NCBI RefSeq assembly: GCF_000953015.1
Contig: NZ_LN794158.1
Coordinates: 620,001-684,000 of the forward strand
DNA: 64,000 nt
From: Candidatus Methylopumilus turicensis
Lineage (GTDB): Bacteria; Pseudomonadota; Gammaproteobacteria; Burkholderiales; Methylophilaceae
Direction: 5' to 3'
The notes beneath the pieces are model-generated. The model was given only the letters and a program-made list of their open reading frames with translations, searched no databases and was not told where the DNA came from. The position numbers were made by a program, and so were the translations under genes. Positions within the stretch are counted from its first letter, which is position 1, and every line of letters starts with the position of its first letter. Shown here one piece after another: positions 1 through 64,000 of the stretch.

Positions 1-584
1 CCAAGCTCAGCTATTCATTGCCTGAGTTCGATTTAACTTATCCGTTTAACCCCACTGAGTTTACGCAGGTCAACCCGCATATCAATCAAGTGATGCTGCG
101 CCGCGCCATGCAATTGTTATCCCCACAAGCGGGTGAAAAGATTGCTGACTTCTTCTGTGGCTTGGGTAATTTTACTTTGCCGATTGCACGATCTGGGGCG
201 ACTGTATTGGGCATGGAAGGCTTGGAAGTATTAGTTAAACGTGCGCGTGAAAGTGCGGCTTTAAATGGGCTTGCTGAGCAAGTGGAGTTTGCCGAAGCAG
301 ATTTATTCGATATGACGCCTGAGTTATTACAAGACTTAGGCCACTTTGATAAATGGCTGATCGACCCGCCACGCGATGGTGCAATGGCTTTGGTCAGCGC
401 TTTGCCTAATGATGCTAGCTTTGGTCCAGAGCGCATGGTGTATGTGTCTTGCAACCCAGCGACCTTGGCGCGTGATGCGGGGATTTTGGTGAATGAAAAA
501 GGCTATCGTATGGTCGCTGCTGGAGTAATTAATATGTTTCCACATACTTCGCATGTGGAGTCTATCGCTTTGTTTGAGCGTTAA
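1..584 (+). CDS. rlmD: 23S rRNA (uracil-5-)-methyltransferase RlmD, C-terminal part
   Basis: This is the 3' part of a gene cut by the left window edge; the frame is open from base 3 with no upstream stop. It encodes the SAM-dependent methyltransferase half of the RlmD/RumA family, which methylates C5 of a uridine in 23S rRNA (U1939 in E. coli). Visible are the PTEFTQVN segment, the SAM-binding [10 protein letters not shown] loop, the DPPRDGA motif, the [10 protein letters not shown] motif with the nucleophilic cysteine, and the family-typical end [11 protein letters not shown]. The N-terminal TRAM domain and the iron-sulfur cysteines would lie off the window. The TTG at 18 is an internal Leu codon, not a start. 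The RlmD assignment over RlmC rests on general resemblance. Confidence 0.9.
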
Positions 585-589
585 ACAAC

Positions 590-2050
590 ATGATGTTTAA
601 GTTTTTTTGTTTCTTGTTTTGTTTGCTCATTAGCCTAACAGCTTGTCATAAGCAAGAAGCGAATCAACGACAAAACATTCGTTTGGCAGTCGCACAAGCA
701 CCGATCAATCTAGACCCTCGCTATGCTACCGATGCCGCATCGGTTCGTGTTAATCGCTTGCTATATCGTTCATTGGTTGGTTTTGATGCTAGTTCAAAGC
801 CAGTCGCTGATTTGGCGACTTGGCAGATGATTAGCCCGACTCAATATCGTTTTAAATTGGGTGAGGCCGGGCGAAAATTTCATGATGGCAGTCAATTATC
901 AACCAAAGACGTAAAAGCGACGTATGAGTCCTTGCTTGCATTAAAAGACTCTCCACTTTCGGCTGAGTTTACCAATATTCGTCGCATCGAAACATTAGAT
1001 GGCGCACGCCTGGATATTTACTTGAAAGCGGCCGATAGCGCTTTCCCAGCTAAACTGATCATCGGTATATTGCCTGCAAGTCAGATTGTAGCCGGGCGTG
1101 ATTTTAGCCACAATCCGTTAGGTAGTGGGGCGCTAGCATTTGTAAGTTGGACAAATACCCTCCAATTAAAGCGCGTGACCGATAGTCAAATTATTACCTT
1201 GTTAGAAGTAAAAGACCCCACCGTGCGTATCCTTAAGCTCATGCGGGGTGAAGTGGATATTCTGCAAGGTGATTTGCCACCGGAGTTGGTGCGTTATTTA
1301 AAAACACAGCCCAATATCAACGTGACTGAAAGCAATGGCGCCAACTTTTCTTATCTGGGCTTTAATCTACAAGACAAAACGTTGGCGAATATAAAAGTGC
1401 GACGGGCGATTGCACACTCGATTGACCGATCAGAGATTATCCAGCAGGTCTTGGTTGGCGGCACACGTGAGGCAGGAGCCATCTTGCCACCTGAGCATTG
1501 GGCGGGAAACGCCAAGCTTGCTTCTTATGAGTTCAACCCAGCGCTATCCAAAAAGCTGCTAAAAGAGGCGGGCGTGATATTGCCACTCCATCTTGTTTAT
1601 AAAACCTCTACCGATGCCCAGCGTGTGCGTCTCGCCACGATTATGCAAGCGCAAATGGCTGAGGCGGGCATTGCGCTTGAGATTAAAAGCTTAGATTGGG
1701 GCACGTTTTTTGAGGATGTGAAACAAGGGCATTTTCAATTATTCGGGCTCACTTGGGTCGGGATCAACACCCCAGACATTTACGCAAAAGCATTTGGCTC
1801 AGATAATGCCCCGCCTAAAGGTTTTAACCGTGGTCGTTTTAGCGATGCGCAGCTAGACGCTTTGTTAGCCAAGCACGATTGGCAAGCCGCCACCAAGATT
1901 ATTCATCAGCAATTGCCTTATGTGCCGCTATGGTACGAAGGTCAGTTTACTGCCACGCGAGTGGATATTAGCCAATATGCGCCAAAGCCAGACGGTAATT
2001 GGGATGATTTGGCGAACGTTATTCGCACAACGAGCCCTAACACGCATTAG
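590..2050 (+). CDS. ABC transporter substrate-binding lipoprotein, family 5
   Basis: The 486-residue protein is a periplasmic solute-binding protein of the peptide/nickel family (SBP_bac_5). It starts with a lipoprotein signal ending in the lipobox LTAC, so it should be anchored to a membrane by the cysteine near residue 19. The family signature region with NLDPRYATDAAS and later KFHDGSQLSTKDVKATYES is clear. The gene begins 5 nt after the rlmD stop, and two consecutive ATG codons (590 and 593) can serve as start. No permease or ATPase genes are nearby, so it is an orphan binding protein. Its ligand (peptide, nickel, heme or other) cannot be read from the sequence. Confidence 0.88.
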   Translation: MMFKFFCFLFCLLISLTACHKQEANQRQNIRLAVAQAPINLDPRYATDAASVRVNRLLYRSLVGFDASSKPVADLATWQMISPTQYRFKLGEAGRKFHDGSQLSTKDVKATYESLLALKDSPLSAEFTNIRRIETLDGARLDIYLKAADSAFPAKLIIGILPASQIVAGRDFSHNPLGSGALAFVSWTNTLQLKRVTDSQIITLLEVKDPTVRILKLMRGEVDILQGDLPPELVRYLKTQPNINVTESNGANFSYLGFNLQDKTLANIKVRRAIAHSIDRSEIIQQVLVGGTREAGAILPPEHWAGNAKLASYEFNPALSKKLLKEAGVILPLHLVYKTSTDAQRVRLATIMQAQMAEAGIALEIKSLDWGTFFEDVKQGHFQLFGLTWVGINTPDIYAKAFGSDNAPPKGFNRGRFSDAQLDALLAKHDWQAATKIIHQQLPYVPLWYEGQFTATRVDISQYAPKPDGNWDDLANVIRTTSPNTH

Positions 2051-2090
2051 ATTTTATAAAATAGCCATTCCAGAGTAAAATACTCAACTT

Positions 2091-4271
2091 ATGCAAATCA
2101 ATACTATTCCTACCGTAAAACCGATCACTCAGTACCGTCCTTATTGGGCTAAGCGTTTTGGCACGTCTAAAATGTTGCCGATGTCTCGTGAAGAGATGGA
2201 TGATTTGGGTTGGGACAGTTGCGACATTATTTTGATCACGGGCGATGCATATATCGACCACCCTAGCTTTGGTATGGCGCTGGTTGGCCGTTTGCTTGAA
2301 TCACAAGGGTTTAGAGTTGGGATTATTTCACAGCCGGATTGGTCAGATGCTGAGGCGTTTAAGGCGTTGGGTAAACCTAATCTCTACTTTGGGATTACCG
2401 CAGGCAATATGGATAGTATGGTGAATCGCTATACCGCAGACCGCAAGATACGCTCTGACGATGCTTATACCCCAGATGCGGCTGCTGGCAAGCGTCCAGA
2501 CCGCGCGGTGCTAGTTTACTCACAGCGTTGTCGTGAAGCATTCTCGGATGTGCCTTTGGTGATTGGGAGTATTGAAGCCAGTTTGCGCCGTATCGCGCAT
2601 TATGATTACTGGTCTGACAAAGTACGTCGTTCTGTGCTGGTGGATTCTAAAGCCGACATTTTGTTATACGGCAACGCTGAGCGTGCATTGATTGAACTCA
2701 GCCACCGCTTGGGTAAAGGTGAAAATGTTGCGGATATTACCGATATTCGCGGCACAGCTTTCTTACGGAAAAAAATTCCAGAAGGTTGGCAAGAAGTTGC
2801 TTCAACTAATCTAGACCGCCCAGGTAAATTAGAAGCGCCGATTGATCCTTATGAAATGAAAATGGGTGCTGGCACTAGCTGTGAGACTGAGGCAAAAAAA
2901 GACGATGTCGCTTTGCCAGAGGGCACGCAAGCTGTACAAATCGTTCGCAAACCGAAAGCGGATCGCGCCTTTCAAGTGGTTCGTTTGCCAAGCTATGAAG
3001 ATGTTGTCAAAGACCCAGTGCTCTATGCGCACGCCTCTCGTGTACTGCATTTAGAGGCCAACCCTGGTAATGCGCGTGCATTGGTTCAAAAGCATGGTGA
3101 TCGTGAAGTCTGGCTTAATGCGCCACCGATTCCTCTGACTACCAAAGAGATGGATTACGTTTACGATTTGCCTTATGCCCGCAGACCACACCCTGTCTAC
3201 GGGGATGCAAAAATCCCTGCTTGGGAGATGATTCGTTTTTCAGTGAACATTATGCGTGGCTGTTTTGGGGGCTGTACTTTCTGTTCGATTACTGAGCATG
3301 AAGGTCGCATTATTCAGAGCCGCTCTGAAGAAAGTATTTTGAAAGAAGTGGAAGAAATTCGCGATAAAGTCGATGGCTTTACGGGTGTGATTTCAGACCT
3401 TGGCGGGCCAACTGCGAATATGTACCGCATGGCGTGTAAGTCGCCTGAGATTGAAAAATCTTGCCGCAAGCTTTCATGCGTTTATCCTGGCATTTGTGAA
3501 AACCTGAATACCGATCATTCGGCCTTGATTCAGCTTTATCGCAAAGCACGTAACCTCAAGGGTATTAAAAAGATTCTGGTGGGTTCTGGCCTGCGTTACG
3601 ACTTGGCGGTAACTTCGCCTGAGTATGTCAAAGAATTAGTGCAAAACCATGTTGGCGGCTATTTAAAAATTGCGCCTGAGCATTCTGAAGAGAATGTGCT
3701 TTCTAAAATGATGAAGCCGGGCATGGGCGCTTACGATAAGTTTAAAGAGATGTTTGAGCGCTTCTCAAAAGAGGCGGGCAAAAAGCAATATTTGATTCCT
3801 TACTTCATCGCAGCGCATCCTGGCACGACCGATGAAGATATGATGAATCTTGCGCTTTGGCTCAAGAAGTATGACTTTAGGTTAGACCAAGTACAAACCT
3901 TTACCCCAACGCCAATGGCGATGGCAACGGCCATGTATCACTCAGGTAAAAATCCATTGCGTAAAGTGACGGATGACAGCGAAGAAGTGCCTATTCCTAA
4001 GGCGGGTGGCGTGCGCCGTTTGCACAAAGCCTTTATTCGCTACCACGACCCAAAAAACTGGCCGCTACTGCGTGAAGTACTTCAAAACATGGGACGTGCG
4101 GATTTGATCGGTAACGGCAAACATTGCTTAATTCCTGCTTGGCAGCCGCTAGATAAAACACCGCCGCGCCCTGTGCAAGTGGCGAGCAAAAAACGCGCTA
4201 TTGCAGCGCCTGCCGCCCCAGTGAAGGGTAAGAAGCTTGAAATAGGGAAGCCGTTTCGACGTTCTCGTTAA
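2091..4271 (+). CDS. ygiQ: YgiQ family radical SAM protein
   Basis: The 726-residue protein belongs to the YgiQ (UPF0313) family of radical SAM enzymes, whose reaction is not established. The N-terminal segment with [20 protein letters not shown] and the [14 protein letters not shown] motif is typical of the family. The radical SAM cluster motif CxxxCxxC is Cys391, Cys395 and Cys398 within [12 protein letters not shown] central stretch around residues 255-295 is rich in charged residues, and the C-terminus is Lys/Arg/Ala-rich, as in relatives. The ATG at 2091 lies 40 nt after the preceding stop, so the gene may be cotranscribed with the solute-binding protein gene. Confidence 0.93.
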
Positions 4272-4318
4272 GCTTGATTGAACCGCTGCGCTTGTTGTCT
4301 GTCAGACTTTTACATTTC

Positions 4319-5191
4319 ATGATTGGGGGCTATCCCGTGCGTTCATTTTTCTCTAAATTCTCATTGGCTGTCATGCTTATTGTCAGCGCTAATATCACTT
4401 TTGCTGCTGATAATGGTTTGCTTTGGAAGCTCGAAGCGCCAAGCGGCAAGGTGAGCTACTTGCTCGGCACCATGCATACCGACGATCAACGCGTCACTGA
4501 GTTCTCACCTAAAATCCTTGAAGCCTTTAATCAAAGCGAAGCGTTTATGATGGAAACGCTACCGCCACGTGACCCTTCTATATTCATGATGAAGCAGGGC
4601 ACAGTGGCTGAAATGATGACGGAGAAAGAATTCGACCAAGTACGTGAACTGGCTGATTTTCATTCTATGCATATTGAAGCCGCCATGCGCATGAAGCCTT
4701 GGCTACTTGCTGTCATCTTTGATTTGCCTAAGCCTAAAGCGCTTTATTCAATGGATGAGTTGTTGATGGCAAAAGCAGAAGAGCAGTTCAAAAGAATCGT
4801 TGGTTTGGAAAAAACGCGTGAGCATTTTTCAGTACTTGATAGTGTGAGCATGGAAGATCAAATGATCATGTTACGTGCGGTACTCAAGCGGAGCCAAAAA
4901 ACCAAAGAGCGTGATTATGAAAAGCTTCTAAAGGCTTATCAGTCTGGGGATTTGAAGAAAATTATCGACCTCGATGACAAGATTACTGGGGGCATGTTAC
5001 CGAAAGCGGTTTGGGAAAATATGCGCGTTAAATTGATTGATGAGCGTAATGCTGGCATGGCGGAAGGCCTTGTATCTGAGGCAAAAGACAAAGCCGTGTT
5101 TGCCGCGGTAGGCGCATCGCACTTGGCAGGCGACGGTGGCATTTTAGGTCGTTTGCGCGCGTCTGGCTTTGTGGTGACGCCAGTCAAGTAA
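4319..5191 (+). CDS. TraB/GumN family protein, secreted
   Basis: The protein belongs to the TraB/GumN (Tiki-like) family, erythromycin-esterase-like putative metalloproteins with little known function in bacteria. The motif LLGTMH near the N-terminus and GASHLAG near the C-terminus are the conserved family elements. The start is uncertain. A TTG at 4274 is possible, ATG at 4319 is given here, and GTG at 4337 would give an ideal signal peptide (MRSFFSKFSLAVMLIV, cleavage after TFA) and has a G-rich stretch 7 nt upstream that could be its ribosome binding site. It lies directly behind ygiQ and before a terminator, so it probably ends that transcript. Confidence 0.8.
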   Translation: MIGGYPVRSFFSKFSLAVMLIVSANITFAADNGLLWKLEAPSGKVSYLLGTMHTDDQRVTEFSPKILEAFNQSEAFMMETLPPRDPSIFMMKQGTVAEMMTEKEFDQVRELADFHSMHIEAAMRMKPWLLAVIFDLPKPKALYSMDELLMAKAEEQFKRIVGLEKTREHFSVLDSVSMEDQMIMLRAVLKRSQKTKERDYEKLLKAYQSGDLKKIIDLDDKITGGMLPKAVWENMRVKLIDERNAGMAEGLVSEAKDKAVFAAVGASHLAGDGGILGRLRASGFVVTPVK

Positions 5192-5210
5192 AGCTAGCAA
5201 TTCAGCAAAT

Positions 5211-5245
5211 AAAAAAGCGCAGTCAGAAATGCACTGCGCTTTCTT
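5211..5245. terminator. Bidirectional intrinsic terminator
   Basis: An 8-bp stem (AGCGCAGT at 5216-5223 with ACTGCGCT at 5233-5240) is preceded by a run of A and followed by TTCTT. It lies between the convergent TraB/GumN and lipocalin genes and can serve both. Confidence 0.8.
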
Positions 5246-5263
5246 AATGGTTAGCATTTTTAG

Positions 5264-5773
5264 CTATTGGTTCGGATAAATCAGCTTATCGGTTGCAAAG
5301 CCTAGCGCTTTGGCTTTCGCAATCAACTGCTGTTTAACAATGTAAGACATTTGCGGTGTGCGAGAGAGTATCCATAAATAATCATCGCCACCCGTCACGA
5401 GCGCATAGCTATAGGATGTTTTATCTAACTCAACAATTGTATATGCCCCATAAAATGGGCCAAAAAATGATACTTTTAAGCGCCCAATATCTGGTGTTTC
5501 TACGAAGTATGCTTTACCAATGGCTTCATTCCATTTTTGCTTTTTGGTATCAAAGCCATGATTGATGACCTTTAAGCCACCATCTTCACGTAAGCTATAT
5601 TCCGCATAAACCTTATCCAATCCACGTTCAAAGCTATGATCAAGGCGTGCTATCTCGTACCAAGTGCCAAGATATTTATCTACCTCAAACCCTGTAACCG
5701 CTTTGTATTTCGCATCATCACCTGTGCAGGAAATAAGCAAAAGCATAGCGATTAACACCAATTTTCTTAACAT
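5264..5773 (-). CDS. blc: Outer-membrane lipocalin lipoprotein (Blc family)
   Basis: The 169-residue protein is a bacterial lipocalin, a lipid-binding beta-barrel usually anchored to the outer membrane. A lipoprotein signal peptide ends at the lipobox LISC. The lipocalin GxW motif is present in YLGTWYEIARLDHSFERG, and the C-terminal part LWILSRTPQMS matches the Blc type. Length is normal for the family. It lies 21 nt downstream of rhlE on the same strand and may share its transcript. The exact ligand is unknown. Confidence 0.92.
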   Translation of the reverse strand: MLRKLVLIAMLLLISCTGDDAKYKAVTGFEVDKYLGTWYEIARLDHSFERGLDKVYAEYSLREDGGLKVINHGFDTKKQKWNEAIGKAYFVETPDIGRLKVSFFGPFYGAYTIVELDKTSYSYALVTGGDDYLWILSRTPQMSYIVKQQLIAKAKALGFATDKLIYPNQ

Positions 5774-5794
5774 AAGGACTCCTTTTATATTGCG

Positions 5795-7300
5795 TTAACG
5801 ACCACGTCCGCCGCCGCCTGTATGGCCACCACGACTGCCGCCATTGTTGCGGCTGGTATTACGTCCTGCATTTGGGTTAGGGCCTCTGTTTTGCGGTTTA
5901 GGCGCAAATAAAGCAGGCTGTGGCATGGCTTGATGACGCGCGGCCTCTGACATGTTTTTAGTCGAGGGGATTTGTGCTGGCACTCTATTGCCGTCAAAAG
6001 GTGCTTTGTCTGAACGTTGGCCTTGTGGCTTATTGCGGTTGTGTTGTGGCTTACCTTGTGAAGGTTTAGCGCCTGCGTTTTGTGGACGGCGTTGCTGAGG
6101 CCTTGGTGCACGGGGGGCTTCTGGTTCCGCTTTTTCAGGCTGCACCCAGCCATCAGCTGGCACTTTTGGAATCTCGCGCTTAATCAGCTTTTCAATGTCT
6201 TTGAGTAGCTTTAATTCTTCACGGTCAACTAATGAAACCGCGGCACCACTGCTCCCTGCGCGACCAGTTCTACCAATGCGGTGGACGTAGTCTTCAGGCA
6301 CATTAGGCAGCTCAAAGTTAATGACTTGTGGCAATTGATCAATATCCAAACCGCGTGCGGCAATGTCGGTAGCCACTAATACACGTACGGTACCGTCTTT
6401 GAACTGCGCCAAAGCTTTGGTGCGCGCGCCTTGGCTCTTATTGCCATGAATGGCTGCGGCTTCAATGCCATCTTTCACTAATTTTTCAGCTAAGCGGTTT
6501 GCGCCGTGTTTTGTACGGGTAAACACTAATACTTGTTGCCAGTTATTGTGCGACACTAAGTGACTGACTAGTTCACGCTTAAAGCTTTGGCTAATCATGT
6601 GAACGGTTTGCTCAACGAGTTCTGAAGCCGTATTGCGTCGAGCGACTTCAACAAAGCCTGGGTTGTTTAATAAACCATCTGCCAGTGCTTTAATTTCATC
6701 AGAGAACGTGGCTGAGAACAGTAAGTTTTGGCGCGCTTTAGGCAATAATGCCAAGATTTTTTTAATGTCACGAATGAAGCCCATGTCGAGCATACGGTCT
6801 GCTTCGTCTAGCACTAAAATCTCTACGCCTGATAAATCGACTGCCTTTTGGTTAGCTAAATCCAACAATCGGCCTGGCGTTGCCACTAAGATATCTAAAG
6901 GTTTTCTTAAGCGCGACATTTGTGGATTGATATTCACCCCTCCAAAAATGACTGTTGAAGTAAGTGATAAATATTTGCCATATGTTTTAACAGATTCTTC
7001 AATCTGTGCGGCAAGCTCGCGTGTTGGTGTCAGCATGAGGCAGCGAGGGCGACCTTTGCCTATGTCAGCCACTGGTTTTTGGCTAAGGATATGCAAAATC
7101 GGTAAAGTAAAACCAGCGGTTTTACCTGTGCCTGTTTGTGCGCCAGCGAGTAAATCACCGCCCGTGAGGACTTGTGGAATCGCTTGCACTTGAATTGGGG
7201 TGGGCGTGGTGTAACCCGCATCGTTAATGGCGCGGAGAATAGGTTCTGCTAAGCCTAAATCATTAAAATTTGGGCTAGGGTTTGTAACTTCTGAAGACAA
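5795..7300 (-). CDS. rhlE: DEAD-box ATP-dependent RNA helicase RhlE
   Basis: The 501-residue protein has all the DEAD-box helicase motifs: the Q-motif region [18 protein letters not shown] (motif I), PTRELA (Ia), DEAD (II), SAT (III), ARGLDID (V) and [10 protein letters not shown] (VI). After about residue 380 comes a low-complexity basic tail rich in Pro, Gln, Asn and Arg that ends in Gly/Arg-rich repeats ([15 protein letters not shown]). Such tails bind RNA or assist condensate formation in RhlE relatives. A 174-nt leader separates it from rsuA. Its job is probably RNA remodelling in ribosome assembly or mRNA decay. Confidence 0.93.
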
Positions 7301-7474
7301 TGTAAATTCCTTAAAGGAGATTTATAAGTGGTCTGTTGCCTTTAAGACAACACCAATCGAGACTAACAAATAAGAGGTAAAAGTGTTGGCGCATGGCGCC
7401 TTTAGGCCGCTGTGCTGATTGGTATGGCACAGGGAGGGCTTGATTATACTGAGTATTACGTGATTAGCTAGTAA

Positions 7475-8200
7475 TTAAATTTTTTCAGTATGCGTGAGTA
7501 GATGTAACTCTTCCGCTGTGAGCCAACGCCATTCGCCATCAGCAAGGTCTTTCGGTAACGTCACTTCACCAATCTTGATACGTTTGAGGCCTTCTACTCG
7601 GTTGCTATTCGCGGCAACCATGCGTTTAACTTGGTGATATTTGCCTTCAGCTAGAGTCATGTGAAGAATGTGGCTACTGACTTGCTCGCAAGCCAGCGCA
7701 GCAATCGGTGCTGGTTCATCAATGAGTTGCACGCCATCGAGTAGATTTTTGATTTGTGCTTCGTCTACAGGGTGCTTGCAATACACTTCGTAAATTTTTG
7801 GCACTTTCCATTTAGGCGAGCTGAGGCGATGGATGAAATGGCCATCATCAGAAAGTAAAATCAACCCTGTGGTGTCTTCATCTAAACGACCAATGCATTG
7901 CACATCGCGTTCAACCAAAGCGTGTGGCAATAAGCTGTAAACCGACGGGTGATGAATGGTTTTGTGTGAGCATTCGTAATGCGCTGGTTTGTTGAGCATT
8001 AAGTAAGCTTGTTCGCGATATTGCCAAGGTTCACCATCGACTGTGAAGTGTAAGTTTTCAGTATGGAATTCTGCAAATGGGTCATCACAAGGTTCGCCAT
8101 TGACGGTCACGGCATCATGTCTGACTAAGATGCGGCAGGCTTTACGTGAGCCAAAGCCTTGGGAATGTAAAACACGTTCTATCGATATTTTTTTAGACAT
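7475..8200 (-). CDS. rsuA: 16S rRNA pseudouridine synthase RsuA
   Basis: The 241-residue protein has an N-terminal S4 RNA-binding domain (residues about 3-60) and a pseudouridine synthase domain with the RsuA/RluB-type active-site motif GRLDEDTTGLIL, whose first Asp is the catalytic residue. The length and the SPKWKVPKIYEV segment favour RsuA (position 516 of 16S rRNA) over RluB/RluE, but the exact target site is inferred. It lies 7 nt downstream of rpiA on the same strand. Confidence 0.88.
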   Translation of the reverse strand: MSKKISIERVLHSQGFGSRKACRILVRHDAVTVNGEPCDDPFAEFHTENLHFTVDGEPWQYREQAYLMLNKPAHYECSHKTIHHPSVYSLLPHALVERDVQCIGRLDEDTTGLILLSDDGHFIHRLSSPKWKVPKIYEVYCKHPVDEAQIKNLLDGVQLIDEPAPIAALACEQVSSHILHMTLAEGKYHQVKRMVAANSNRVEGLKRIKIGEVTLPKDLADGEWRWLTAEELHLLTHTEKI

Positions 8201-8207
8201 GGCGGCA

Positions 8208-8897
8208 TTATAGAGGCTTTTGCGTGAGCATCACTTCAATATTGCCATTATCTGCAATCAACACTTGGCTAGCGATGCCATAAAACACGCCGTGTTCCAC
8301 AACGCCAGTTGTATTGTTGAGTAAAGTGTTAAGTGCTTCATCGCTGATGTGTTCAGGAAAATGCATATCTAAAATATAGCTACCATGCGCACTAACAGCG
8401 ACATTGTCTTTGCCAGTATTTAGGCGGATATCACCTTTTGCACCATGTTTTTCTAGTTGGTGTTTGACCATTTTCCAAGCGTCAGGGATGACTTCAATCG
8501 GGATGATGAATTTTTCGCCTATACGGCTCACAAGCTTACCCTTATCAGCGACTACGATGAATTGATTCGCTGCTTTTGCGAGGAGTTTTTCCATCACCAA
8601 ATCTTGCCCACGGCCTTTGAGCAGGCTTAAATTGGGGGTGATTTCATCCGCACCATCGACATATAAATTAATACGACTTAGCTGAGATATCGCGACGACC
8701 TTGAGCCCGCAACTTTCTGCTTTGATGGCGCTAATTGTGGAGCTGGCTACGGTACTGATGCTCAAGCCTTCATCTGATTGGCGTTTAGCTAAGTGCTCAA
8801 TAAAGTAATTGGCGGTAGAGCCTGTGCCTAAGCCAATCACCATGCCATTTTTGGCGAGCTTGGCTGCTTTAAAAGCGACTAGTTCTTTATCGTTCAT
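8208..8897 (-). CDS. rpiA: Ribose-5-phosphate isomerase A
   Basis: The 229-residue enzyme interconverts ribose 5-phosphate and ribulose 5-phosphate in the pentose phosphate pathway (and the ribulose monophosphate cycle of methylotrophs). Family motifs are GLGTGSTANYFI near the N-terminus, YVDGADEI with the catalytic acidic residues, and KGRGQDLVMEK. Length is normal. It sits between the GST gene (12 nt upstream) and rsuA (7 nt downstream), so the three probably form one transcript. Confidence 0.96.
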   Translation of the reverse strand: MNDKELVAFKAAKLAKNGMVIGLGTGSTANYFIEHLAKRQSDEGLSISTVASSTISAIKAESCGLKVVAISQLSRINLYVDGADEITPNLSLLKGRGQDLVMEKLLAKAANQFIVVADKGKLVSRIGEKFIIPIEVIPDAWKMVKHQLEKHGAKGDIRLNTGKDNVAVSAHGSYILDMHFPEHISDEALNTLLNNTTGVVEHGVFYGIASQVLIADNGNIEVMLTQKPL

Positions 8898-8909
8898 CTT
8901 GTTTTTCCT

Positions 8910-9527
8910 TTAAGTGGCATCGGCTTCACGTTTCCTGGCGCGGGTGAGGGCAGGACGTTCTGAAACTCGATTCATATAACTCAGTAAAGTGTCGTCGAGC
9001 GTCACTTTGACGTGATGTGCCCAGTGTAAAACCGAAACGCAAATGATATCTGCTGCGCTAAATTGGTCGCCAGCCAAATAGGGCTGTGCTTTAAGATGCG
9101 TACTTAAAATAGCCGCCGCTTTTTCAAACTCCCAATAGCTGGTGTTTGCGATGTCTGGGATGCGTTTATCTTCGGGTAGAAAGCGGTCATGTTTGGCCGC
9201 TGTCCATAAATGTACCTCTAACTCTGAAACTACAAAAAATAGCCATTGAAAATACGCCGCTCTGCTTTTTGCATCAGTTGGAATCAGCTTGGCCGCAGGA
9301 AATTTTTCAGCAATATGAGTACAGATTGCCGCAGACTCGCTGATGACTAGCCCATCATCAACCAAGCTTGGAATTTTCCCAAAGGGATTAATCGCTAAAA
9401 ATGCAGGCTGTTTATGTTCGCCTGTGCGTAAGTTGACGAGTCCGTATTCGTACTCGGCATTTGCTTCTTCTAAGGCCCATGCAACGCGTACCGAGCGGGT
9501 TTGTGGAAAACCGTAAAGTTTAATCAT
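8910..9527 (-). CDS. Glutathione S-transferase family protein
   Basis: The 205-residue protein has the N-terminal thioredoxin-like GST domain (MIKLYGFPQTRSVRVAWALEE, with NPFGKIPSLVDDG and ISESAAICTHI binding the glutathione gamma-glutamyl moiety) and an alpha-helical C-terminal domain. The ATG at 9527 is preferred over an in-frame upstream start at 9584, because GST family proteins begin directly with the first beta strand. The substrate is not evident. It is followed 12 nt later by rpiA. Confidence 0.88.
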   Translation of the reverse strand: MIKLYGFPQTRSVRVAWALEEANAEYEYGLVNLRTGEHKQPAFLAINPFGKIPSLVDDGLVISESAAICTHIAEKFPAAKLIPTDAKSRAAYFQWLFFVVSELEVHLWTAAKHDRFLPEDKRIPDIANTSYWEFEKAAAILSTHLKAQPYLAGDQFSAADIICVSVLHWAHHVKVTLDDTLLSYMNRVSERPALTRARKREADAT

Positions 9528-9607
9528 GATATGGATGGTCTTTGTATAGGATGCATGTAGGCAGTTTAAGTTAAAATGCCACAACGATTAAGTTTAAGTA
9601 ACTCTCC

Positions 9608-10381
9608 ATGACATTCAAACACATTATTTCTCGCGATAACAGTCTATTTAAGCAGCTTAAAAAATTAGCTGAATCATCACGTGAGCGTCGCAAGCTAGGT
9701 GAAACCTTGCTTGATGGCGCGCATTTGGTTGAGACTTATCTTGAGGTGTTTGGTGAACCTCGTTTGCTAATTATTGCAGAAGGTGAAAGTACTGCAGAGG
9801 TGTCGCATCTTATTCAGCAATTGGCAGACGTGCCGACGGTGATGTTTCCAACCTTAATGTTTCAAGAGCTGGCGCCTGTGGCAAGTCCAACGGGTATCTT
9901 GGCCCTAGTGAAAACCCCAACGATTTCACCGCCAGAAGCAGCTAACTTCGTATTGATGCTGGAAGACATTCAGGATCCAGGTAATTTGGGTTCTATGCTT
10001 CGCACGGCAGCAGCGGCAGGTGTGGAAGCTGTTTATTTGTCGGAAGGCTGCACAGAGGCTTGGTCACCAAAAGCGCTTCGTGGTGGTCAGGGGGCTCAGT
10101 TTACTTTGCCCATTATTGAGCGTGCTGATTTAGTGGGTCTGGCGAGCAACTTTGCAGGACAAGTATTAGCCACCACTTTGCGTGGTGAGTCTATCTACAA
10201 GCTAGATTTAACTGGCCCAACCGCGATTGCGATTGGCAACGAAGGCAATGGCCTAAGTAGCGCGATGCAAAAGGCAGCGAGTCATCATGTCACCATTCCA
10301 ATTGCGGAAGGTGTTGAATCGCTCAATGCAGCCGCGGCGGCTTCAATTTGTTTGTTTGAGCGGGTGAGGCAGACGCTTTAG
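9608..10381 (+). CDS. TrmH/SpoU family RNA 2'-O-methyltransferase
   Basis: The 257-residue protein has an N-terminal substrate-binding domain (ISRDNSLFKQLKKLAESS) and a SPOUT catalytic domain with the three SpoU motifs: QDPGNLGSMLRTAAAAG, IGNEGNGLS and IPIAEGVESLNAAAAASICL. It resembles rRNA methyltransferases of the RlmB/TsnR type, but the target nucleotide cannot be read from sequence. It is transcribed divergently from the GST gene and ends at a large palindrome shared with hslO. Confidence 0.88.
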   Translation: MTFKHIISRDNSLFKQLKKLAESSRERRKLGETLLDGAHLVETYLEVFGEPRLLIIAEGESTAEVSHLIQQLADVPTVMFPTLMFQELAPVASPTGILALVKTPTISPPEAANFVLMLEDIQDPGNLGSMLRTAAAAGVEAVYLSEGCTEAWSPKALRGGQGAQFTLPIIERADLVGLASNFAGQVLATTLRGESIYKLDLTGPTAIAIGNEGNGLSSAMQKAASHHVTIPIAEGVESLNAAAAASICLFERVRQTL

Positions 10382-10392
10382 CTGTTAGTTTT

Positions 10393-10451
10393 TTCGTTCG
10401 TCCTGAGCTTGTCGAACTACTAAATCCTTCGACAAGCTCAGGACGAACGAA
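10393..10451. repeat. REP-like palindrome between convergent genes
   Basis: Two perfect 24-nt arms (10393-10416 and 10428-10451) flank an 11-nt loop. The arms contain the core CCTGAGCTTGTCGAA and its complement, a repeat sequence I recognise from many proteobacterial genomes, where in translation it gives RPELVEG. It ends two bases before the hslO stop codon and lies 11 nt after the methyltransferase stop. It could fold in RNA as a strong hairpin and protect or terminate both transcripts. Confidence 0.9.
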
Positions 10452-10452
10452 G

Positions 10453-11355
10453 TTAGTGCTTTGTTTTTGAAACGGGCGGCGTGATATCTGCCGCAAAAAG
10501 CTGTTCTGCATCGACTTTGTCGAACACGTAAGCCGCATTACAAAAATCGCAGTTCACTTCTATCTCGCCACGCTCTTCAATAATGCTATCGACTTCTGCT
10601 TGACCTAACATTTTGAGCATATTGCTGACATTTTTGCGTGAGCAACTGCAACGGAAGTGAATGTCACGCGGGTCAAATAAGCGTACATCCTCTTCGTGGA
10701 ATAGTCTGGTGAGTAGTGTTTCAGCAGGGAGGGTAATGAGCTCTTCATTGGTGATGGTTTCTGCTAAAAACCCTGTTCTTGCCCAAGCGTCAGCATCTTG
10801 TTCTGGCAAGTCGGGTAGTTTTTGCAACAACATGCCCGCTGCAGTGTTTTCATCACTGGCGAGCCAAATGCGTGTTTCAATTTGCTCTGAACGTTGCATA
10901 TAGTTTTGCAAGATTTCGCTGATGCTATCGCCTTCAATCGGCACAATGCCTTGGTAAGTTTGACCACCGTCTTTGGGGTCTAAGGTAATCACAAAATGCC
11001 CATCACCCACGAGTTCGCTAAAGCTTTGGTTGCCAATTTCGCCTTGCCATTTCGCTGTGGCGCGCATCTCAAGTGCTGCGCTGCATTCCACCACTAATAA
11101 GTTTAATGGCCCTTTGCCTTGAATCTGCAAAATCAGTGCGCCATTTTCTAGCTTAAGCGTGGCAGCTAAAAGCGCAGCTGCAGCCATTAGCTCGCCTAGT
11201 TTTGTTTTAAGCGCTACTGGGTATTCAACTTGCTGCAATGCGGTGCGAAAGGTATGATCTAAATGGACGGTATTGCCACGAATCGGTGTGTTGTCAAACA
11301 CAAATCGGTGGAGTTGGTCGGTAGATGGTGTGTTGAGTGTTGTCATGCGCGGCAT
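10453..11355 (-). CDS. hslO: Hsp33 redox-regulated chaperone
   Basis: The 300-residue cytoplasmic chaperone is activated by oxidation. The zinc-binding redox switch is intact near the C-terminus: CSC (in FRCSCSRKNV) and CDFC (in NCDFCNAAY), giving the four cysteines. The N-terminal substrate-binding core carries the GKGPLNLLVVEC segment. Length is normal. Its stop codon abuts the REP-like palindrome. It lies 34 nt downstream of gluQ on the same strand. Confidence 0.95.
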   Translation of the reverse strand: MPRMTTLNTPSTDQLHRFVFDNTPIRGNTVHLDHTFRTALQQVEYPVALKTKLGELMAAAALLAATLKLENGALILQIQGKGPLNLLVVECSAALEMRATAKWQGEIGNQSFSELVGDGHFVITLDPKDGGQTYQGIVPIEGDSISEILQNYMQRSEQIETRIWLASDENTAAGMLLQKLPDLPEQDADAWARTGFLAETITNEELITLPAETLLTRLFHEEDVRLFDPRDIHFRCSCSRKNVSNMLKMLGQAEVDSIIEERGEIEVNCDFCNAAYVFDKVDAEQLFAADITPPVSKTKH

Positions 11356-11389
11356 TTTATCATGACATTACTTTTGGTTTGGCTTGAAA

Positions 11390-12292
11390 TTATGATGGAT
11401 TGAACGTGATGCTTCGTTGTCTGGGTACTTTTTTTATACCCCAGTGTTGTTTTGCCCACAGCCAAATATCACTGAGGCTGTTTGTGGATAAGTCATTTGG
11501 AGGTTGTTGCCCTAAAAAGCTGAGAGCTTGAATAAGGAGTATGGGTGCTTGTCCAACATCGATAGCGGGCGCCAAAGTTTGTTTGCTTAGCTTTTCGCCA
11601 GCTGTGTTGCTAGCGACTGGTATGTGGGCATATTGTGGCGTTGGGTAGTTCAGCTTTTGTTGCAGATAAATTTGGCGTGGTGTTGAGTCGAGCAAATCCG
11701 CCCCGCGCACAATGTGGGTAATTTCTTGTACGAAATCATCTACCACGACGGCGAGTTGGTAGGCGTATAAGCCATCAGCACGTTTTAATACAAAGTCGCC
11801 TATGTCGTGTGCAAGATTTTGCTGAATATTGCCTTGAATTGCGTCAGTGAAAGCGATTGGATTTGAATCAACAACGACGCGGCTTGCGTGTGGTAGTTTT
11901 ATCTTTGCTTTATGACGGCATGTACCAGGATAAATTAAACCATCAATGCCATGCTGAGCAGGCCTTTGATTGTAAGCGTCTGCAATTTCTTTACGCGAGC
12001 AATCGCATTGATAAATAAGGGATTTTTTTTGTAACTGAGATAGTGCATCTTGATAAAGGCTACTGCGCCGCGACTGATAAACAACTTCGCCATCCCATTC
12101 GAACCCAAAGGCTTCAAGCGTGCGTAGAATATGGTCGGCAGCACCAGCCATTTCTCTTGGTTTATCAAGGTCCTCCATGCGAACTAGCCACTGTCCATCT
12201 TGTGACTTGGCTTCGCAATAACTTGCTACCGCCGCTAGTAGCGAGCCAAAGTGAAGTGGCCCTGTAGGGGAGGGAGCAAATCGACCTATCAT
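11390..12292 (-). CDS. gluQ: Glutamyl-Q tRNA(Asp) synthetase
   Basis: The 300-residue protein is a truncated GluRS paralogue (GluQRS) that attaches glutamate to queuosine in tRNA(Asp). It has the HIGH-type motif in FAPSPTGPLHFGSL, the zinc-binding CDCSR element with a further Cys in GTCRHK, and the KMSKS-type motif EKLSKQ. It lacks the anticodon-binding domain, as expected at this length. It is followed by hslO and preceded (12 nt) by the DUF3301 gene on the same strand. Confidence 0.93.
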   Translation of the reverse strand: MIGRFAPSPTGPLHFGSLLAAVASYCEAKSQDGQWLVRMEDLDKPREMAGAADHILRTLEAFGFEWDGEVVYQSRRSSLYQDALSQLQKKSLIYQCDCSRKEIADAYNQRPAQHGIDGLIYPGTCRHKAKIKLPHASRVVVDSNPIAFTDAIQGNIQQNLAHDIGDFVLKRADGLYAYQLAVVVDDFVQEITHIVRGADLLDSTPRQIYLQQKLNYPTPQYAHIPVASNTAGEKLSKQTLAPAIDVGQAPILLIQALSFLGQQPPNDLSTNSLSDIWLWAKQHWGIKKVPRQRSITFNPS

Positions 12293-12304
12293 GGATTCGC
12301 CGTT

Positions 12305-12616
12305 TTAATGAACGGCCTCCAGGTAAGGTGGGATATACCAAGACTGCAAATCTCGCCCCAGCAAGACAAGGTGGCAGTGCATGCGATCACCACCGTTGGC
12401 GCTGACGTCAAACTCATAAGTGCGGAGTATTTGCACATGGCCTTTTGCATTACGCCCTAAACGTAAACGCACACATGCTACGCTTTCGTCTAATAGTTGT
12501 AAGTTGGTGCGATGTGTCAGGTCGTGGCCTTTTTCGATGGCCATATCACGCGCTGAAATGCTGTCGAACCAGAACCAGGCCAACATCACAATGATGATAA
12601 GTAGTAGATTTTCCAC
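12305..12616 (-). CDS. DUF3301 family membrane-anchored protein
   Basis: The 103-residue protein has one N-terminal membrane segment (LLLIIIVMLAWFWFDS) followed by the conserved part of DUF3301, with LLDESVACVRLRLGRN and RTYEFDVSANGGDR. No function is known for the family. It precedes gluQ by 12 nt on the same strand and is probably cotranscribed with gluQ and hslO. Confidence 0.82.
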   Translation of the reverse strand: MENLLLIIIVMLAWFWFDSISARDMAIEKGHDLTHRTNLQLLDESVACVRLRLGRNAKGHVQILRTYEFDVSANGGDRMHCHLVLLGRDLQSWYIPPYLEAVH

Positions 12617-12721
12617 GGTAAGGATTTGTTCATTAAAGAATATGTTTAGAGTTTAAACAATCCAAGCAGATTCGTCATGCATGAATCTTGAAGGGTGCTG
12701 TTGTGCAATAGGTTTGATTTT

Positions 12722-12736
12722 GCACTTAATTAGTGC
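12722..12736. promoter_or_regulatory. NtrC-like enhancer site upstream of amt
   Basis: GCAC-N7-GTGC is matched exactly (GCACTTAATTAGTGC), the core of the NtrC consensus. It lies about 100 bp upstream of the -24 element of the sigma-54 promoter, a usual enhancer distance. A weaker second copy (GCAC-N7-TGCA, 12740-12754) follows. The whole gene-free stretch 12617-12921 (305 nt) contains these sites and the amt leader. Confidence 0.65.
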
Positions 12737-12822
12737 GCTGCACGGATAGTTGCATTGTTTTGGTGCGTCATTGTGATTTTAATCGAAAATAAATTGATTT
12801 TAAAACAAGGGTCTATAAAACC

Positions 12823-12838
12823 TGGCTTAGTTTTTGCT
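12823..12838 (+). promoter_or_regulatory. Sigma-54 promoter of amt
   Basis: TGGCTTAGTTTTTGCT matches the sigma-54 consensus TGGCACGNNNNTTGCW at the -24 GG, the -12 GC and the correct spacing. The start of transcription would be near 12849, about 70 nt upstream of the amt ATG, which has GAGGATGA as ribosome binding site. Confidence 0.75.
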
Positions 12839-12921
12839 AGGGATTAATGTTAATTTAGGCTGACCTTTGCATTGGCAGACCTAAACAAGATAATTAAAAA
12901 AACTTAAACGAGGATGAATTT

Positions 12922-14127
12922 ATGGAAGCGCTTCAGTCGGCGAGTGATGTCTTATTTGTATTGTTAGGGGCCATTATGGTCTTGGCAATGCATGCAGGGT
13001 TTGCCTTTTTGGAGGTAGGCACGGTGCGCCGTAAAAACCAAGTGAATGCATTGGTCAAAATCATGGTAGATTTTTCTATCTCGACCATCGCCTATTTCTT
13101 TATTGGTTACGGCGTAGCGTATGGGGTGAGCTTTTTTCAAGGCGCGGATGTGCTGGCAGCAAAAAATGGTTATGACTTAGTGAAGTTTTTCTTTTTACTC
13201 ACGTTTGCCGCTGCCATTCCTGCAATTATCTCTGGTGGTATCGCAGAGCGTGCAAAGTTTAATCCTCAGTTAGCCGCAACCTTCTTGTTAGTTGGTTTTG
13301 TTTATCCATTTTTCGAGGGCATTGCTTGGAACCATCACTATGGCATTCAAGAATGGCTCAAAGCAAGTTACGGTTTTGAGTTTCATGATTTTGCAGGCTC
13401 CGTTGTGGTGCACGCGATGGGCGGCTGGATTGCTCTGGGTGCTGTGATTTTATTAGGCGCTCGGCATGGTCGTTACAGTAAAGACGGTCGCTTGCATGCT
13501 TATCCACCTTCAAACATCCCGTTCTTGGCTTTAGGTGCATGGATTCTTACTGTGGGCTGGTTTGGTTTTAACGTAATGTCAGCGCAAACCTTAACTGGTG
13601 TGACTGGTCTAGTAGCAATGAACTCTTTAATGGCGCTGGTTGGTGGCACAATTGCCGCATTAGTCATGGGCAAAAACGACCCTGGCTTTGTTCATAACGG
13701 CCCATTGGCTGGTTTGGTTGCTGTGTGTGCGGGTTCAGATGTGATGCATCCACTCGGCGCTTTAGTGACAGGCGCTGTGGCGGGTGCATTGTTTGTTTGG
13801 GCATTTACACTCACTCAAAACCGCTGGAAGATTGACGACGTGTTAGGGGTGTGGCCATTGCATGGTTTGTGCGGTGCCTGGGGCGGCATTGCGGCGGGCA
13901 TCTTCGGTGCTAAGGCGTTGGGCGGTATGGGCAATGTAAGTCTCATGTCACAGTTGATTGGTACAGGCTTAGGTATTGCAATTGCTTTGGCTGGTGGCTT
14001 TATTGTTTATGGTTTAATTAAAAAGTTGGTCGGTATTCGGATGGATGTTGAAGACGAATATATGGGAGCAGACTTGGCGATTCATAAAATCACTACAACG
14101 CCAAATATGGGCGGTGGTGACGAATAA
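12922..14127 (+). CDS. amt: Ammonium transporter, Amt/MEP family
   Basis: The 401-residue inner-membrane protein is an Amt-type ammonium channel with about 11 membrane segments. Family features are the N-terminal FAFLEVG, the internal GGIAERAKF, the DFAGSVVVHAMGG region with one of the twin pore histidines, and HPLGALVTGAVAG and WPLHGLCGAWGG with another conserved histidine. No glnK (PII) gene is adjacent, unlike the common glnK-amtB pair. Nitrogen control by NtrC and sigma-54 is supported by the upstream sites. Confidence 0.95.
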   Translation: MEALQSASDVLFVLLGAIMVLAMHAGFAFLEVGTVRRKNQVNALVKIMVDFSISTIAYFFIGYGVAYGVSFFQGADVLAAKNGYDLVKFFFLLTFAAAIPAIISGGIAERAKFNPQLAATFLLVGFVYPFFEGIAWNHHYGIQEWLKASYGFEFHDFAGSVVVHAMGGWIALGAVILLGARHGRYSKDGRLHAYPPSNIPFLALGAWILTVGWFGFNVMSAQTLTGVTGLVAMNSLMALVGGTIAALVMGKNDPGFVHNGPLAGLVAVCAGSDVMHPLGALVTGAVAGALFVWAFTLTQNRWKIDDVLGVWPLHGLCGAWGGIAAGIFGAKALGGMGNVSLMSQLIGTGLGIAIALAGGFIVYGLIKKLVGIRMDVEDEYMGADLAIHKITTTPNMGGGDE

Positions 14128-14153
14128 GCTTGAAGTTTGGCAGTAAAGAAAAG

Positions 14154-14181
14154 GGCTCAGAACAAACTTCTGAGCCTTTTT
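14154..14181. terminator. Intrinsic terminator after amt
   Basis: A 9-bp perfect stem (GGCTCAGAA, 14154-14162, with TTCTGAGCC, 14168-14176) and a 5-nt loop are followed by five T. The complement strand carries TTTTCTTT after the stem, so it can also stop transcripts of the MerT-like gene. Confidence 0.9.
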
Positions 14182-14217
14182 AACTTCAAATGGCAAGTTT
14201 TTGATGCTGAGTTTGGA

Positions 14218-14616
14218 TTAGTCAATCCAATAGGGCGCAACAAAAGCGAACCAAGAACCCATAGCAAATAGTAGTAACGAGATGCCATAAATCACATTCG
14301 ACATCTTTCTTGCCTTCATACAAGCTTGGGCCAGCTGTTTATCTGCTGGACAAGCTAACTTAGAAGCGCGCCACTGCATCAGCCCAGCAAGTAGTAATAA
14401 CGTTCCTGCGATACCGAATACAAGTGGCTTATGCTCGCTAATCCAAATGAGTTGTGGCACTTTGCTGGCCAGGCCAACCATCACTGCGCCCAAGCCTAAG
14501 CTCACTAGTAATGCAGGAATGGCGCAACATATCAGCGTTGCACTGCTGGTAAAAAGAATTAGCCAGTTGACCGCGAGCATTTTTTTAATTGAGAGTATTT
14601 GAGGTTGAGCGCTCAT
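14218..14616 (-). CDS. MerT-like membrane metal transporter
   Basis: The 132-residue protein has three predicted membrane segments. The first contains the vicinal cysteine pair CC (TLICCAIPALLV) as in mercuric transporter MerT, and the loop after the second has a second pair (LACPADKQLAQACMKAR) in the place of MerT's cytoplasmic pair. The end SWFAFVAPYWID also resembles MerT. A start at ATG 14616 is chosen: it overlaps the upstream stop as TGATG, has GGAG 8 nt before it, and a GTG lies one codon upstream. No merA or merR is nearby, so the transported metal may not be mercury. It is the last gene of a four-gene cluster. Confidence 0.75.
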   Translation of the reverse strand: MSAQPQILSIKKMLAVNWLILFTSSATLICCAIPALLVSLGLGAVMVGLASKVPQLIWISEHKPLVFGIAGTLLLLAGLMQWRASKLACPADKQLAQACMKARKMSNVIYGISLLLFAMGSWFAFVAPYWID

Positions 14617-14951
14617 CACTTCATCTCCTTCACATGGGAATGGTCAGCTTTGATTTCAACGAGTGTCTTGTTGATATATTCAACACTAGCCACCTCGTAG
14701 CCTGCGTCTTTAATCACTTTTGTAAAAACCTCTAAACTCATGTTTTTTTGGTCTTTGAGTTCAACCACTACCACACGGCTTTTTAAGTCCACCCAAACAT
14801 CTTGGGTAGCGTCTAGTTCGCGCAGTTTTTTATTAATGCCTTTTGCACAAAATGCACACACCATCCCTTTCACCTCAGCGTGAATTGAAGTTGCAGCAAA
14901 TGCTGTGTTAGTAAAAATGGCTAAGATTGCGATAACAAATAATTTTTTCAT
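14616..14951 (-). CDS. MerP-like periplasmic heavy-metal-binding protein
   Basis: The 111-residue protein has a signal peptide (cleavage probably after AFA) and one heavy-metal-associated (HMA) domain with the metal-binding motif GMVCAFCAKG, a CxxC variant. It ends with a short charged, His-containing tail (KADHSHVKEMK). AAGGA precedes the ATG. It overlaps the MerT-like gene by one base, so the two are translationally coupled, the usual order of a periplasmic binder feeding a membrane transporter. Confidence 0.82.
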   Translation of the reverse strand: MKKLFVIAILAIFTNTAFAATSIHAEVKGMVCAFCAKGINKKLRELDATQDVWVDLKSRVVVVELKDQKNMSLEVFTKVIKDAGYEVASVEYINKTLVEIKADHSHVKEMK

Positions 14952-14964
14952 GATCAGTCCTTAA

Positions 14965-15606
14965 TTAAAAAGTAAGCATTAAATTGAGTCGGGGTGTGCG
15001 TGACGCTGCATCCCATGGATTGGTAATCCCTAACTCAAGAAAGTAGTTTTGATTGATGAGTCGAAGTGCTGGCGTCACCTCATTTTTTGTCATCATGTTT
15101 TCAGACGTTTTGGCTTCAATGACAAGCCAAGGTTGAGTTTCCTCAAAACTTGTTTCGTAGAGAGAAAAACCGCTTTGAACGCTGTAGGTGTCATATTGAA
15201 TATGAGGGGCACGTACTATTCTTGCCTTGGCTAAGAAATAGATGCGCGTTGTTTCATAATCAAACTGAACGCTTGGTGAGTAGGAGAATCCACTTGAATC
15301 GCCAGACGCTTCTCCTATGCCGGTCATGAACCATAAGTTGGCTTGACCATTTGGCATATTCCAGCGCTTGATGAGGCCTGCGTAATTGATGTTGGTAATG
15401 AGGTTGGTTTGCTTGTCGCCTCTCATCCACATAGTTTCAACGCCAAAAGCATGACCAAGTGCTGGAGAGTAGTTAAGCATGAGTTCTTTTCTATCGTTAG
15501 AAAACTCACTCATTAGCATTGCGCTATCCTTGAATCCCATTAATGCAGCCGCTTGTGCTGAAAATGTGATTGATAGCAGCAATGCAAGAAATAGTCTTGC
15601 ATGCAT
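14965..15606 (-). CDS. Putative outer-membrane beta-barrel protein in metal cluster
   Basis: The 213-residue protein starts with a signal peptide (cut after AQA) and continues as alternating, aromatic-rich strands, ending in LNLMLTF with a C-terminal phenylalanine, as in outer-membrane barrels. There are no cysteines in the mature part. I do not recognise a named family. GGAGG precedes the ATG at 15606. It lies 13 nt upstream of the MerP-like gene and is probably cotranscribed, which suggests an envelope role in metal handling; this is inference. Confidence 0.6.
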   Translation of the reverse strand: MHARLFLALLLSITFSAQAAALMGFKDSAMLMSEFSNDRKELMLNYSPALGHAFGVETMWMRGDKQTNLITNINYAGLIKRWNMPNGQANLWFMTGIGEASGDSSGFSYSPSVQFDYETTRIYFLAKARIVRAPHIQYDTYSVQSGFSLYETSFEETQPWLVIEAKTSENMMTKNEVTPALRLINQNYFLELGITNPWDAASRTPRLNLMLTF

Positions 15607-15642
15607 GATGCCTCCGAAAATAATTTAAAAAATTACGATGCT

Positions 15643-16005
15643 TTAAGCATCAATCGGAGGGCGATTTTCTGGGGTGATGTGATGCGTAGAGGAAGCCCAT
15701 ATAGCGAAGGATGCTAAAGGGGAGTTTTGAGAAGTGACGTGGGTTGTGCTCTCATGGATCGGTGCCGCAAAACTTAGGCAGAAGCCACAGTGCTGACAAT
15801 TCGAACCGCCAGCATGGTGTTGAGTATCATGATGCCCACTAGATTCTTTTGAATCCATTTGGTGGCAGGCGTGTGGCGGCTGCACAATTTGATGTGAGCT
15901 TGCATTCGCTAATTCCATTTGCGTTGCAGCATAAGCTGCACCACTAAAAAACAGTGGTGTCCAAACCATGAGCATTAAGGCTACAAATTTACGAATGGAC
16001 TTCAT
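15643..16005 (-). CDS. Small secreted Cys/His-rich protein, metal cluster
   Basis: From ATG 16005 the protein has 120 residues: a signal peptide (MKSIRKFVALMLMVWTPL, cut after YAA or AYA), a His-rich linker (HACHQM, SGHHDTQHHAGG) and a cysteine cluster NCQHCGFC, then a tail ending ENRPPIDA. The layout resembles small periplasmic metal-associated proteins such as CzcI or DUF2946 members; this is a resemblance, not a firm assignment. An in-frame ATG at 16041 would add an unneeded n-region; neither start has a clear ribosome binding site. It is the first gene of the cluster and lies 36 nt upstream of the barrel gene. Confidence 0.62.
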   Translation of the reverse strand: MKSIRKFVALMLMVWTPLFFSGAAYAATQMELANASSHQIVQPPHACHQMDSKESSGHHDTQHHAGGSNCQHCGFCLSFAAPIHESTTHVTSQNSPLASFAIWASSTHHITPENRPPIDA

Positions 16006-16082
16006 ATTGATTAGGATGCGCCTCGAAAGGCTAAAGTTCATGTTTAATTAAGATTGAGGACAAAAGAAGAGGCAACTCACTG

Positions 16083-16451
16083 TTAGCCTATCTCAACAGG
16101 TGACAAGTCTTTAAGCTCTTCATCCGTAAATAAACGGCCTTTGGTGATAAAGGCTTTGCCTGTGCCGCAGTCGAGAGAGAATGAGCCGCTAGACGCGTCC
16201 ATTGCATCAAGGATGGTGTGTGTATTCTCTGAAAATTGAAAGTGGCTGTGCCCCATATAAAAGGCAGCGCCATCCACTTCTCCCACTTTGACATCTGAAG
16301 GTGTTTTGCGGAATTCATTAGCAGGCATACACATCGGGCCGCTACCTTCACAGCATCCACCAGATTGAAAAAAGATAATCGGGCCATGCTGTGCTGTTAA
16401 TTGGCGAATTAGCGCGATTGCAGAAGGGGTTCCAGAAATACGTTCAGCCAT
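16083..16451 (-). CDS. DUF779 domain protein
   Basis: The 122-residue protein belongs to DUF779, a family usually encoded next to aldehyde dehydrogenases of the AcoD/ExaC type and of unknown function. Its cysteines form a conserved cluster, GGCCEGSGPMC, plus a later one in SLDCGTGK, suggesting metal or redox binding. The start at 16451 has GGAG 7 nt upstream and is preferred to 16463. Between it and the aldehyde dehydrogenase lies a strong terminator whose T-tract ends about 20 nt before this start codon. It is followed by the metal cluster with no visible terminator. Confidence 0.85.
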   Translation of the reverse strand: MAERISGTPSAIALIRQLTAQHGPIIFFQSGGCCEGSGPMCMPANEFRKTPSDVKVGEVDGAAFYMGHSHFQFSENTHTILDAMDASSGSFSLDCGTGKAFITKGRLFTDEELKDLSPVEIG

Positions 16452-16471
16452 TATCCACTCCAAATAACAAA

Positions 16472-16500
16472 TAAAAAAAGAGGCGGTATAAACCGCCTCT
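16472..16500 (-). terminator. Terminator or attenuator between ALDH and DUF779 genes
   Basis: On the minus strand AGAGGCGGT (16500-16492) pairs with ACCGCCTCT (16487-16479) around a 4-nt loop and is followed by seven T. It ends the aldehyde dehydrogenase transcript. Only about 20 nt separate it from the DUF779 start, too few for an independent promoter, so DUF779 would depend on readthrough or regulated antitermination. Confidence 0.88.
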
Positions 16501-16520
16501 CAATACTAACTTTAATACAT

Positions 16521-16544
16521 GCCTAATTCAATATTGAATTAGGC
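16521..16544. repeat. 24-bp perfect palindrome downstream of ALDH
   Basis: GCCTAATTCAAT (16521-16532) is followed directly by its reverse complement (16533-16544), with no spacer. It starts 15 nt after the aldehyde dehydrogenase stop and precedes the terminator. A dimeric regulator site or an RNA hairpin in tandem with the terminator are both possible. Confidence 0.75.
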
Positions 16545-16559
16545 GATGCTAAAGGCTTG

Positions 16560-18080
16560 TTAGAAAAAGCCCAATTTCTTAGGGCTGTAGCTGACTAACA
16601 AGTTTTTAGTTTGTTGGTAGTGATCAAGCATCATTTTGTGAGTTTCACGGCCGATACCTGATTCTTTATAGCCACCGAACGCTGCATGTGCTGGGTAAGC
16701 ATGGTAGCAGTTAGTCCAAACGCGACCAGCTTTGATACCACGACCCATGCGGTATGCACGATTGCCGTCACGGCTCCAAACGCCAGAACCTAAACCAAAG
16801 ATGGTATCGTTAGCGATTTCCAACGCTTCAGCTTCATCTTTAAAGGTTGTAACAGCAAGCACTGGTCCAAAAATTTCTTCTTGGAAAATGCGCATTTTGT
16901 TGTGGCCTTTAAATAGCGTTGGCTGAACGTAGTAGCCTTGTGACAAATCGCCACCTAGTTTGTTTTGTTGGCCGCCGATCAATAATTCAGCACCTTCTTG
17001 TTTGCCAATGTCCATGTAAGACATGATCTTGTTCAATTGGTCAGCAGAAGCTTGTGCGCCAATCATTGTATTTGGATCAAGTGGGTTGCCTTGTTTGATG
17101 GCAGCAACACGTGGCAATACGCGTTCCATGAATTTGTCATAAACAGACTCTTGGATCAATGCACGTGATGGGCAGGTACACACTTCACCTTGGTTGAATG
17201 CGAACAATACCAAACCTTCAACGGCTTTATCAAAGAAGTCGTCGTCAGCAGCGGCGATATCATCAAAGAAGATGTTAGGTGATTTGCCACCTAGTTCAAG
17301 TGTTGCAGGAATCAAGTTGCCAGCAGCAGCTTGTGCAATCACACGGCCAGTTGCTGTAGAGCCAGTGAATGCGATTTTTGCGATACGGCGGCTGTTAGCA
17401 AGTGGTGCGCCAACTTCACGGCCATAACCGTTCACAATGTTCATCACGCCAGGTGGCACGATGTCAGCAATTAATTCCATTAAAATTAAAATACTGATTG
17501 GCGTGAATTCAGCTGGTTTCATAACAACACAGTTACCAGCAGCCACAGCTGGTGCTAGTTTCCATGCAGCCATTAAAATTGGGAAGTTCCAAGGAATAAT
17601 TTGGCCAATCACGCCTAGTGGTTCATGGAAGTGATAAGCAACCATTGTGTCGTCGATTTCACTTAATGTGCCTTCTTGCGCACGCAAGCAACCAGCAAAG
17701 TAGCGGAAGTGGTCGATGGCTAATGGAATATCAGCATTTAATGTTTCACGTATAGGTTTGCCGTTGTCGATCGTTTCAGCAGTTGCTAATAATTCAAGGT
17801 TAGCTTCTAAACGATCAGCAATTTTGAGTAACATATTAGCGCGTTCTTGCACTGATGTTTTGCCCCATTTATCTGCAGCTGCATGCGCAGCATCAAGTGC
17901 TAACTCGACGTCAGCGGCGCCTGAGCGTGCTGCTTTGGTATATGGCAGGCCTGTGATCGGTGTAATAACATCAAAGTATTCGCCGCTAACGGGTGCAACC
18001 CATTTGCCACCGATAAAGTTGTCATATTTGGCTTTGAAAGGGATTTTCACGCCCATGCCTTTTAATAGATCTAAACTCAT
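16560..18080 (-). CDS. NAD-dependent aldehyde dehydrogenase (AcoD/ExaC type)
   Basis: The 506-residue enzyme oxidises an aldehyde to its acid with NAD(P)+. The Rossmann and catalytic motifs are present: [34 protein letters not shown] with the catalytic Glu, and [12 protein letters not shown] with the catalytic Cys. The ATG at 18080 is chosen because GGAG precedes it and the homology (YDNFIGGKW) follows at normal distance; an upstream ATG at 18146 has no support. The pairing with DUF779 is typical of acetaldehyde/ethanol-oxidation dehydrogenases. Substrate is not certain; in a methylotroph it could serve various aldehydes. Confidence 0.92.
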
Positions 18081-18430
18081 TCTTATTATCTCCGTGATTT
18101 TTATAAAATATTTATATGCGCCATGTTGCTTAATTACCACCTGCAACTTTACCTTAATTTAAAACAAAATAAAGCCCCTATACTTTTTTAATCTTACTTT
18201 TTTCAAACGTTTTAATTGATCGTTTTAAATTGTGGAATTTTTTTAAAACCATTGACCTGCTCAACCATCAAATTTAAGTAATTTTTTTTATCAATATTTA
18301 TCACTTTTCGGCGCCGATACTGAACACAAATAACTTAATGATTGATACAATAATGTAATTAAATTGTAACTTTTTCAGGTTATTTGCGTCATAAAAGAAG
18401 TTGCCGACACGTTAGTTTTGGAGATGATTT
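18081..18430. other. AT-rich intergenic region between ALDH and fds operon
   Basis: These 350 nt separate the divergent aldehyde dehydrogenase and formate dehydrogenase genes and must hold both promoters. They are very AT-rich, with T runs and one GC-rich palindrome (GGCGCC, near 18310). I found no convincing sigma-54 site and only weak sigma-70-like boxes (for example TTGACC-N17-TAAGTA near 18253), so no promoter is called. No ORF is credible here. Confidence 0.6.
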
Positions 18431-18898
18431 GTGTTAAATGAAAATTTAGTGAGTATTGATAAGCACATCGAAGCTCATGTGAATGTTCCGGGCGCACTAA
18501 TGCCTTTGCTTCACGCCATACAGGATGATATTGGCTATGTGCCAGAATCCGCTTATTCCAGGATTGCGAAAGGACTGAATTTGTCGGTGGCCGAAGTGCA
18601 TGGAGTTGTTTCGTTTTACCATCACTTTCGTACGCATGCACCTGGCAAGCATATCCTACAACTTTGTCGTGCGGAGTCCTGTCAAGCGATGGGCTCAGCT
18701 GATCTTGAGACGTATGTTAAGAAAACTTTGGGTGTGGATTATCATCAAACAACAGCAGATGGCGCAATTACGCTAGAACCTATTTATTGCTTGGGGAACT
18801 GTGCTTGCTCTCCTGCAGTGTCAATGGATGATCAAGTATGTGGTCGTGTGGATGTGGACCGTATGAATGAAATGATTGCTGAAGCGAGAAGTGCATAA
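18431..18898 (+). CDS. fdsG: Formate dehydrogenase gamma subunit
   Basis: The 155-residue protein is the NuoE-like [2Fe-2S] subunit of the soluble NAD-dependent formate dehydrogenase. The thioredoxin-like fold carries the four ligands in [11 protein letters not shown] and [13 protein letters not shown] at 18431 is the start, with GGAGATG before it. Its stop overlaps the fdsB start by one base (TAATG), so translation is coupled. It is the first gene of the fds operon. Confidence 0.93.
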
Positions 18899-20448
18899 TG
18901 ACTATTAACGTATATGTCCCCAGAGACTCTAGTGCGCTTTCATTGGGTGCCCATAAAGTGGCTGCCAATATCCAAGCTGAAGCGGCAAAGCGTGGTATTG
19001 AGATCAATTTAATTCGTAACGGCTCTCGTGGTTTATTTTGGTTGGAGACCATGGTGGAAGTGGCAACAGCCAAAGGTCGTGTGGCTTACGGCCCTGTTAT
19101 GCCAAAAGATGTGGCCGGTTTATTTGATGCTGACTTCATTACAGGCGGTGCACATCCGCTCAATCTTGGTTTAACTGATGAAATTGAATGGCTGAAAAAT
19201 CAAGAGCGTCTAACTTTTGCCCGCGTTGGTATTACTGACCCGGTTTCTGTAGAAGATTATGTAGCGCATGATGGCTTCAAAGGCTTAAAAAATGCCTTGG
19301 CTAAGTCCGGTGCAGAAATTGTGAAAGAAGTTACGGACTCCGGCTTGCGTGGTCGTGGGGGTGCAGCTTTCCCAACAGGTATTAAATGGAACACGGTGCT
19401 GAATGCGCCAGCCGATCAAAAATACATTGTCTGTAATGCGGACGAAGGCGACTCAGGGACTTATTCTGACCGCATGATTATGGAAGGTGATCCGCTGGTG
19501 CTGGTAGAAGGCATGACGATTGCAGCTTTAGCCGTGGGCGCAACGCAAGGTTATATTTATCTTCGTTCAGAATATCCAGATGCCTTAGTCACGCTCAATG
19601 AAGCGATTGCGAATGCTTATGATGCTGGATACCTAGGTGATGATATTTGCGGTAGCGGTAAGCGTTTTCATTTAGAAGTACGTCGCGCGGCCGGTGCTTA
19701 CGTGTGTGGTGAAGAAACTTCTTTACTTGAAAGCTTAGAGGGCAAGCGTGGTTTAGTTCGCTTCAAACCGCCACTACCAGCGATTGAAGGTTTGTTCGGT
19801 AAGCCAACGGTTGTGAATAACGTGATTTCATTGGCAACCGTGCCTATTGTCTTGGACAAAGGCGGCAAATTTTATCAAGATTTCGGCATGGGTCGCTCAC
19901 GCGGTACCTTACCTATTCAATTGGCAGGCAATATCAAACAATGCGGCTTAGTTGAAAAAGCCTTTGGCATTACTTTACGCGAATTACTTTACGACTTTGG
20001 CGGTGGTTCGGCTTCTGGTAAGCCTATTCGTGCGGTTCAGGTGGGTGGCCCATTGGGCGCTTATTTGCCTGAATCACAATTTGATACGCCTTTAGATTAC
20101 GAGAAGTTTTCAGAAATTTGGGCTGTGCTTGGTCACGGCGGTATTGTTGCCTTTGATGACACCGTTGATATGGCTAAAATGGCGCGATATGCCTTTGAGT
20201 TCTGTGCAGTGGAGTCATGCGGTAAATGTACGCCGTGTCGAATTGGATCTACACGTGGTGTGGAGGTAATGGATAAAATTATTGCTGGTCAAGACCATGC
20301 AAAGAGCATCGCCCTGGTTCGTGACTTGAGCGACACCATGCTAAATGGCTCCTTGTGTGCTTTAGGCGGCATGACGCCATTTCCAGTGTTAAGTGCAATC
20401 AATCATTTCCCAGAAGATTTTGGCCTAGAGAAAGGTCAAGCGGCTTAA
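18898..20448 (+). CDS. fdsB: Formate dehydrogenase beta subunit
   Basis: The 516-residue protein is the NuoF-like subunit that binds FMN and NAD and passes electrons from the Fe-S clusters to NAD+. An N-terminal thioredoxin-like segment precedes the flavin-binding GLRGRGGAAFPTGIKWN motif (about residue 150) and CNADEGDSGTYSDR. The [4Fe-4S] ligands are CGKCTPC in ESCGKCTPCRIGSTRG plus a Cys in GSLCALG. It lies between fdsG (overlapping) and fdsA (18 nt gap, AGGAG ribosome binding site). Confidence 0.94.
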   Translation: MTINVYVPRDSSALSLGAHKVAANIQAEAAKRGIEINLIRNGSRGLFWLETMVEVATAKGRVAYGPVMPKDVAGLFDADFITGGAHPLNLGLTDEIEWLKNQERLTFARVGITDPVSVEDYVAHDGFKGLKNALAKSGAEIVKEVTDSGLRGRGGAAFPTGIKWNTVLNAPADQKYIVCNADEGDSGTYSDRMIMEGDPLVLVEGMTIAALAVGATQGYIYLRSEYPDALVTLNEAIANAYDAGYLGDDICGSGKRFHLEVRRAAGAYVCGEETSLLESLEGKRGLVRFKPPLPAIEGLFGKPTVVNNVISLATVPIVLDKGGKFYQDFGMGRSRGTLPIQLAGNIKQCGLVEKAFGITLRELLYDFGGGSASGKPIRAVQVGGPLGAYLPESQFDTPLDYEKFSEIWAVLGHGGIVAFDDTVDMAKMARYAFEFCAVESCGKCTPCRIGSTRGVEVMDKIIAGQDHAKSIALVRDLSDTMLNGSLCALGGMTPFPVLSAINHFPEDFGLEKGQAA

Positions 20449-20466
20449 AGCTGTTAGGAGAAACAC

Positions 20467-23310
20467 ATGAGTAAATATACTGATTTTGGTACCCCAGCGA
20501 AAACCTCTGACAAGACCATTACCCTTGAAATAGATGGTACGCAGATTTCCGTGCCAGAAGGTACCTCGATTATGCATGCTGCCATGGTGGGCGGCGTCAC
20601 GGTGCCTAAGTTGTGTGCGACGGATAGTTTGGATCCTTACGGCTCTTGTCGTTTGTGTTTGGTAGAAATTGAAGGCCGCCGTGGCTATCCAGCTTCATGT
20701 ACTACCCCAGTGGCTGAAGGGATTAAAGTTAAAACGCAAACGCCAAAATTAGCGGACATTCGCAAAGGCGTGATGGAGCTTTACATTTCTGACCATCCGC
20801 TTGATTGCCTCACATGCGCAACCAATGGTGATTGCGAATTACAAGACATGGCGGGTGCTGTAGGCTTGCGTGAAGTGCGTTATGGATACGATGGTGAAAA
20901 CCATCTCAAGTCAGAAAAAGATACATCAAATCCTTATTTCCAGTTTGACCCTTCAAAATGTATCGTTTGTTCACGCTGTGTTCGCGCTTGTGAAGAAGTC
21001 CAAGGTACTTTTGCGTTGACGATTCAAGGTCGAGGCTTTGAATCTAAAGTAGCCTCTGGCACTGAGAATTTCTTAGAGTCTGAGTGTGTTTCTTGCGGCG
21101 CTTGTGTGCAAGCTTGCCCAACAGCAACGTTGATTGAAAAATCAGTGGTTCAGCATGGTGTGCCTGAGCATTCAGTAACAACAACATGCGCCTACTGTGG
21201 TGTGGGTTGTTCATTTGACGCTGAAATGAAAGGTGAGCAGGTAGTTCGCATGGTGCCAAGTAAAAATGGCGGCGCTAACCATGGCCACTCCTGTGTGAAA
21301 GGCCGCTTTGCTTGGGGATATGCCACCCATCAAGACCGTATCACGACACCGATGATTCGTAAGAGCATCCATGATGCTTGGACTGAAGTGTCATGGGATG
21401 AAGCGATTAATTATGCGGCGAGTGAGATTGCTCGTATTCAAGCGCAATACGGTAAAGAGTCAGTAGGTGGAATTACCTCATCTCGTTGTACCAATGAGGA
21501 AGTTTACGTCACGCAAAAGTTAATTCGTGCGGTACTTGGCACCAATAACGTTGATACCTGTGCGCGTGTATGTCATTCCCCAACAGGATATGGCTTAAAG
21601 CAAACATTAGGTGAGTCAGCAGGCACGCAGACATTTGACTCTGTGATGCATTCCGATGTGATTTTTGTCATGGGGGCCAATCCAACGGATGGCCATCCAG
21701 TATTTGCATCACAAATGAAACGTCGATTACGTGAAGGTGCCAAATTGATTGTGGCGGATCCACGTCAAATCGATTTGGTTTCATCTGCACACGTCAAAGC
21801 AGATTACCATCTGAAACTGCGTCCTGGCACCAATGTGGCGCTGATCTCAGCGATGTCTCATGTGATTGTGACAGAAGGTTTGGTCGACGAAGCTTTTGTG
21901 AAAGAGCGTTGTGAGTTAGATTCCTTTGAGGATTGGCGTGCCTTCGCAGCCAAGCCAGAAAATTCACCAGAGGCGCTCAGTGAGACGCTGGGTGTACCAG
22001 CTGAAGATATTCGTGCAGCGGCTCGTTTGTATGCTACTGGTGGCAATGCAGCGATTTATTACGGTTTGGGCGTGACTGAGCATAGTCAAGGATCAACCAC
22101 CGTGATGGGGATTGCAAATATTGCGATGGCTACTGCGAACGTTGGCCGTGAAGGTGTTGGGGTTAATCCACTTCGTGGTCAGAACAACGTCCAAGGCTCG
22201 TGTGATATGGGTTCTATGCCACATGAATATCCAGGGTACCGCCATGTTTCAGACGATGCTACTCATGCCTTGTTTGAAACTGCATGGGGTCGTCCGCTCA
22301 GTAAAGAGCCTGGGCTTCGCATTCCTAACATGCTAGATCAGGCGATTAGCGGCAAATTTAAAGCGCTTTATTGCGTAGGTGAGGATATTGTTCAGTCTGA
22401 CCCAAATACTCAACACGTGACACATGGCCTTGAGGCGATGGAGTGTGTAATTGTGCAAGACTTGTTCTTGAACGAAACGGCAATGTATGCGCATGTGTTT
22501 TTCCCTGGTGCTTCATTTTTGGAAAAATCAGGGACGTTTACCAATGCAGAGCGTCGCATTTCGCCTGTGCGCCGCGTAATGACACCGAAAAATGGTTTTG
22601 AAGATTGGGAAGTAACGGCTAAGTTATCTTCAGCGCTGGGCTACCCGATGCATTACACGCATGCGTCAGATATTTTGGACGAAATTGCAGCATTAACGCC
22701 AACATTTAAGGGCGTAAGCTTTAAGAAATTAGACGAACTTGGCAGTGTTCAATGGCCATGTGATGACGAACATCCAGCAGGCACACCTACGATGCATATT
22801 GATGAGTTTGTGCGCGGAAAAGGAAAGTTTTTTATCACTCAATATGTGCCAACCACTGAAAAAGTGAATGCAAAGTATCCATTAATCTTGACCACAGGCC
22901 GTATCTTGTCTCAGTACAATGTGGGTGCACAAACGCGTCGCACGAATAACGTCACATGGCATACAGAAGATCTGATTGAAATTCATCCGCATGATGCAGA
23001 AGATCGTGGCATTAAGGATGGTGATTGGGTGGGTATCAGTAGCCGCGCTGGTGAAACCGTGCTGCATGCAAAAATTACTGAACGCGTGCAACCCGGTGTG
23101 GTTTACACCACCTTCCATCACCCAGAGTCTGGTGCGAATGTAATTACGACGGATAATTCCGATTGGGCAACCAATTGCCCTGAGTATAAAGTGACAGCCG
23201 TGCAGTTAACGAAGGTTTCTCAGTTATCCGAATGGCAGCGTGATTACAAAGCCTTTAGCCAAGAGCAGATTGGTTTTGTAGAAAACTCGAAAAACGAAGC
23301 GAACGTATAA
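20467..23310 (+). CDS. fdsA: Formate dehydrogenase alpha subunit, molybdenum-bis-MGD type
   Basis: The 947-residue catalytic subunit oxidises formate to CO2. It has an N-terminal [2Fe-2S] domain (Cys in DPYGSCRLCLVE), a NuoG-type His-Cys cluster (DCLTCATNGDCELQ), two ferredoxin clusters (CIVCSRCVRAC and CVSCGACVQACP), the [4Fe-4S] of the molybdopterin domain (CAYCGVGC), and the catalytic Cys-His pair in RVCHSPTGYG. The active-site residue is Cys, so it is not a selenoprotein. The C-terminus is a molybdopterin dinucleotide-binding domain. It is the third gene of the operon. Confidence 0.95.
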   Translation: MSKYTDFGTPAKTSDKTITLEIDGTQISVPEGTSIMHAAMVGGVTVPKLCATDSLDPYGSCRLCLVEIEGRRGYPASCTTPVAEGIKVKTQTPKLADIRKGVMELYISDHPLDCLTCATNGDCELQDMAGAVGLREVRYGYDGENHLKSEKDTSNPYFQFDPSKCIVCSRCVRACEEVQGTFALTIQGRGFESKVASGTENFLESECVSCGACVQACPTATLIEKSVVQHGVPEHSVTTTCAYCGVGCSFDAEMKGEQVVRMVPSKNGGANHGHSCVKGRFAWGYATHQDRITTPMIRKSIHDAWTEVSWDEAINYAASEIARIQAQYGKESVGGITSSRCTNEEVYVTQKLIRAVLGTNNVDTCARVCHSPTGYGLKQTLGESAGTQTFDSVMHSDVIFVMGANPTDGHPVFASQMKRRLREGAKLIVADPRQIDLVSSAHVKADYHLKLRPGTNVALISAMSHVIVTEGLVDEAFVKERCELDSFEDWRAFAAKPENSPEALSETLGVPAEDIRAAARLYATGGNAAIYYGLGVTEHSQGSTTVMGIANIAMATANVGREGVGVNPLRGQNNVQGSCDMGSMPHEYPGYRHVSDDATHALFETAWGRPLSKEPGLRIPNMLDQAISGKFKALYCVGEDIVQSDPNTQHVTHGLEAMECVIVQDLFLNETAMYAHVFFPGASFLEKSGTFTNAERRISPVRRVMTPKNGFEDWEVTAKLSSALGYPMHYTHASDILDEIAALTPTFKGVSFKKLDELGSVQWPCDDEHPAGTPTMHIDEFVRGKGKFFITQYVPTTEKVNAKYPLILTTGRILSQYNVGAQTRRTNNVTWHTEDLIEIHPHDAEDRGIKDGDWVGISSRAGETVLHAKITERVQPGVVYTTFHHPESGANVITTDNSDWATNCPEYKVTAVQLTKVSQLSEWQRDYKAFSQEQIGFVENSKNEANV

Positions 23311-23343
23311 GCGTCTCATTTCCTTTTGGTTGATTAAATCCTG

Positions 23344-24162
23344 ATGCCTGACTTTATCAAGCCGCTCATTGCAGAGGCGACCACAAGTCATGTGGTCGTC
23401 AATAAATGGCAAGCAGGTGAGTTATATTTGATTGAGGATTGCGTTGCTGAAGAGGTGCCAATTGCCATGGTGTATAACGGCATCTCGCATGCCGTGATGC
23501 TGGCAACACCTCAAGATCTTGAAGACTTTGCGCTCGGGTTTTCGTTGGCGGAGGGTATATTAAGTTCGCCAAAAGAGCTTTATGAGATTGAGTTGGTTTC
23601 GCAAACCTCAGGCGTTGAACTGAGAATGGAGATTGCCAGTGAGCGTTTTTCTCAGCTAAAAGATAGACGCAGAAGCATGACGGGGCGAACTGGCTGTGGT
23701 CTTTGTGGTGCTGAGAGCTTAGCTGAGGCGCTGCGTTTGCCTAACACAGTCAATCAGTCTCATCATACGTTTCATTCCGCTGCGATTCTCAAGGCACTTA
23801 AAAGCGCATCGGGCTTTCAAGCTTTGCAAGCCCAAACAGGTGCAACCCATGCAAGTTTTTGGGTGCAAGGTAGTGGTGATATCGTCATGGTGAGAGAAGA
23901 TGTCGGCCGTCATAACGCCCTCGATAAATTACTCGGGGCTATTGCCAAAAAAGATGAAGGGGATGGTTTTGTGCTGACCACGAGTCGTGCAAGTTATGAA
24001 ATGGTGCAGAAGGTAGCTGTTGCTGGTGTATCAATGCTGGTGGCGATTTCAGCACCGACAGGACTGGCCATTAGAATAGCGGAGCAATGTGGGATTACAT
24101 TAGTTGGTTTTGCGCGTGCAGAACAGTTTGTGGTTTATACCCACCCTGAGCGTTTAAGTTAA
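23344..24162 (+). CDS. fdhD: FdhD sulfurtransferase for formate dehydrogenase
   Basis: The 272-residue cytoplasmic protein transfers sulfur to the molybdenum cofactor of FdsA and is needed for its activity. The family signature is the CGLCG motif in GRTGCGLCGAESL, with the two catalytic cysteines, and the conserved GDIVMVREDVGRHNALDKLLG. In fds operons the gene is often called fdsC. It lies 33 nt after fdsA and 28 nt before fdsD. Confidence 0.94.
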   Translation: MPDFIKPLIAEATTSHVVVNKWQAGELYLIEDCVAEEVPIAMVYNGISHAVMLATPQDLEDFALGFSLAEGILSSPKELYEIELVSQTSGVELRMEIASERFSQLKDRRRSMTGRTGCGLCGAESLAEALRLPNTVNQSHHTFHSAAILKALKSASGFQALQAQTGATHASFWVQGSGDIVMVREDVGRHNALDKLLGAIAKKDEGDGFVLTTSRASYEMVQKVAVAGVSMLVAISAPTGLAIRIAEQCGITLVGFARAEQFVVYTHPERLS

Positions 24163-24190
24163 AGAGAATAAGTAAGTTTAAGGAAATAAA

Positions 24191-24415
24191 ATGAATATCG
24201 AGCAGTTAGTCACCATGGCGAATCAAATTGGGACATTCTTCAAGTCTTCACCTGACACAGCGCAGGCTAAAAAAGACATTGTGATGCATATCAAGCGCTT
24301 TTGGGCGTTAACGATGCGTCTGCAGTTGCTTGAACATACACAAAGCAACGCGGGTGCAGGTTTAGAGCCCTTGGTAAAAGAAGCGATTCTTGAACATCAG
24401 GCATTGCTTGCTTAA
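24191..24415 (+). CDS. fdsD: Formate dehydrogenase delta subunit
   Basis: The 74-residue protein matches the small FdsD subunit: MANQIGTFFKSSP near the N-terminus, then HIKRFWALTMRLQL in the place of the family's HI-RFW--RMR motif. Its role in assembly or stability of the enzyme is known only in part. AAGGAAATAAA precedes the ATG. It is the last gene of the fds operon; no clear terminator follows. Confidence 0.87.
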   Translation: MNIEQLVTMANQIGTFFKSSPDTAQAKKDIVMHIKRFWALTMRLQLLEHTQSNAGAGLEPLVKEAILEHQALLA

Positions 24416-24456
24416 TTTAATCATTCGTTTTTTGCCATTACACGTGCTAAAAATAC

Positions 24457-25149
24457 ATGGCTAATTTTCACGTGATCATTCCCGCAGCGGGCTCAGGAAG
24501 TCGAATGGCCGCTGATCTACCCAAGCAATATCTGCCGCTAGCAGGGCGCCCGATGATTGCTTGGACGCTTGAACCCTTTTTAAGCTGTGAACGCATATCT
24601 TCGGTACACATTGCGCTGAGTCCTGATGATAGCCATTGGCAAGCGCACGCACCCCATCATCCTAAGCTATCTATATTGCATTGTGGTGGCCTTAGCCGAG
24701 CAGAGACAGTGCTCAATGTATTGAAGGGTTTGCATGTCGAGCAGTCTGATTGGGTTTTAGTGCACGACGCAGCGCGGCCTGGGCTTACCCCTCAATTGTT
24801 AAACTATTTATTGGATGAGTTGCAAGACGATGCGGTCGGTGGTTTGCTCGCGACGCCTGTTGCTGATACGTTGAAGCGTGCTGACGCAAAAAACCGTGTT
24901 GCCAGCACTGAGCCTCGTGAAGGTTTATGGCAGGCGCAAACCCCACAAATGTTCCGTTACGGCATTTTAAAAGAGGCGCTAATTCAAGCAGGCGAACCTC
25001 CTACCGATGAGGCCCAAGCAATTGAGGCTTTAGGTTTCAGTCCCAAATTAGTCATCGGTCAGTTACGCAATTTTAAAGTTACTTATCCGCAAGATTTAGC
25101 CTTAGCAGAAGCGATGATTGCGGCATACCATCAAGAGGCAAGAAAATGA
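24457..25149 (+). CDS. ispD: 2-C-methyl-D-erythritol 4-phosphate cytidylyltransferase
   Basis: The 230-residue enzyme makes CDP-methylerythritol in the MEP pathway of isoprenoid synthesis. The CTP-binding loop [20 protein letters not shown] and the VHDAARP motif are intact. The stop overlaps the ispF start by 4 nt (ATGA), the usual coupled pair. Confidence 0.95.
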
Positions 25150-25625
25150 TCAGAGTCGGACATGGTGTCGATGTGCACCAATTGGTTGAAGGACGTCAGT
25201 GCATTATTGGCGGGGTGGAAATTGCGTATGAAAAAGGCTTATTAGGTCATTCTGATGCGGATGTTTTATTGCATGCAATTTGTGATGCCATGTTAGGTGC
25301 AGCCGGCTTGGGTGATATTGGCAAGCACTTCCCAGATACCGATGCAAATTACAAAGGCGCTGATTCCAGAAATCTATTGCGACATGTCGTCGCATTACTA
25401 AAGCAGCAGGGGTTTGCATTGAGTAACGTTGATGCAACGATTATTGCGCAGGCACCAAAAATGGCGCCACATATTGAACGCATGTGCATGAATATCGCCA
25501 GCGATTGTGGTGTTGCACGAAGCCAGGTAAACGTTAAGGCGACGACCACTGAAAAGCTAGGATTTACAGGCCGAGGTGAGGGAATTGCCGCTGAAGCAGT
25601 TTGCTTGATTGAGACGCTGGCTTAG
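25146..25625 (+). CDS. ispF: 2-C-methyl-D-erythritol 2,4-cyclodiphosphate synthase
   Basis: The 159-residue trimeric enzyme catalyses the step after IspE in the MEP pathway. The zinc-binding DxH (GHGVDVHQL) and the [15 protein letters not shown] motif are present, as is [17 protein letters not shown]. It overlaps ispD by 4 nt, and its 3' end overlaps the convergent smr gene by 4 nt, so no room is left for a separate terminator. Confidence 0.96.
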
Positions 25626-26272
25626 GCCTTTAACAGCACAATCACCGCACCACTACCGCCGTCATTCGCTCTGGCTTGTGCATAGGCAATCACTTCATCT
25701 TTTTGCATTAACCAATGACGGACTTTGTGCTTCAAAATAGGCTCTTTGTTACGAGAGCCGAGACCCTTGCCATGCACAATCCTGACACAGCGAATCCCGC
25801 GTTTTTTACACTCAGCTAAGAAGCTTGCAACCATTGCGCGTGCTTCATCGCTAATCATGCCGTGTAAATCTAGATTGGCTTGAACGACCCAATGCCCACG
25901 TCTTAGTTTAGTAAGGACAGCGGGAGATTGTCCCTCGCGCAAATACAGCAGTTCTTCACCACTTTCCAACTCATCCGCTGGAAAAAAACCATCACTTAAG
26001 GAATCAACAAGTGCTTGACGCTCGTCGCGGATAAATTGTTGAGGGATTGGTTTTGGTTTAGGGGGTTGATGGTGAATACGATCCGTATTTAATGGCCGCG
26101 CATCTTTAACAGCAGCTTTGAATAGATTTTCTAGCCTTTGTGCTTCAGCTTTTTCAGCCTCTTGTTTGAGTGCAATCGCTTTATGTTCCTCAAGCGCTCG
26201 CGCCTGTTCAGCTCGCTGAGCTTGCAACAGGCGCTTGGCTTCTTTGAGTTTTTCAATGACGTTGCTTGTCAT
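25622..26272 (-). CDS. Smr-domain protein
   Basis: The 216-residue protein has an N-terminal coiled-coil, Lys/Glu/Ala-rich region (residues about 5-55) and a C-terminal Smr domain with the LDLHGM motif and the HGKGLGSRN motif. Smr domains nick or bind nucleic acid (MutS2-type, and SmrB-type ribosome collision sensors); which applies here is not clear. The stop overlaps that of ispF on the other strand. It lies 30 nt downstream of trxB. Confidence 0.88.
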
Positions 26273-26302
26273 TGCGCGATTGCCTCAATCAGGCTTGCTT
26301 AA

Positions 26303-27316
<1,014 letters not shown>

Positions 27317-27431
27317 TTAAATTTGAACGATATTGAGGCTGGATGATTTTTCTTTGCAATACGCTTTAAAAAGACGCATGAAAATAGCTTGAAGCTTATG
27401 TGTCAGCCTCGTGTTTTATTGAGATTGATAC

Positions 27432-27440
27432 TGCTATAAT
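27432..27440 (+). promoter_or_regulatory. Extended -10 promoter upstream of ftsK
   Basis: TGCTATAAT is a perfect sigma-70 -10 box with the TGn extension; no good -35 is seen at the right distance. Transcription would start near 27447, about 55 nt before the ftsK start. It lies in the 248-nt region between divergent trxB and ftsK. Confidence 0.55.
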
Positions 27441-27501
27441 TGGATTGATTTTTAAAACTATCACCTTATTTTTTCATCCTTATTTCGAGTGATTCATTAT
27501 T

Positions 27502-29802
27502 TTGTTTTTCAATAAAAAAACAGTTAATAGTTCTAATGTGAGTAAGCATATTGATGCTGAAAGTGCTGGCTTAGCCAAAGAGGCTTGGTGGCTCTTTTTT
27601 GCAGTTATTGGGCTCTATTTGGTGTTGATTTTGGCATCTTATTATCATGATGACCCATCCTGGACACACAGTGCGAGTGAGGGTGCGATCGTTCATAACG
27701 CGGGTGGAAAGCTAGGTGCCTTGCTCTCGGATATGCTGCTTTACATCTTTGGGTTCTCGGCTTGGTGGTTTGCGGTCTTTGCCTTTTATGCGATTTGGTT
27801 GGTCTACTTGCGTCTTGATGTGGTGGCGCAGGGACGTAAGCCTCTATTATTTCTGAATTTCTTCGGATTTGGTTTATTGCTGATATCGTCATCGTGCTTG
27901 GAGTATGGACATCTCGTTCATCTTCCAGCGACATTGCCCCAGGATGCAGGCGGTGTAATGGGTAATATTTTTGATACGATGATTCGTGAATCACTAGGTT
28001 TTGTTGGATCAACCTTGGTCTTATTGTTTGCCATGGCGGCAGGATTCAGCTTATTTACGGGCTGGTCATGGATACTGATTATTGAAAAATTTGGTGGTGC
28101 TTTACTGGGCGCCTATCAATGGATGCTGACAAAATATCGGGATAGTAAAGACCGTGAAGCAGGAAAAATCGCGGAGCAACAGCGCACTGAGTTTGTCGAG
28201 CAAGAGCGCAAACGCACGGAAGATCGTGCGCCGATTCAAATTGAAACGCCAGTACTTGAAATTCCGAAAAGCGAACGTGTTCAACGTGAAAGCCAAGCTG
28301 CTTTATTTGCGACTTTGCCAGACTCACCTTTGCCACCACTGCATTTGCTTGATGAGCCTAAAGGCGAAATCGAAGTGCTGTCTGCTGAAACCTTAGAATT
28401 TACCTCACGGTTGATTGAGCGAAAGTTAATGGACTTCGGTATCGAAGTCAAAGTGCTCGCGGCGATGCCAGGTCCTGTGATTACGCGTTATGAGCTTGAG
28501 CCTGCTGCGGGTGTTAAAGGTAGCCAAGTGCTCAACCTTTCCAAAGATTTAGCACGTGCGCTTTCAGTGGTCAGTATTCGCGTAGTGGAAACCATTCCAG
28601 GCAAGAGTTGCATGGGTTTGGAAATTCCAAATCCTAAACGTCAAATTGTTTATCTATCTGAAATTATGGGCTCACAAGCCTATGCCGATGTCAGCTCACC
28701 CTTAGCTATTGCGATGGGTAAAGACATTGCAGGTAAAGCGGTGGTGGCCGACTTAGCCAAGATGCCGCACGTGTTGGTTGCCGGTACAACAGGCTCAGGT
28801 AAGTCGGTTGCGATTAACGCGATGATTTTGAGCTTGGTGTATAAAGCAGAAGCCAATAAGGTGCGCATGATTTTGATTGACCCCAAAATGTTGGAGCTTT
28901 CTGTGTATGAAGGCATCCCGCATTTGCTCGCCCCTGTCATTACGGATATGCGCCAAGCCGCAAATGCCCTCAATTGGGGTGTGGCTGAGATGGAGCGTCG
29001 CTATAAGCTGATGTCAGTGCTTGGTGTACGTAATCTTGCGGGCTACAACGTCAAAGTGCGTGATGCGATTAAAGAGGTTAATCCAATTACGCATCCATTT
29101 ACCTTGACGCCAGATAGCCCCGAGCCTTTAGAAGAATTGCCACTCATTGTGATTGTGATTGATGAATTGGCTGATTTAATGATGGTCGTCGGTAAAAAGG
29201 TGGAAGAGCCTATTGCCCGTTTAGCACAAAAAGCCCGTGCCTGCGGCATTCACTTGGTGGTGGCGACTCAGCGTCCTTCTGTAGACGTAATTACAGGGCT
29301 GATTAAAGCCAATATTCCGACGCGTGTGGCCTTCCAAGTGTCTAGCAAGATTGATTCGCGTACTATTCTTGATCAAATGGGTGCCGAAGCCTTGCTTGGC
29401 CAAGGGGATATGCTTTATCAGCCGCCTGGCACCTCCTACCCGCAACGTATTCACGGTGCTTTTGTGAGTGATGCCGAAGTGCATCGTGTGGTGCAACATC
29501 TCAAAACGCAGGGTGAGCCTAACTATATTGAAGGCATCTTGACTGGTGGCTCTGAAGACGGTGGTGAAGCGGGCGACCTTGGCGAAAGTAGTGGTGGTGA
29601 AGCTGATCCTTTATACGATGAAGCTGTTGCTATCGTGATGAAAACGCGTCGCGCCTCAATCTCTTCTGTGCAAAGGCAATTACGTATTGGCTACAATCGT
29701 GCTGCGCGACTGATCGAAGAAATGGAACGTGCAGGCTTGGTTTCATCGATGCAAAGTAATGGCAACCGCGAAGTATTAGCGCCCAATATTAATCAAGACT
29801 AA
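27502..29802 (+). CDS. ftsK: DNA translocase FtsK
   Basis: The 766-residue protein couples chromosome dimer resolution to cell division. The N-terminus has four or five membrane segments (residues about 27-195), then a short charged linker (about 215-265), then the RecA-like motor with Walker [13 protein letters not shown] and Walker [15 protein letters not shown], and a C-terminal gamma winged-helix domain ([18 protein letters not shown]) that reads KOPS and activates XerD. The start is a TTG at 27502; GTG at 27538 is the alternative, and neither has a strong ribosome binding site. lolA follows after 13 nt. Confidence 0.95.
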
Positions 29803-29815
29803 ATAAGAAGACACC

Positions 29816-30451
29816 ATGAAGTTATTTAAAGCGCGTTTGATAATTATCTTAGTCAGTCTTTTTGCACAATGCTTACTCGTCCAAACCTGCAACGCAACTG
29901 GTTTGGAGCGCATGAAAGAATACTTTCAAAACATTCAAACTGCGCGTGCAGATTTTCATCAAGTGGTCACGGATAAACAGGGTCACAAAACACAAGATGT
30001 GACTGGTAGCATGCAGTTACAAAAACCTAATAAGTTTCGTTGGGATTACCACAAGCCCTTTGTTCAGCAAATTGTTGGGGATGGAGAAAAAGTGTGGCTG
30101 TACGATCCTGATTTAAGCCAAGTGACAGTTCGCGCATTTAGCAAATCAATTAGCTCAACCCCAGCGGCTTTATTGGCTGGCGGCAAAGAGATGGAGCGTT
30201 TGTTTGTGATCAAAGATGTGAGCCGTAAAGGCGATCTTGAGTGGGTTTCAGCCACGCCAAAAGCCAGCGAAACCGGTTTTGAGCGAGTGCTCCTGGGCTT
30301 CAAAGGGGATGCTTTAATGGAAATGGAATTGCATGATAGTTTTGGCAATCGAACCGCTATTGAGTTTATGAATACTCAACGTAATCCTAAAATATCAGCT
30401 GAGGTGTTTAAGTTCACGCCACCACCTGATGCTGACGTCCTCACGCAATAA
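29816..30451 (+). CDS. lolA: Outer-membrane lipoprotein carrier protein LolA
   Basis: The 211-residue periplasmic chaperone shuttles lipoproteins from LolCDE to LolB. A signal peptide (cut near CNAT) is followed by the family pattern ARADFHQVVTDKQG, QLQKPNKFRWDYHKPFVQQIV, GDGEKVWLYDPDLSQVTVR and ending FKFTPPPDADVL. Ordering ftsK-lolA-rarA-serS is common in proteobacteria. Confidence 0.94.
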   Translation: MKLFKARLIIILVSLFAQCLLVQTCNATGLERMKEYFQNIQTARADFHQVVTDKQGHKTQDVTGSMQLQKPNKFRWDYHKPFVQQIVGDGEKVWLYDPDLSQVTVRAFSKSISSTPAALLAGGKEMERLFVIKDVSRKGDLEWVSATPKASETGFERVLLGFKGDALMEMELHDSFGNRTAIEFMNTQRNPKISAEVFKFTPPPDADVLTQ

Positions 30452-30471
30452 ATATAGCCTTTCTGACTTCA

Positions 30472-31800
30472 TTGAATAGCCTCTTTACCCCCAATCAACC
30501 TCAAGCGCCCTTAGCCGAACAGCTACGTCCACAAACTTTGGATGAGGTGGTTGGACAGGCCCATTTGCTTGGGCAAGGGAAGCCGCTTAGGCTTGCTTTC
30601 CAATCGGGCAAGCTGCCTTCCATGATTTTGTGGGGGCCGCCTGGTGTTGGTAAAACAACTTTGGCGCGGCTCATTGCCAATACGGCTGATGCTGAGTTTA
30701 TTCCTATCTCTGCGGTGCTTTCGGGCATTAAAGACATTCGTGAGGCGATTGAGCGTGCAGAGCATACCCTACAGCAATCTGGCCGTCGCACTATCATGTT
30801 TGTGGATGAAGTGCACCGATTCAACAAAGGTCAGCAAGATGCTTTCTTGCCTTTTGTTGAAAGTGGCTTGATTACATTTATTGGCGCAACCACAGAAAAC
30901 CCTTCGTTTGAAGTCAACAGTGCGCTCTTAAGCCGCGCTCAAGTATTTGTATTGAATGCACTATCGGAAGCAGAGCTTGGCGAGCTGCTCGCAAGAGCGC
31001 AGGCGACCATGGCGATGGAGATTAGCCTTGCCGATGAAGCTAAAGAACACGTCATTTCTTATGCGGATGGGGATGCAAGACGTTTGCTTAACTTTGTTGA
31101 GGGACTCTTTAACGCAGCTTCTTCAGCGAATATCACTCAAATTGATATGGTGTTTTTGCAGTCCACCATGGCGAGCAAAATGCGCCGGTTTGATAAAGGC
31201 GGCGAAGCATTTTACGACCAAATTTCGGCCCTCCATAAATCAGTGCGCGGCTCTAATCCTGACGGGGCACTTTATTGGATGCAGCGCATGTTAGATGGCG
31301 GTGCAGAGCCGCTTTATGTTGGTCGTCGTCTAGTGCGAATGGCGATTGAAGATATTGGATTAGCTGATCCGCGCGCGTTAGAGATTTGCTTAAATGCCTG
31401 CCAAACCTATGAGCGATTAGGCTCACCAGAAGGCGAATTGGCGTTTGCTAACGCTGTCGTTTACTTAGCCATTGCGGCTAAGAGTAATGCGGTTTACATG
31501 GCATACAACCAAGTCAAAGCCTTTGTCGCGCAGGATCAATCACGTCCTGTGCCGCTGCACTTACGAAATGCACCGACTAAGCTCATGAAGAGTTTAGACT
31601 ACGGTAAAAATTATCGTTATGCCCATAATGAAGCGGGTGCTTATGCTGCTGGCGAACAATACTTGCCTGACGGTTTAGAGGAAGTGAAATTTTACGAGCC
31701 GACAAATCGCGGGCTTGAAGGTAAAATAAGCGAAAAATTAGCGCATTTGGCTGAGTTAGACAAACAAGCCCTAGATAAAAAAGCTAAGGCCAAAAAGTAA
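30472..31800 (+). CDS. rarA: Replication-associated recombination protein A
   Basis: The 442-residue AAA+ ATPase (RarA/MgsA) acts at stalled replication forks. The Walker [15 protein letters not shown], Walker [16 protein letters not shown] and sensor 1 [12 protein letters not shown] motifs are clear, and the C-terminal tetramerisation domain is complete. The start is taken as TTG at 30472, since no ATG or GTG lies in frame between lolA and the conserved [16 protein letters not shown]. No good ribosome binding site precedes it, suggesting weak or coupled translation. Confidence 0.93.
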
Positions 31801-31805
31801 ATTAA

Positions 31806-33089
<1,284 letters not shown>

Positions 33090-33121
33090 CCACGGTCGCT
33101 CATTATGAAGTAAACAAAAAC

Positions 33122-33147
33122 TAGCCAGCTTGTCTGGCTATTTTTTT
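33122..33147 (+). terminator. Terminator of serS, overlapping the mltF stop
   Basis: TAGCCAG (33122-33128) pairs with CTGGCTA (33134-33140) around CTTGT and is followed by seven T. The right end of the stem contains the mltF stop codon (33138-33140, complement), and the T-run encodes mltF's last lysines. Confidence 0.9.
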
Positions 33148-34553
33148 GGCTTGAATTCAAACGCCTTGAATTCAAAATTGGGTGCGCCAGATTGGTGGGC
33201 CGCTTGGTATTTTTCTAAAATCCCATAATACGTGCGAATAGATTCAACAAATATGACAGGTGCACCACCACTCGCGTAGCCAAATTTTACGGTGCTGTAA
33301 TACTGTGCTTTATTAAGCAGTGGTAGCGTTGTTTTGATGTCAGCCCAGCTATCGGGATTTAATTTCATTCTACTGGCGAGCACTCTTGCGTCTTCTAGAT
33401 GTGCAAACCCAATGTTATAGGCAGCGAGCGCCATCCATGTGCGATCTGGCTCTGGAATACGTTCTGGCACTTGTCGTTTGAGGATGTTAATGTATTTTGC
33501 GCCGCCTAAAATACTTTGTTTGGCGTCTAACCGGTCCGTCACATCCATGGCATCTGCAGTTTGTTCCGTAAGCATCATCATGCCGCGAACGTTGGTGGGT
33601 GAAGTGTTGAATGGATCCCAGTGCGACTCTTGGTAACTGATCGATGCGAGTAGTCGCCAATCAATATCGGTTAACTCCTGGCCTTGCTTAAATAACGCCG
33701 CATATTTTGGCAGTGTGGTGTGGGTTAACTGTAAAAATTTGCTGACATCCACAGGAGCCAGGCGCTCTGTGTGTCCATAATACCGATCAATTAAGTTTTT
33801 AAGCCGACCATCCTGTTGGATGCGTTTAAAAAAATCGACAGATTTTGCATAGAGCCATGGGTCGCCACTTTTCGGAAAAGCCCATGCAATTTGTTCTGGC
33901 TCGGCCAGCGCCATGCCTTTACCAATATTAGGATAGAAGTTTTGTAAAATATCAATCATGCGGTCATCGGCGACCGTGTAATCTAAAACACCCATATTCA
34001 CTTGCTCAAGTAACTCATCAGTACTGCCAGTTTCTTGCCATGTCAGCAATGGATTGCTGGCTTGCAGGAATTTTAAACGCTCTGCATAGCTAGAGCCCTT
34101 TGGAACATGAATATGTTTGCCGATTAGCTCAGTGAGGCTTTTAGGTGAGGGCGTTTGGTCGATGCCGAAAGCAATATGTTGTTGCACATCCAGATAGCTA
34201 AGCCCGAATTTAACGACCTCTGCTCTTTGCGGCGTAATACTTAAGTTGGCGGCGGCAAAATGTGCCTTGCCAGATAATAGGGTTGGGATAACTTTACCCA
34301 GTTGATCTGCAATCACAAACTTGACTGAGAACTCAGGCCCTAACTCTTTAGCAAATAAATGGACTAAATCGTATTCAAAACCTGCATATTCATCTGCATT
34401 TTTTACATAGTAAGTATTGGGCCCATTTGATGTGACGACCACCAGTGTTTTACTGTCTTGGGCCTTGGGGAGGCTGAATTGTATTAGGTATGCTGAGATG
34501 GTAACGATCAGCATGAATAACAACCCCACCCCTAAAAGATATTGCTTTTTCAT
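33138..34553 (-). CDS. mltF: Membrane-bound lytic murein transglycosylase F
   Basis: The 471-residue protein has an N-terminal signal/membrane anchor (LLGVGLLFMLIVTISAYLI), a family 3 solute-binding-like regulatory domain (residues about 35-270) and a C-terminal SLT catalytic domain with the catalytic Glu in ISYQESHWDP and the GMMMLTEQTADAM motif. It cleaves peptidoglycan. The last residues KPKK are written by the T-tract of the opposing serS terminator. Confidence 0.93.
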   Translation of the reverse strand: MKKQYLLGVGLLFMLIVTISAYLIQFSLPKAQDSKTLVVVTSNGPNTYYVKNADEYAGFEYDLVHLFAKELGPEFSVKFVIADQLGKVIPTLLSGKAHFAAANLSITPQRAEVVKFGLSYLDVQQHIAFGIDQTPSPKSLTELIGKHIHVPKGSSYAERLKFLQASNPLLTWQETGSTDELLEQVNMGVLDYTVADDRMIDILQNFYPNIGKGMALAEPEQIAWAFPKSGDPWLYAKSVDFFKRIQQDGRLKNLIDRYYGHTERLAPVDVSKFLQLTHTTLPKYAALFKQGQELTDIDWRLLASISYQESHWDPFNTSPTNVRGMMMLTEQTADAMDVTDRLDAKQSILGGAKYINILKRQVPERIPEPDRTWMALAAYNIGFAHLEDARVLASRMKLNPDSWADIKTTLPLLNKAQYYSTVKFGYASGGAPVIFVESIRTYYGILEKYQAAHQSGAPNFEFKAFEFKPKK

Positions 34554-34710
34554 CGCCTCAGTTTCACTAAGTTTGCAGGTTTTGTCTAGTTAAAACATGT
34601 GAATTTTTGTGTGCTGTATTATTTAGTCGATGGTAAGTGGATGGCATTTATAAGTTTTTATCTTTAGTGTAAAGTTACGTCACTTAATTTTATTAATAGA
34701 AACGTAATCA

Positions 34711-35511
34711 ATGAAAAAAATAATATTCATGATGTCTCTTGCACTCTTAAGCCAAAACGCATTTGCGGCGCCAAAGGCGACGGTGGAGAGTGCTGCAACA
34801 GTGAATGACGTTGCGATTCCTTCAGCATTAATTGAGCGTAGTGTGAGTTTGAATGTGCAACAAGGTAAAAAAGACACGCCAGAACTTCGCCAGCTCATCA
34901 AAGAAGAATTTATTAATCGTGAAGTACTTGCTCAGCAAGCCGCTAAATTGGGTTTGGATAAAACGCCCGAAGGCCAAGCGGCATTTGCTGAATTAAAACG
35001 TAATTTTATGGTGGATTTGTTTTTGGCCGATTATGACAAACGCCATCCTATCAGCGACTCTGCATTAAAAGTGGAATATGACAGACAAATTGCGGCGATT
35101 GGTGAGCAAGCCTATGAGTACCGACTAAGCCATATTGTGACCAAGACAGAAGCGGATGCACGTGTGTTAATGGCAAAAATCAAAAAGGGTGAATCCTTTG
35201 CTAAGGTGGCTAAAGAAGGTTCTATTGACCCAAGCGCTAAAGAGAGCGGTGCCTTAGGTTGGTTGCTTCCTAATCAAATTGTGCCTGCGGTTGCAAACGT
35301 GGTTGTGAACTTAACGGAAGGTAGCATGAGTGCCGCGCCGATTGAGACGGCAGGCGGTTGGCAAATCGTGCGTTTGGAAGAAAAGCGTCAATTCAAAGCG
35401 CCTAAGTTTGACGATGTGATTCCTCAACTCCGTGCTGGATTACTACAACAGCAACGCATTGAAGCCATTAAGAAGTTAAGAGAGTCTGCAAAAGTAACAA
35501 GCAATATGTAA
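34711..35511 (+). CDS. Periplasmic peptidyl-prolyl isomerase, parvulin type
   Basis: The 266-residue protein has a signal peptide (cut after AFA), an N-terminal helical chaperone-like part (residues about 25-125) and one PpiC/parvulin domain (YRLSHIVTKTEADARVLMAKIKKG through SGALGWLLPNQIVP). It resembles PrsA/SurA-like foldases that act on outer-membrane proteins. It is divergent from mltF, with a 157-nt gap. Confidence 0.88.
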   Translation: MKKIIFMMSLALLSQNAFAAPKATVESAATVNDVAIPSALIERSVSLNVQQGKKDTPELRQLIKEEFINREVLAQQAAKLGLDKTPEGQAAFAELKRNFMVDLFLADYDKRHPISDSALKVEYDRQIAAIGEQAYEYRLSHIVTKTEADARVLMAKIKKGESFAKVAKEGSIDPSAKESGALGWLLPNQIVPAVANVVVNLTEGSMSAAPIETAGGWQIVRLEEKRQFKAPKFDDVIPQLRAGLLQQQRIEAIKKLRESAKVTSNM

Positions 35512-35526
35512 TTGCTTTAGGGCAAT

Positions 35527-35563
35527 AAAAAACGGCACTGGATTTCCAAGTGCCGTTTTTTTT
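35527..35563. terminator. Bidirectional terminator after the parvulin gene
   Basis: AAAACGGCACT (35527-35539 region) pairs with AGTGCCGTTTT (35549-35560), with T-runs on both strands. It lies between the convergent parvulin and ABC-F genes. Confidence 0.85.
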
Positions 35564-35592
35564 CGTACTTTTGGGCTTCTCGATTGCTTAGC

Positions 35593-37188
35593 CTACTCGA
35601 TTTCTTGGCTGGCCAAGTAATCTTCGTAGTTGCCAGAGTAATCAATAATGCCGTCCGCGCGAACATCAAAAATGCGGGTGGCTAATGTGCTTACAAATTC
35701 ACGGTCATGACTGACGAAGAATAATGTGCCATTGTATTTGTCTAGCGCCGTATTCAATGACTCAATCGATTCCATGTCCATGTGGTTGGTTGGTTCATCC
35801 ATCAGCAATACGTTGGTTTTAGCAAGCATCAACTTGCCAAACATCATACGGCCTTTTTCGCCACCTGAAAGCACTTTGACTGATTTTTTGAAGTCTTCGC
35901 CAGAGAATAATAGACGACCTAACATGCTACGCACGACTTGGTCATCATCACCTGCTTGCGTGAATTGCTTCATCCAGTCGAAGAGATTGAGGTCTGCTTC
36001 AAAGTCCGCGGCATGGTCTTGTGCAAAATAACCAATGTTCGCTTTTTCAGCCCACTTCACAGTGCCGTGGTTTGGTTTTAGATCGCCCGCTAAACAACGT
36101 AGGAGGGTGGTTTTACCAATCCCGTTTTCACCGATAATCGCAATTTTCTCGCCAGCTTCAACCAATAAATCAAAGTCATTAAACAAAACACGGTCGAAGC
36201 CATGGCTTAGTTTTTGCACCTCTACTGCGTTACGGTGCAGTTTTTCACGGTCATCGTATTCAAAGCGAATGAATGGATATTGACGGCTAGAAGGCTTGAT
36301 GTCTTCCACTTTAATTTTGTCGATTTGCTTAGCCCGGCTCGTCGCTTGTTTTGCTTTAGATGCATTCGCAGAGAAGCGACGGACGAAGTCTTGTAAGTCA
36401 GCGATTTGTTGTTTTGCTTTAGCGTTGTCTTTAGCCTGCTGAGCACGCGCCATGGTGGATGCTTCCATGAAGTCATCGTAGTTACCCGGATAAACAGTCA
36501 ATTTCGAATAGTCCATGTCCGCGGTATGTGTACATACTTGGTTTAAGAAGTGGCGATCATGCGAAATGATAATCATGGTGCAGTTGCGGTTATTTAAGAT
36601 ATCTTCTAACCAGCGAATCGTATTGATGTCCAAGTTATTGGTTGGTTCATCTAGTAGCAAGATGTCTGGGTTCGCAAATAGCGCTTGTGCCAGTAATACA
36701 CGAAGCTTCCAACCTGGCGCAACGGCGCTCATCAAGCCGGTATGTTGATCGATAGGAATGCCGACGCCTAATAGCAACTCACCAGCACGCGCTTCGGCAG
36801 TGTAGCCATCATATTCAGCGAACACAGCCTCAAGCTCTGCCGCTTTCATATAATCATCTTCAGTCGCTTCTGGGTTCATGTAAATGGCGTTCTTTTCTGA
36901 ATTCGCCTTCCACATTTGTTCATGCCCCATCATCACCACATCAAGCACACGTTGATCTTCATAGCCAAATTGGTCTTGGCGAAGCCATGCCATACGTTCG
37001 TTGCTATCCAAAGCAATATTGCCTGCGGTTGGCTCAAGCACGCCCGCTAAAATTTTCATGAAGGTTGATTTACCGCAACCATTCGCGCCGATGAGGCCAT
37101 AACGGTTACCGTCGCCAAATTTGACGGAGACGTTTTCAAAAAGTGGCTTTGCGCCAAACTGCATGGTGATGTTATTGCTAATAAGCAC
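35593..37188 (-). CDS. ybiT: ABC-F family ATPase, YbiT type
   Basis: The 531-residue cytoplasmic protein has two ABC ATPase domains and no membrane part. Walker A motifs are [15 protein letters not shown] and [15 protein letters not shown], and the second signature motif is [11 protein letters not shown]. An interdomain coiled-coil linker lies at residues about 235-285. ABC-F proteins act on the ribosome's E site. Its length and start [18 protein letters not shown] match YbiT, but a translation role for that member is inferred from the family. Confidence 0.92.
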
Positions 37189-37227
37189 GGTTAATTCCTA
37201 AAGTCTTTTAGTTAAATATTGAGTAGA

Positions 37228-37830
37228 TTAAAACTTGTTTTTAATCACTACTTCGTCCATGGTCAGTTGGCCGCCACGTGGCCAAGCGTCTTTAATGGCT
37301 TTGCCCACAGTTACAAACATGGTTGGGATGTGGTCTGCTGGTAAGTTAAGCAAGGTTGATACAGCATCAAAATCAAAGCCATCCATTGGGCAAGTGTCAT
37401 AACCCATTTCTTTAGCCGCTAGCATGATGTTCATGGCTGCCATGCCACAAGAGCGCATCGCTTCATCGCGTTGGGCTTGTGGATTGCCTGTGTAATATTG
37501 GGTAATCGCAGGCACTAAAAAGTCTTGCACAGCTTGCGGTGCATCTTTCCAATAGCGCTCTGGCTGTTTCGCCCAAGCTTGAACGTCTGCAACCAACACG
37601 ATGAGTGCTGATGCTTCAGTCACTTGTGATTGATTCCAACTCACGGCTTGAATTTGCGCACGCAAGGCTGCATCTTCAACCAACACAAAGCGCCAATGTT
37701 GAATATTGAAAGCCGTCGGTGCAAGCATCGCAAGCGACATCAACTTGTTAACCTCGGCTTCACTCATTTTATGCGCAGGATCGTAAGCCTTAATTGAACG
37801 GCGTGTTTCTATGGCAGTTGTAACATTCAT
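37228..37830 (-). CDS. Nitroreductase family protein
   Basis: The 200-residue flavoprotein belongs to the FMN-dependent nitroreductases, which reduce nitroaromatics or quinones with NAD(P)H. The family N-terminus AIETRRSIKAYDP, APTAFNIQHWRFVLVED and the C-terminal MGYDTCPMDGFD are present. The ATG at 37830 (with GGAATG upstream) is preferred to that at 37842. It lies 15 nt after the Gre-like gene on the same strand. Confidence 0.9.
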   Translation of the reverse strand: MNVTTAIETRRSIKAYDPAHKMSEAEVNKLMSLAMLAPTAFNIQHWRFVLVEDAALRAQIQAVSWNQSQVTEASALIVLVADVQAWAKQPERYWKDAPQAVQDFLVPAITQYYTGNPQAQRDEAMRSCGMAAMNIMLAAKEMGYDTCPMDGFDFDAVSTLLNLPADHIPTMFVTVGKAIKDAWPRGGQLTMDEVVIKNKF

Positions 37831-37845
37831 GGTGCATTCCATTTC

Positions 37846-38346
37846 TTAATAAGTAATCGTCATAATCTCTAAATTTAAATCGCCAGCAGGGCGCATCCAA
37901 CGAACGCTATCGCCAACTTTGTGGCCTATCAGCGCTTTTGCCAACGGTGAGGCATAGCTCACTGTATTAAGTGCAATATCTGCTTCATCCTCGCCCACGA
38001 TTTGAAAGTGATGTTGCTCACCTTCATCATCTTCCACCGTAACCGTCGTACCAAACACGACTGTTGTCGGGGCTTTATCTTTTGGTGTTTCAACCAAAAT
38101 GGCTTGCTCTAAACGTGCCTGCACGTAGCGTAAATCTCTATCTACCATCGCTAGTCGCTGCACAGCACTTGGGTCTTCTTTCTTTTGTGTCAATAACTCG
38201 CGCTCATCGAGTAGCGCATTTTCACTTTCCTTCAGCTGCGCCAAGCCTTTCGCTGTGACGTAATTGGGTAACTCGCTAATCGGGCGTTCTGGCAGCTCAG
38301 TGCCAGCAAGCTCTAAGTCGTCCTCTTTCACAAAACCGCGACTCAT
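37846..38346 (-). CDS. GreA/GreB-family protein in gua operon
   Basis: The 166-residue protein resembles the Gre transcription factors: N-terminal coiled coil (ELPNYVTAKGLAQLKESENAL) and a C-terminal FKBP-like domain (VVFGTTVTVEDDEGEQHHFQIVG ... SYASPLAKALIGHKVGD). The coiled-coil tip lacks the DLxENxEY/SENGDY segment with the two acidic residues that position the cleavage magnesium in GreA/GreB; it reads KKEDPSAVQRLAMVDRDLRY. It may therefore bind the RNA polymerase secondary channel without stimulating cleavage (as Gfh1 or Rnk do); this is inference. Start ATG 38346, 10 nt after guaA; an upstream in-frame start at 38430 inside guaA is not supported. Confidence 0.78.
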   Translation of the reverse strand: MSRGFVKEDDLELAGTELPERPISELPNYVTAKGLAQLKESENALLDERELLTQKKEDPSAVQRLAMVDRDLRYVQARLEQAILVETPKDKAPTTVVFGTTVTVEDDEGEQHHFQIVGEDEADIALNTVSYASPLAKALIGHKVGDSVRWMRPAGDLNLEIMTITY

Positions 38347-38356
38347 CTTTAAGCCT

Positions 38357-39943
38357 TTATTCCCATTCGATGGTGGCGGGTGGTTTTCCTGACACGTCAT
38401 ACACCACTCGGTTAATACCACGCACTTCATTGATGATGCGATTCGATACCCGACCTAACAGGCTGTAAGGCAGCTCTGCCCAGTTCGCCGTCATGAAGTC
38501 GCTAGTAAACACAGCGCGCAACGCGACTACATAATCGTAAGTGCGGCCATCACCCATCACGCCAACCGATTTCACTGGTAGGAACACAGTGAACGCTTGG
38601 CTGGTGAGTTCATACCAAGTTTTACCTGTGGCTTCATCTTTGGTGTTGCGAAGCTCTTCGATGAAAATAGCATCTGCTAAACGGAGTAGGTCAGCAAACT
38701 CTTTGTTTACAGCGCCCAAGATACGCACGCCTAAGCCTGGGCCTGGGAATGGATGGCGATACACCATGTCGTGCGGCAAACCAAGCGCGACGCCAAGTTC
38801 GCGCACTTCGTCTTTGAACAAGTCGCGCAGTGGTTCTAGTAGTTTTAAGCCTAGTTTTTCTGGCAAGCCGCCCACGTTGTGGTGGCTTTTAATCGTGACG
38901 GCTTTTTTAGATTTTGCGCCGCCAGATTCAATCACATCTGGGTAGATTGTGCCCTGCGCGAGCCATTTAGCATTCGCGAGTTTTTTAGCTTCAGATTGGA
39001 ATACTTCGACGAACTCTTTGCCGATGATTTTACGTTTTGCTTCAGGGTCAGAAACACCAGTTAATTCACCCATGAATTGTTCAGTGGCATCCACATGAAT
39101 CACTTTTGCATGTAAGCGTCCAGCAAACATTTCCATGACCATTTTGCCTTCATTAAGGCGAAGCAAGCCGTGGTCAACAAATACGCAGGTGAGTTGGTCG
39201 CCAATCGCACGGTGAATCAACGCTGCTGCAACGCTAGAATCTACACCACCTGAAAGACCAAGAATGACCTCTTCATTACCCACTTGCTCACGGATTTTAG
39301 CAACCGCTTCTTCAATATAATCGCCCATCACCCAATCGGCTTTTGTTTTGCAGATATCTAATACAAAGCGTCGTAGCATCGCATCGCCTTGCTTGGTGTG
39401 GGTCACTTCTGGGTGAAACTGCACAGCATAGAATTGACGTTCTTCATCTGCCATCGCCGCAATGGGGGTGGTGTCATTGCTGGCAATCACTTTGAAGCCA
39501 GCAGGTAATTCAGTCACTTTGTCGCCGTGGCTCATCCATACATTCAATAAGCCGTGACCTTCTGCATTCGTGCTGTCTTGAATGCCATCAAAAAGTGCAG
39601 AGTGATTACGTGCGCGCACTTCAGCAAAACCGAATTCACGTTTATTGCCAGCTTCTACTTTGCCGCCTAATTGTTGCGCCATGGTTTGCATGCCGTAACA
39701 GATGCCTAAAACTGGTACGCCTAGCGTAAATACAGCGTCTGGGGCTTTGTCGGTGTCTTCTTCATACACGCTGGCATGGCTGCCAGAAAGCACAATCCCT
39801 TGGGCGCCAAAGTTACGTACAAATTCGTCAGAAACGTCACAAGGATGCACCTCACAATAGACATGTGCCTCGCGAATGCGGCGGGCAATCAATTGGGTGA
39901 CTTGTGAGCCAAAATCTAAAATAAGAATTTTTTGATGAGACAT
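38357..39943 (-). CDS. guaA: GMP synthase (glutamine-hydrolysing)
   Basis: The 528-residue enzyme makes GMP from XMP. The N-terminal glutamine amidotransferase has the catalytic Cys in LGICYGMQ and His/Glu in FHPEVTHT. The central ATP-pyrophosphatase has [12 protein letters not shown], and the C-terminal dimerisation domain ends [17 protein letters not shown]. It lies 94 nt downstream of guaB, and the Gre-like gene follows. Confidence 0.96.
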
Positions 39944-39978
39944 AAGAAGTAAAAAGCCTATACGCTAAAAATAACGAA

Positions 39979-40018
39979 GGGCAAACGACTTTAATATGAA
40001 TATCAAAGCGGTTTGCCC
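39979..40018. repeat. Inverted repeat between guaB and guaA
   Basis: GGGCAAAC (39979-39986) and GTTTGCCC (40011-40018) form an 8-bp stem with a 24-nt loop in the guaB-guaA intergenic stretch. It has no T-run, so it is more likely an mRNA structure or protein site than a terminator. Confidence 0.55.
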
Positions 40019-40037
40019 AACAAAAGTCGGTTAAGAA

Positions 40038-41555
<1,518 letters not shown>

Positions 41556-41609
41556 TCATGAAACGTGTTTTGTAAGGAGATATTGCTTGATTAAAAACTT
41601 GTCGATGAC

Positions 41610-41936
41610 TTACTCAGCAATATCGCCCCCACCTTTTTTCATGACCTTGCCTTCAGCAGCGCGCTGGCGACGTACTTCTTTTGGGTCGGCAATCAGTGGA
41701 CGATAAATCTCAATGCGATCTAAATGACGCAGCTCAGTCTCTAGTTTAGTGAGCTTTCCAAAGATTCCAATTTTATTCACAGCTAAATCAATTTCCGGAA
41801 ATTTAGCCAACAATCCAGAAGCATGAATAGCCGCTTCAGCATTGGTGCCGCTGGGAACCTTCACTGGCAGAATCACTTGTTGATTCGGCAAGGCATAAGC
41901 TACTTCCACGATCATTTCATCAGAATGAGTATTCAC
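41610..41936 (-). CDS. rnfH: RnfH/RatB family ubiquitin-like protein
   Basis: The 108-residue protein is a small beta-grasp protein of the RnfH (YfjF/RatB) family; its function is unclear. The family segment VEVAYALPNQQVILPVKVP, NKIGIFGKLTKLETELRHLDRIEIYRPL and DPKEVRRQRA are recognisable. It follows ratA after 31 nt, the common ratA-rnfH pair next to smpB-ssrA. Confidence 0.9.
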   Translation of the reverse strand: MNTHSDEMIVEVAYALPNQQVILPVKVPSGTNAEAAIHASGLLAKFPEIDLAVNKIGIFGKLTKLETELRHLDRIEIYRPLIADPKEVRRQRAAEGKVMKKGGGDIAE

Positions 41937-41967
41937 AAAAAAGCCTTCGTTTTGATTATTAATAAAG

Positions 41968-42402
41968 TTATTGATTCAATGTATTGTCGGCACGCATGAC
42001 AAAAGAGTCAACAAAGGTGTTGGCAATATGGCTAAAAACCGGCGAAATGATTTGGCTTAAAAAAGCACTCGAAAACTCATACTCCAAGTGAAACTCAATC
42101 TTGCAGGCTTGATCACTCAAGGCGGTAAAGCGCCAATTGCCCTCAAAGTGTTTAAACGGACCATCTTTAAACTGCATGTCCATTGCGTAAGGAAAGCGTT
42201 TTTGATTTTTTGTGGTGAACTGTTGTTTAAGACCATGAAAATCAATATAAATCGTTGCCGAAGTGATGGCATCTGTACGCTCAATCAAATCCACGCCACC
42301 GCACCAAGGCAGAAACTCGGTGTAATGTTCAACATCGTCCACCAAATTAAACATCTGTGCCGCAGAGTGGTGGACTAAAACGGTTTTTTCAACTTTTACC
42401 AT
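41968..42402 (-). CDS. ratA: RatA family START/coenzyme Q-binding protein
   Basis: The 144-residue protein has the polyketide cyclase/START fold of the RatA/COQ10 family. Family elements are MVKVEKTVLVHHSAAQMFNLVDDVEHYTEFLPWC and the C-terminal FSHIANTFVDSFVMRA. E. coli RatA was described as a toxin that blocks ribosome subunit joining, while eukaryotic relatives bind ubiquinone; which role applies here is open. It is divergent from smpB. Confidence 0.9.
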   Translation of the reverse strand: MVKVEKTVLVHHSAAQMFNLVDDVEHYTEFLPWCGGVDLIERTDAITSATIYIDFHGLKQQFTTKNQKRFPYAMDMQFKDGPFKHFEGNWRFTALSDQACKIEFHLEYEFSSAFLSQIISPVFSHIANTFVDSFVMRADNTLNQ

Positions 42403-42427
42403 GCTTTATTTATGCTTTTGCGAGTGA

Positions 42428-42460
42428 GCCTTTGAAGCGTGAGTTTATCTTTTCAAAGGC
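42428..42460. repeat. Inverted repeat between ratA and smpB
   Basis: GCCTTTGAA (42428-42436) and TTCAAAGGC (42452-42460) are perfect 9-bp arms with a 15-nt spacer, located in the 105-nt region between the divergent ratA and smpB genes. It may be a regulator site; no T-run makes it a terminator. Confidence 0.55.
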
Positions 42461-42507
42461 AAGTAGAGTAAAATGCTATTTTAAGCTATTTAAGCCCGCG
42501 TGTATTA

Positions 42508-42963
42508 ATGAGCATTGCCCAAAATAAAAAAGCGTTTCACGACTTTTTCATCGAAGAAAAATACGAAGCTGGTATTGTCCTTGAAGGATGGGAAGTCAAA
42601 GCGATTCGGGATAACCGCGCCAACATCAAAGAAGCCTATGTGATTATTCAACGTGGCGAAGTCTATTTGATTGGCTGTCATGTCACGCCCATGGGCGCTG
42701 CCTCTACACATATTCGTCCTGATGCGATTAGAACACGCAAGCTACTTTTACATAACGAAGAAATCGCCAAGCTGATTGGCAAAGTCGAACGCGCTGGTTA
42801 TACGTTAGTGCCACTGGATTTACACTTTAAAGATGGACGCGTCAAAGTGCAGATTGGTCTTGCCAAAGGTAAGAAGCAATATGACAAACGTGAGGCCGAG
42901 AAAGAAAAAGACTGGAAGCGTGAGCAGGGCTCCATCATGAAAAGTCACAATAAAATGGCTTAA
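42508..42963 (+). CDS. smpB: SsrA-binding protein SmpB
   Basis: The 151-residue protein binds tmRNA and brings it to stalled ribosomes. It has the family motifs [37 protein letters not shown] and the basic C-terminal tail [19 protein letters not shown] that enters the mRNA channel. Its partner ssrA begins 127 nt downstream on the same strand. Confidence 0.96.
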
Positions 42964-43007
42964 CCTTGCTGTTGGTCATATTCTTAGTTCACACCATAAA
43001 TAGCGCG

Positions 43008-43013
43008 TATAAT
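43008..43013 (+). promoter_or_regulatory. Likely -10 box of ssrA
   Basis: A perfect TATAAT follows a GC-rich GCGCG stretch; the -35 is poor (TTAGTT at 18 nt). It would give a precursor with a leader of about 70 nt before the mature tmRNA 5' end, which RNase P would remove. Confidence 0.5.
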
Positions 43014-43089
43014 TAAAATTATTAATAGATGTCCTCTTGAAATATGCAAGAAACACACCATCTAGTAATCACTGAAATACAAACTACCC

Positions 43090-43455
43090 GGGGCTGACCA
43101 GGTTTCGACGTGGGTTGCAAAGCAGTGCAGGGCATACCGAGGCTCAGTTCCCTCGTAAATACAGCTGAAAAAAGTATAGTCGCAAACGACGAAACTTACT
43201 CTCTAGCCGCTTAATCCGGCTGGACGCTGCACCACTTCTCCCGTGGAGTGGGTGGCCTTAAAACCATCGCAGCGTCATATACACGGGATACGTGGTGTGT
43301 TGGGTTACTTAGCACATCATTAACTCTAAGGTAACTCGCTTATTTCTTGCTTGCTCGTTGGTGTGGAATAAGTTAAATCAAACAACACAGCTAAGTATGT
43401 AGAACTGTCTGTGGAGGGCTTGCGGACGGGGGTTCGATTCCCCCCAGCTCCACCA
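43090..43455 (+). ncRNA. ssrA: tmRNA (transfer-messenger RNA)
   Basis: The 366-nt RNA starts GGGGCTGACCAGGTTTCGAC and ends CAGCTCCACCA, whose acceptor stem pairs GGGGCTG with CAGCTCC; the T-arm GGGGGTTCGATTCCCCC is intact and CCA is encoded. The resume codon GCA is at 43182 and the tag ORF reads ANDETYSLAA, stop TAA at 43212-43214. It rescues stalled ribosomes with SmpB. The tag is of the betaproteobacterial ANDETYALAA kind with one Ala to Ser change. Confidence 0.97.
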
Positions 43456-43496
43456 ATAAAACAAAAGGCCACCTTCGGGTGGCTTTTTGTTTTATT
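43456..43496 (+). terminator. Terminator of ssrA
   Basis: GGCCACC-TTCG-GGTGGCTTTTT is a strong tetraloop hairpin directly behind the CCA end; flanking AATAAAACAAAA and TTTTGTTTTATT extend the pairing with one mismatch. Confidence 0.92.
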
Positions 43497-43582
43497 GGGG
43501 TTTCGAAATCACATCGCCAAACAGCTTTGGTAATGTTCACCAACTCTTTCTGCAAACCATGCCGTGGTGAGTTTTCGCTTGA

Positions 43583-43918
43583 TTTTCGGACTATGTAAAT
43601 TGTAACTACGAAGCGGATATAGCTGCTAACGCTGATTTCAGTAAGGCACTGAGTAATGTTGGTTTGTTTAAGCCTTTATCTGCTAATCTCATTCCCTCGA
43701 GTGTTCAGGCTCTAATGGGTGTGAATGCCATGTATGGATTTGATGAAGATAAACTCAACGCGCTCCCAGATAATGTGTTGGCGGATTTACACCGTCGAGG
43801 CTATTTAGCACGCATCTACGCACAGCTTAAATCGCTACAAAACTTCCAAAAACTCGTTCGCCGTTTTGAACAACAAACTTTCAGTGCTTCGGCTAAGCAA
43901 GCAGGCTTTAATGCATAG
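43583..43918 (+). pseudogene. Remnant of a SapC family protein gene
   Basis: The open frame after a stop at 43580 reads from about 43583 to 43918 without a good start codon (first candidate TTG 43664). It codes for a segment with NADFSKALSNVGLFKPL, GFDEDKLNALPDNVLADLH and GYLARIYAQLKSLQNFQKL, the pattern of the C-terminal third of SapC proteins. The N-terminal part of about 130 or more residues is missing and the 5' side (43497-43582) shows no homologous frame that I can read. It looks like a decayed gene left behind ssrA, an integration hot spot. Confidence 0.6.
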
Positions 43919-43944
43919 GCGTTAGCATCTTGGTGTTGCATGTT

Positions 43945-43977
43945 AAAACCCGCTCCAGATAAGTTAGCGGGTTTTTT
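43945..43977 (+). terminator. Terminator behind the SapC remnant
   Basis: AAAACCCGCT (43945-43954) pairs with AGCGGGTTTT (43966-43975) around an 11-nt loop, followed by T. Its survival suggests the remnant was once a normal gene ending here. Confidence 0.82.
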
Positions 43978-44187
43978 ATTTGCTGGGTAATTAGCTAAAC
44001 TTATCGTCACAATTAAAACAATTGATTTTACTTGTGGCGTTGATGCTTCTAAAATGCATTCACTCGAAAACGATGGGAAACAAAAAATTCGAGAAATTGT
44101 TTTGTAACGAATTTGATGTATCGTTAATTTGTTTTTAATGCAGTGTTATTTGAAGTCGTTTTTTATCAACTAAAAAGGAGTTTTATT

Positions 44188-44751
44188 ATGTCATTAGTCA
44201 ATACAACCATTAAGCCTTTCAAAGCACAGGCTTTCCACAACGGTAAATTCGTTGAAATCACAGAAGCAAACCTTAAAGGTAAATGGACAGCGTTTGTGTT
44301 CTACCCAGCTGACTTCACATTCGTTTGCCCAACAGAATTAGGCGACTTAGCTGACATGTACGGCGAGTTCCAAAAAATCGGTCTAGAAATCTACTCAGTA
44401 TCAACTGACACACATTTCACTCACAAAGCTTGGGCGGATGCTTCTGACACAATCAAGAAGATCAAATACCCAATGCTTGCTGACCCAACAGGCACAATCT
44501 CACGTAACTTTGATGTGATGATTGAAGAAGAAGGTTTGGCATTGCGCGGTACATTCATCATTAATCCAGAAGGCGTGATTAAAGCAGCTGAGATTAACGA
44601 TCTAGGTATTGGCCGTTCTGCTGCTGACTTGTTACGTAAGGCACAAGCTGCACAATACGTGGCTGCACATCCTAACGAAGCATGTCCAGCATCATGGACA
44701 CCAGGTGAAGCAACATTGACACCATCATTAGATTTAGTTGGTAAGATCTAA
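44188..44751 (+). CDS. ahpC: Alkyl hydroperoxide reductase subunit C (peroxiredoxin)
   Basis: The 187-residue typical 2-Cys peroxiredoxin reduces peroxides. The peroxidatic Cys47 lies in [10 protein letters not shown] and the resolving Cys in [11 protein letters not shown]. The ATG at 44188 has AAGGAG 7 nt upstream; the in-frame TTG/ATG region from 44143 is not needed. The 210 nt before it hold no gene; a very weak promoter-like pair (TTGTAA-N17-TAATTT near 44101) is visible, and no clear OxyR site. ahpF follows. Confidence 0.95.
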
Positions 44752-44796
44752 GCGTTAGGGATTCAATAAGTAGGTTAAGTAAGCAATATTGTCATG

Positions 44797-44822
44797 TTGG
44801 GTGCGGCGTGTGCCGCACCTAA
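44797..44822 (+). promoter_or_regulatory. Hairpin between ahpC and ahpF
   Basis: TTGGGTGCGGC and GCCGCACCTAA form an 11-bp stem (one G-U pair) with a GTGT loop, followed by only three T. It lies in the 103-nt gap and could partly terminate or protect the ahpC mRNA, giving more AhpC than AhpF. Confidence 0.65.
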
Positions 44823-44854
44823 TTTGATACAAAAATTAGGTGAAGGAAATACTC

Positions 44855-46408
44855 ATGGCTTTAGACAGCAATATCAAAAATCAACTCTCAGCCTATATGG
44901 AAAAGCTGCTACATCCAATTGCGATTGTCGCATCCGTCGATGGTAGCCCCAAATCCAATGAGATGATGGATTTGCTGACTGAATTAGCTGGTATGTCAGA
45001 AAAGATTCATCTAACTGAAGAACAAGATCAACGCACGCCATCTTTTGCGATCAAACGCTTTGAGGCGGGTGCTGCGCCCGTGGGAATTCGCTTTGCAGGC
45101 ATCCCAATGGGGCACGAATTTACTTCATTGATTTTGGCTTTGCTCCAAGTGGGCGGCCATCCTTTGAAATTAGAAGCTGAAAAAATCGCACAAATTGCCG
45201 CGATTGAAGGTAGCTTCCATTTTGAGACTTATATTTCTTTAAGCTGCCATAACTGCCCTGACGTGGTGCAGGCTTTGAACTTGATGGCAGTGATTAACCT
45301 AAACATCACGAACGTGATGATTGATGGCGGTGTGTTCCAGCAAGAAGTGACTGACAAAAAGATTATGTCTGTACCAACCGTGATGCTCAATGGCGAACAG
45401 TTTGGTGTGGGTCGTATGGAGCTTGATGAGATTTTAGCCAAAGTGGACGTGGGCGCTGTGGCCCGTGAAGCCAAAAAGCTAGATGCAAAAGCGCCTTACG
45501 ATGTATTGATTATTGGCGGCGGCCCAGCAGGGGCTTCTGCGGCGATTTACTCTGCACGTAAAGGCATTCGCACAGGCATTGTGGCGGAACGCTTTGGTGG
45601 TCAGGTCATGGATACGCTTGGCATCGAAAACTTTATTTCAGTGAAAGAAACTGAAGGCCCTAAGTTAGTCATGGCGCTGGAAGAACACGTTAAATTCTAC
45701 GATGTGGATATTATGAATTTGCAACGTGCAAAATCGGTCAAGCAAGGTGATTTGCTGGAAGTAGAATTAGAAAGCGGTGCGGTTTTAAAAAGCAAAGCCT
45801 TAGTGATCGCCACTGGCGCACGTTGGAGAGAATTGGGCGTGCCTGGTGAAGCGCAGTATCGCGGTAAAGGCGTGGCTTACTGCCCACACTGTGATGGCCC
45901 TTTGTTTAAAGGCAAGCCTGTTGCGGTGGTGGGGGGTGGTAACTCAGGCGTTGAAGCGGCGATCGATTTAGCTGGGATTGTGGCGCATGTGACTTTGATT
46001 CAGTTTGACCCGGAATTAAAAGCGGATGCAGTGTTGCAGACAAAGTTACGTTCACTCAGCAATGTGACGATTGTGACAAATGCACAAACGACGGAAGTGA
46101 CCGGTAATGGCGAGAAGATGAACGGCTTAGATTACAAAGACCGTGCAACAGGGGAAATGCATCATTTAGATTTGGATGCGGTATTTGTGCAAATTGGTTT
46201 ATTACCGAATACTGACTTTATCAAAGGCGGCCCGATCAACTTGAGTAAGTTCGGTGAGATCGAGATTGATTCACACGGCGCAACCTCTATGCCAGGCGTG
46301 TATGCGGCGGGCGATGTGACCACTGTGCCATACAAGCAAATTATTATCGCGATGGGTGAGGGCGCTAAAGCTTCACTTGGGGCATTTGATTACTTGATTC
46401 GTCAATAA
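44855..46408 (+). CDS. ahpF: Alkyl hydroperoxide reductase subunit F
   Basis: The 517-residue flavoprotein reduces AhpC with NAD(P)H. The N-terminal double thioredoxin-like domain has the CxxC in [11 protein letters not shown]; the thioredoxin-reductase-like part has FAD-binding [17 protein letters not shown], the redox [10 protein letters not shown] and NAD-binding [13 protein letters not shown] 44855 has GAAGGAAAT before it; the in-frame ATG-like start at 44840 is rejected. Confidence 0.95.
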
Positions 46409-46424
46409 GTGAATTGATGGCAGC

Positions 46425-46458
46425 AATAAAAAAGGGAGCCTTGGCTCCCTTTTTTATT
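46425..46458. terminator. Bidirectional terminator between ahpF and efp
   Basis: AATAAAAAAGGGAGCC (46425-46440), a 2-nt centre, and GGCTCCCTTTTTTATT (46443-46458) form a near-perfect hairpin with A- and T-runs on both sides, suited to both convergent transcripts. Confidence 0.9.
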
Positions 46459-46475
46459 GGATAAAAACCAACAGA

Positions 46476-47033
46476 TTATTTCACGCGGTTTTTGTATTCC
46501 AATGTGCGGGTGTCGATTTCAATCTTGTCACCCGTTGCGCAGAATAGTGGAACAGGCAATTCAAAGCCAGTTGAAATGCGCGCTGGTTTCATTACTTTAC
46601 CTGATGTGTCGCCCTTCACTGCTGGCTCTGTGTAAGTGATTTCACGAACCACTGAGTTAGGTAAGTCCACAGAAATGGCTTTTCCGTTGTAGAAAACGAC
46701 TTCACAGGTCATGCCGTCTTCCAAGAAGTTAAGCGCATCCGTCATGTTTTCGGCTTCCACTTCAAACTGGTTGTATTCTTCATCCATGAAGACATACATT
46801 GGGTCAGCGAAGTAAGAGTAGGTCACGTCTTTTTTCTCAAGTACGACAATTTCAAATTTGTCGTCTGCTTTGTAAACTGTTTCGCTTGGCGCTTCAGTTA
46901 ACAAGTTTTTGAATTTCATTTTAACCACGGCAGAGTTACGGCCTGATTTGTTGTATTCGGCCTTTTGCACAACCAATGGATCGTTACCGATCATGATTAC
47001 GTTGCCGACGCGGAGTTCCATTGCTGTTTTCAT
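46476..47033 (-). CDS. efp: Elongation factor P, arginine type
   Basis: The 185-residue translation factor relieves ribosome stalling at polyproline. The modification site at the tip loop is Arg32 (NKSGRNSAV), not Lys, which marks the EarP-rhamnosylated subfamily. Three beta-barrel domains are complete. It lies 40 nt downstream of earP, its modifying enzyme, in the greB-earP-efp run. Confidence 0.96.
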
Positions 47034-47073
47034 GTGATGTCCTGCAAAAAGTGTTGATGTAAAAAGCCGCGCA

Positions 47074-48159
47074 TTATACCTTATTTTTGGTAAAAATCAC
47101 CAATTTAGCCGCCAAATCAGCTTGTTGCTCAAATTTGTGGGTTTGCAATTCGGCATGGGTTTTGAGCGTTGATAAGGCCGCAATTAGTTTATTCCAAAGT
47201 GCTGGGCTAATTTCAGCATCTAGCCACGCATGGTGAAACTCGCTTAATACATGGCCTGCTTGAATGTCGTATTGGTTTAAAAATGCATCCAATTTTTTAA
47301 GATGGTGTTTTTCTTCTTGCGGATAGGTTTGCCAAATAAACGGGTTGGCCGACCATAAAGCGCGTATCCAGCTATCTTCGCCGCGGACAAAGTTGAGGTC
47401 GCAGCACCATAATAATTGGTCATATTCGGCTTGTGTCAAAAATGGAATGACGGTGAGCGCGAGTTGATCTTTTGTTAGTCTATCCCCAGCCTCAAGGGAT
47501 GGTTTGCCAAAAAATGCAGCGATTTTATTTAAGGTGTTGCCCGCCGGAACAAAGCACTCAACAGGACGATTGCCCGCCGCCATTGACGCCAGCAAGCTTT
47601 CTATTGGCGCTTCAGGATAGCAAAACAATGACACTTGAAGGCTGGGTAAGCGTGACATTGTTGCTTTCGCAGCCTGGCGAGTGGTGAATAGGTGTTGTTC
47701 TCTAATTAAACCGCCGGTTTTGTCGGTAAAGCCAGGGAAGAAAAAGGTTTTGTGTAAGCCAGTGGCAGGGTGAATCGCGTTTTTCGCATGAAAATCATCC
47801 ACCCAAGTTTCGGCAGATAAGTATTCTAAATTGAGCCAAATCGGTTGTTTGGCGACCATGTTTTGAATATACGGTTGGGGTAATTCACATGCAAAGGCCT
47901 CGATGACCACATCGGCAGGGGTAACATTCGCAAAGCTTGCGTCATCATTCCATAGGCAAACCTCAACGCCATTTATTTTCTGGCTCTTGAGCGATGCATC
48001 TAAGCCCGTGACTATTTTGCTGGCCACGTTTAAATCATCCACCCAAAGACGAATATCAAGCGCATATTCATCATGTAGTTGTTTAGCTAGCCGCCAGCAG
48101 ACGCCAATGTCGCCGAAGTTGTCGATTACCTTACAGAATAAGTCCCAGCGCTTTTTCAT
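47074..48159 (-). CDS. earP: EF-P arginine rhamnosyltransferase EarP
   Basis: The 361-residue GT-B glycosyltransferase attaches rhamnose from dTDP-rhamnose to Arg32 of EF-P. The N-terminal [19 protein letters not shown] carries the two catalytic/binding aspartates (Asp13 and Asp17 by count), and the nucleotide-binding [14 protein letters not shown] and PFIWQTYPQ motifs follow. The start overlaps the greB stop by 4 nt. Confidence 0.95.
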
Positions 48160-48653
48160 TGCTTTTGAGGCTCGCTATAACTAATTTCCTGGATCTCGTA
48201 CTCATCCTCACCCGTTGGGGTTTGCACGCGCACCAGGTCGCCTACTTGCTTGCCCAACATGGCTTTGGCCAGCGGTGAAACCCAACTTATCCAGCCTTTG
48301 GTGGGTGCTAGCTCATCTTGTCCAACGATACGGTAGGTATGTTCGGTATCTCTGTCCAAAGCATACAAAGTGACCCAGGCGCCAAAGAACACTTTCTCAA
48401 GACCGGCTTGTGTGGCGGGATCAACAATCACAGCCGCATCCATGCGTTGCATTAAAAAGCGTAAGCGCGAGTCAATTTGGCGCAGTCTTCGTTTGCCGTA
48501 AATGTAATCGCCATTTTCAGAGCGGTCGCCATTACCCGCAGCCCAAGAAACTACACGCACTACCTCAGGCCGCTCGACTTTGAGTAGCTGCGTAAACTCA
48601 GCTTCTAATGCGGCGTGGCCTTGGGGGGTGATGTAATTTTTTTGATCTGCCAT
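48156..48653 (-). CDS. greB: Transcription elongation factor GreB
   Basis: The 165-residue protein stimulates RNA polymerase to cleave backtracked transcripts. The coiled-coil tip is canonical, AGNGDRSENGDYIYGKRRLR, with the acidic pair. The C-terminal FKBP-like domain ends SPLAKAMLGKQVGDLVRVQTPTG. It overlaps earP by 4 nt. Another Gre-like gene without these tip residues is in the gua operon. Confidence 0.95.
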   Translation of the reverse strand: MADQKNYITPQGHAALEAEFTQLLKVERPEVVRVVSWAAGNGDRSENGDYIYGKRRLRQIDSRLRFLMQRMDAAVIVDPATQAGLEKVFFGAWVTLYALDRDTEHTYRIVGQDELAPTKGWISWVSPLAKAMLGKQVGDLVRVQTPTGEDEYEIQEISYSEPQKQ

Positions 48654-48717
48654 GGGGTGCTATTTTTATTCTTTGTTTTCAGTATTTTTAGTGGCCAGTC
48701 CGCGTTAAAATCTAAGC

Positions 48718-51486
48718 ATGACCCAAGCCCCGAATTCTAGCCTGATTTTATGTTCTACGCCGCGTTTAGCGCGTAGCTTGCAAGGAATTTTTCAGCGCGA
48801 GCAAGTACAAAAAGGCATGACAAAATGGCAGCCGCTTAATGCGATGCCATTGACACAGTGGCTGGGGCAATTATTAGATGAAGCGATGTTGCTGGGCGAG
48901 ATCGACGAAACAAACTTGCCACCCAAGGAGCTTAGTCCCTTGCAAGAAAGTCTGCTATGGGAACAGAGCATTAAGCATTGTTTGAAATCGCACGAGGCCA
49001 AGCATTTATTTGATGCTTCTGGTTTAGCAAGTGCGGCGATGGAGGCTAATCGTCTCGTGATTGAGTGGAATCTCAATCTTAATATGGATGAGGCCACCGA
49101 AGAGACCAAACAGTTTTTGGAGTGGCGCAAACGCTTTCAGTGGCTGTGCAAGCAAAATTGGTATTTGGAGTCGGTGCGCTTCAGCAACTGGCGCTTAGAT
49201 GTGCTAGAAAGTGGTGTTGGCATATTGCCAGCCCACGTTGAGTTTGCCGGCTTTGATCGTATCAATCCTCAGCTTAAAAGATTGCAAGAAGTGCTGGTGA
49301 AGCGGGGTGTGAAAGTAAGCTCGGCATTACTCACATTTGATTCGCCTCAAGAGGCTCAGCATAGGGTATTGACTGACCAAGATGCGGAATGCCGCGCTGC
49401 TGTTGCTTGGGCAAAAGCACAGTTAGCAGATAATCCAAATGTGAGCATTGCGATTGTGGTGCCAGAGCTGGCGGCTTTGCGTAGCAAAATTTCTGCGCTC
49501 TTGGATGATGTGTTGCAACCATCTGCCGCGCGTCCTGCTCTAGCGGAAAATCAGCGACCTTATGATTTTTCTTTGGGTGTGCCACTCAATACCCAACCTG
49601 TGATTGCAACAGCCATTCATCTCCTGCAATTGGCTTGGCAGCGCGGCAATATTTTTCAGCAAGACATGATTCAGTTGTTGCATAGCCCTTATTGGTCAGA
49701 GGGCTTGTTGGAAGCGGATGCTAGAGCCTTGCTAGATGCAAGGATGCGGCGTGATTTGCCTTTGAGTTTTAAGAGCGCACGCTTACAAAACTATATTCAT
49801 AAAGTGACAGCAGGTGAGGGCGGTATGCGCTTGCCAGCGACCATTAAAGCCTTACAAGATTTACTCGGTTATGCGCAAACTCAATCCTTGAAACAGCTTC
49901 CTTCTGCTTGGGCCTTGGTGTTAGATAAAGCCTTAGTCCATGCAGACTGGCCTGGTCGTAGAAGCTTATCTAGTTTTGAATATCAAGCGACCAAATCATT
50001 CGCCAAAGTGATTTCAGCGCTGGCTGGCTTAGATGACTTGCTCGGTAAAATTGATGCTAAACAAGCCATTTCCCAATTGATTCAACTTTGTCAGGCGCAG
50101 ATTTTTCAGCCTGAATCTAAAGAAATTCCGCCATTGCAAATTATGGGGATGATGGAGGCTGCTGCTGCCCCTTTGGATGCGATGTGGGTCATGGGGATGA
50201 ACGATCACGTTTGGCCGCCGATCGCACGACCGAACGCGTTGATTTCAGCAAGTCTGCAACGTGCCGCAGAAACTCCGAATGCCAGCAGTGAGGTGCAAGT
50301 GGCTTTTGCAAAAGCAATCCATTCCCGTTTGATTAAAAGTGCCCGTTCGGTCATTTTTTCTAGCGCGATTCAAGATGGCGATCGTCAATTGCGTGCAAGT
50401 CCATTGATGCAAGAGATTCCGCTTGCCTCTTCCGAGAGCTTGTTGGCTAAAACACTGGCTGAACAGCTAGTTGATTGTGTGCCTGCTGAAGTAGTGGAGA
50501 AGCCTTGGCAATGGGTAGATGACCATCAAGCACCAGTGGTTGAAGAGGGCGGTCATGTATCAGGTGGAACCGGCTTACTCAAGGCGCAAGCGATATGCCC
50601 AGCTTGGGCTTTCTACCAATATCGCTTGTATGCTAAAGCCTTAAAAGAACCAGTAGATGGTTTGGATGCGATGGATAGAGGTAATCTTGTGCATCAAGTG
50701 TTGGAGGCCTTTTGGGATGGGCGCGACTCCACTTATTTACATGCCTTGAGTGACAATGAGATGCAAGCTGTGCTTGAGCAAGTGGCTGACAAAGTGATGT
50801 CTTTGTTCAATCAAGAGCACGATGAAGCATTTTCTACGGTGTTTATTCAGCTAGAAAAAGAGCGCTTGGTGAAATTGGTCACGGCTTGGCTCAATGATGT
50901 CGAGAAGGCGCGTGAAATCGGCTTTGTTGTGCAGGCGGTTGAGCGTAAGCAAACCATACCAATTGATAGCCTTTCGATTACGCTCACTGTGGATAGAGTG
51001 GATCAACTTGAAGATGGCCGTTTGGCCGTGCTCGATTACAAAACTGGCGGGACGATTGATTTTAAGAACTGGGCAAACGCCAATATCGCTGAACCGCAAT
51101 TGCCGATTTACGCCGCCTTTTTAATGGGCGATGCGGAAGTCGCCGCAGTATGTTTTGCCAAAGTGCTGTTGGAGAAAGCTGGGTACGCTGGTATTGCTGC
51201 GAGTAAAGGCGTGTTGCAGGGCGCAACGCCTTTGGAAGAAAGTCGAGGACGCAAGATTTTTGCAGAAGCAAATTTTCCCGATTGGCCTTCTGTTATTGCG
51301 CATTGGAAAAATAGTATCACTGCGACAGCGCAAGCGATTAAAGCGGGTGATGCGGCGGTGAAGTTTGAAAATGAAAAGCAGCTGATCTATTGTGAGGTCT
51401 TGCCTTTGTTACGATTGGCGGAGCGCCAGTTACAGTTTGAGCATCAACAAGCTGCGCTTCATCAGCAAGAAGTAGGTGGCGTATGA
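48718..51486 (+). CDS. AddB-like helicase-nuclease subunit, PD-(D/E)XK
   Basis: The 922-residue protein is the AddB-like partner of the following helicase in double-strand break end resection. It has UvrD-like folds without a Walker A, and a C-terminal PD-(D/E)XK nuclease with DRVDQLEDGRLAVLDYKTG (motif DYK). The Fe-S cluster expected around this nuclease looks incomplete: the first Cys is present in AQAICPAWAF, but the C-terminal CxxC-C run is reduced to IYCEVLPLLRL, with two of the usual three cysteines replaced. Stop overlaps the next start by 4 nt. Confidence 0.85.
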   Translation: MTQAPNSSLILCSTPRLARSLQGIFQREQVQKGMTKWQPLNAMPLTQWLGQLLDEAMLLGEIDETNLPPKELSPLQESLLWEQSIKHCLKSHEAKHLFDASGLASAAMEANRLVIEWNLNLNMDEATEETKQFLEWRKRFQWLCKQNWYLESVRFSNWRLDVLESGVGILPAHVEFAGFDRINPQLKRLQEVLVKRGVKVSSALLTFDSPQEAQHRVLTDQDAECRAAVAWAKAQLADNPNVSIAIVVPELAALRSKISALLDDVLQPSAARPALAENQRPYDFSLGVPLNTQPVIATAIHLLQLAWQRGNIFQQDMIQLLHSPYWSEGLLEADARALLDARMRRDLPLSFKSARLQNYIHKVTAGEGGMRLPATIKALQDLLGYAQTQSLKQLPSAWALVLDKALVHADWPGRRSLSSFEYQATKSFAKVISALAGLDDLLGKIDAKQAISQLIQLCQAQIFQPESKEIPPLQIMGMMEAAAAPLDAMWVMGMNDHVWPPIARPNALISASLQRAAETPNASSEVQVAFAKAIHSRLIKSARSVIFSSAIQDGDRQLRASPLMQEIPLASSESLLAKTLAEQLVDCVPAEVVEKPWQWVDDHQAPVVEEGGHVSGGTGLLKAQAICPAWAFYQYRLYAKALKEPVDGLDAMDRGNLVHQVLEAFWDGRDSTYLHALSDNEMQAVLEQVADKVMSLFNQEHDEAFSTVFIQLEKERLVKLVTAWLNDVEKAREIGFVVQAVERKQTIPIDSLSITLTVDRVDQLEDGRLAVLDYKTGGTIDFKNWANANIAEPQLPIYAAFLMGDAEVAAVCFAKVLLEKAGYAGIAASKGVLQGATPLEESRGRKIFAEANFPDWPSVIAHWKNSITATAQAIKAGDAAVKFENEKQLIYCEVLPLLRLAERQLQFEHQQAALHQQEVGGV

Positions 51487-54400
51487 GTCAATATCAACAC
51501 TTGCTTTTAGAAGATGATGCAAGCCGTATTGAGGCTTTGGAGTTTGCTTCTTTTATTGTAGAAGCCCCTGCAGGTGCAGGTAAAACCGAACTGCTCACTC
51601 AGCGCTATTTGAAGTTGCTTGCCACGGTGGATTCACCCGAAGAGATTATTGCGATTACTTTCACCAATAAAGCCGCTTCAGAAATGAAAAAGCGGATTAT
51701 GGATAGCTTGGTGGATGCGAATGGTGGCGAGCGTCCAACGCTATCGCACAAAATCGTGACGTTTGAGCTTGGACAAAAAGCGCTGGCAAGATCTGCTGAG
51801 AAGTCATGGGAGTTGCTCACCACGCCCTCACGGTTGCGCATTTATACCATTGACTCATTAAGTGGCAATTTAGCACGTCAAATGCCATTGCTTAGCCGTT
51901 TTGGCACGCAGCCAGCGGTGAGTGAAGATGCCAGTTTGTATTATCAAGAAGCCGCCACGCTCACTTTAGCGAATTTAGATGATGCTGCCGAAGGCCCTGT
52001 GTTGCAGCAAGCTTTGCGTTATTTTGATAATGACCATTTCAGGCTTAATGCGCTACTAGCCGAGATGCTCGCTAAGCGCGATCAATGGCAGTACTACATC
52101 ATGAATCATCACGATGCGTCCTTAGCTGAAGCCGCGCTTGCGCATTTGGTCACACAAGATATGCAAGCGGTGGCTGAAGTGATGCCTCTGCGTGTGCAAG
52201 AGGCCTTGATGCCGGTTGCGCGTTATGCCGCTTCCAACTTGCCTTGTGATGCTTCTGTGGCCTTGCTGCGTGACTGGGAAACGCCGATTCCATTTAAGCC
52301 AGAAGCACTTCCGATGTGGCGTGCAGTAGTTGATTTGTTATTGACAGGCACCAACACCTTTAGAAAAACCGTGAATGTTAAAAATGGCTTTCCTGCGACT
52401 CCTGAAGGTAACTTTTATAAAGGTCTTTATGCCGAGGTAGTGGAAACGTTACAGCAGACCGATGGGGCTGAGCTGGCGTTAAAAGCGTTGAGAGAACTCC
52501 CAAATCCTAAGTACGATGAGCAGAGCTGGCAGATTGTATTGGCATTAGCCCATTTGCTTAAAGTGGCGACTGCTGAGCTTTGGTTGGTATTTCAGCAACA
52601 TGGCGAAGTGGACTTTGTACAGATTTCACAAAATGCATTATTTGCACTCGGCGATGCAGAAGAAAATCCGACGGATTTGGCTTTGAAGCTGGATTATCGA
52701 ATTAAACATTTATTGGTGGATGAGTTTCAGGATACGAGTCCTACACAAATCAAACTGATCGAGCATCTGACGCAAGGCTGGATGGATGGCGATGGCCGCA
52801 CGCTGTTTTTAGTGGGCGACCCGATGCAATCGATTTACCGTTTCCGCAAAGCCAATGTTGGCTTGTTTTTGCGTGTGGCACAGGAGGGCATCGGTGGCTT
52901 GTCTTTGATCCCACTTAAATTGTGGCGCAACAATCGCTCACATGCGCCAGTCATTGAATGGGTAAATGATACCTTCGCAAAAGTATTTCCTGATGAAGAC
53001 AGCGTGTCACGTGGCGCGATTAGTTATCGTGCATTTGTCGCAAAAGACCGCGACCCTGCTGGCGCTGGCGTGACTTTTCATGCCATGGTGGATGGTGGAA
53101 ACTCTATTGAGTTTGATGACGATGATGTACAAGAGGAGGCGGTTGAAAGTGATGTTCGCCAGCTAGAAGCGAATAAAATCATTGAAATTATCAAAGCTAC
53201 TTGGGCTCAAAATCCAACAAGAAAAATTGCCGTGTTGGTGCGTGCTCGAAGCCATTTACATGCCTTGGTGGCGGAGATTCGTCTTAATCATGCTGATATT
53301 CAATTCCAAGCGGTTGAGATTGAAGAACTGGCCAATCGTCAGGTCGTTCAAGATTTGTTATCACTCACGAATGCTTTGCATCAACGTGCTGACCGCGTAC
53401 ATTGGTTAGCTATTTTACGTGCGCCTTGGTGTGGTTTGCGTTTGGAAGATTTGCACAAGCTGATTGGCAATGACCAAGTCAGCACGGTGCTATATTTAAT
53501 GCACGATGAAGCACGCTTACAAGCGATGAGTGATGATGGTCGCAAGCGTTTGTTGCATGTGCGAGACGTCATGCAAGAAGCGCTTAATCACCGTGGGCGT
53601 ATGAGCATTAGCCGCTGGGTCCATGGCGTGTGGGTGATGCTAGGCGGACCAACTTGTTTGTGGGAGGCTGGGGATGTTCGTGATGTGCAAGCGTTCTTCG
53701 ATCGTATTGATCGCATGGAAGCTAACGGCCAATTTAGCACTGAGCAATTAGCGATTGAGGTGCAAAAGCTTTATGCGGCGCCTGATGCCAAGGCTAAGGA
53801 TTTGCTGCAGTTTATGACCATCCATAAATCTAAAGGCTTGGAGTTTGATACGGTGATTCTGCCTGGCCTTGATAAGACCACAGGTCGTACCGATCAGCCT
53901 TTGCTAATGTGGGAAGAAGTGCCGAGAGAGGACTTTGGCGGCGATGTGGCTGATGTGGATTTGGTGGTGGCGCCGATGCCACCTAAAGGTAAAAACAAAC
54001 CCAACTCACAGGGTATTTACGACTACATGAAGTCGCTAGAAAAGCAGCGTGCCGCTTATGAAGATGCGCGTGTGCTTTATGTGGCAGTGACGCGTGCTGA
54101 GCGTTGCTTGCATCTTTTGGGGGCGGTGGCCCCCAATAAAAAAGGTGAATTACAACCAAAAAAGAATACGTTTTTAGAAATGCTTTGGCCTGTGGTGGCG
54201 AGTGAGTTTAATGAGGATAAGTTAGCACCTAGCCAAGCAGAGCCTTCAACTTTAAACGAACGACGTGTCAGCGCCAAGTTAGAGGATTTTGTGCCGCAGT
54301 TAGTGCGTTTGAAAGACCCAAATATTCCCGATATTTTGCAAGCTGAACAAGTGCAGTATGAAGTTCAGCAAAGTAGGGCCTCTGCAGAAGATGAAACAGG

Positions 54401-54932
54401 CTTGTCCTTAGAAGCTGATGTGGGTACTTTGGTGCATCGCTATTTAGAGCTAATCGCTGAGCAGGGGCTAGCGTATTGGTCGCTAGCTCGACTCGAGACA
54501 TTAAAGCTTGCGATGCAGCGTTGGTTTGCGCAACAAGGCCACCCAAATTTAGCTGCGCAAAACGGCGTAAACCTTGTGCTTAGTTTGCTGAATAAAACAT
54601 TAACAAGTGCGCAAGGGCAATGGGTATTGCAAGCGCATGAGCATGCACAAAATGAGTGGGCGATTGAACGCCAAAGTGATGGTTTAGTGATTCAGAAACG
54701 GGTGATTGATCGTACTTTTATTGAAAACGGCGTTCGCTGGATTGTGGATTACAAAACGACTGCGCTGGCGGCAAATATTGATGAGTCTAGCTTGAAGCAA
54801 GCCGCTGAGCAGTATCGTCAGCAACTTGAGGGTTATGCAGCACTTTTTGCGGATGAAGGCTTAAGTCTCCAGCTGGCTGTTTACTTTGTGAGTGTGGGGC
54901 GACTGATTAATTTATCGCGTCTTAGTGCTTAA
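51483..54932 (+). CDS. AddA-like UvrD-type helicase-nuclease
   Basis: The 1149-residue protein is a superfamily 1 helicase with Walker A EAPAGAGKTELL, motif II VDEFQDTSPTQ, the motif III region LFLVGDPMQSIYRFRKA, motif V TIHKSKGLEFDTVILP and motif VI YVAVTRAER, plus a C-terminal nuclease with WIVDYKTT. Together with the preceding gene it forms an AddAB/RexAB-type enzyme, in place of RecBCD. Its 3' end overlaps the convergent dedA gene by 11 nt. Confidence 0.9.
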   Translation: MSQYQHLLLEDDASRIEALEFASFIVEAPAGAGKTELLTQRYLKLLATVDSPEEIIAITFTNKAASEMKKRIMDSLVDANGGERPTLSHKIVTFELGQKALARSAEKSWELLTTPSRLRIYTIDSLSGNLARQMPLLSRFGTQPAVSEDASLYYQEAATLTLANLDDAAEGPVLQQALRYFDNDHFRLNALLAEMLAKRDQWQYYIMNHHDASLAEAALAHLVTQDMQAVAEVMPLRVQEALMPVARYAASNLPCDASVALLRDWETPIPFKPEALPMWRAVVDLLLTGTNTFRKTVNVKNGFPATPEGNFYKGLYAEVVETLQQTDGAELALKALRELPNPKYDEQSWQIVLALAHLLKVATAELWLVFQQHGEVDFVQISQNALFALGDAEENPTDLALKLDYRIKHLLVDEFQDTSPTQIKLIEHLTQGWMDGDGRTLFLVGDPMQSIYRFRKANVGLFLRVAQEGIGGLSLIPLKLWRNNRSHAPVIEWVNDTFAKVFPDEDSVSRGAISYRAFVAKDRDPAGAGVTFHAMVDGGNSIEFDDDDVQEEAVESDVRQLEANKIIEIIKATWAQNPTRKIAVLVRARSHLHALVAEIRLNHADIQFQAVEIEELANRQVVQDLLSLTNALHQRADRVHWLAILRAPWCGLRLEDLHKLIGNDQVSTVLYLMHDEARLQAMSDDGRKRLLHVRDVMQEALNHRGRMSISRWVHGVWVMLGGPTCLWEAGDVRDVQAFFDRIDRMEANGQFSTEQLAIEVQKLYAAPDAKAKDLLQFMTIHKSKGLEFDTVILPGLDKTTGRTDQPLLMWEEVPREDFGGDVADVDLVVAPMPPKGKNKPNSQGIYDYMKSLEKQRAAYEDARVLYVAVTRAERCLHLLGAVAPNKKGELQPKKNTFLEMLWPVVASEFNEDKLAPSQAEPSTLNERRVSAKLEDFVPQLVRLKDPNIPDILQAEQVQYEVQQSRASAEDETGLSLEADVGTLVHRYLELIAEQGLAYWSLARLETLKLAMQRWFAQQGHPNLAAQNGVNLVLSLLNKTLTSAQGQWVLQAHEHAQNEWAIERQSDGLVIQKRVIDRTFIENGVRWIVDYKTTALAANIDESSLKQAAEQYRQQLEGYAALFADEGLSLQLAVYFVSVGRLINLSRLSA

Positions 54933-55530
54933 AATGTCTTCTTACGTACCAAATGACGAAGATTAATCCAGCGCCAGCAATGATGTAATGAAACTCATGG
55001 AAGTACACTTTTAGACTTTCCCAGTTTTCCCCCATCTTGAAGCCTGCAAATGCTAACAAGTAACACCAAGTCAGTGAGCCTACAAAGGTATAAAGAACGA
55101 ACTTAGTCATATTCATGCGCGCAACGCCAGCTGGGAAAGCAATAAAGGTGCGGACAGCTGGCAATAAACGTCCTACAAAAATAATCAAGTCACCGTGTTT
55201 GGCAAAGGCTTGGTCAGCCCAGTTGAGATCTTTATGTGAAATGAGTACCCATTTCCCGTATTTTTCTACTAGTGGTCTGCCACCGTACATGCCTAAATAG
55301 TAAGCAGGGATAGAACCTACCACACAGCCAATAGCGCCAGCCAACGCCACGCCCAAGAGTGTCATTTCACCTTTGAATACTAAAAACCCAGCAAATGGCA
55401 TGATGATTTCAGAAGGGAGTGGAATGCAGGCCGATTCAATGGCCATCAACAACACAACGCCGCTGTAACCTAAAGCTGAGATAACGCCCATAATCCAAGT
55501 GGCTAGGACAGCAATGATTTGTTCTAACAT
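54922..55530 (-). CDS. DedA family membrane protein
   Basis: The 202-residue inner-membrane protein has the DedA family pattern: ESACIPLPSEIIMPFAGFLVF, YYLGMYGGRPLVEKYGKW, and GRLLPAVRTFIAFPAGVARM. DedA proteins help lipid (undecaprenyl phosphate or phospholipid) flipping. The start codon is directly adjacent to the mfd stop (55531). Confidence 0.92.
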   Translation of the reverse strand: MLEQIIAVLATWIMGVISALGYSGVVLLMAIESACIPLPSEIIMPFAGFLVFKGEMTLLGVALAGAIGCVVGSIPAYYLGMYGGRPLVEKYGKWVLISHKDLNWADQAFAKHGDLIIFVGRLLPAVRTFIAFPAGVARMNMTKFVLYTFVGSLTWCYLLAFAGFKMGENWESLKVYFHEFHYIIAGAGLIFVIWYVRRHFKH

Positions 55531-58500
55531 TTATACAAATTCTTTCATGATGTTTTTGATGAAATCAGCACGGTGAACGATATCGCCATAAGCCACGGTA
55601 ATCCTTAATTTATCAGGGCCGTTCATGCGGCAACGACGGTCACGCTGCAGCAATGCAATCAGCTTGGTTGGGTCTAGTTCTGCGTGCTGACTAAATTGAA
55701 GTTGAATTGCACTGTCACTGGCGTCAATTTTGATGATGCCAAGCGGTTTGGCGGCAACGCGGAGTCGATGGCATGCCATCAACGCTTCGCCTTGCTCTGG
55801 CAGCATGCCAAAGCGGTCGATGAGTTCTTCTTGCATAGTGTCCAGCTCATCGTCATTCGTACAGTTGGCGAGGCGTTTGTACAGCACCAAGCGTTCATGC
55901 ACGTCAGGGCAGTAGTCATTCGTCAGCAAAGCCGGTGTATGCAGATTGATTTCTGTAGTGACGCCCAATGGTGCTGATAAATCAGGCTCTTTGCCTTCTT
56001 TTAAACGCTTAACCGCGTGCGTAAGCATCTCGGAATATAAGTGGAAGCCTATCTCTTGCATCTCGCCGCTTTGTGAGTCGCCAAGCAGTTCGCCTGCGCC
56101 GCGAATTTCTAGGTCATGCATGGCAAGATGGAAGCCTGCCCCTAAGTCTTCTAGCAATTGAATTGCATCTAAACGCTTTTGCGCTTGTGGGGTGATTTTG
56201 CGGTTAGGCTCGGTTAATAAATAGGCATAAGCTTGGTGATGCGAACGACCTACACGGCCACGCAATTGATGCAACTGCGCCAAGCCAAACATATCAGCAC
56301 GATTCATAATAATCGTGTTGGCGGTTGGCACGTCAATGCCAGTTTCAATAATGGTGGTACAGAGTAATAAATTTGAGCGCTGATGATAGAAGTCGCGCAT
56401 CACATGCTCTAGCTCACGCTCGCGCAATTGACCGTGAGCAATGCTGATGCGCGCTTCTGGCAAGATACGCTCTAGCTTTTCGCGCATAGAGTGGATGGTA
56501 TCCACTTCGTTGTGTAAGAAGTAGACTTGCCCGCCACGTTTGAATTCGCGCATCGCGGCTTCACGAATAATGCCTTCTGAATAATCCGTCGCAAAGGTTT
56601 TAATCGCTAAGCGTTTTTGTGGCGGCGTGGTAATCACACTGAACTCACGCAAGCCTTCCATCGCCATGCTGAGGGTGCGTGGAATCGGCGTGGCGGTGAG
56701 CGTGAGCACATCGACCTCAGCACGTAGCGCTTTTAATTGTTCTTTTTGACGAACTCCAAAGCGGTGCTCTTCATCCAAAATGACCAAGCCTAAATTATCA
56801 AACTTCACGTCTTTTGAGATCAAACGATGCGTGCCGATAATGATATCGATGCTACCGTCAGCTAAACCTTTAAGCGCTTCGGCTTGCTCTTTGGCTGTGC
56901 GGAAGCGAGAAATTTCAGCCACTTTAATCGGCCATTCAGCAAATCGGTCACTAAAGTTTTGGTAATGTTGTTCAGCAAGGAGTGTCGTTGGTACGAGCAC
57001 CGCCACTTGGCGCCCACCCATCACGGCCACAAAAGCGGCACGAAGCGCCACTTCAGTTTTACCAAAGCCCACATCGCCGCACACCAATCGATCCATTGGT
57101 CTGCCTGATTGCATATCGCTAATGACCGCTTCAATCGCAGAAAGCTGATCAGGCGTTTCTTCAAAAGGGAACCCTTCGGCGAAAGTTTCATAATCGTGCA
57201 GGCTTAAGGTAAAAGCATGGCCTTTCCGTGCTGCACGCTGTGCATAAAGATTGAGCAATTCTGCGGCAGTATCGCGAATTTGTTTGAGTGCCTTTTTCTT
57301 GGCTTTCTCCCAGTTGCCAGAGCCTAATCTGTGTAGCGGTGCAGATTCTGGTGGGCCACCTGAGTAACGTGAAATCAGGAATAGCTGTGACACTGGCACA
57401 TACAGCTTATCGTCGCCCGCATATTCCAAGAGCAAGAACTCAGTTTCACCTTCGCCGAAGTCTAAGTTAATGAGGCCACGGTAACGTCCAACCCCATGTT
57501 GTTCGTGAACGACAGGGTCGTTCTCGCGTAGCTCGGACAAATCTTTGAGCATGCCTTCGGTACTGCGCGCTTTTTCTTTTTCGCGTCGGCGTTGCTGACG
57601 CACTGTGGCAGCGTATAACTCGGCTTCTGTGATAATCGCCACGTCTTTGTATTGAAAGCCGCTATGCAGCGTAGTCACGCCTAGCATTAGCTTTGCAGCG
57701 CTGGTATTGAAGTCTTCCCAGCTTTCACAAAGCGCAGGTTTAATCCCCTGGTCTGTCAGTAGCTGCAAAATAGTTTCGCGGCGGCCTAGGCTCTCGGCGG
57801 CAATTAATATGCGGCCTTTAAAGCCCTTGATAAAGGCTTCTAATTTATGCAGTGGCTTTTCTGCGCGCCTTTCGATGTCCAGCTCAGTTAGGCGAGTCAA
57901 GGCACCATCATTATTCACAGTCAGGCGAGGGTAGCGATGCGTCTGACTAAAAAATTCATCTGCTTTAATGAGTAAGGTTTCTGGCGTGAGAATAGGGCGT
58001 TCAACATCATGCGCTAACAGGCGGTAACGTGACTGTGCCTCAAACCAAAAACTCTGCGCGGCATGGTCCAGATTGCCGTGCATACAGAGTACGGTTTGTT
58101 CAGGTAAGTAATCTAGCAGGGTGGCCGTCTTTTCGAAAAATAGCGGTAAATACCATTCAATGCCGCCACTCGCCACGCCCTTGCTGACATCTTTGTAGAT
58201 GCGGCTTTTAGAAGGGTCTCCTTCAAATTGTTCACGAAAGCTTTGTCTGAACTGTGCAATGCCTTGGTCATCGAGCGGAAACTCACGGGCCGGTAACAGC
58301 CTAATCTCTGGGACCGGATAAAGACTCCGCTGTGTATCGACATCAAAGGTACGGATGGTCTCTATTTCATCATCGAATAAATCTAAGCGAAAAGGTAAGC
58401 CGCTCCCCATTGGAAACAAGTCTACCAAACCGCCACGCACACTAAATTCCCCAGGACTCACCACTTGGCTCACATGATGGTAGCCAGCCTCGGCACATTG

Positions 58501-58938
58501 TCTTCTTAATGCTTCTAAATCGAGCTTTTGCCCTTTTTTCAGCATAAAGCTATTCGCTGCTAAATAAGCCATTGGCGGCAGTTGAATTAAGGCTGTGCCT
58601 GCCGGCACGATGACCACGTCGCAATTGTTTTGGCTGATTTGATAGAGCGTGGATAGGCGCTCAGAAATTAAATCAGGATGCGGAGAAAAGTGGTCGTAAG
58701 GAAGTGTTTCCCAATCGGGCAATAAGTTGACGACTAGGCTAGGGGCAAACCATGGCATTTCTTCGAGTAAGCGCTGGGCATCAAAGGCATTGGCAGTGAT
58801 GATGGCAAGCGGCGTTTTGCTTTTGTTAGCTTTAAGCTCAAGCGCCAGTTGTGCAAGGGCCGCGCTATCTAAACCAGCGCATGTCTTGTCTATTTTTTTT
58901 GTGCTACCTTGTGCCGGGATGGCTAAGGAAAACTGCAT
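55531..58938 (-). CDS. mfd: Transcription-repair coupling factor Mfd
   Basis: The 1135-residue protein frees RNA polymerase stalled at DNA lesions and recruits UvrA. The UvrB-like N-terminal part (residues about 1-330) is followed by the RNA polymerase interaction domain (about 465-530, GVGRYRGLINLDFG), the RecG-like motor with Walker A VCGDVGFGKTEVALRAA and DEEHRFGVRQKEQ, and the C-terminal TRCF domain. Length is normal. Confidence 0.96.
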   Translation of the reverse strand: MQFSLAIPAQGSTKKIDKTCAGLDSAALAQLALELKANKSKTPLAIITANAFDAQRLLEEMPWFAPSLVVNLLPDWETLPYDHFSPHPDLISERLSTLYQISQNNCDVVIVPAGTALIQLPPMAYLAANSFMLKKGQKLDLEALRRQCAEAGYHHVSQVVSPGEFSVRGGLVDLFPMGSGLPFRLDLFDDEIETIRTFDVDTQRSLYPVPEIRLLPAREFPLDDQGIAQFRQSFREQFEGDPSKSRIYKDVSKGVASGGIEWYLPLFFEKTATLLDYLPEQTVLCMHGNLDHAAQSFWFEAQSRYRLLAHDVERPILTPETLLIKADEFFSQTHRYPRLTVNNDGALTRLTELDIERRAEKPLHKLEAFIKGFKGRILIAAESLGRRETILQLLTDQGIKPALCESWEDFNTSAAKLMLGVTTLHSGFQYKDVAIITEAELYAATVRQQRRREKEKARSTEGMLKDLSELRENDPVVHEQHGVGRYRGLINLDFGEGETEFLLLEYAGDDKLYVPVSQLFLISRYSGGPPESAPLHRLGSGNWEKAKKKALKQIRDTAAELLNLYAQRAARKGHAFTLSLHDYETFAEGFPFEETPDQLSAIEAVISDMQSGRPMDRLVCGDVGFGKTEVALRAAFVAVMGGRQVAVLVPTTLLAEQHYQNFSDRFAEWPIKVAEISRFRTAKEQAEALKGLADGSIDIIIGTHRLISKDVKFDNLGLVILDEEHRFGVRQKEQLKALRAEVDVLTLTATPIPRTLSMAMEGLREFSVITTPPQKRLAIKTFATDYSEGIIREAAMREFKRGGQVYFLHNEVDTIHSMREKLERILPEARISIAHGQLRERELEHVMRDFYHQRSNLLLCTTIIETGIDVPTANTIIMNRADMFGLAQLHQLRGRVGRSHHQAYAYLLTEPNRKITPQAQKRLDAIQLLEDLGAGFHLAMHDLEIRGAGELLGDSQSGEMQEIGFHLYSEMLTHAVKRLKEGKEPDLSAPLGVTTEINLHTPALLTNDYCPDVHERLVLYKRLANCTNDDELDTMQEELIDRFGMLPEQGEALMACHRLRVAAKPLGIIKIDASDSAIQLQFSQHAELDPTKLIALLQRDRRCRMNGPDKLRITVAYGDIVHRADFIKNIMKEFV

Positions 58939-59056
58939 GAAGTCTTGCCACGAGTAATAATTTAAGAAGCCGTATTATAGCTGTAGCCTTGTTGTCACGG
59001 CTATCAATAAGATGGCGTGCAAGCTATCTCAGAATGGAATTTAAACGCTTAGAACG

Positions 59057-59098
59057 AAAAAAAGCGCTAACAATGCATTCAATGCACTGTTAGCGCTT
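59057..59098 (-). terminator. Terminator of the Ala/Lys/Pro-rich protein gene
   Basis: AAGCGCTAACA (59098-59088 complement) pairs with TGTTAGCGCTT (59072-59062 complement), with an inner TGCAT/ATGCA helix, and seven T follow on the minus strand. It lies 19 nt after the gene's stop. Confidence 0.9.
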
Positions 59099-59116
59099 CA
59101 TTAAAAAATGACAGGC

Positions 59117-59476
59117 TTAGCCAAGTAATTTTTTGAAGAACGCACCAATTTGACCGAAAAAGCCAAGTGATGGTGTTGCTGTTGGCGCTGCTGGTTTTAC
59201 TTCAGCCGCTTTAGGTGCCACTGTTTTTGGGGTGGCTGGTTTTGCCGCTGCAGGTTTTTTAACGGCTGGCTTTTTCGCTGCAGCTGGTGCTTTAGTGGCT
59301 GCTGGTTTTGCTGCAGCTACTTTTGGTGCTGCTTTGACAGCAGGTTTTTTAACAGCCGCAGTTTTAGGAGCAGTTATTTTAGCTACAGCAGGTTTTTTAA
59401 CGGCTGGTTTTTTCGCTGCCGCTGGTTTTTTAGCAACGGCTGGTTTTGCTGCTGCTGTTGTTTCGTTTGTCGCCAT
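59117..59476 (-). CDS. Ala/Lys/Pro-rich basic protein with hydrophobic C-terminus
   Basis: The 119-residue protein is built almost only of Ala, Lys, Pro, Val and Thr, in AAKKPA and VKKPA-type repeats (residues about 8-95), like histone H1-like or PhaF-tail proteins. After this comes a short tail SLGFFGQIGAFFKKLLG that forms an amphipathic helix. DNA binding by the basic part is plausible; the tail could bind a membrane or granule. The gene has its own terminator and an AAGAGGATT ribosome binding site. Function is not known. Confidence 0.8.
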   Translation of the reverse strand: MATNETTAAAKPAVAKKPAAAKKPAVKKPAVAKITAPKTAAVKKPAVKAAPKVAAAKPAATKAPAAAKKPAVKKPAAAKPATPKTVAPKAAEVKPAAPTATPSLGFFGQIGAFFKKLLG

Positions 59477-59596
59477 TTTTAATCCTCTTCAATTTCAAAG
59501 AAATTCTTTAGTTAATCTAGTATAACCATAAACTTATTAATGCTTAACCCTTAGTAAAACACAGATTAAGTTTTTTGCCAAACGAGTCACTATATT

Positions 59597-61072
59597 TTAC
59601 GCTGTGCCGCCTACCGTGAGGCCATCAATTCTTAAGGTTGGTTGGCCTACGCCAACAGGGACGCTTTGTCCTTCTTTGCCACAAGTCCCGACACCGCTAT
59701 CGAGTTGCATGTCGTTGCCGATCATCGAGACGCGCGTTAACACATCTGGACCGTTGCCAATAAGGGTTGCACCTTTGACCGGGTAAGTGATCTTCCCATC
59801 TTCAATCATATAAGCTTCGGCAGCGCTGAACACAAATTTTCCGCTCGTAATGTCCACTTGCCCACCGCCAAAGTTGGCGGCATATAGGCCTTTTTTAACA
59901 GATTTGATGATTTCTTCTGGCGGCATATCGCCATTGAGCATGTAAGTATTGGTCATGCGTGGCATTGGAATATGCGCATAAGACTCTCTGCGTGCATTGC
60001 CTGTCAGTGGCATGCCCATTAGGCGGCTATTGAGACTATCTTGAATATAGCCACGCAAAATGCCGTCCTCAATCAATACGGTACGCTGTGTTGGGTTACC
60101 TTCGTCATCTAGGCTGAGTGAGCCACGACGATTGCTGATTGTGCCATCATCCACTACCGTCACACCCTTTGAAGCCACGCGTTGGCCAATTTTTCCCGAA
60201 AATGCCGAGCTGCCTTTGCGGTTAAAGTCGCCTTCTAGTCCGTGACCAATGGCTTCATGCAATAAAATGCCTGGCCAGCCAGCGCCCAATACAACCGTCA
60301 TATTGCCGGCTGGGGCAGGGCGCGCATCTAAATTAACGAGTGCTTGGTGGACGGCTTTTTCAGCGTAATCTTGCAAGACCTCATCGCTAAAGTAGGCATA
60401 ATCAAAACGACCACCACCACCAGCAGAACCTTGTTCACGACGTCCGTTGCTTTCAGCGATGACATTAATCGATAAGCGAACTAATGGCCTGACATCGGCC
60501 GCCATCACGCCATCATGACGAGCCACCATAATGACTTCATATTCACCCGCAATGGATGCCATGACTTGGGTGATGCGTGGGTCAACTTTACGGGCATACG
60601 TTTCAAGACGCTCTAATAACTTCACCTTTGCCTCTGCACTTAAGGAGGCTATTGGATCTTTAGGGATATAAAGTTGGGGAGCCTCTGCACGATGGATAAC
60701 ACCAGTTTTATTGGCTTCAAAGCTGTCATTACCCATGTCGGCAATCGCTTTTGTGGCGTTTGCGGCTTGTTGTAGCGCTGGTAAATTAATGTCGTCGGAA
60801 TAGGCAAATGCGGTTTTTTCGCCGCTCACTGCACGAACGCCCACACCTTGGTCAATATTGAAATTACCCGATTTCACTTGACCTTCTTCTAAGCCCCAGC
60901 TTTCTGAACGGCTGTATTGAAAATACAAGTCCGCGTAATCAATATCATGTGTCATGATATTGTTGAGCACTCCTTGCAATGCTGGCACATCTAAGCCAGA
61001 TGGGTCGAGCAAGGTTTCAGTGGCCGTGCTGAAGTGATTGCTTGGTGTAGCGTGTTTATGTTCAGTTTTCAT
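59597..61072 (-). CDS. tldD: Metalloprotease subunit TldD
   Basis: The 491-residue protein is the catalytic subunit of the TldD/TldE (PmbA) protease, which trims peptides such as microcin precursors and CcdA. The zinc motif [11 protein letters not shown] is intact with the two His and Glu; the cofactor-binding C-terminal domain ends with [11 protein letters not shown]. No tldE is in the window. It lies in a run of minus-strand genes after the nitrilase-family gene. Confidence 0.93.
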
Positions 61073-61094
61073 GCTAAGTCTTTCGGGCTAATTG

Positions 61095-61179
61095 CTTCAA
61101 ATAAACGCCTTTAGGCAAGCGTTTTGAAGTGTTCCATTTTTGTCTATTTAATATAGCAGAAGCGGGGCATTGCCCCGCT
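61095..61179 (-). promoter_or_regulatory. Two hairpins between the nitrilase-family gene and tldD
   Basis: AGCGGGGCA (61161-61169) and TGCCCCGCT (61171-61179) give a 9-bp palindrome; CTTCAAA (61095-61101) and TTTGAAG (61123-61129), with inner AACGCC/GGCAAGCGTT, form a second hairpin in the tldD leader. Neither has a T-run, so they are more likely mRNA-stabilising or regulatory structures than terminators. Confidence 0.5.
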
Positions 61180-61215
61180 AAGTAAATTCTTTAATATGCA
61201 ATCAGCACCACAAGT

Positions 61216-62073
61216 TTATTTAAAAACAGTGCGATGTTGTAAGGCCGGCAAGCTCTTACGAAGGCTGGCTTGATAGTCTAGATTCATGGAAGCGATGACG
61301 ACACCCGAGCCGCGTGGTAAGCGATCGAGTACGACGCCCCATGGGTCAACAATCATGCTATCACCGTGTGTTTCACGGCCAGAGGCATGATATCCACCTT
61401 GCGCTGGCGCTAAGACGTAACAAAGATTTTCGATGGCACGTGCGCGTACCAACGTTTCCCAGTGTGCCTTACCTGTTGTTTCGGTAAACGCTGCGGGCAC
61501 TAATATTAAGTCCACTTCACCCATGGCGCGATAGAGTTCAGGAAAGCGTAAGTCGTAACAGATGGACAATCCAATTTTACCAAATGGACTATCGACCGTG
61601 ACCACTTGATTGCCAGGCACAATAGTCGCTTCTTCATGGTACTTTTCGTTGCCTAGGTTCAGGCCAAAAAGATGGATTTTGTTATAACGCGCAACCAACT
61701 TGCCTTTGTTGTCATAGACCATGCAGGCGTTATAAATCTTATCTTTGTTGTCTGATTGAAGCGGGACTGATCCTGCGACAATCCAAACATCGCGCTTTTT
61801 CGCTGTGCTGGAAAGAAATTGTTGAATCGGGCCGCTTCCTTCTTTTTCGCTGGCTTTGACTTTGTCGCTATCCTTGATGCCCATAATCGCAAAGTATTCA
61901 GGCAGCACAATTAACTTTGCTCCCTGATCAGCTGCAATTTTAATCAGTCGCTCAGCCTCGCTCAGGTTTGCAGAAACAATTGGGCCTGAAGCCATTTGTA
62001 TGCCAGCGATTTTGACGATACCAGCCCCTGCTGGACTCGCTTTTGTATGGTTGATGCGGGATTTGATGGCCAT
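61216..62073 (-). CDS. Carbon-nitrogen hydrolase, Nit1-type amidase
   Basis: The 285-residue nitrilase-superfamily enzyme has the catalytic triad Glu (LPEYFAIMG), Lys (YNKIHLFGL) and Cys (LSICYDLRFPELYR). The pattern is close to the Nit1/NitFhit group, which hydrolyses deaminated glutathione. An AAAT-rich leader and ATG at 62073 give the start; MAIKSRINHTKASPAG is a short extension before the conserved VKIAGIQMASG, so a start further in (for example the next Met) cannot be excluded. It lies between yhdP and tldD, a common order. Confidence 0.9.
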   Translation of the reverse strand: MAIKSRINHTKASPAGAGIVKIAGIQMASGPIVSANLSEAERLIKIAADQGAKLIVLPEYFAIMGIKDSDKVKASEKEGSGPIQQFLSSTAKKRDVWIVAGSVPLQSDNKDKIYNACMVYDNKGKLVARYNKIHLFGLNLGNEKYHEEATIVPGNQVVTVDSPFGKIGLSICYDLRFPELYRAMGEVDLILVPAAFTETTGKAHWETLVRARAIENLCYVLAPAQGGYHASGRETHGDSMIVDPWGVVLDRLPRGSGVVIASMNLDYQASLRKSLPALQHRTVFK

Positions 62074-62161
62074 GCTGAATTTCCGAGTAAGCGATGTTTG
62101 AATGATTTTTTGACATCATACCCGATTTGGCAAATGTTAAATATTTATCAAATTAAAATAA

Positions 62162-64000
62162 TCACATGCCTAAGGGCGTTGGCGCAGGGGTTTGAGATGG
62201 AGATTTGCTATCTTTGGGTGACGCTTTGTCTTGCCCTTTTTCTTGAGGGTTACTCCAAGTGCCGACAATCTCATACTGTGATTCAGCAATTTTATTTAGT
62301 GGATCTTTCAATATTTTTTGCGCAATATAAGCAGCGGCGCCCACAGCAGGACCGCCAGCAAATGCGGCCAATGAAAGCGTATCGCTGATGAATGGCTTCA
62401 CTTTGACATATAAATGCTGTGTTTCTTTATCAAGATCCGTTTCCCCTTTAATTTCAACTTGGGCCGTTGGACCCTCCATTTTAAAGTTGTCGCTATACAT
62501 AACTCCTCGCTCGATATTGACGTCGGCGTTGATTTTGTCAAACGTAAATCCGCTGCTAAATAAGTCTTTAAAGTCCAGGGTTAAACGTCTTGGTAGGTTT
62601 TGTAAACTCAACACACTAAAAAGCCTGCCAACGCCCGGCTCTACTTGAAGGATTTGTCCTTTTTTAGCATCGAGATGAAGGTTGCCAGAAAGGTTGGGTA
62701 TGTCGAACTCATGTGGACTGCCAGCCCATTTTAATTGGCCTGTGATTTCCGCAGAGCCGCCTTTGATCACGTCGCCAATATCCAGACGCTTTAAGGCCTT
62801 ACCCATATCATTGATTTCCCAATTGAAGCGTAACTTGGTATTGGGGCGATTTTTCCAGTTATTCCACTCACCATTGGCATTAATCACACCGTCGGCTGAG
62901 GTCATGCGGAGCTTGTCGATTCCCCAGTTGCCAAGCTGCTCTTTCGCCTGGAGCTCCAATCGACCAAACTTTTTCTTACCAATTTCAAAGTTGTCAGCAA
63001 CAATGTCCAGTGCAGGATATTTAAGATTCAATTGTTTTGCGGCAACGTGAGTGCTTGATTTTAGGGCGTCTGGCGTCGGCGATGGGAAGATTAGGTTGGC
63101 AAGGTTGCCACTGATTTTTCCATTACCGTCTTTGTTCCATTTTAAATCGCCAGTGACCTCATCGCTTTTTAAGTTCATGATCCATGCGTTGTCTGCCAAC
63201 CTAGCACTCATTTTAAGTGCATTAATCCGGCGATCAAAAATATCGAGATGTTGGGTAGTGAGCTCAATGCGATTAAGTGTGATGTTGCTATTTGCACTAT
63301 TGTTTGCTGAGCTTGCTGTGGATTTATCCATTTGCGCCAACCACTCATCAATGTCCAAGCTATCAAGCTTCGCGCGAAGTGATAGGCCTTTTTGAGGGCT
63401 TATGTCTGGTGCAACATTAATGCCAATATCGCCTCTTTCGATGGTCGTCATACCATTCTGGGAAGTTCGAATCAGCTTGGCGCTCATGCTTTTACCTAAG
63501 CTAATTTTGATCGCATCTTGTGTTTCATTGATTGGTTTTTTCTCAATCAGCAAAGGCATGGCTTCAGTCATTGTTTTGCCAAGAGGGGCGGGTAGTTTTG
63601 AACTTAACCCAACCAGACTTGAATGAATGGTGACTTCTGATTGATTGTTCTGAATCTTGGCTCTCGCTACCCATTCTGTACTTCCCGAAATAGTGCTTGG
63701 CAAAAGATGTTCAAATGACTTTCTAAAGCCCGCATCGGTTAGTCGGCCATGCGCTGCAATTTGAATAGCATGGCTTTTGTCTGTGTTAATGCTAAATACC
63801 GCTGGCGCACCATAAGCAAAAGTATTGACGTTATTGGCATTAATCGACGACTCGGTAAACTCAACTGTTCCATTGAGTTTCGTGAGTTCAGGAATGCTAT
63901 CACTGAGCATGCTGCCATTCGTGATCGCATATATTCCCTTCACTTTGGTGGCATCGCTGTGGTTGAGCGGAATGTGAAGATTGAGGGTGAGCTTACCAGC
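62162..64000 (-). CDS. yhdP: YhdP/AsmA-like membrane protein, C-terminal part
   Basis: The 3' part of a long gene that runs off the right edge; the frame is open to base 64000 without a start. It is the C-terminal half of the YhdP (DUF3971) family, giant periplasmic bridge-like proteins that help phospholipids reach the outer membrane. The AsmA-like repeats (long beta-strand segments) and the VGRLFSVLSLQNLPRRLTLDF region are visible, followed by SLAAFAGGPAVGAAAYIAQKIL near the end. The C-terminal tail is Pro/Ser/Lys-rich. Confidence 0.9.
   Translation of the reverse strand, partial: AGKLTLNLHIPLNHSDATKVKGIYAITNGSMLSDSIPELTKLNGTVEFTESSINANNVNTFAYGAPAVFSINTDKSHAIQIAAHGRLTDAGFRKSFEHLLPSTISGSTEWVARAKIQNNQSEVTIHSSLVGLSSKLPAPLGKTMTEAMPLLIEKKPINETQDAIKISLGKSMSAKLIRTSQNGMTTIERGDIGINVAPDISPQKGLSLRAKLDSLDIDEWLAQMDKSTASSANNSANSNITLNRIELTTQHLDIFDRRINALKMSARLADNAWIMNLKSDEVTGDLKWNKDGNGKISGNLANLIFPSPTPDALKSSTHVAAKQLNLKYPALDIVADNFEIGKKKFGRLELQAKEQLGNWGIDKLRMTSADGVINANGEWNNWKNRPNTKLRFNWEINDMGKALKRLDIGDVIKGGSAEITGQLKWAGSPHEFDIPNLSGNLHLDAKKGQILQVEPGVGRLFSVLSLQNLPRRLTLDFKDLFSSGFTFDKINADVNIERGVMYSDNFKMEGPTAQVEIKGETDLDKETQHLYVKVKPFISDTLSLAAFAGGPAVGAAAYIAQKILKDPLNKIAESQYEIVGTWSNPQEKGQDKASPKDSKSPSQTPAPTPLGM

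Follow-up and report, generated by a model that had tools for sequence, protein, structure and literature searches.

A conserved barrel–MerP-like–MerT-like gene unit, probably for copper, with a putative copper-sensing leader peptide in Candidatus Methylopumilus turicensis

The window analyzed here, a stretch of 64,000 nucleotides from the genome of the freshwater methylotroph Candidatus Methylopumilus turicensis, carries four genes on its minus strand which we read, at a probability of roughly 0.6, as a module for copper that includes its own cis-acting sensor of the metal. It would consist of a leader peptide, an outer-membrane barrel, a MerP-like and a MerT-like protein. The cluster apparently represents a real and conserved copper module that has so far escaped description, as no published account of the module or of copper transport by a MerT-like protein was found in the literature searched (open-licence papers). 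The leader peptide belongs to a known regulatory kind, and the barrel–MerP–MerT set varies known trans-envelope copper systems.

Gene layout and protein models

The cluster begins with a gene for a small secreted Cys/His protein (P0004, 15643..16005), followed by those for a beta-barrel (P0003, 14965..15606), a MerP-like periplasmic HMA protein (P0002, 14616..14951) and a MerT-like inner-membrane protein (P0001, 14218..14619), all on the minus strand. Checking the open reading frame coordinates confirmed these four genes as described in an earlier note on this DNA, as well as its intergenic gaps of 13 and 36 nt and the motifs it had named, i.e., both cysteine pairs of the MerT-like protein (C31 C32 and C90/C100), GMVCAFC in the MerP-like and NCQHCGFC in the Cys/His protein. 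The one-base overlap reported for the MerT- and MerP-like genes holds when counted from the ATG start but becomes four bases from the GTG start. The Cys/His frame might alternatively start at an upstream ATG (16041). A terminator-like hairpin 3' of the MerT-like gene (14154..14176, minus strand; a consensus match only) likely forms the end of the four-gene unit, and a promoter scan yielded matches no more numerous than in shuffled sequence. The upstream DUF779 and aldehyde dehydrogenase genes were discarded as members of the system, as they are common only to very close relatives.

The barrel protein carries a signal sequence and has no Pfam or NCBIfam match, and a PDB sequence search also returned no match. 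Structure prediction, proposed earlier as a check on the putative outer-membrane barrel, gave a confident barrel model of about 12 strands (pLDDT 90.5) and not a soluble protein. The nearest folds include the porins KdgM and NanC, behind which PcoB (7pge) was a moderate match (TM 0.42-0.44). The model thus shares the 12-stranded outer-membrane barrel that defines CopB/PcoB structurally. Homology to CopB/PcoB was nevertheless rejected, as sequence support was absent (no Pfam match to PF05275; hhalign probability 1.8) and the fold likeness is only generic.

The MerT-like protein was modelled with three long helices (pLDDT 81.5), in which C31/C32 lie in the first helix and C90/C100 between the second and third; these four cysteines were invariant in 45 aligned sequences. 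The model is therefore in line with the structural features of MerT, namely vicinal cysteines in TM1, a second pair in the TM2-TM3 loop and three helices. By sequence, the protein scored 18.8 bits against NF010314 (cut-off 150), PF02411 (MerT) had no match in the window's genome at E<=0.001, and small searches with a profile of the MerT-like family recovered true MerT weakly, at E 8.5e-6 to 1.7e-3. Neither Foldseek with the model against the PDB nor a PDB sequence search returned a useful match. The MerP-like protein passes the HMA domain model PF00403 (32.2 bits; cut-off 24.8) and remains at 41.8 bits against TIGR02052 (cut-off 92.55). The two proteins accordingly resemble the mercury import pair MerT-MerP, which also combines an HMA protein with a small three-helix membrane protein whose cysteines form a CC pair in TM1 and another pair in the loop between TM2 and TM3, but they differ from it by falling below the MerT and MerP cut-offs, by the extra barrel, by the lack of MerA and by their copper neighbours.

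Conservation of the unit and the metal

The barrel, MerP-like and MerT-like genes are a conserved unit, far beyond chance. A barrel-profile scan recovered 80 named loci, mostly from Betaproteobacteria, in all of which the barrel and MerP-like genes are adjacent on one strand; order and strand of all three genes are kept in 78, and in the two exceptions (L038 and L094) the contigs stop before the MerT-like gene. The co-occurrence that the earlier note had wished to see verified by a gene-neighbourhood search was therefore found, and together with the barrel model it supports the proposed metal module that would reach from the outer membrane through the periplasm to the inner membrane. Within the Methylophilaceae, the barrel was found in 80 of 187 genomes, many of them small, and the module also occurs in Polynucleobacter, Limnohabitans and Polaromonas. 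Distant barrel members from elsewhere in the class are likewise accompanied by MerP- and MerT-like genes. The Cys/His gene lies upstream of the unit in most Methylophilaceae, while in many Burkholderiales it is found at varying distance or in another position. A second full copy of the cluster is present in the window's genome (G000:C1, about 1.433-1.435 Mb), its MerT-like protein being 88% identical to that of the window.

Several minor features of these neighbourhoods were recorded. The second copy is located close to an integrase-like gene in both the window's genome and a sister genome (L021 4333-5553; L022 5487-6701), which suggests that it arrived with an integrated element. In many Methylophilaceae (L040-L049, L053, L058, L061 and others) a Gre-type transcription factor gene precedes the cluster in the same direction and at a short gap. 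In 13 stretches from several families (L026, L036, L050, L053, L058, L063, L069, L073, L074, L090, L092, L099, L115), the cluster has a gene for a small DUF3147/GlpM-like membrane protein in its vicinity. Clusters of betaproteobacterial type were also found in bins named as Mycobacteriaceae, Saccharibacteria, Cytophagales, Coxiellaceae or Klebsiella (L062, L078, L088, L090, L108, L110), for which misnaming or contamination of the bins is the probable reason.

Of 103 stretches retrieved, some of them redundant and many ending short, 24 have CusF and/or multicopper oxidase (MCO) genes next to the unit. By gene, CusF was counted in 22 of these 103 stretches, MCO in 12, OMF in 10, cupredoxin in seven and DUF411 in three, and example neighbours were confirmed by Pfam. 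In Polaromonas, Limnohabitans and others, a leader is followed by OMF (PF02321), a Tat MCO (PF07732/PF07731), cupredoxin and CusF (PF11604, E 1.4e-28) and then by barrel, MerP and MerT, with an additional DUF411 before the barrel in the Polaromonas operon L113. The order is leader, CusF, barrel, MerP, MerT in Polynucleobacter, and barrel, MerP, MerT, OMF, MCO in two Methylotenera loci (L053 and L081); in L106, a P1B ATPase passing the copper-subfamily cut-off is located directly upstream of the cluster. Neither of the two copies in the window's genome has a copper gene next to it; copper is assigned by way of these relatives, and it is very likely the metal in Candidatus Methylopumilus turicensis, too. 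The earlier view that nothing here names a metal applies to the window's silent neighbours but does not extend to the homologous operons elsewhere.

The names MerT and MerP might instead point to a different thiophilic metal (Hg, Zn, Cd or Ag) as the cargo. Apart from the distant similarity to both proteins, an ArsR-like gene next to MerT in L034 and an RND-efflux-like cluster near the unit in L032 would fit such a role. We consider it highly improbable, as the recurring neighbours are copper genes, copper-ATPase and CopZ domains are better matches to the MerP-like profile than MerP is, and no MerA above the family cut-off occurred in any Methylophilaceae genome searched. In the window's genome the best MerA-profile score was 292.6 bits (cut-off 454.45), in agreement with the earlier reading that a mercury reductase is missing. 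The MerA search and inspection of the neighbourhoods also revealed no mer operon, i.e., no merA and merR with the transport genes, and no standard mercury resistance next to homologues. Mercury resistance was therefore rejected, the proteins also lying below the MerT and MerP cut-offs, and so were lanthanides and calcium, for which no neighbourhood examined gave support.

The first gene and its RNA junction with the barrel gene

P0004 comprises 120 amino acids with a signal peptide (judged by eye), a CxxCxxC motif and the C-terminal end RPPIDA. It precedes the barrel gene by 36 nt. Both CruR (PMC9426467) and CutF (PMC9973294) sense copper as leader peptides that carry a Cys motif and, at the C-terminus, a Pro-Pro motif for stalling; the DUF2946 literature places CopL in the same network. 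CutF-like proteins have been defined by a length below 150 amino acids, PP within the last 15 residues, a Sec signal and a downstream gene on the same strand within 1000 nt (PMC9973294), and P0004 agrees with this list in size, PP, signal and distance. Its matches to the DUF2946, CopL and CzcI models are weak, with 18.1 bits for DUF2946 (PF11162; cut-off 23.7) and 19.8 bits for CopL (NF033807; cut-off 40). Relatives of P0004 match CopL better, at up to E 4e-6, the best being that of L053 with 27.5 bits. A C-terminal (R/K)PPI or a near variant occurs in nearly all detected leaders, that of L073 being frame-shifted or misread, and CxxC and xPP are separated by 36-44 residues, in most cases by 41 or 44 (n=45 leaders with a plain CxxC), compared to 45 for the corresponding spacing in CruR. 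Several Methylotenera leaders carry CxxxC-type motifs instead of CxxC. Hence, P0004 shares with CutF (Rhodobacter), CruR (Bordetella), CopL (Xanthomonas) and DUF2946 relatives the small size, the Sec signal, the Cys motif, the C-terminal Pro-Pro motif at near-fixed spacing and the position ahead of copper genes. It differs in not reaching the family cut-offs and in preceding a barrel–MerP–MerT unit, which is unnamed in the main text of the CutF paper (PMC9973294).

At the junction to the barrel gene, the sequence CCUCCGA (15654..15660, minus strand), formed by the leader's Pro-Pro codons and the first base of the Ile codon, is exactly complementary to UCGGAGG (15611..15617, minus strand), the barrel gene's Shine-Dalgarno sequence. 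The segment is predicted to fold as a three-way junction that sequesters the latter, at a minimum free energy of -17.4 kcal/mol versus -8.2 for shuffled sequence (z -3.64). Between the two arms lies a terminator-like inner hairpin, GAUGCUUAAAGCAUC (15637..15651, minus strand; 15636..15652 as a terminator-like element), which contains the leader stop codon and is followed by a U-rich run; transcription attenuation at this hairpin may act together with shielding of the Shine-Dalgarno sequence. The predicted stem corresponds to that shielding the next gene's Shine-Dalgarno sequence in CutF, with the difference that in the window's clade the Pro-Pro codons themselves form the pairing arm. In Methylotenera, it is instead the codons directly following PPI that pair (UUCCUUUCUUAA/UUAAGAAAGGAA in L053, UUCCUAUCUUAA/AAAGAUAGGAA in L066), with changes on both sides between species, as seen by visual inspection rather than by a formal count of covariation.

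Across 35 dissimilar loci, from which four with doubtful starts or frames had been excluded, the duplex between leader 3' end and Shine-Dalgarno sequence had a mean energy of -13.5 kcal/mol for own versus -9.3 for swapped partners (Wilcoxon 1.6e-9), a comparison that is partly open to within-genome base composition. The test against dinucleotide-shuffled 3' ends is free of that effect and gave p<=0.05 for 16 of 35 leader-barrel junctions and for none of 20 barrel-MerP control junctions, for some of which a shorter 3' end was used. In a weaker test, the pairing probability of the Shine-Dalgarno sequence in the folded leader exceeded that in shuffled leaders modestly (0.82 vs 0.73).

The pairing could also represent plain translational coupling, as neighbouring genes are often coupled by hairpins of this kind, and the Cys/His-rich protein with its signal peptide would then be a periplasmic metal sponge or chaperone. 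We regard this as unlikely, since RPPI and the distance between Cys motif and PPI are retained in a protein whose body is otherwise poorly conserved, and the pairing is missing at the barrel-to-MerP junction. In addition, CutF could not be detected in cells and exerts its effect in cis alone, and CruR is regarded as short-lived. Leader function of the first gene is likely, and P0004 is most probably a copper-sensing leader peptide of the CutF/CruR/CopL type rather than a sequestration protein. The cluster had been described as lacking a regulator, but by its leader features, RPPI and the Shine-Dalgarno pairing, the Cys/His gene most probably fills this role itself. The control may be of the CutF type, in which copper turns expression on, or of the CruR type, in which copper turns it off; both fit the sequence. 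The Polaromonas operon L113 seemingly possesses two leader peptides, one at its head (983-1396) and one just before CusF-barrel-MerP-MerT (6217-6573).

Direction of transport and relation to known copper systems

In the proposed mechanism, the first gene would be translated as a small Sec-exported peptide whose Cys motif senses copper. Stalling at the C-terminal (R/K)PPI would hold the ribosome on the codons that otherwise pair with the barrel gene's Shine-Dalgarno sequence, so that the three transport genes would become open to translation. The 12-stranded barrel would pass copper across the outer membrane, the MerP-like protein would bind it in the periplasm, and the MerT-like protein, by analogy with MerT, would hand it through the inner membrane via its two cysteine pairs. 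The one Cu ATPase detected in the window's genome (PF12156), a CcoI-type pump whose adjoining genes were read as CcoG and cbb3 oxidase subunits, would require copper in the cytoplasm.

An inward flow of copper is somewhat favoured because barrel, binding protein and small carrier form an unpumped route, by analogy with PcoB (PMC9210255) and MerT. Searches of the window's genome for MCO and CopB (PF05275) found neither, and with the CcoI-type pump as the one Cu ATPase this renders a supply of copper to the oxidase plausible. A search for CopD had matches in almost every relative, irrespective of the presence of the module, and gave no exclusion pattern. Metal import, as suggested earlier, is a matter of inference.

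Alternatively, the module may serve copper tolerance, being induced by excess copper and working with MCO, CusF and OMF without a nutritional role; barrel and MerP/MerT would then buffer copper in the periplasm or move it. Operons of the order leader-OMF-MCO-cupredoxin-CusF end with the unit in Burkholderiales, and the many homologous loci with MCO and OMF suit tolerance as well as uptake. Moreover, CutF, the closest worked-out leader, switches its operon on with copper (PMC9973294), and PcoB imports copper within a defence operon (PMC9210255). However, most Methylophilaceae copies occur without MCO, CusF or a pump, the window's genome maintains two copies with neither MCO nor CopB detected and a CcoI-type Cu ATPase only, and an inner-membrane importer would be an odd tool for this task. 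A purely tolerance-related role of the module is therefore rather doubtful, and in this particular genome supply and tolerance appear evenly balanced; the same unit may serve tolerance where it is part of MCO operons. Taken to its full extent, the import reading would be a dedicated copper route over both membranes feeding cbb3 oxidase assembly in small-genome freshwater bacteria, built from a so far unnamed family of 12-stranded barrels and a MerT-superfamily carrier. The switch would be a leader in which the Pro-Pro codons for stalling also serve as the anti-Shine-Dalgarno sequence. We put this reading forward only tentatively.

Among known systems, CopB/PcoB, CopC/PcoC and CopD/PcoD likewise combine an outer-membrane barrel (12-stranded in PcoB), a periplasmic copper protein and an inner-membrane protein and occur with MCO genes. 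In contrast, the barrel described here does not match CopB in sequence, the periplasmic part is an HMA domain instead of CopC, and the inner-membrane part is MerT-like instead of CopD. Copper acquisition by Gram-negative bacteria is poorly understood (PMC12914433). The receptors CrtA/OprC also take up copper at the outer membrane, and CruR leaders head over 40% of CrtA operons, but these are 22-stranded, plugged TonB-dependent receptors as opposed to the small barrel of the module (PMC12914433). The module would give a MerT-type carrier a role in copper transport and name a new family of outer-membrane barrels, and its leader would add a compact, testable case of metal sensing where a single pair of codons is used for stalling as well as for base pairing of the RNA. 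On two Vibrio plasmids (L002 and L003, around 7745-9389), a MerT-like protein with a heavy-metal-associated domain is encoded without a barrel; its gene comes after that of a GDCCVxC (seleno)protein, and in one case copper resistance genes adjoin.
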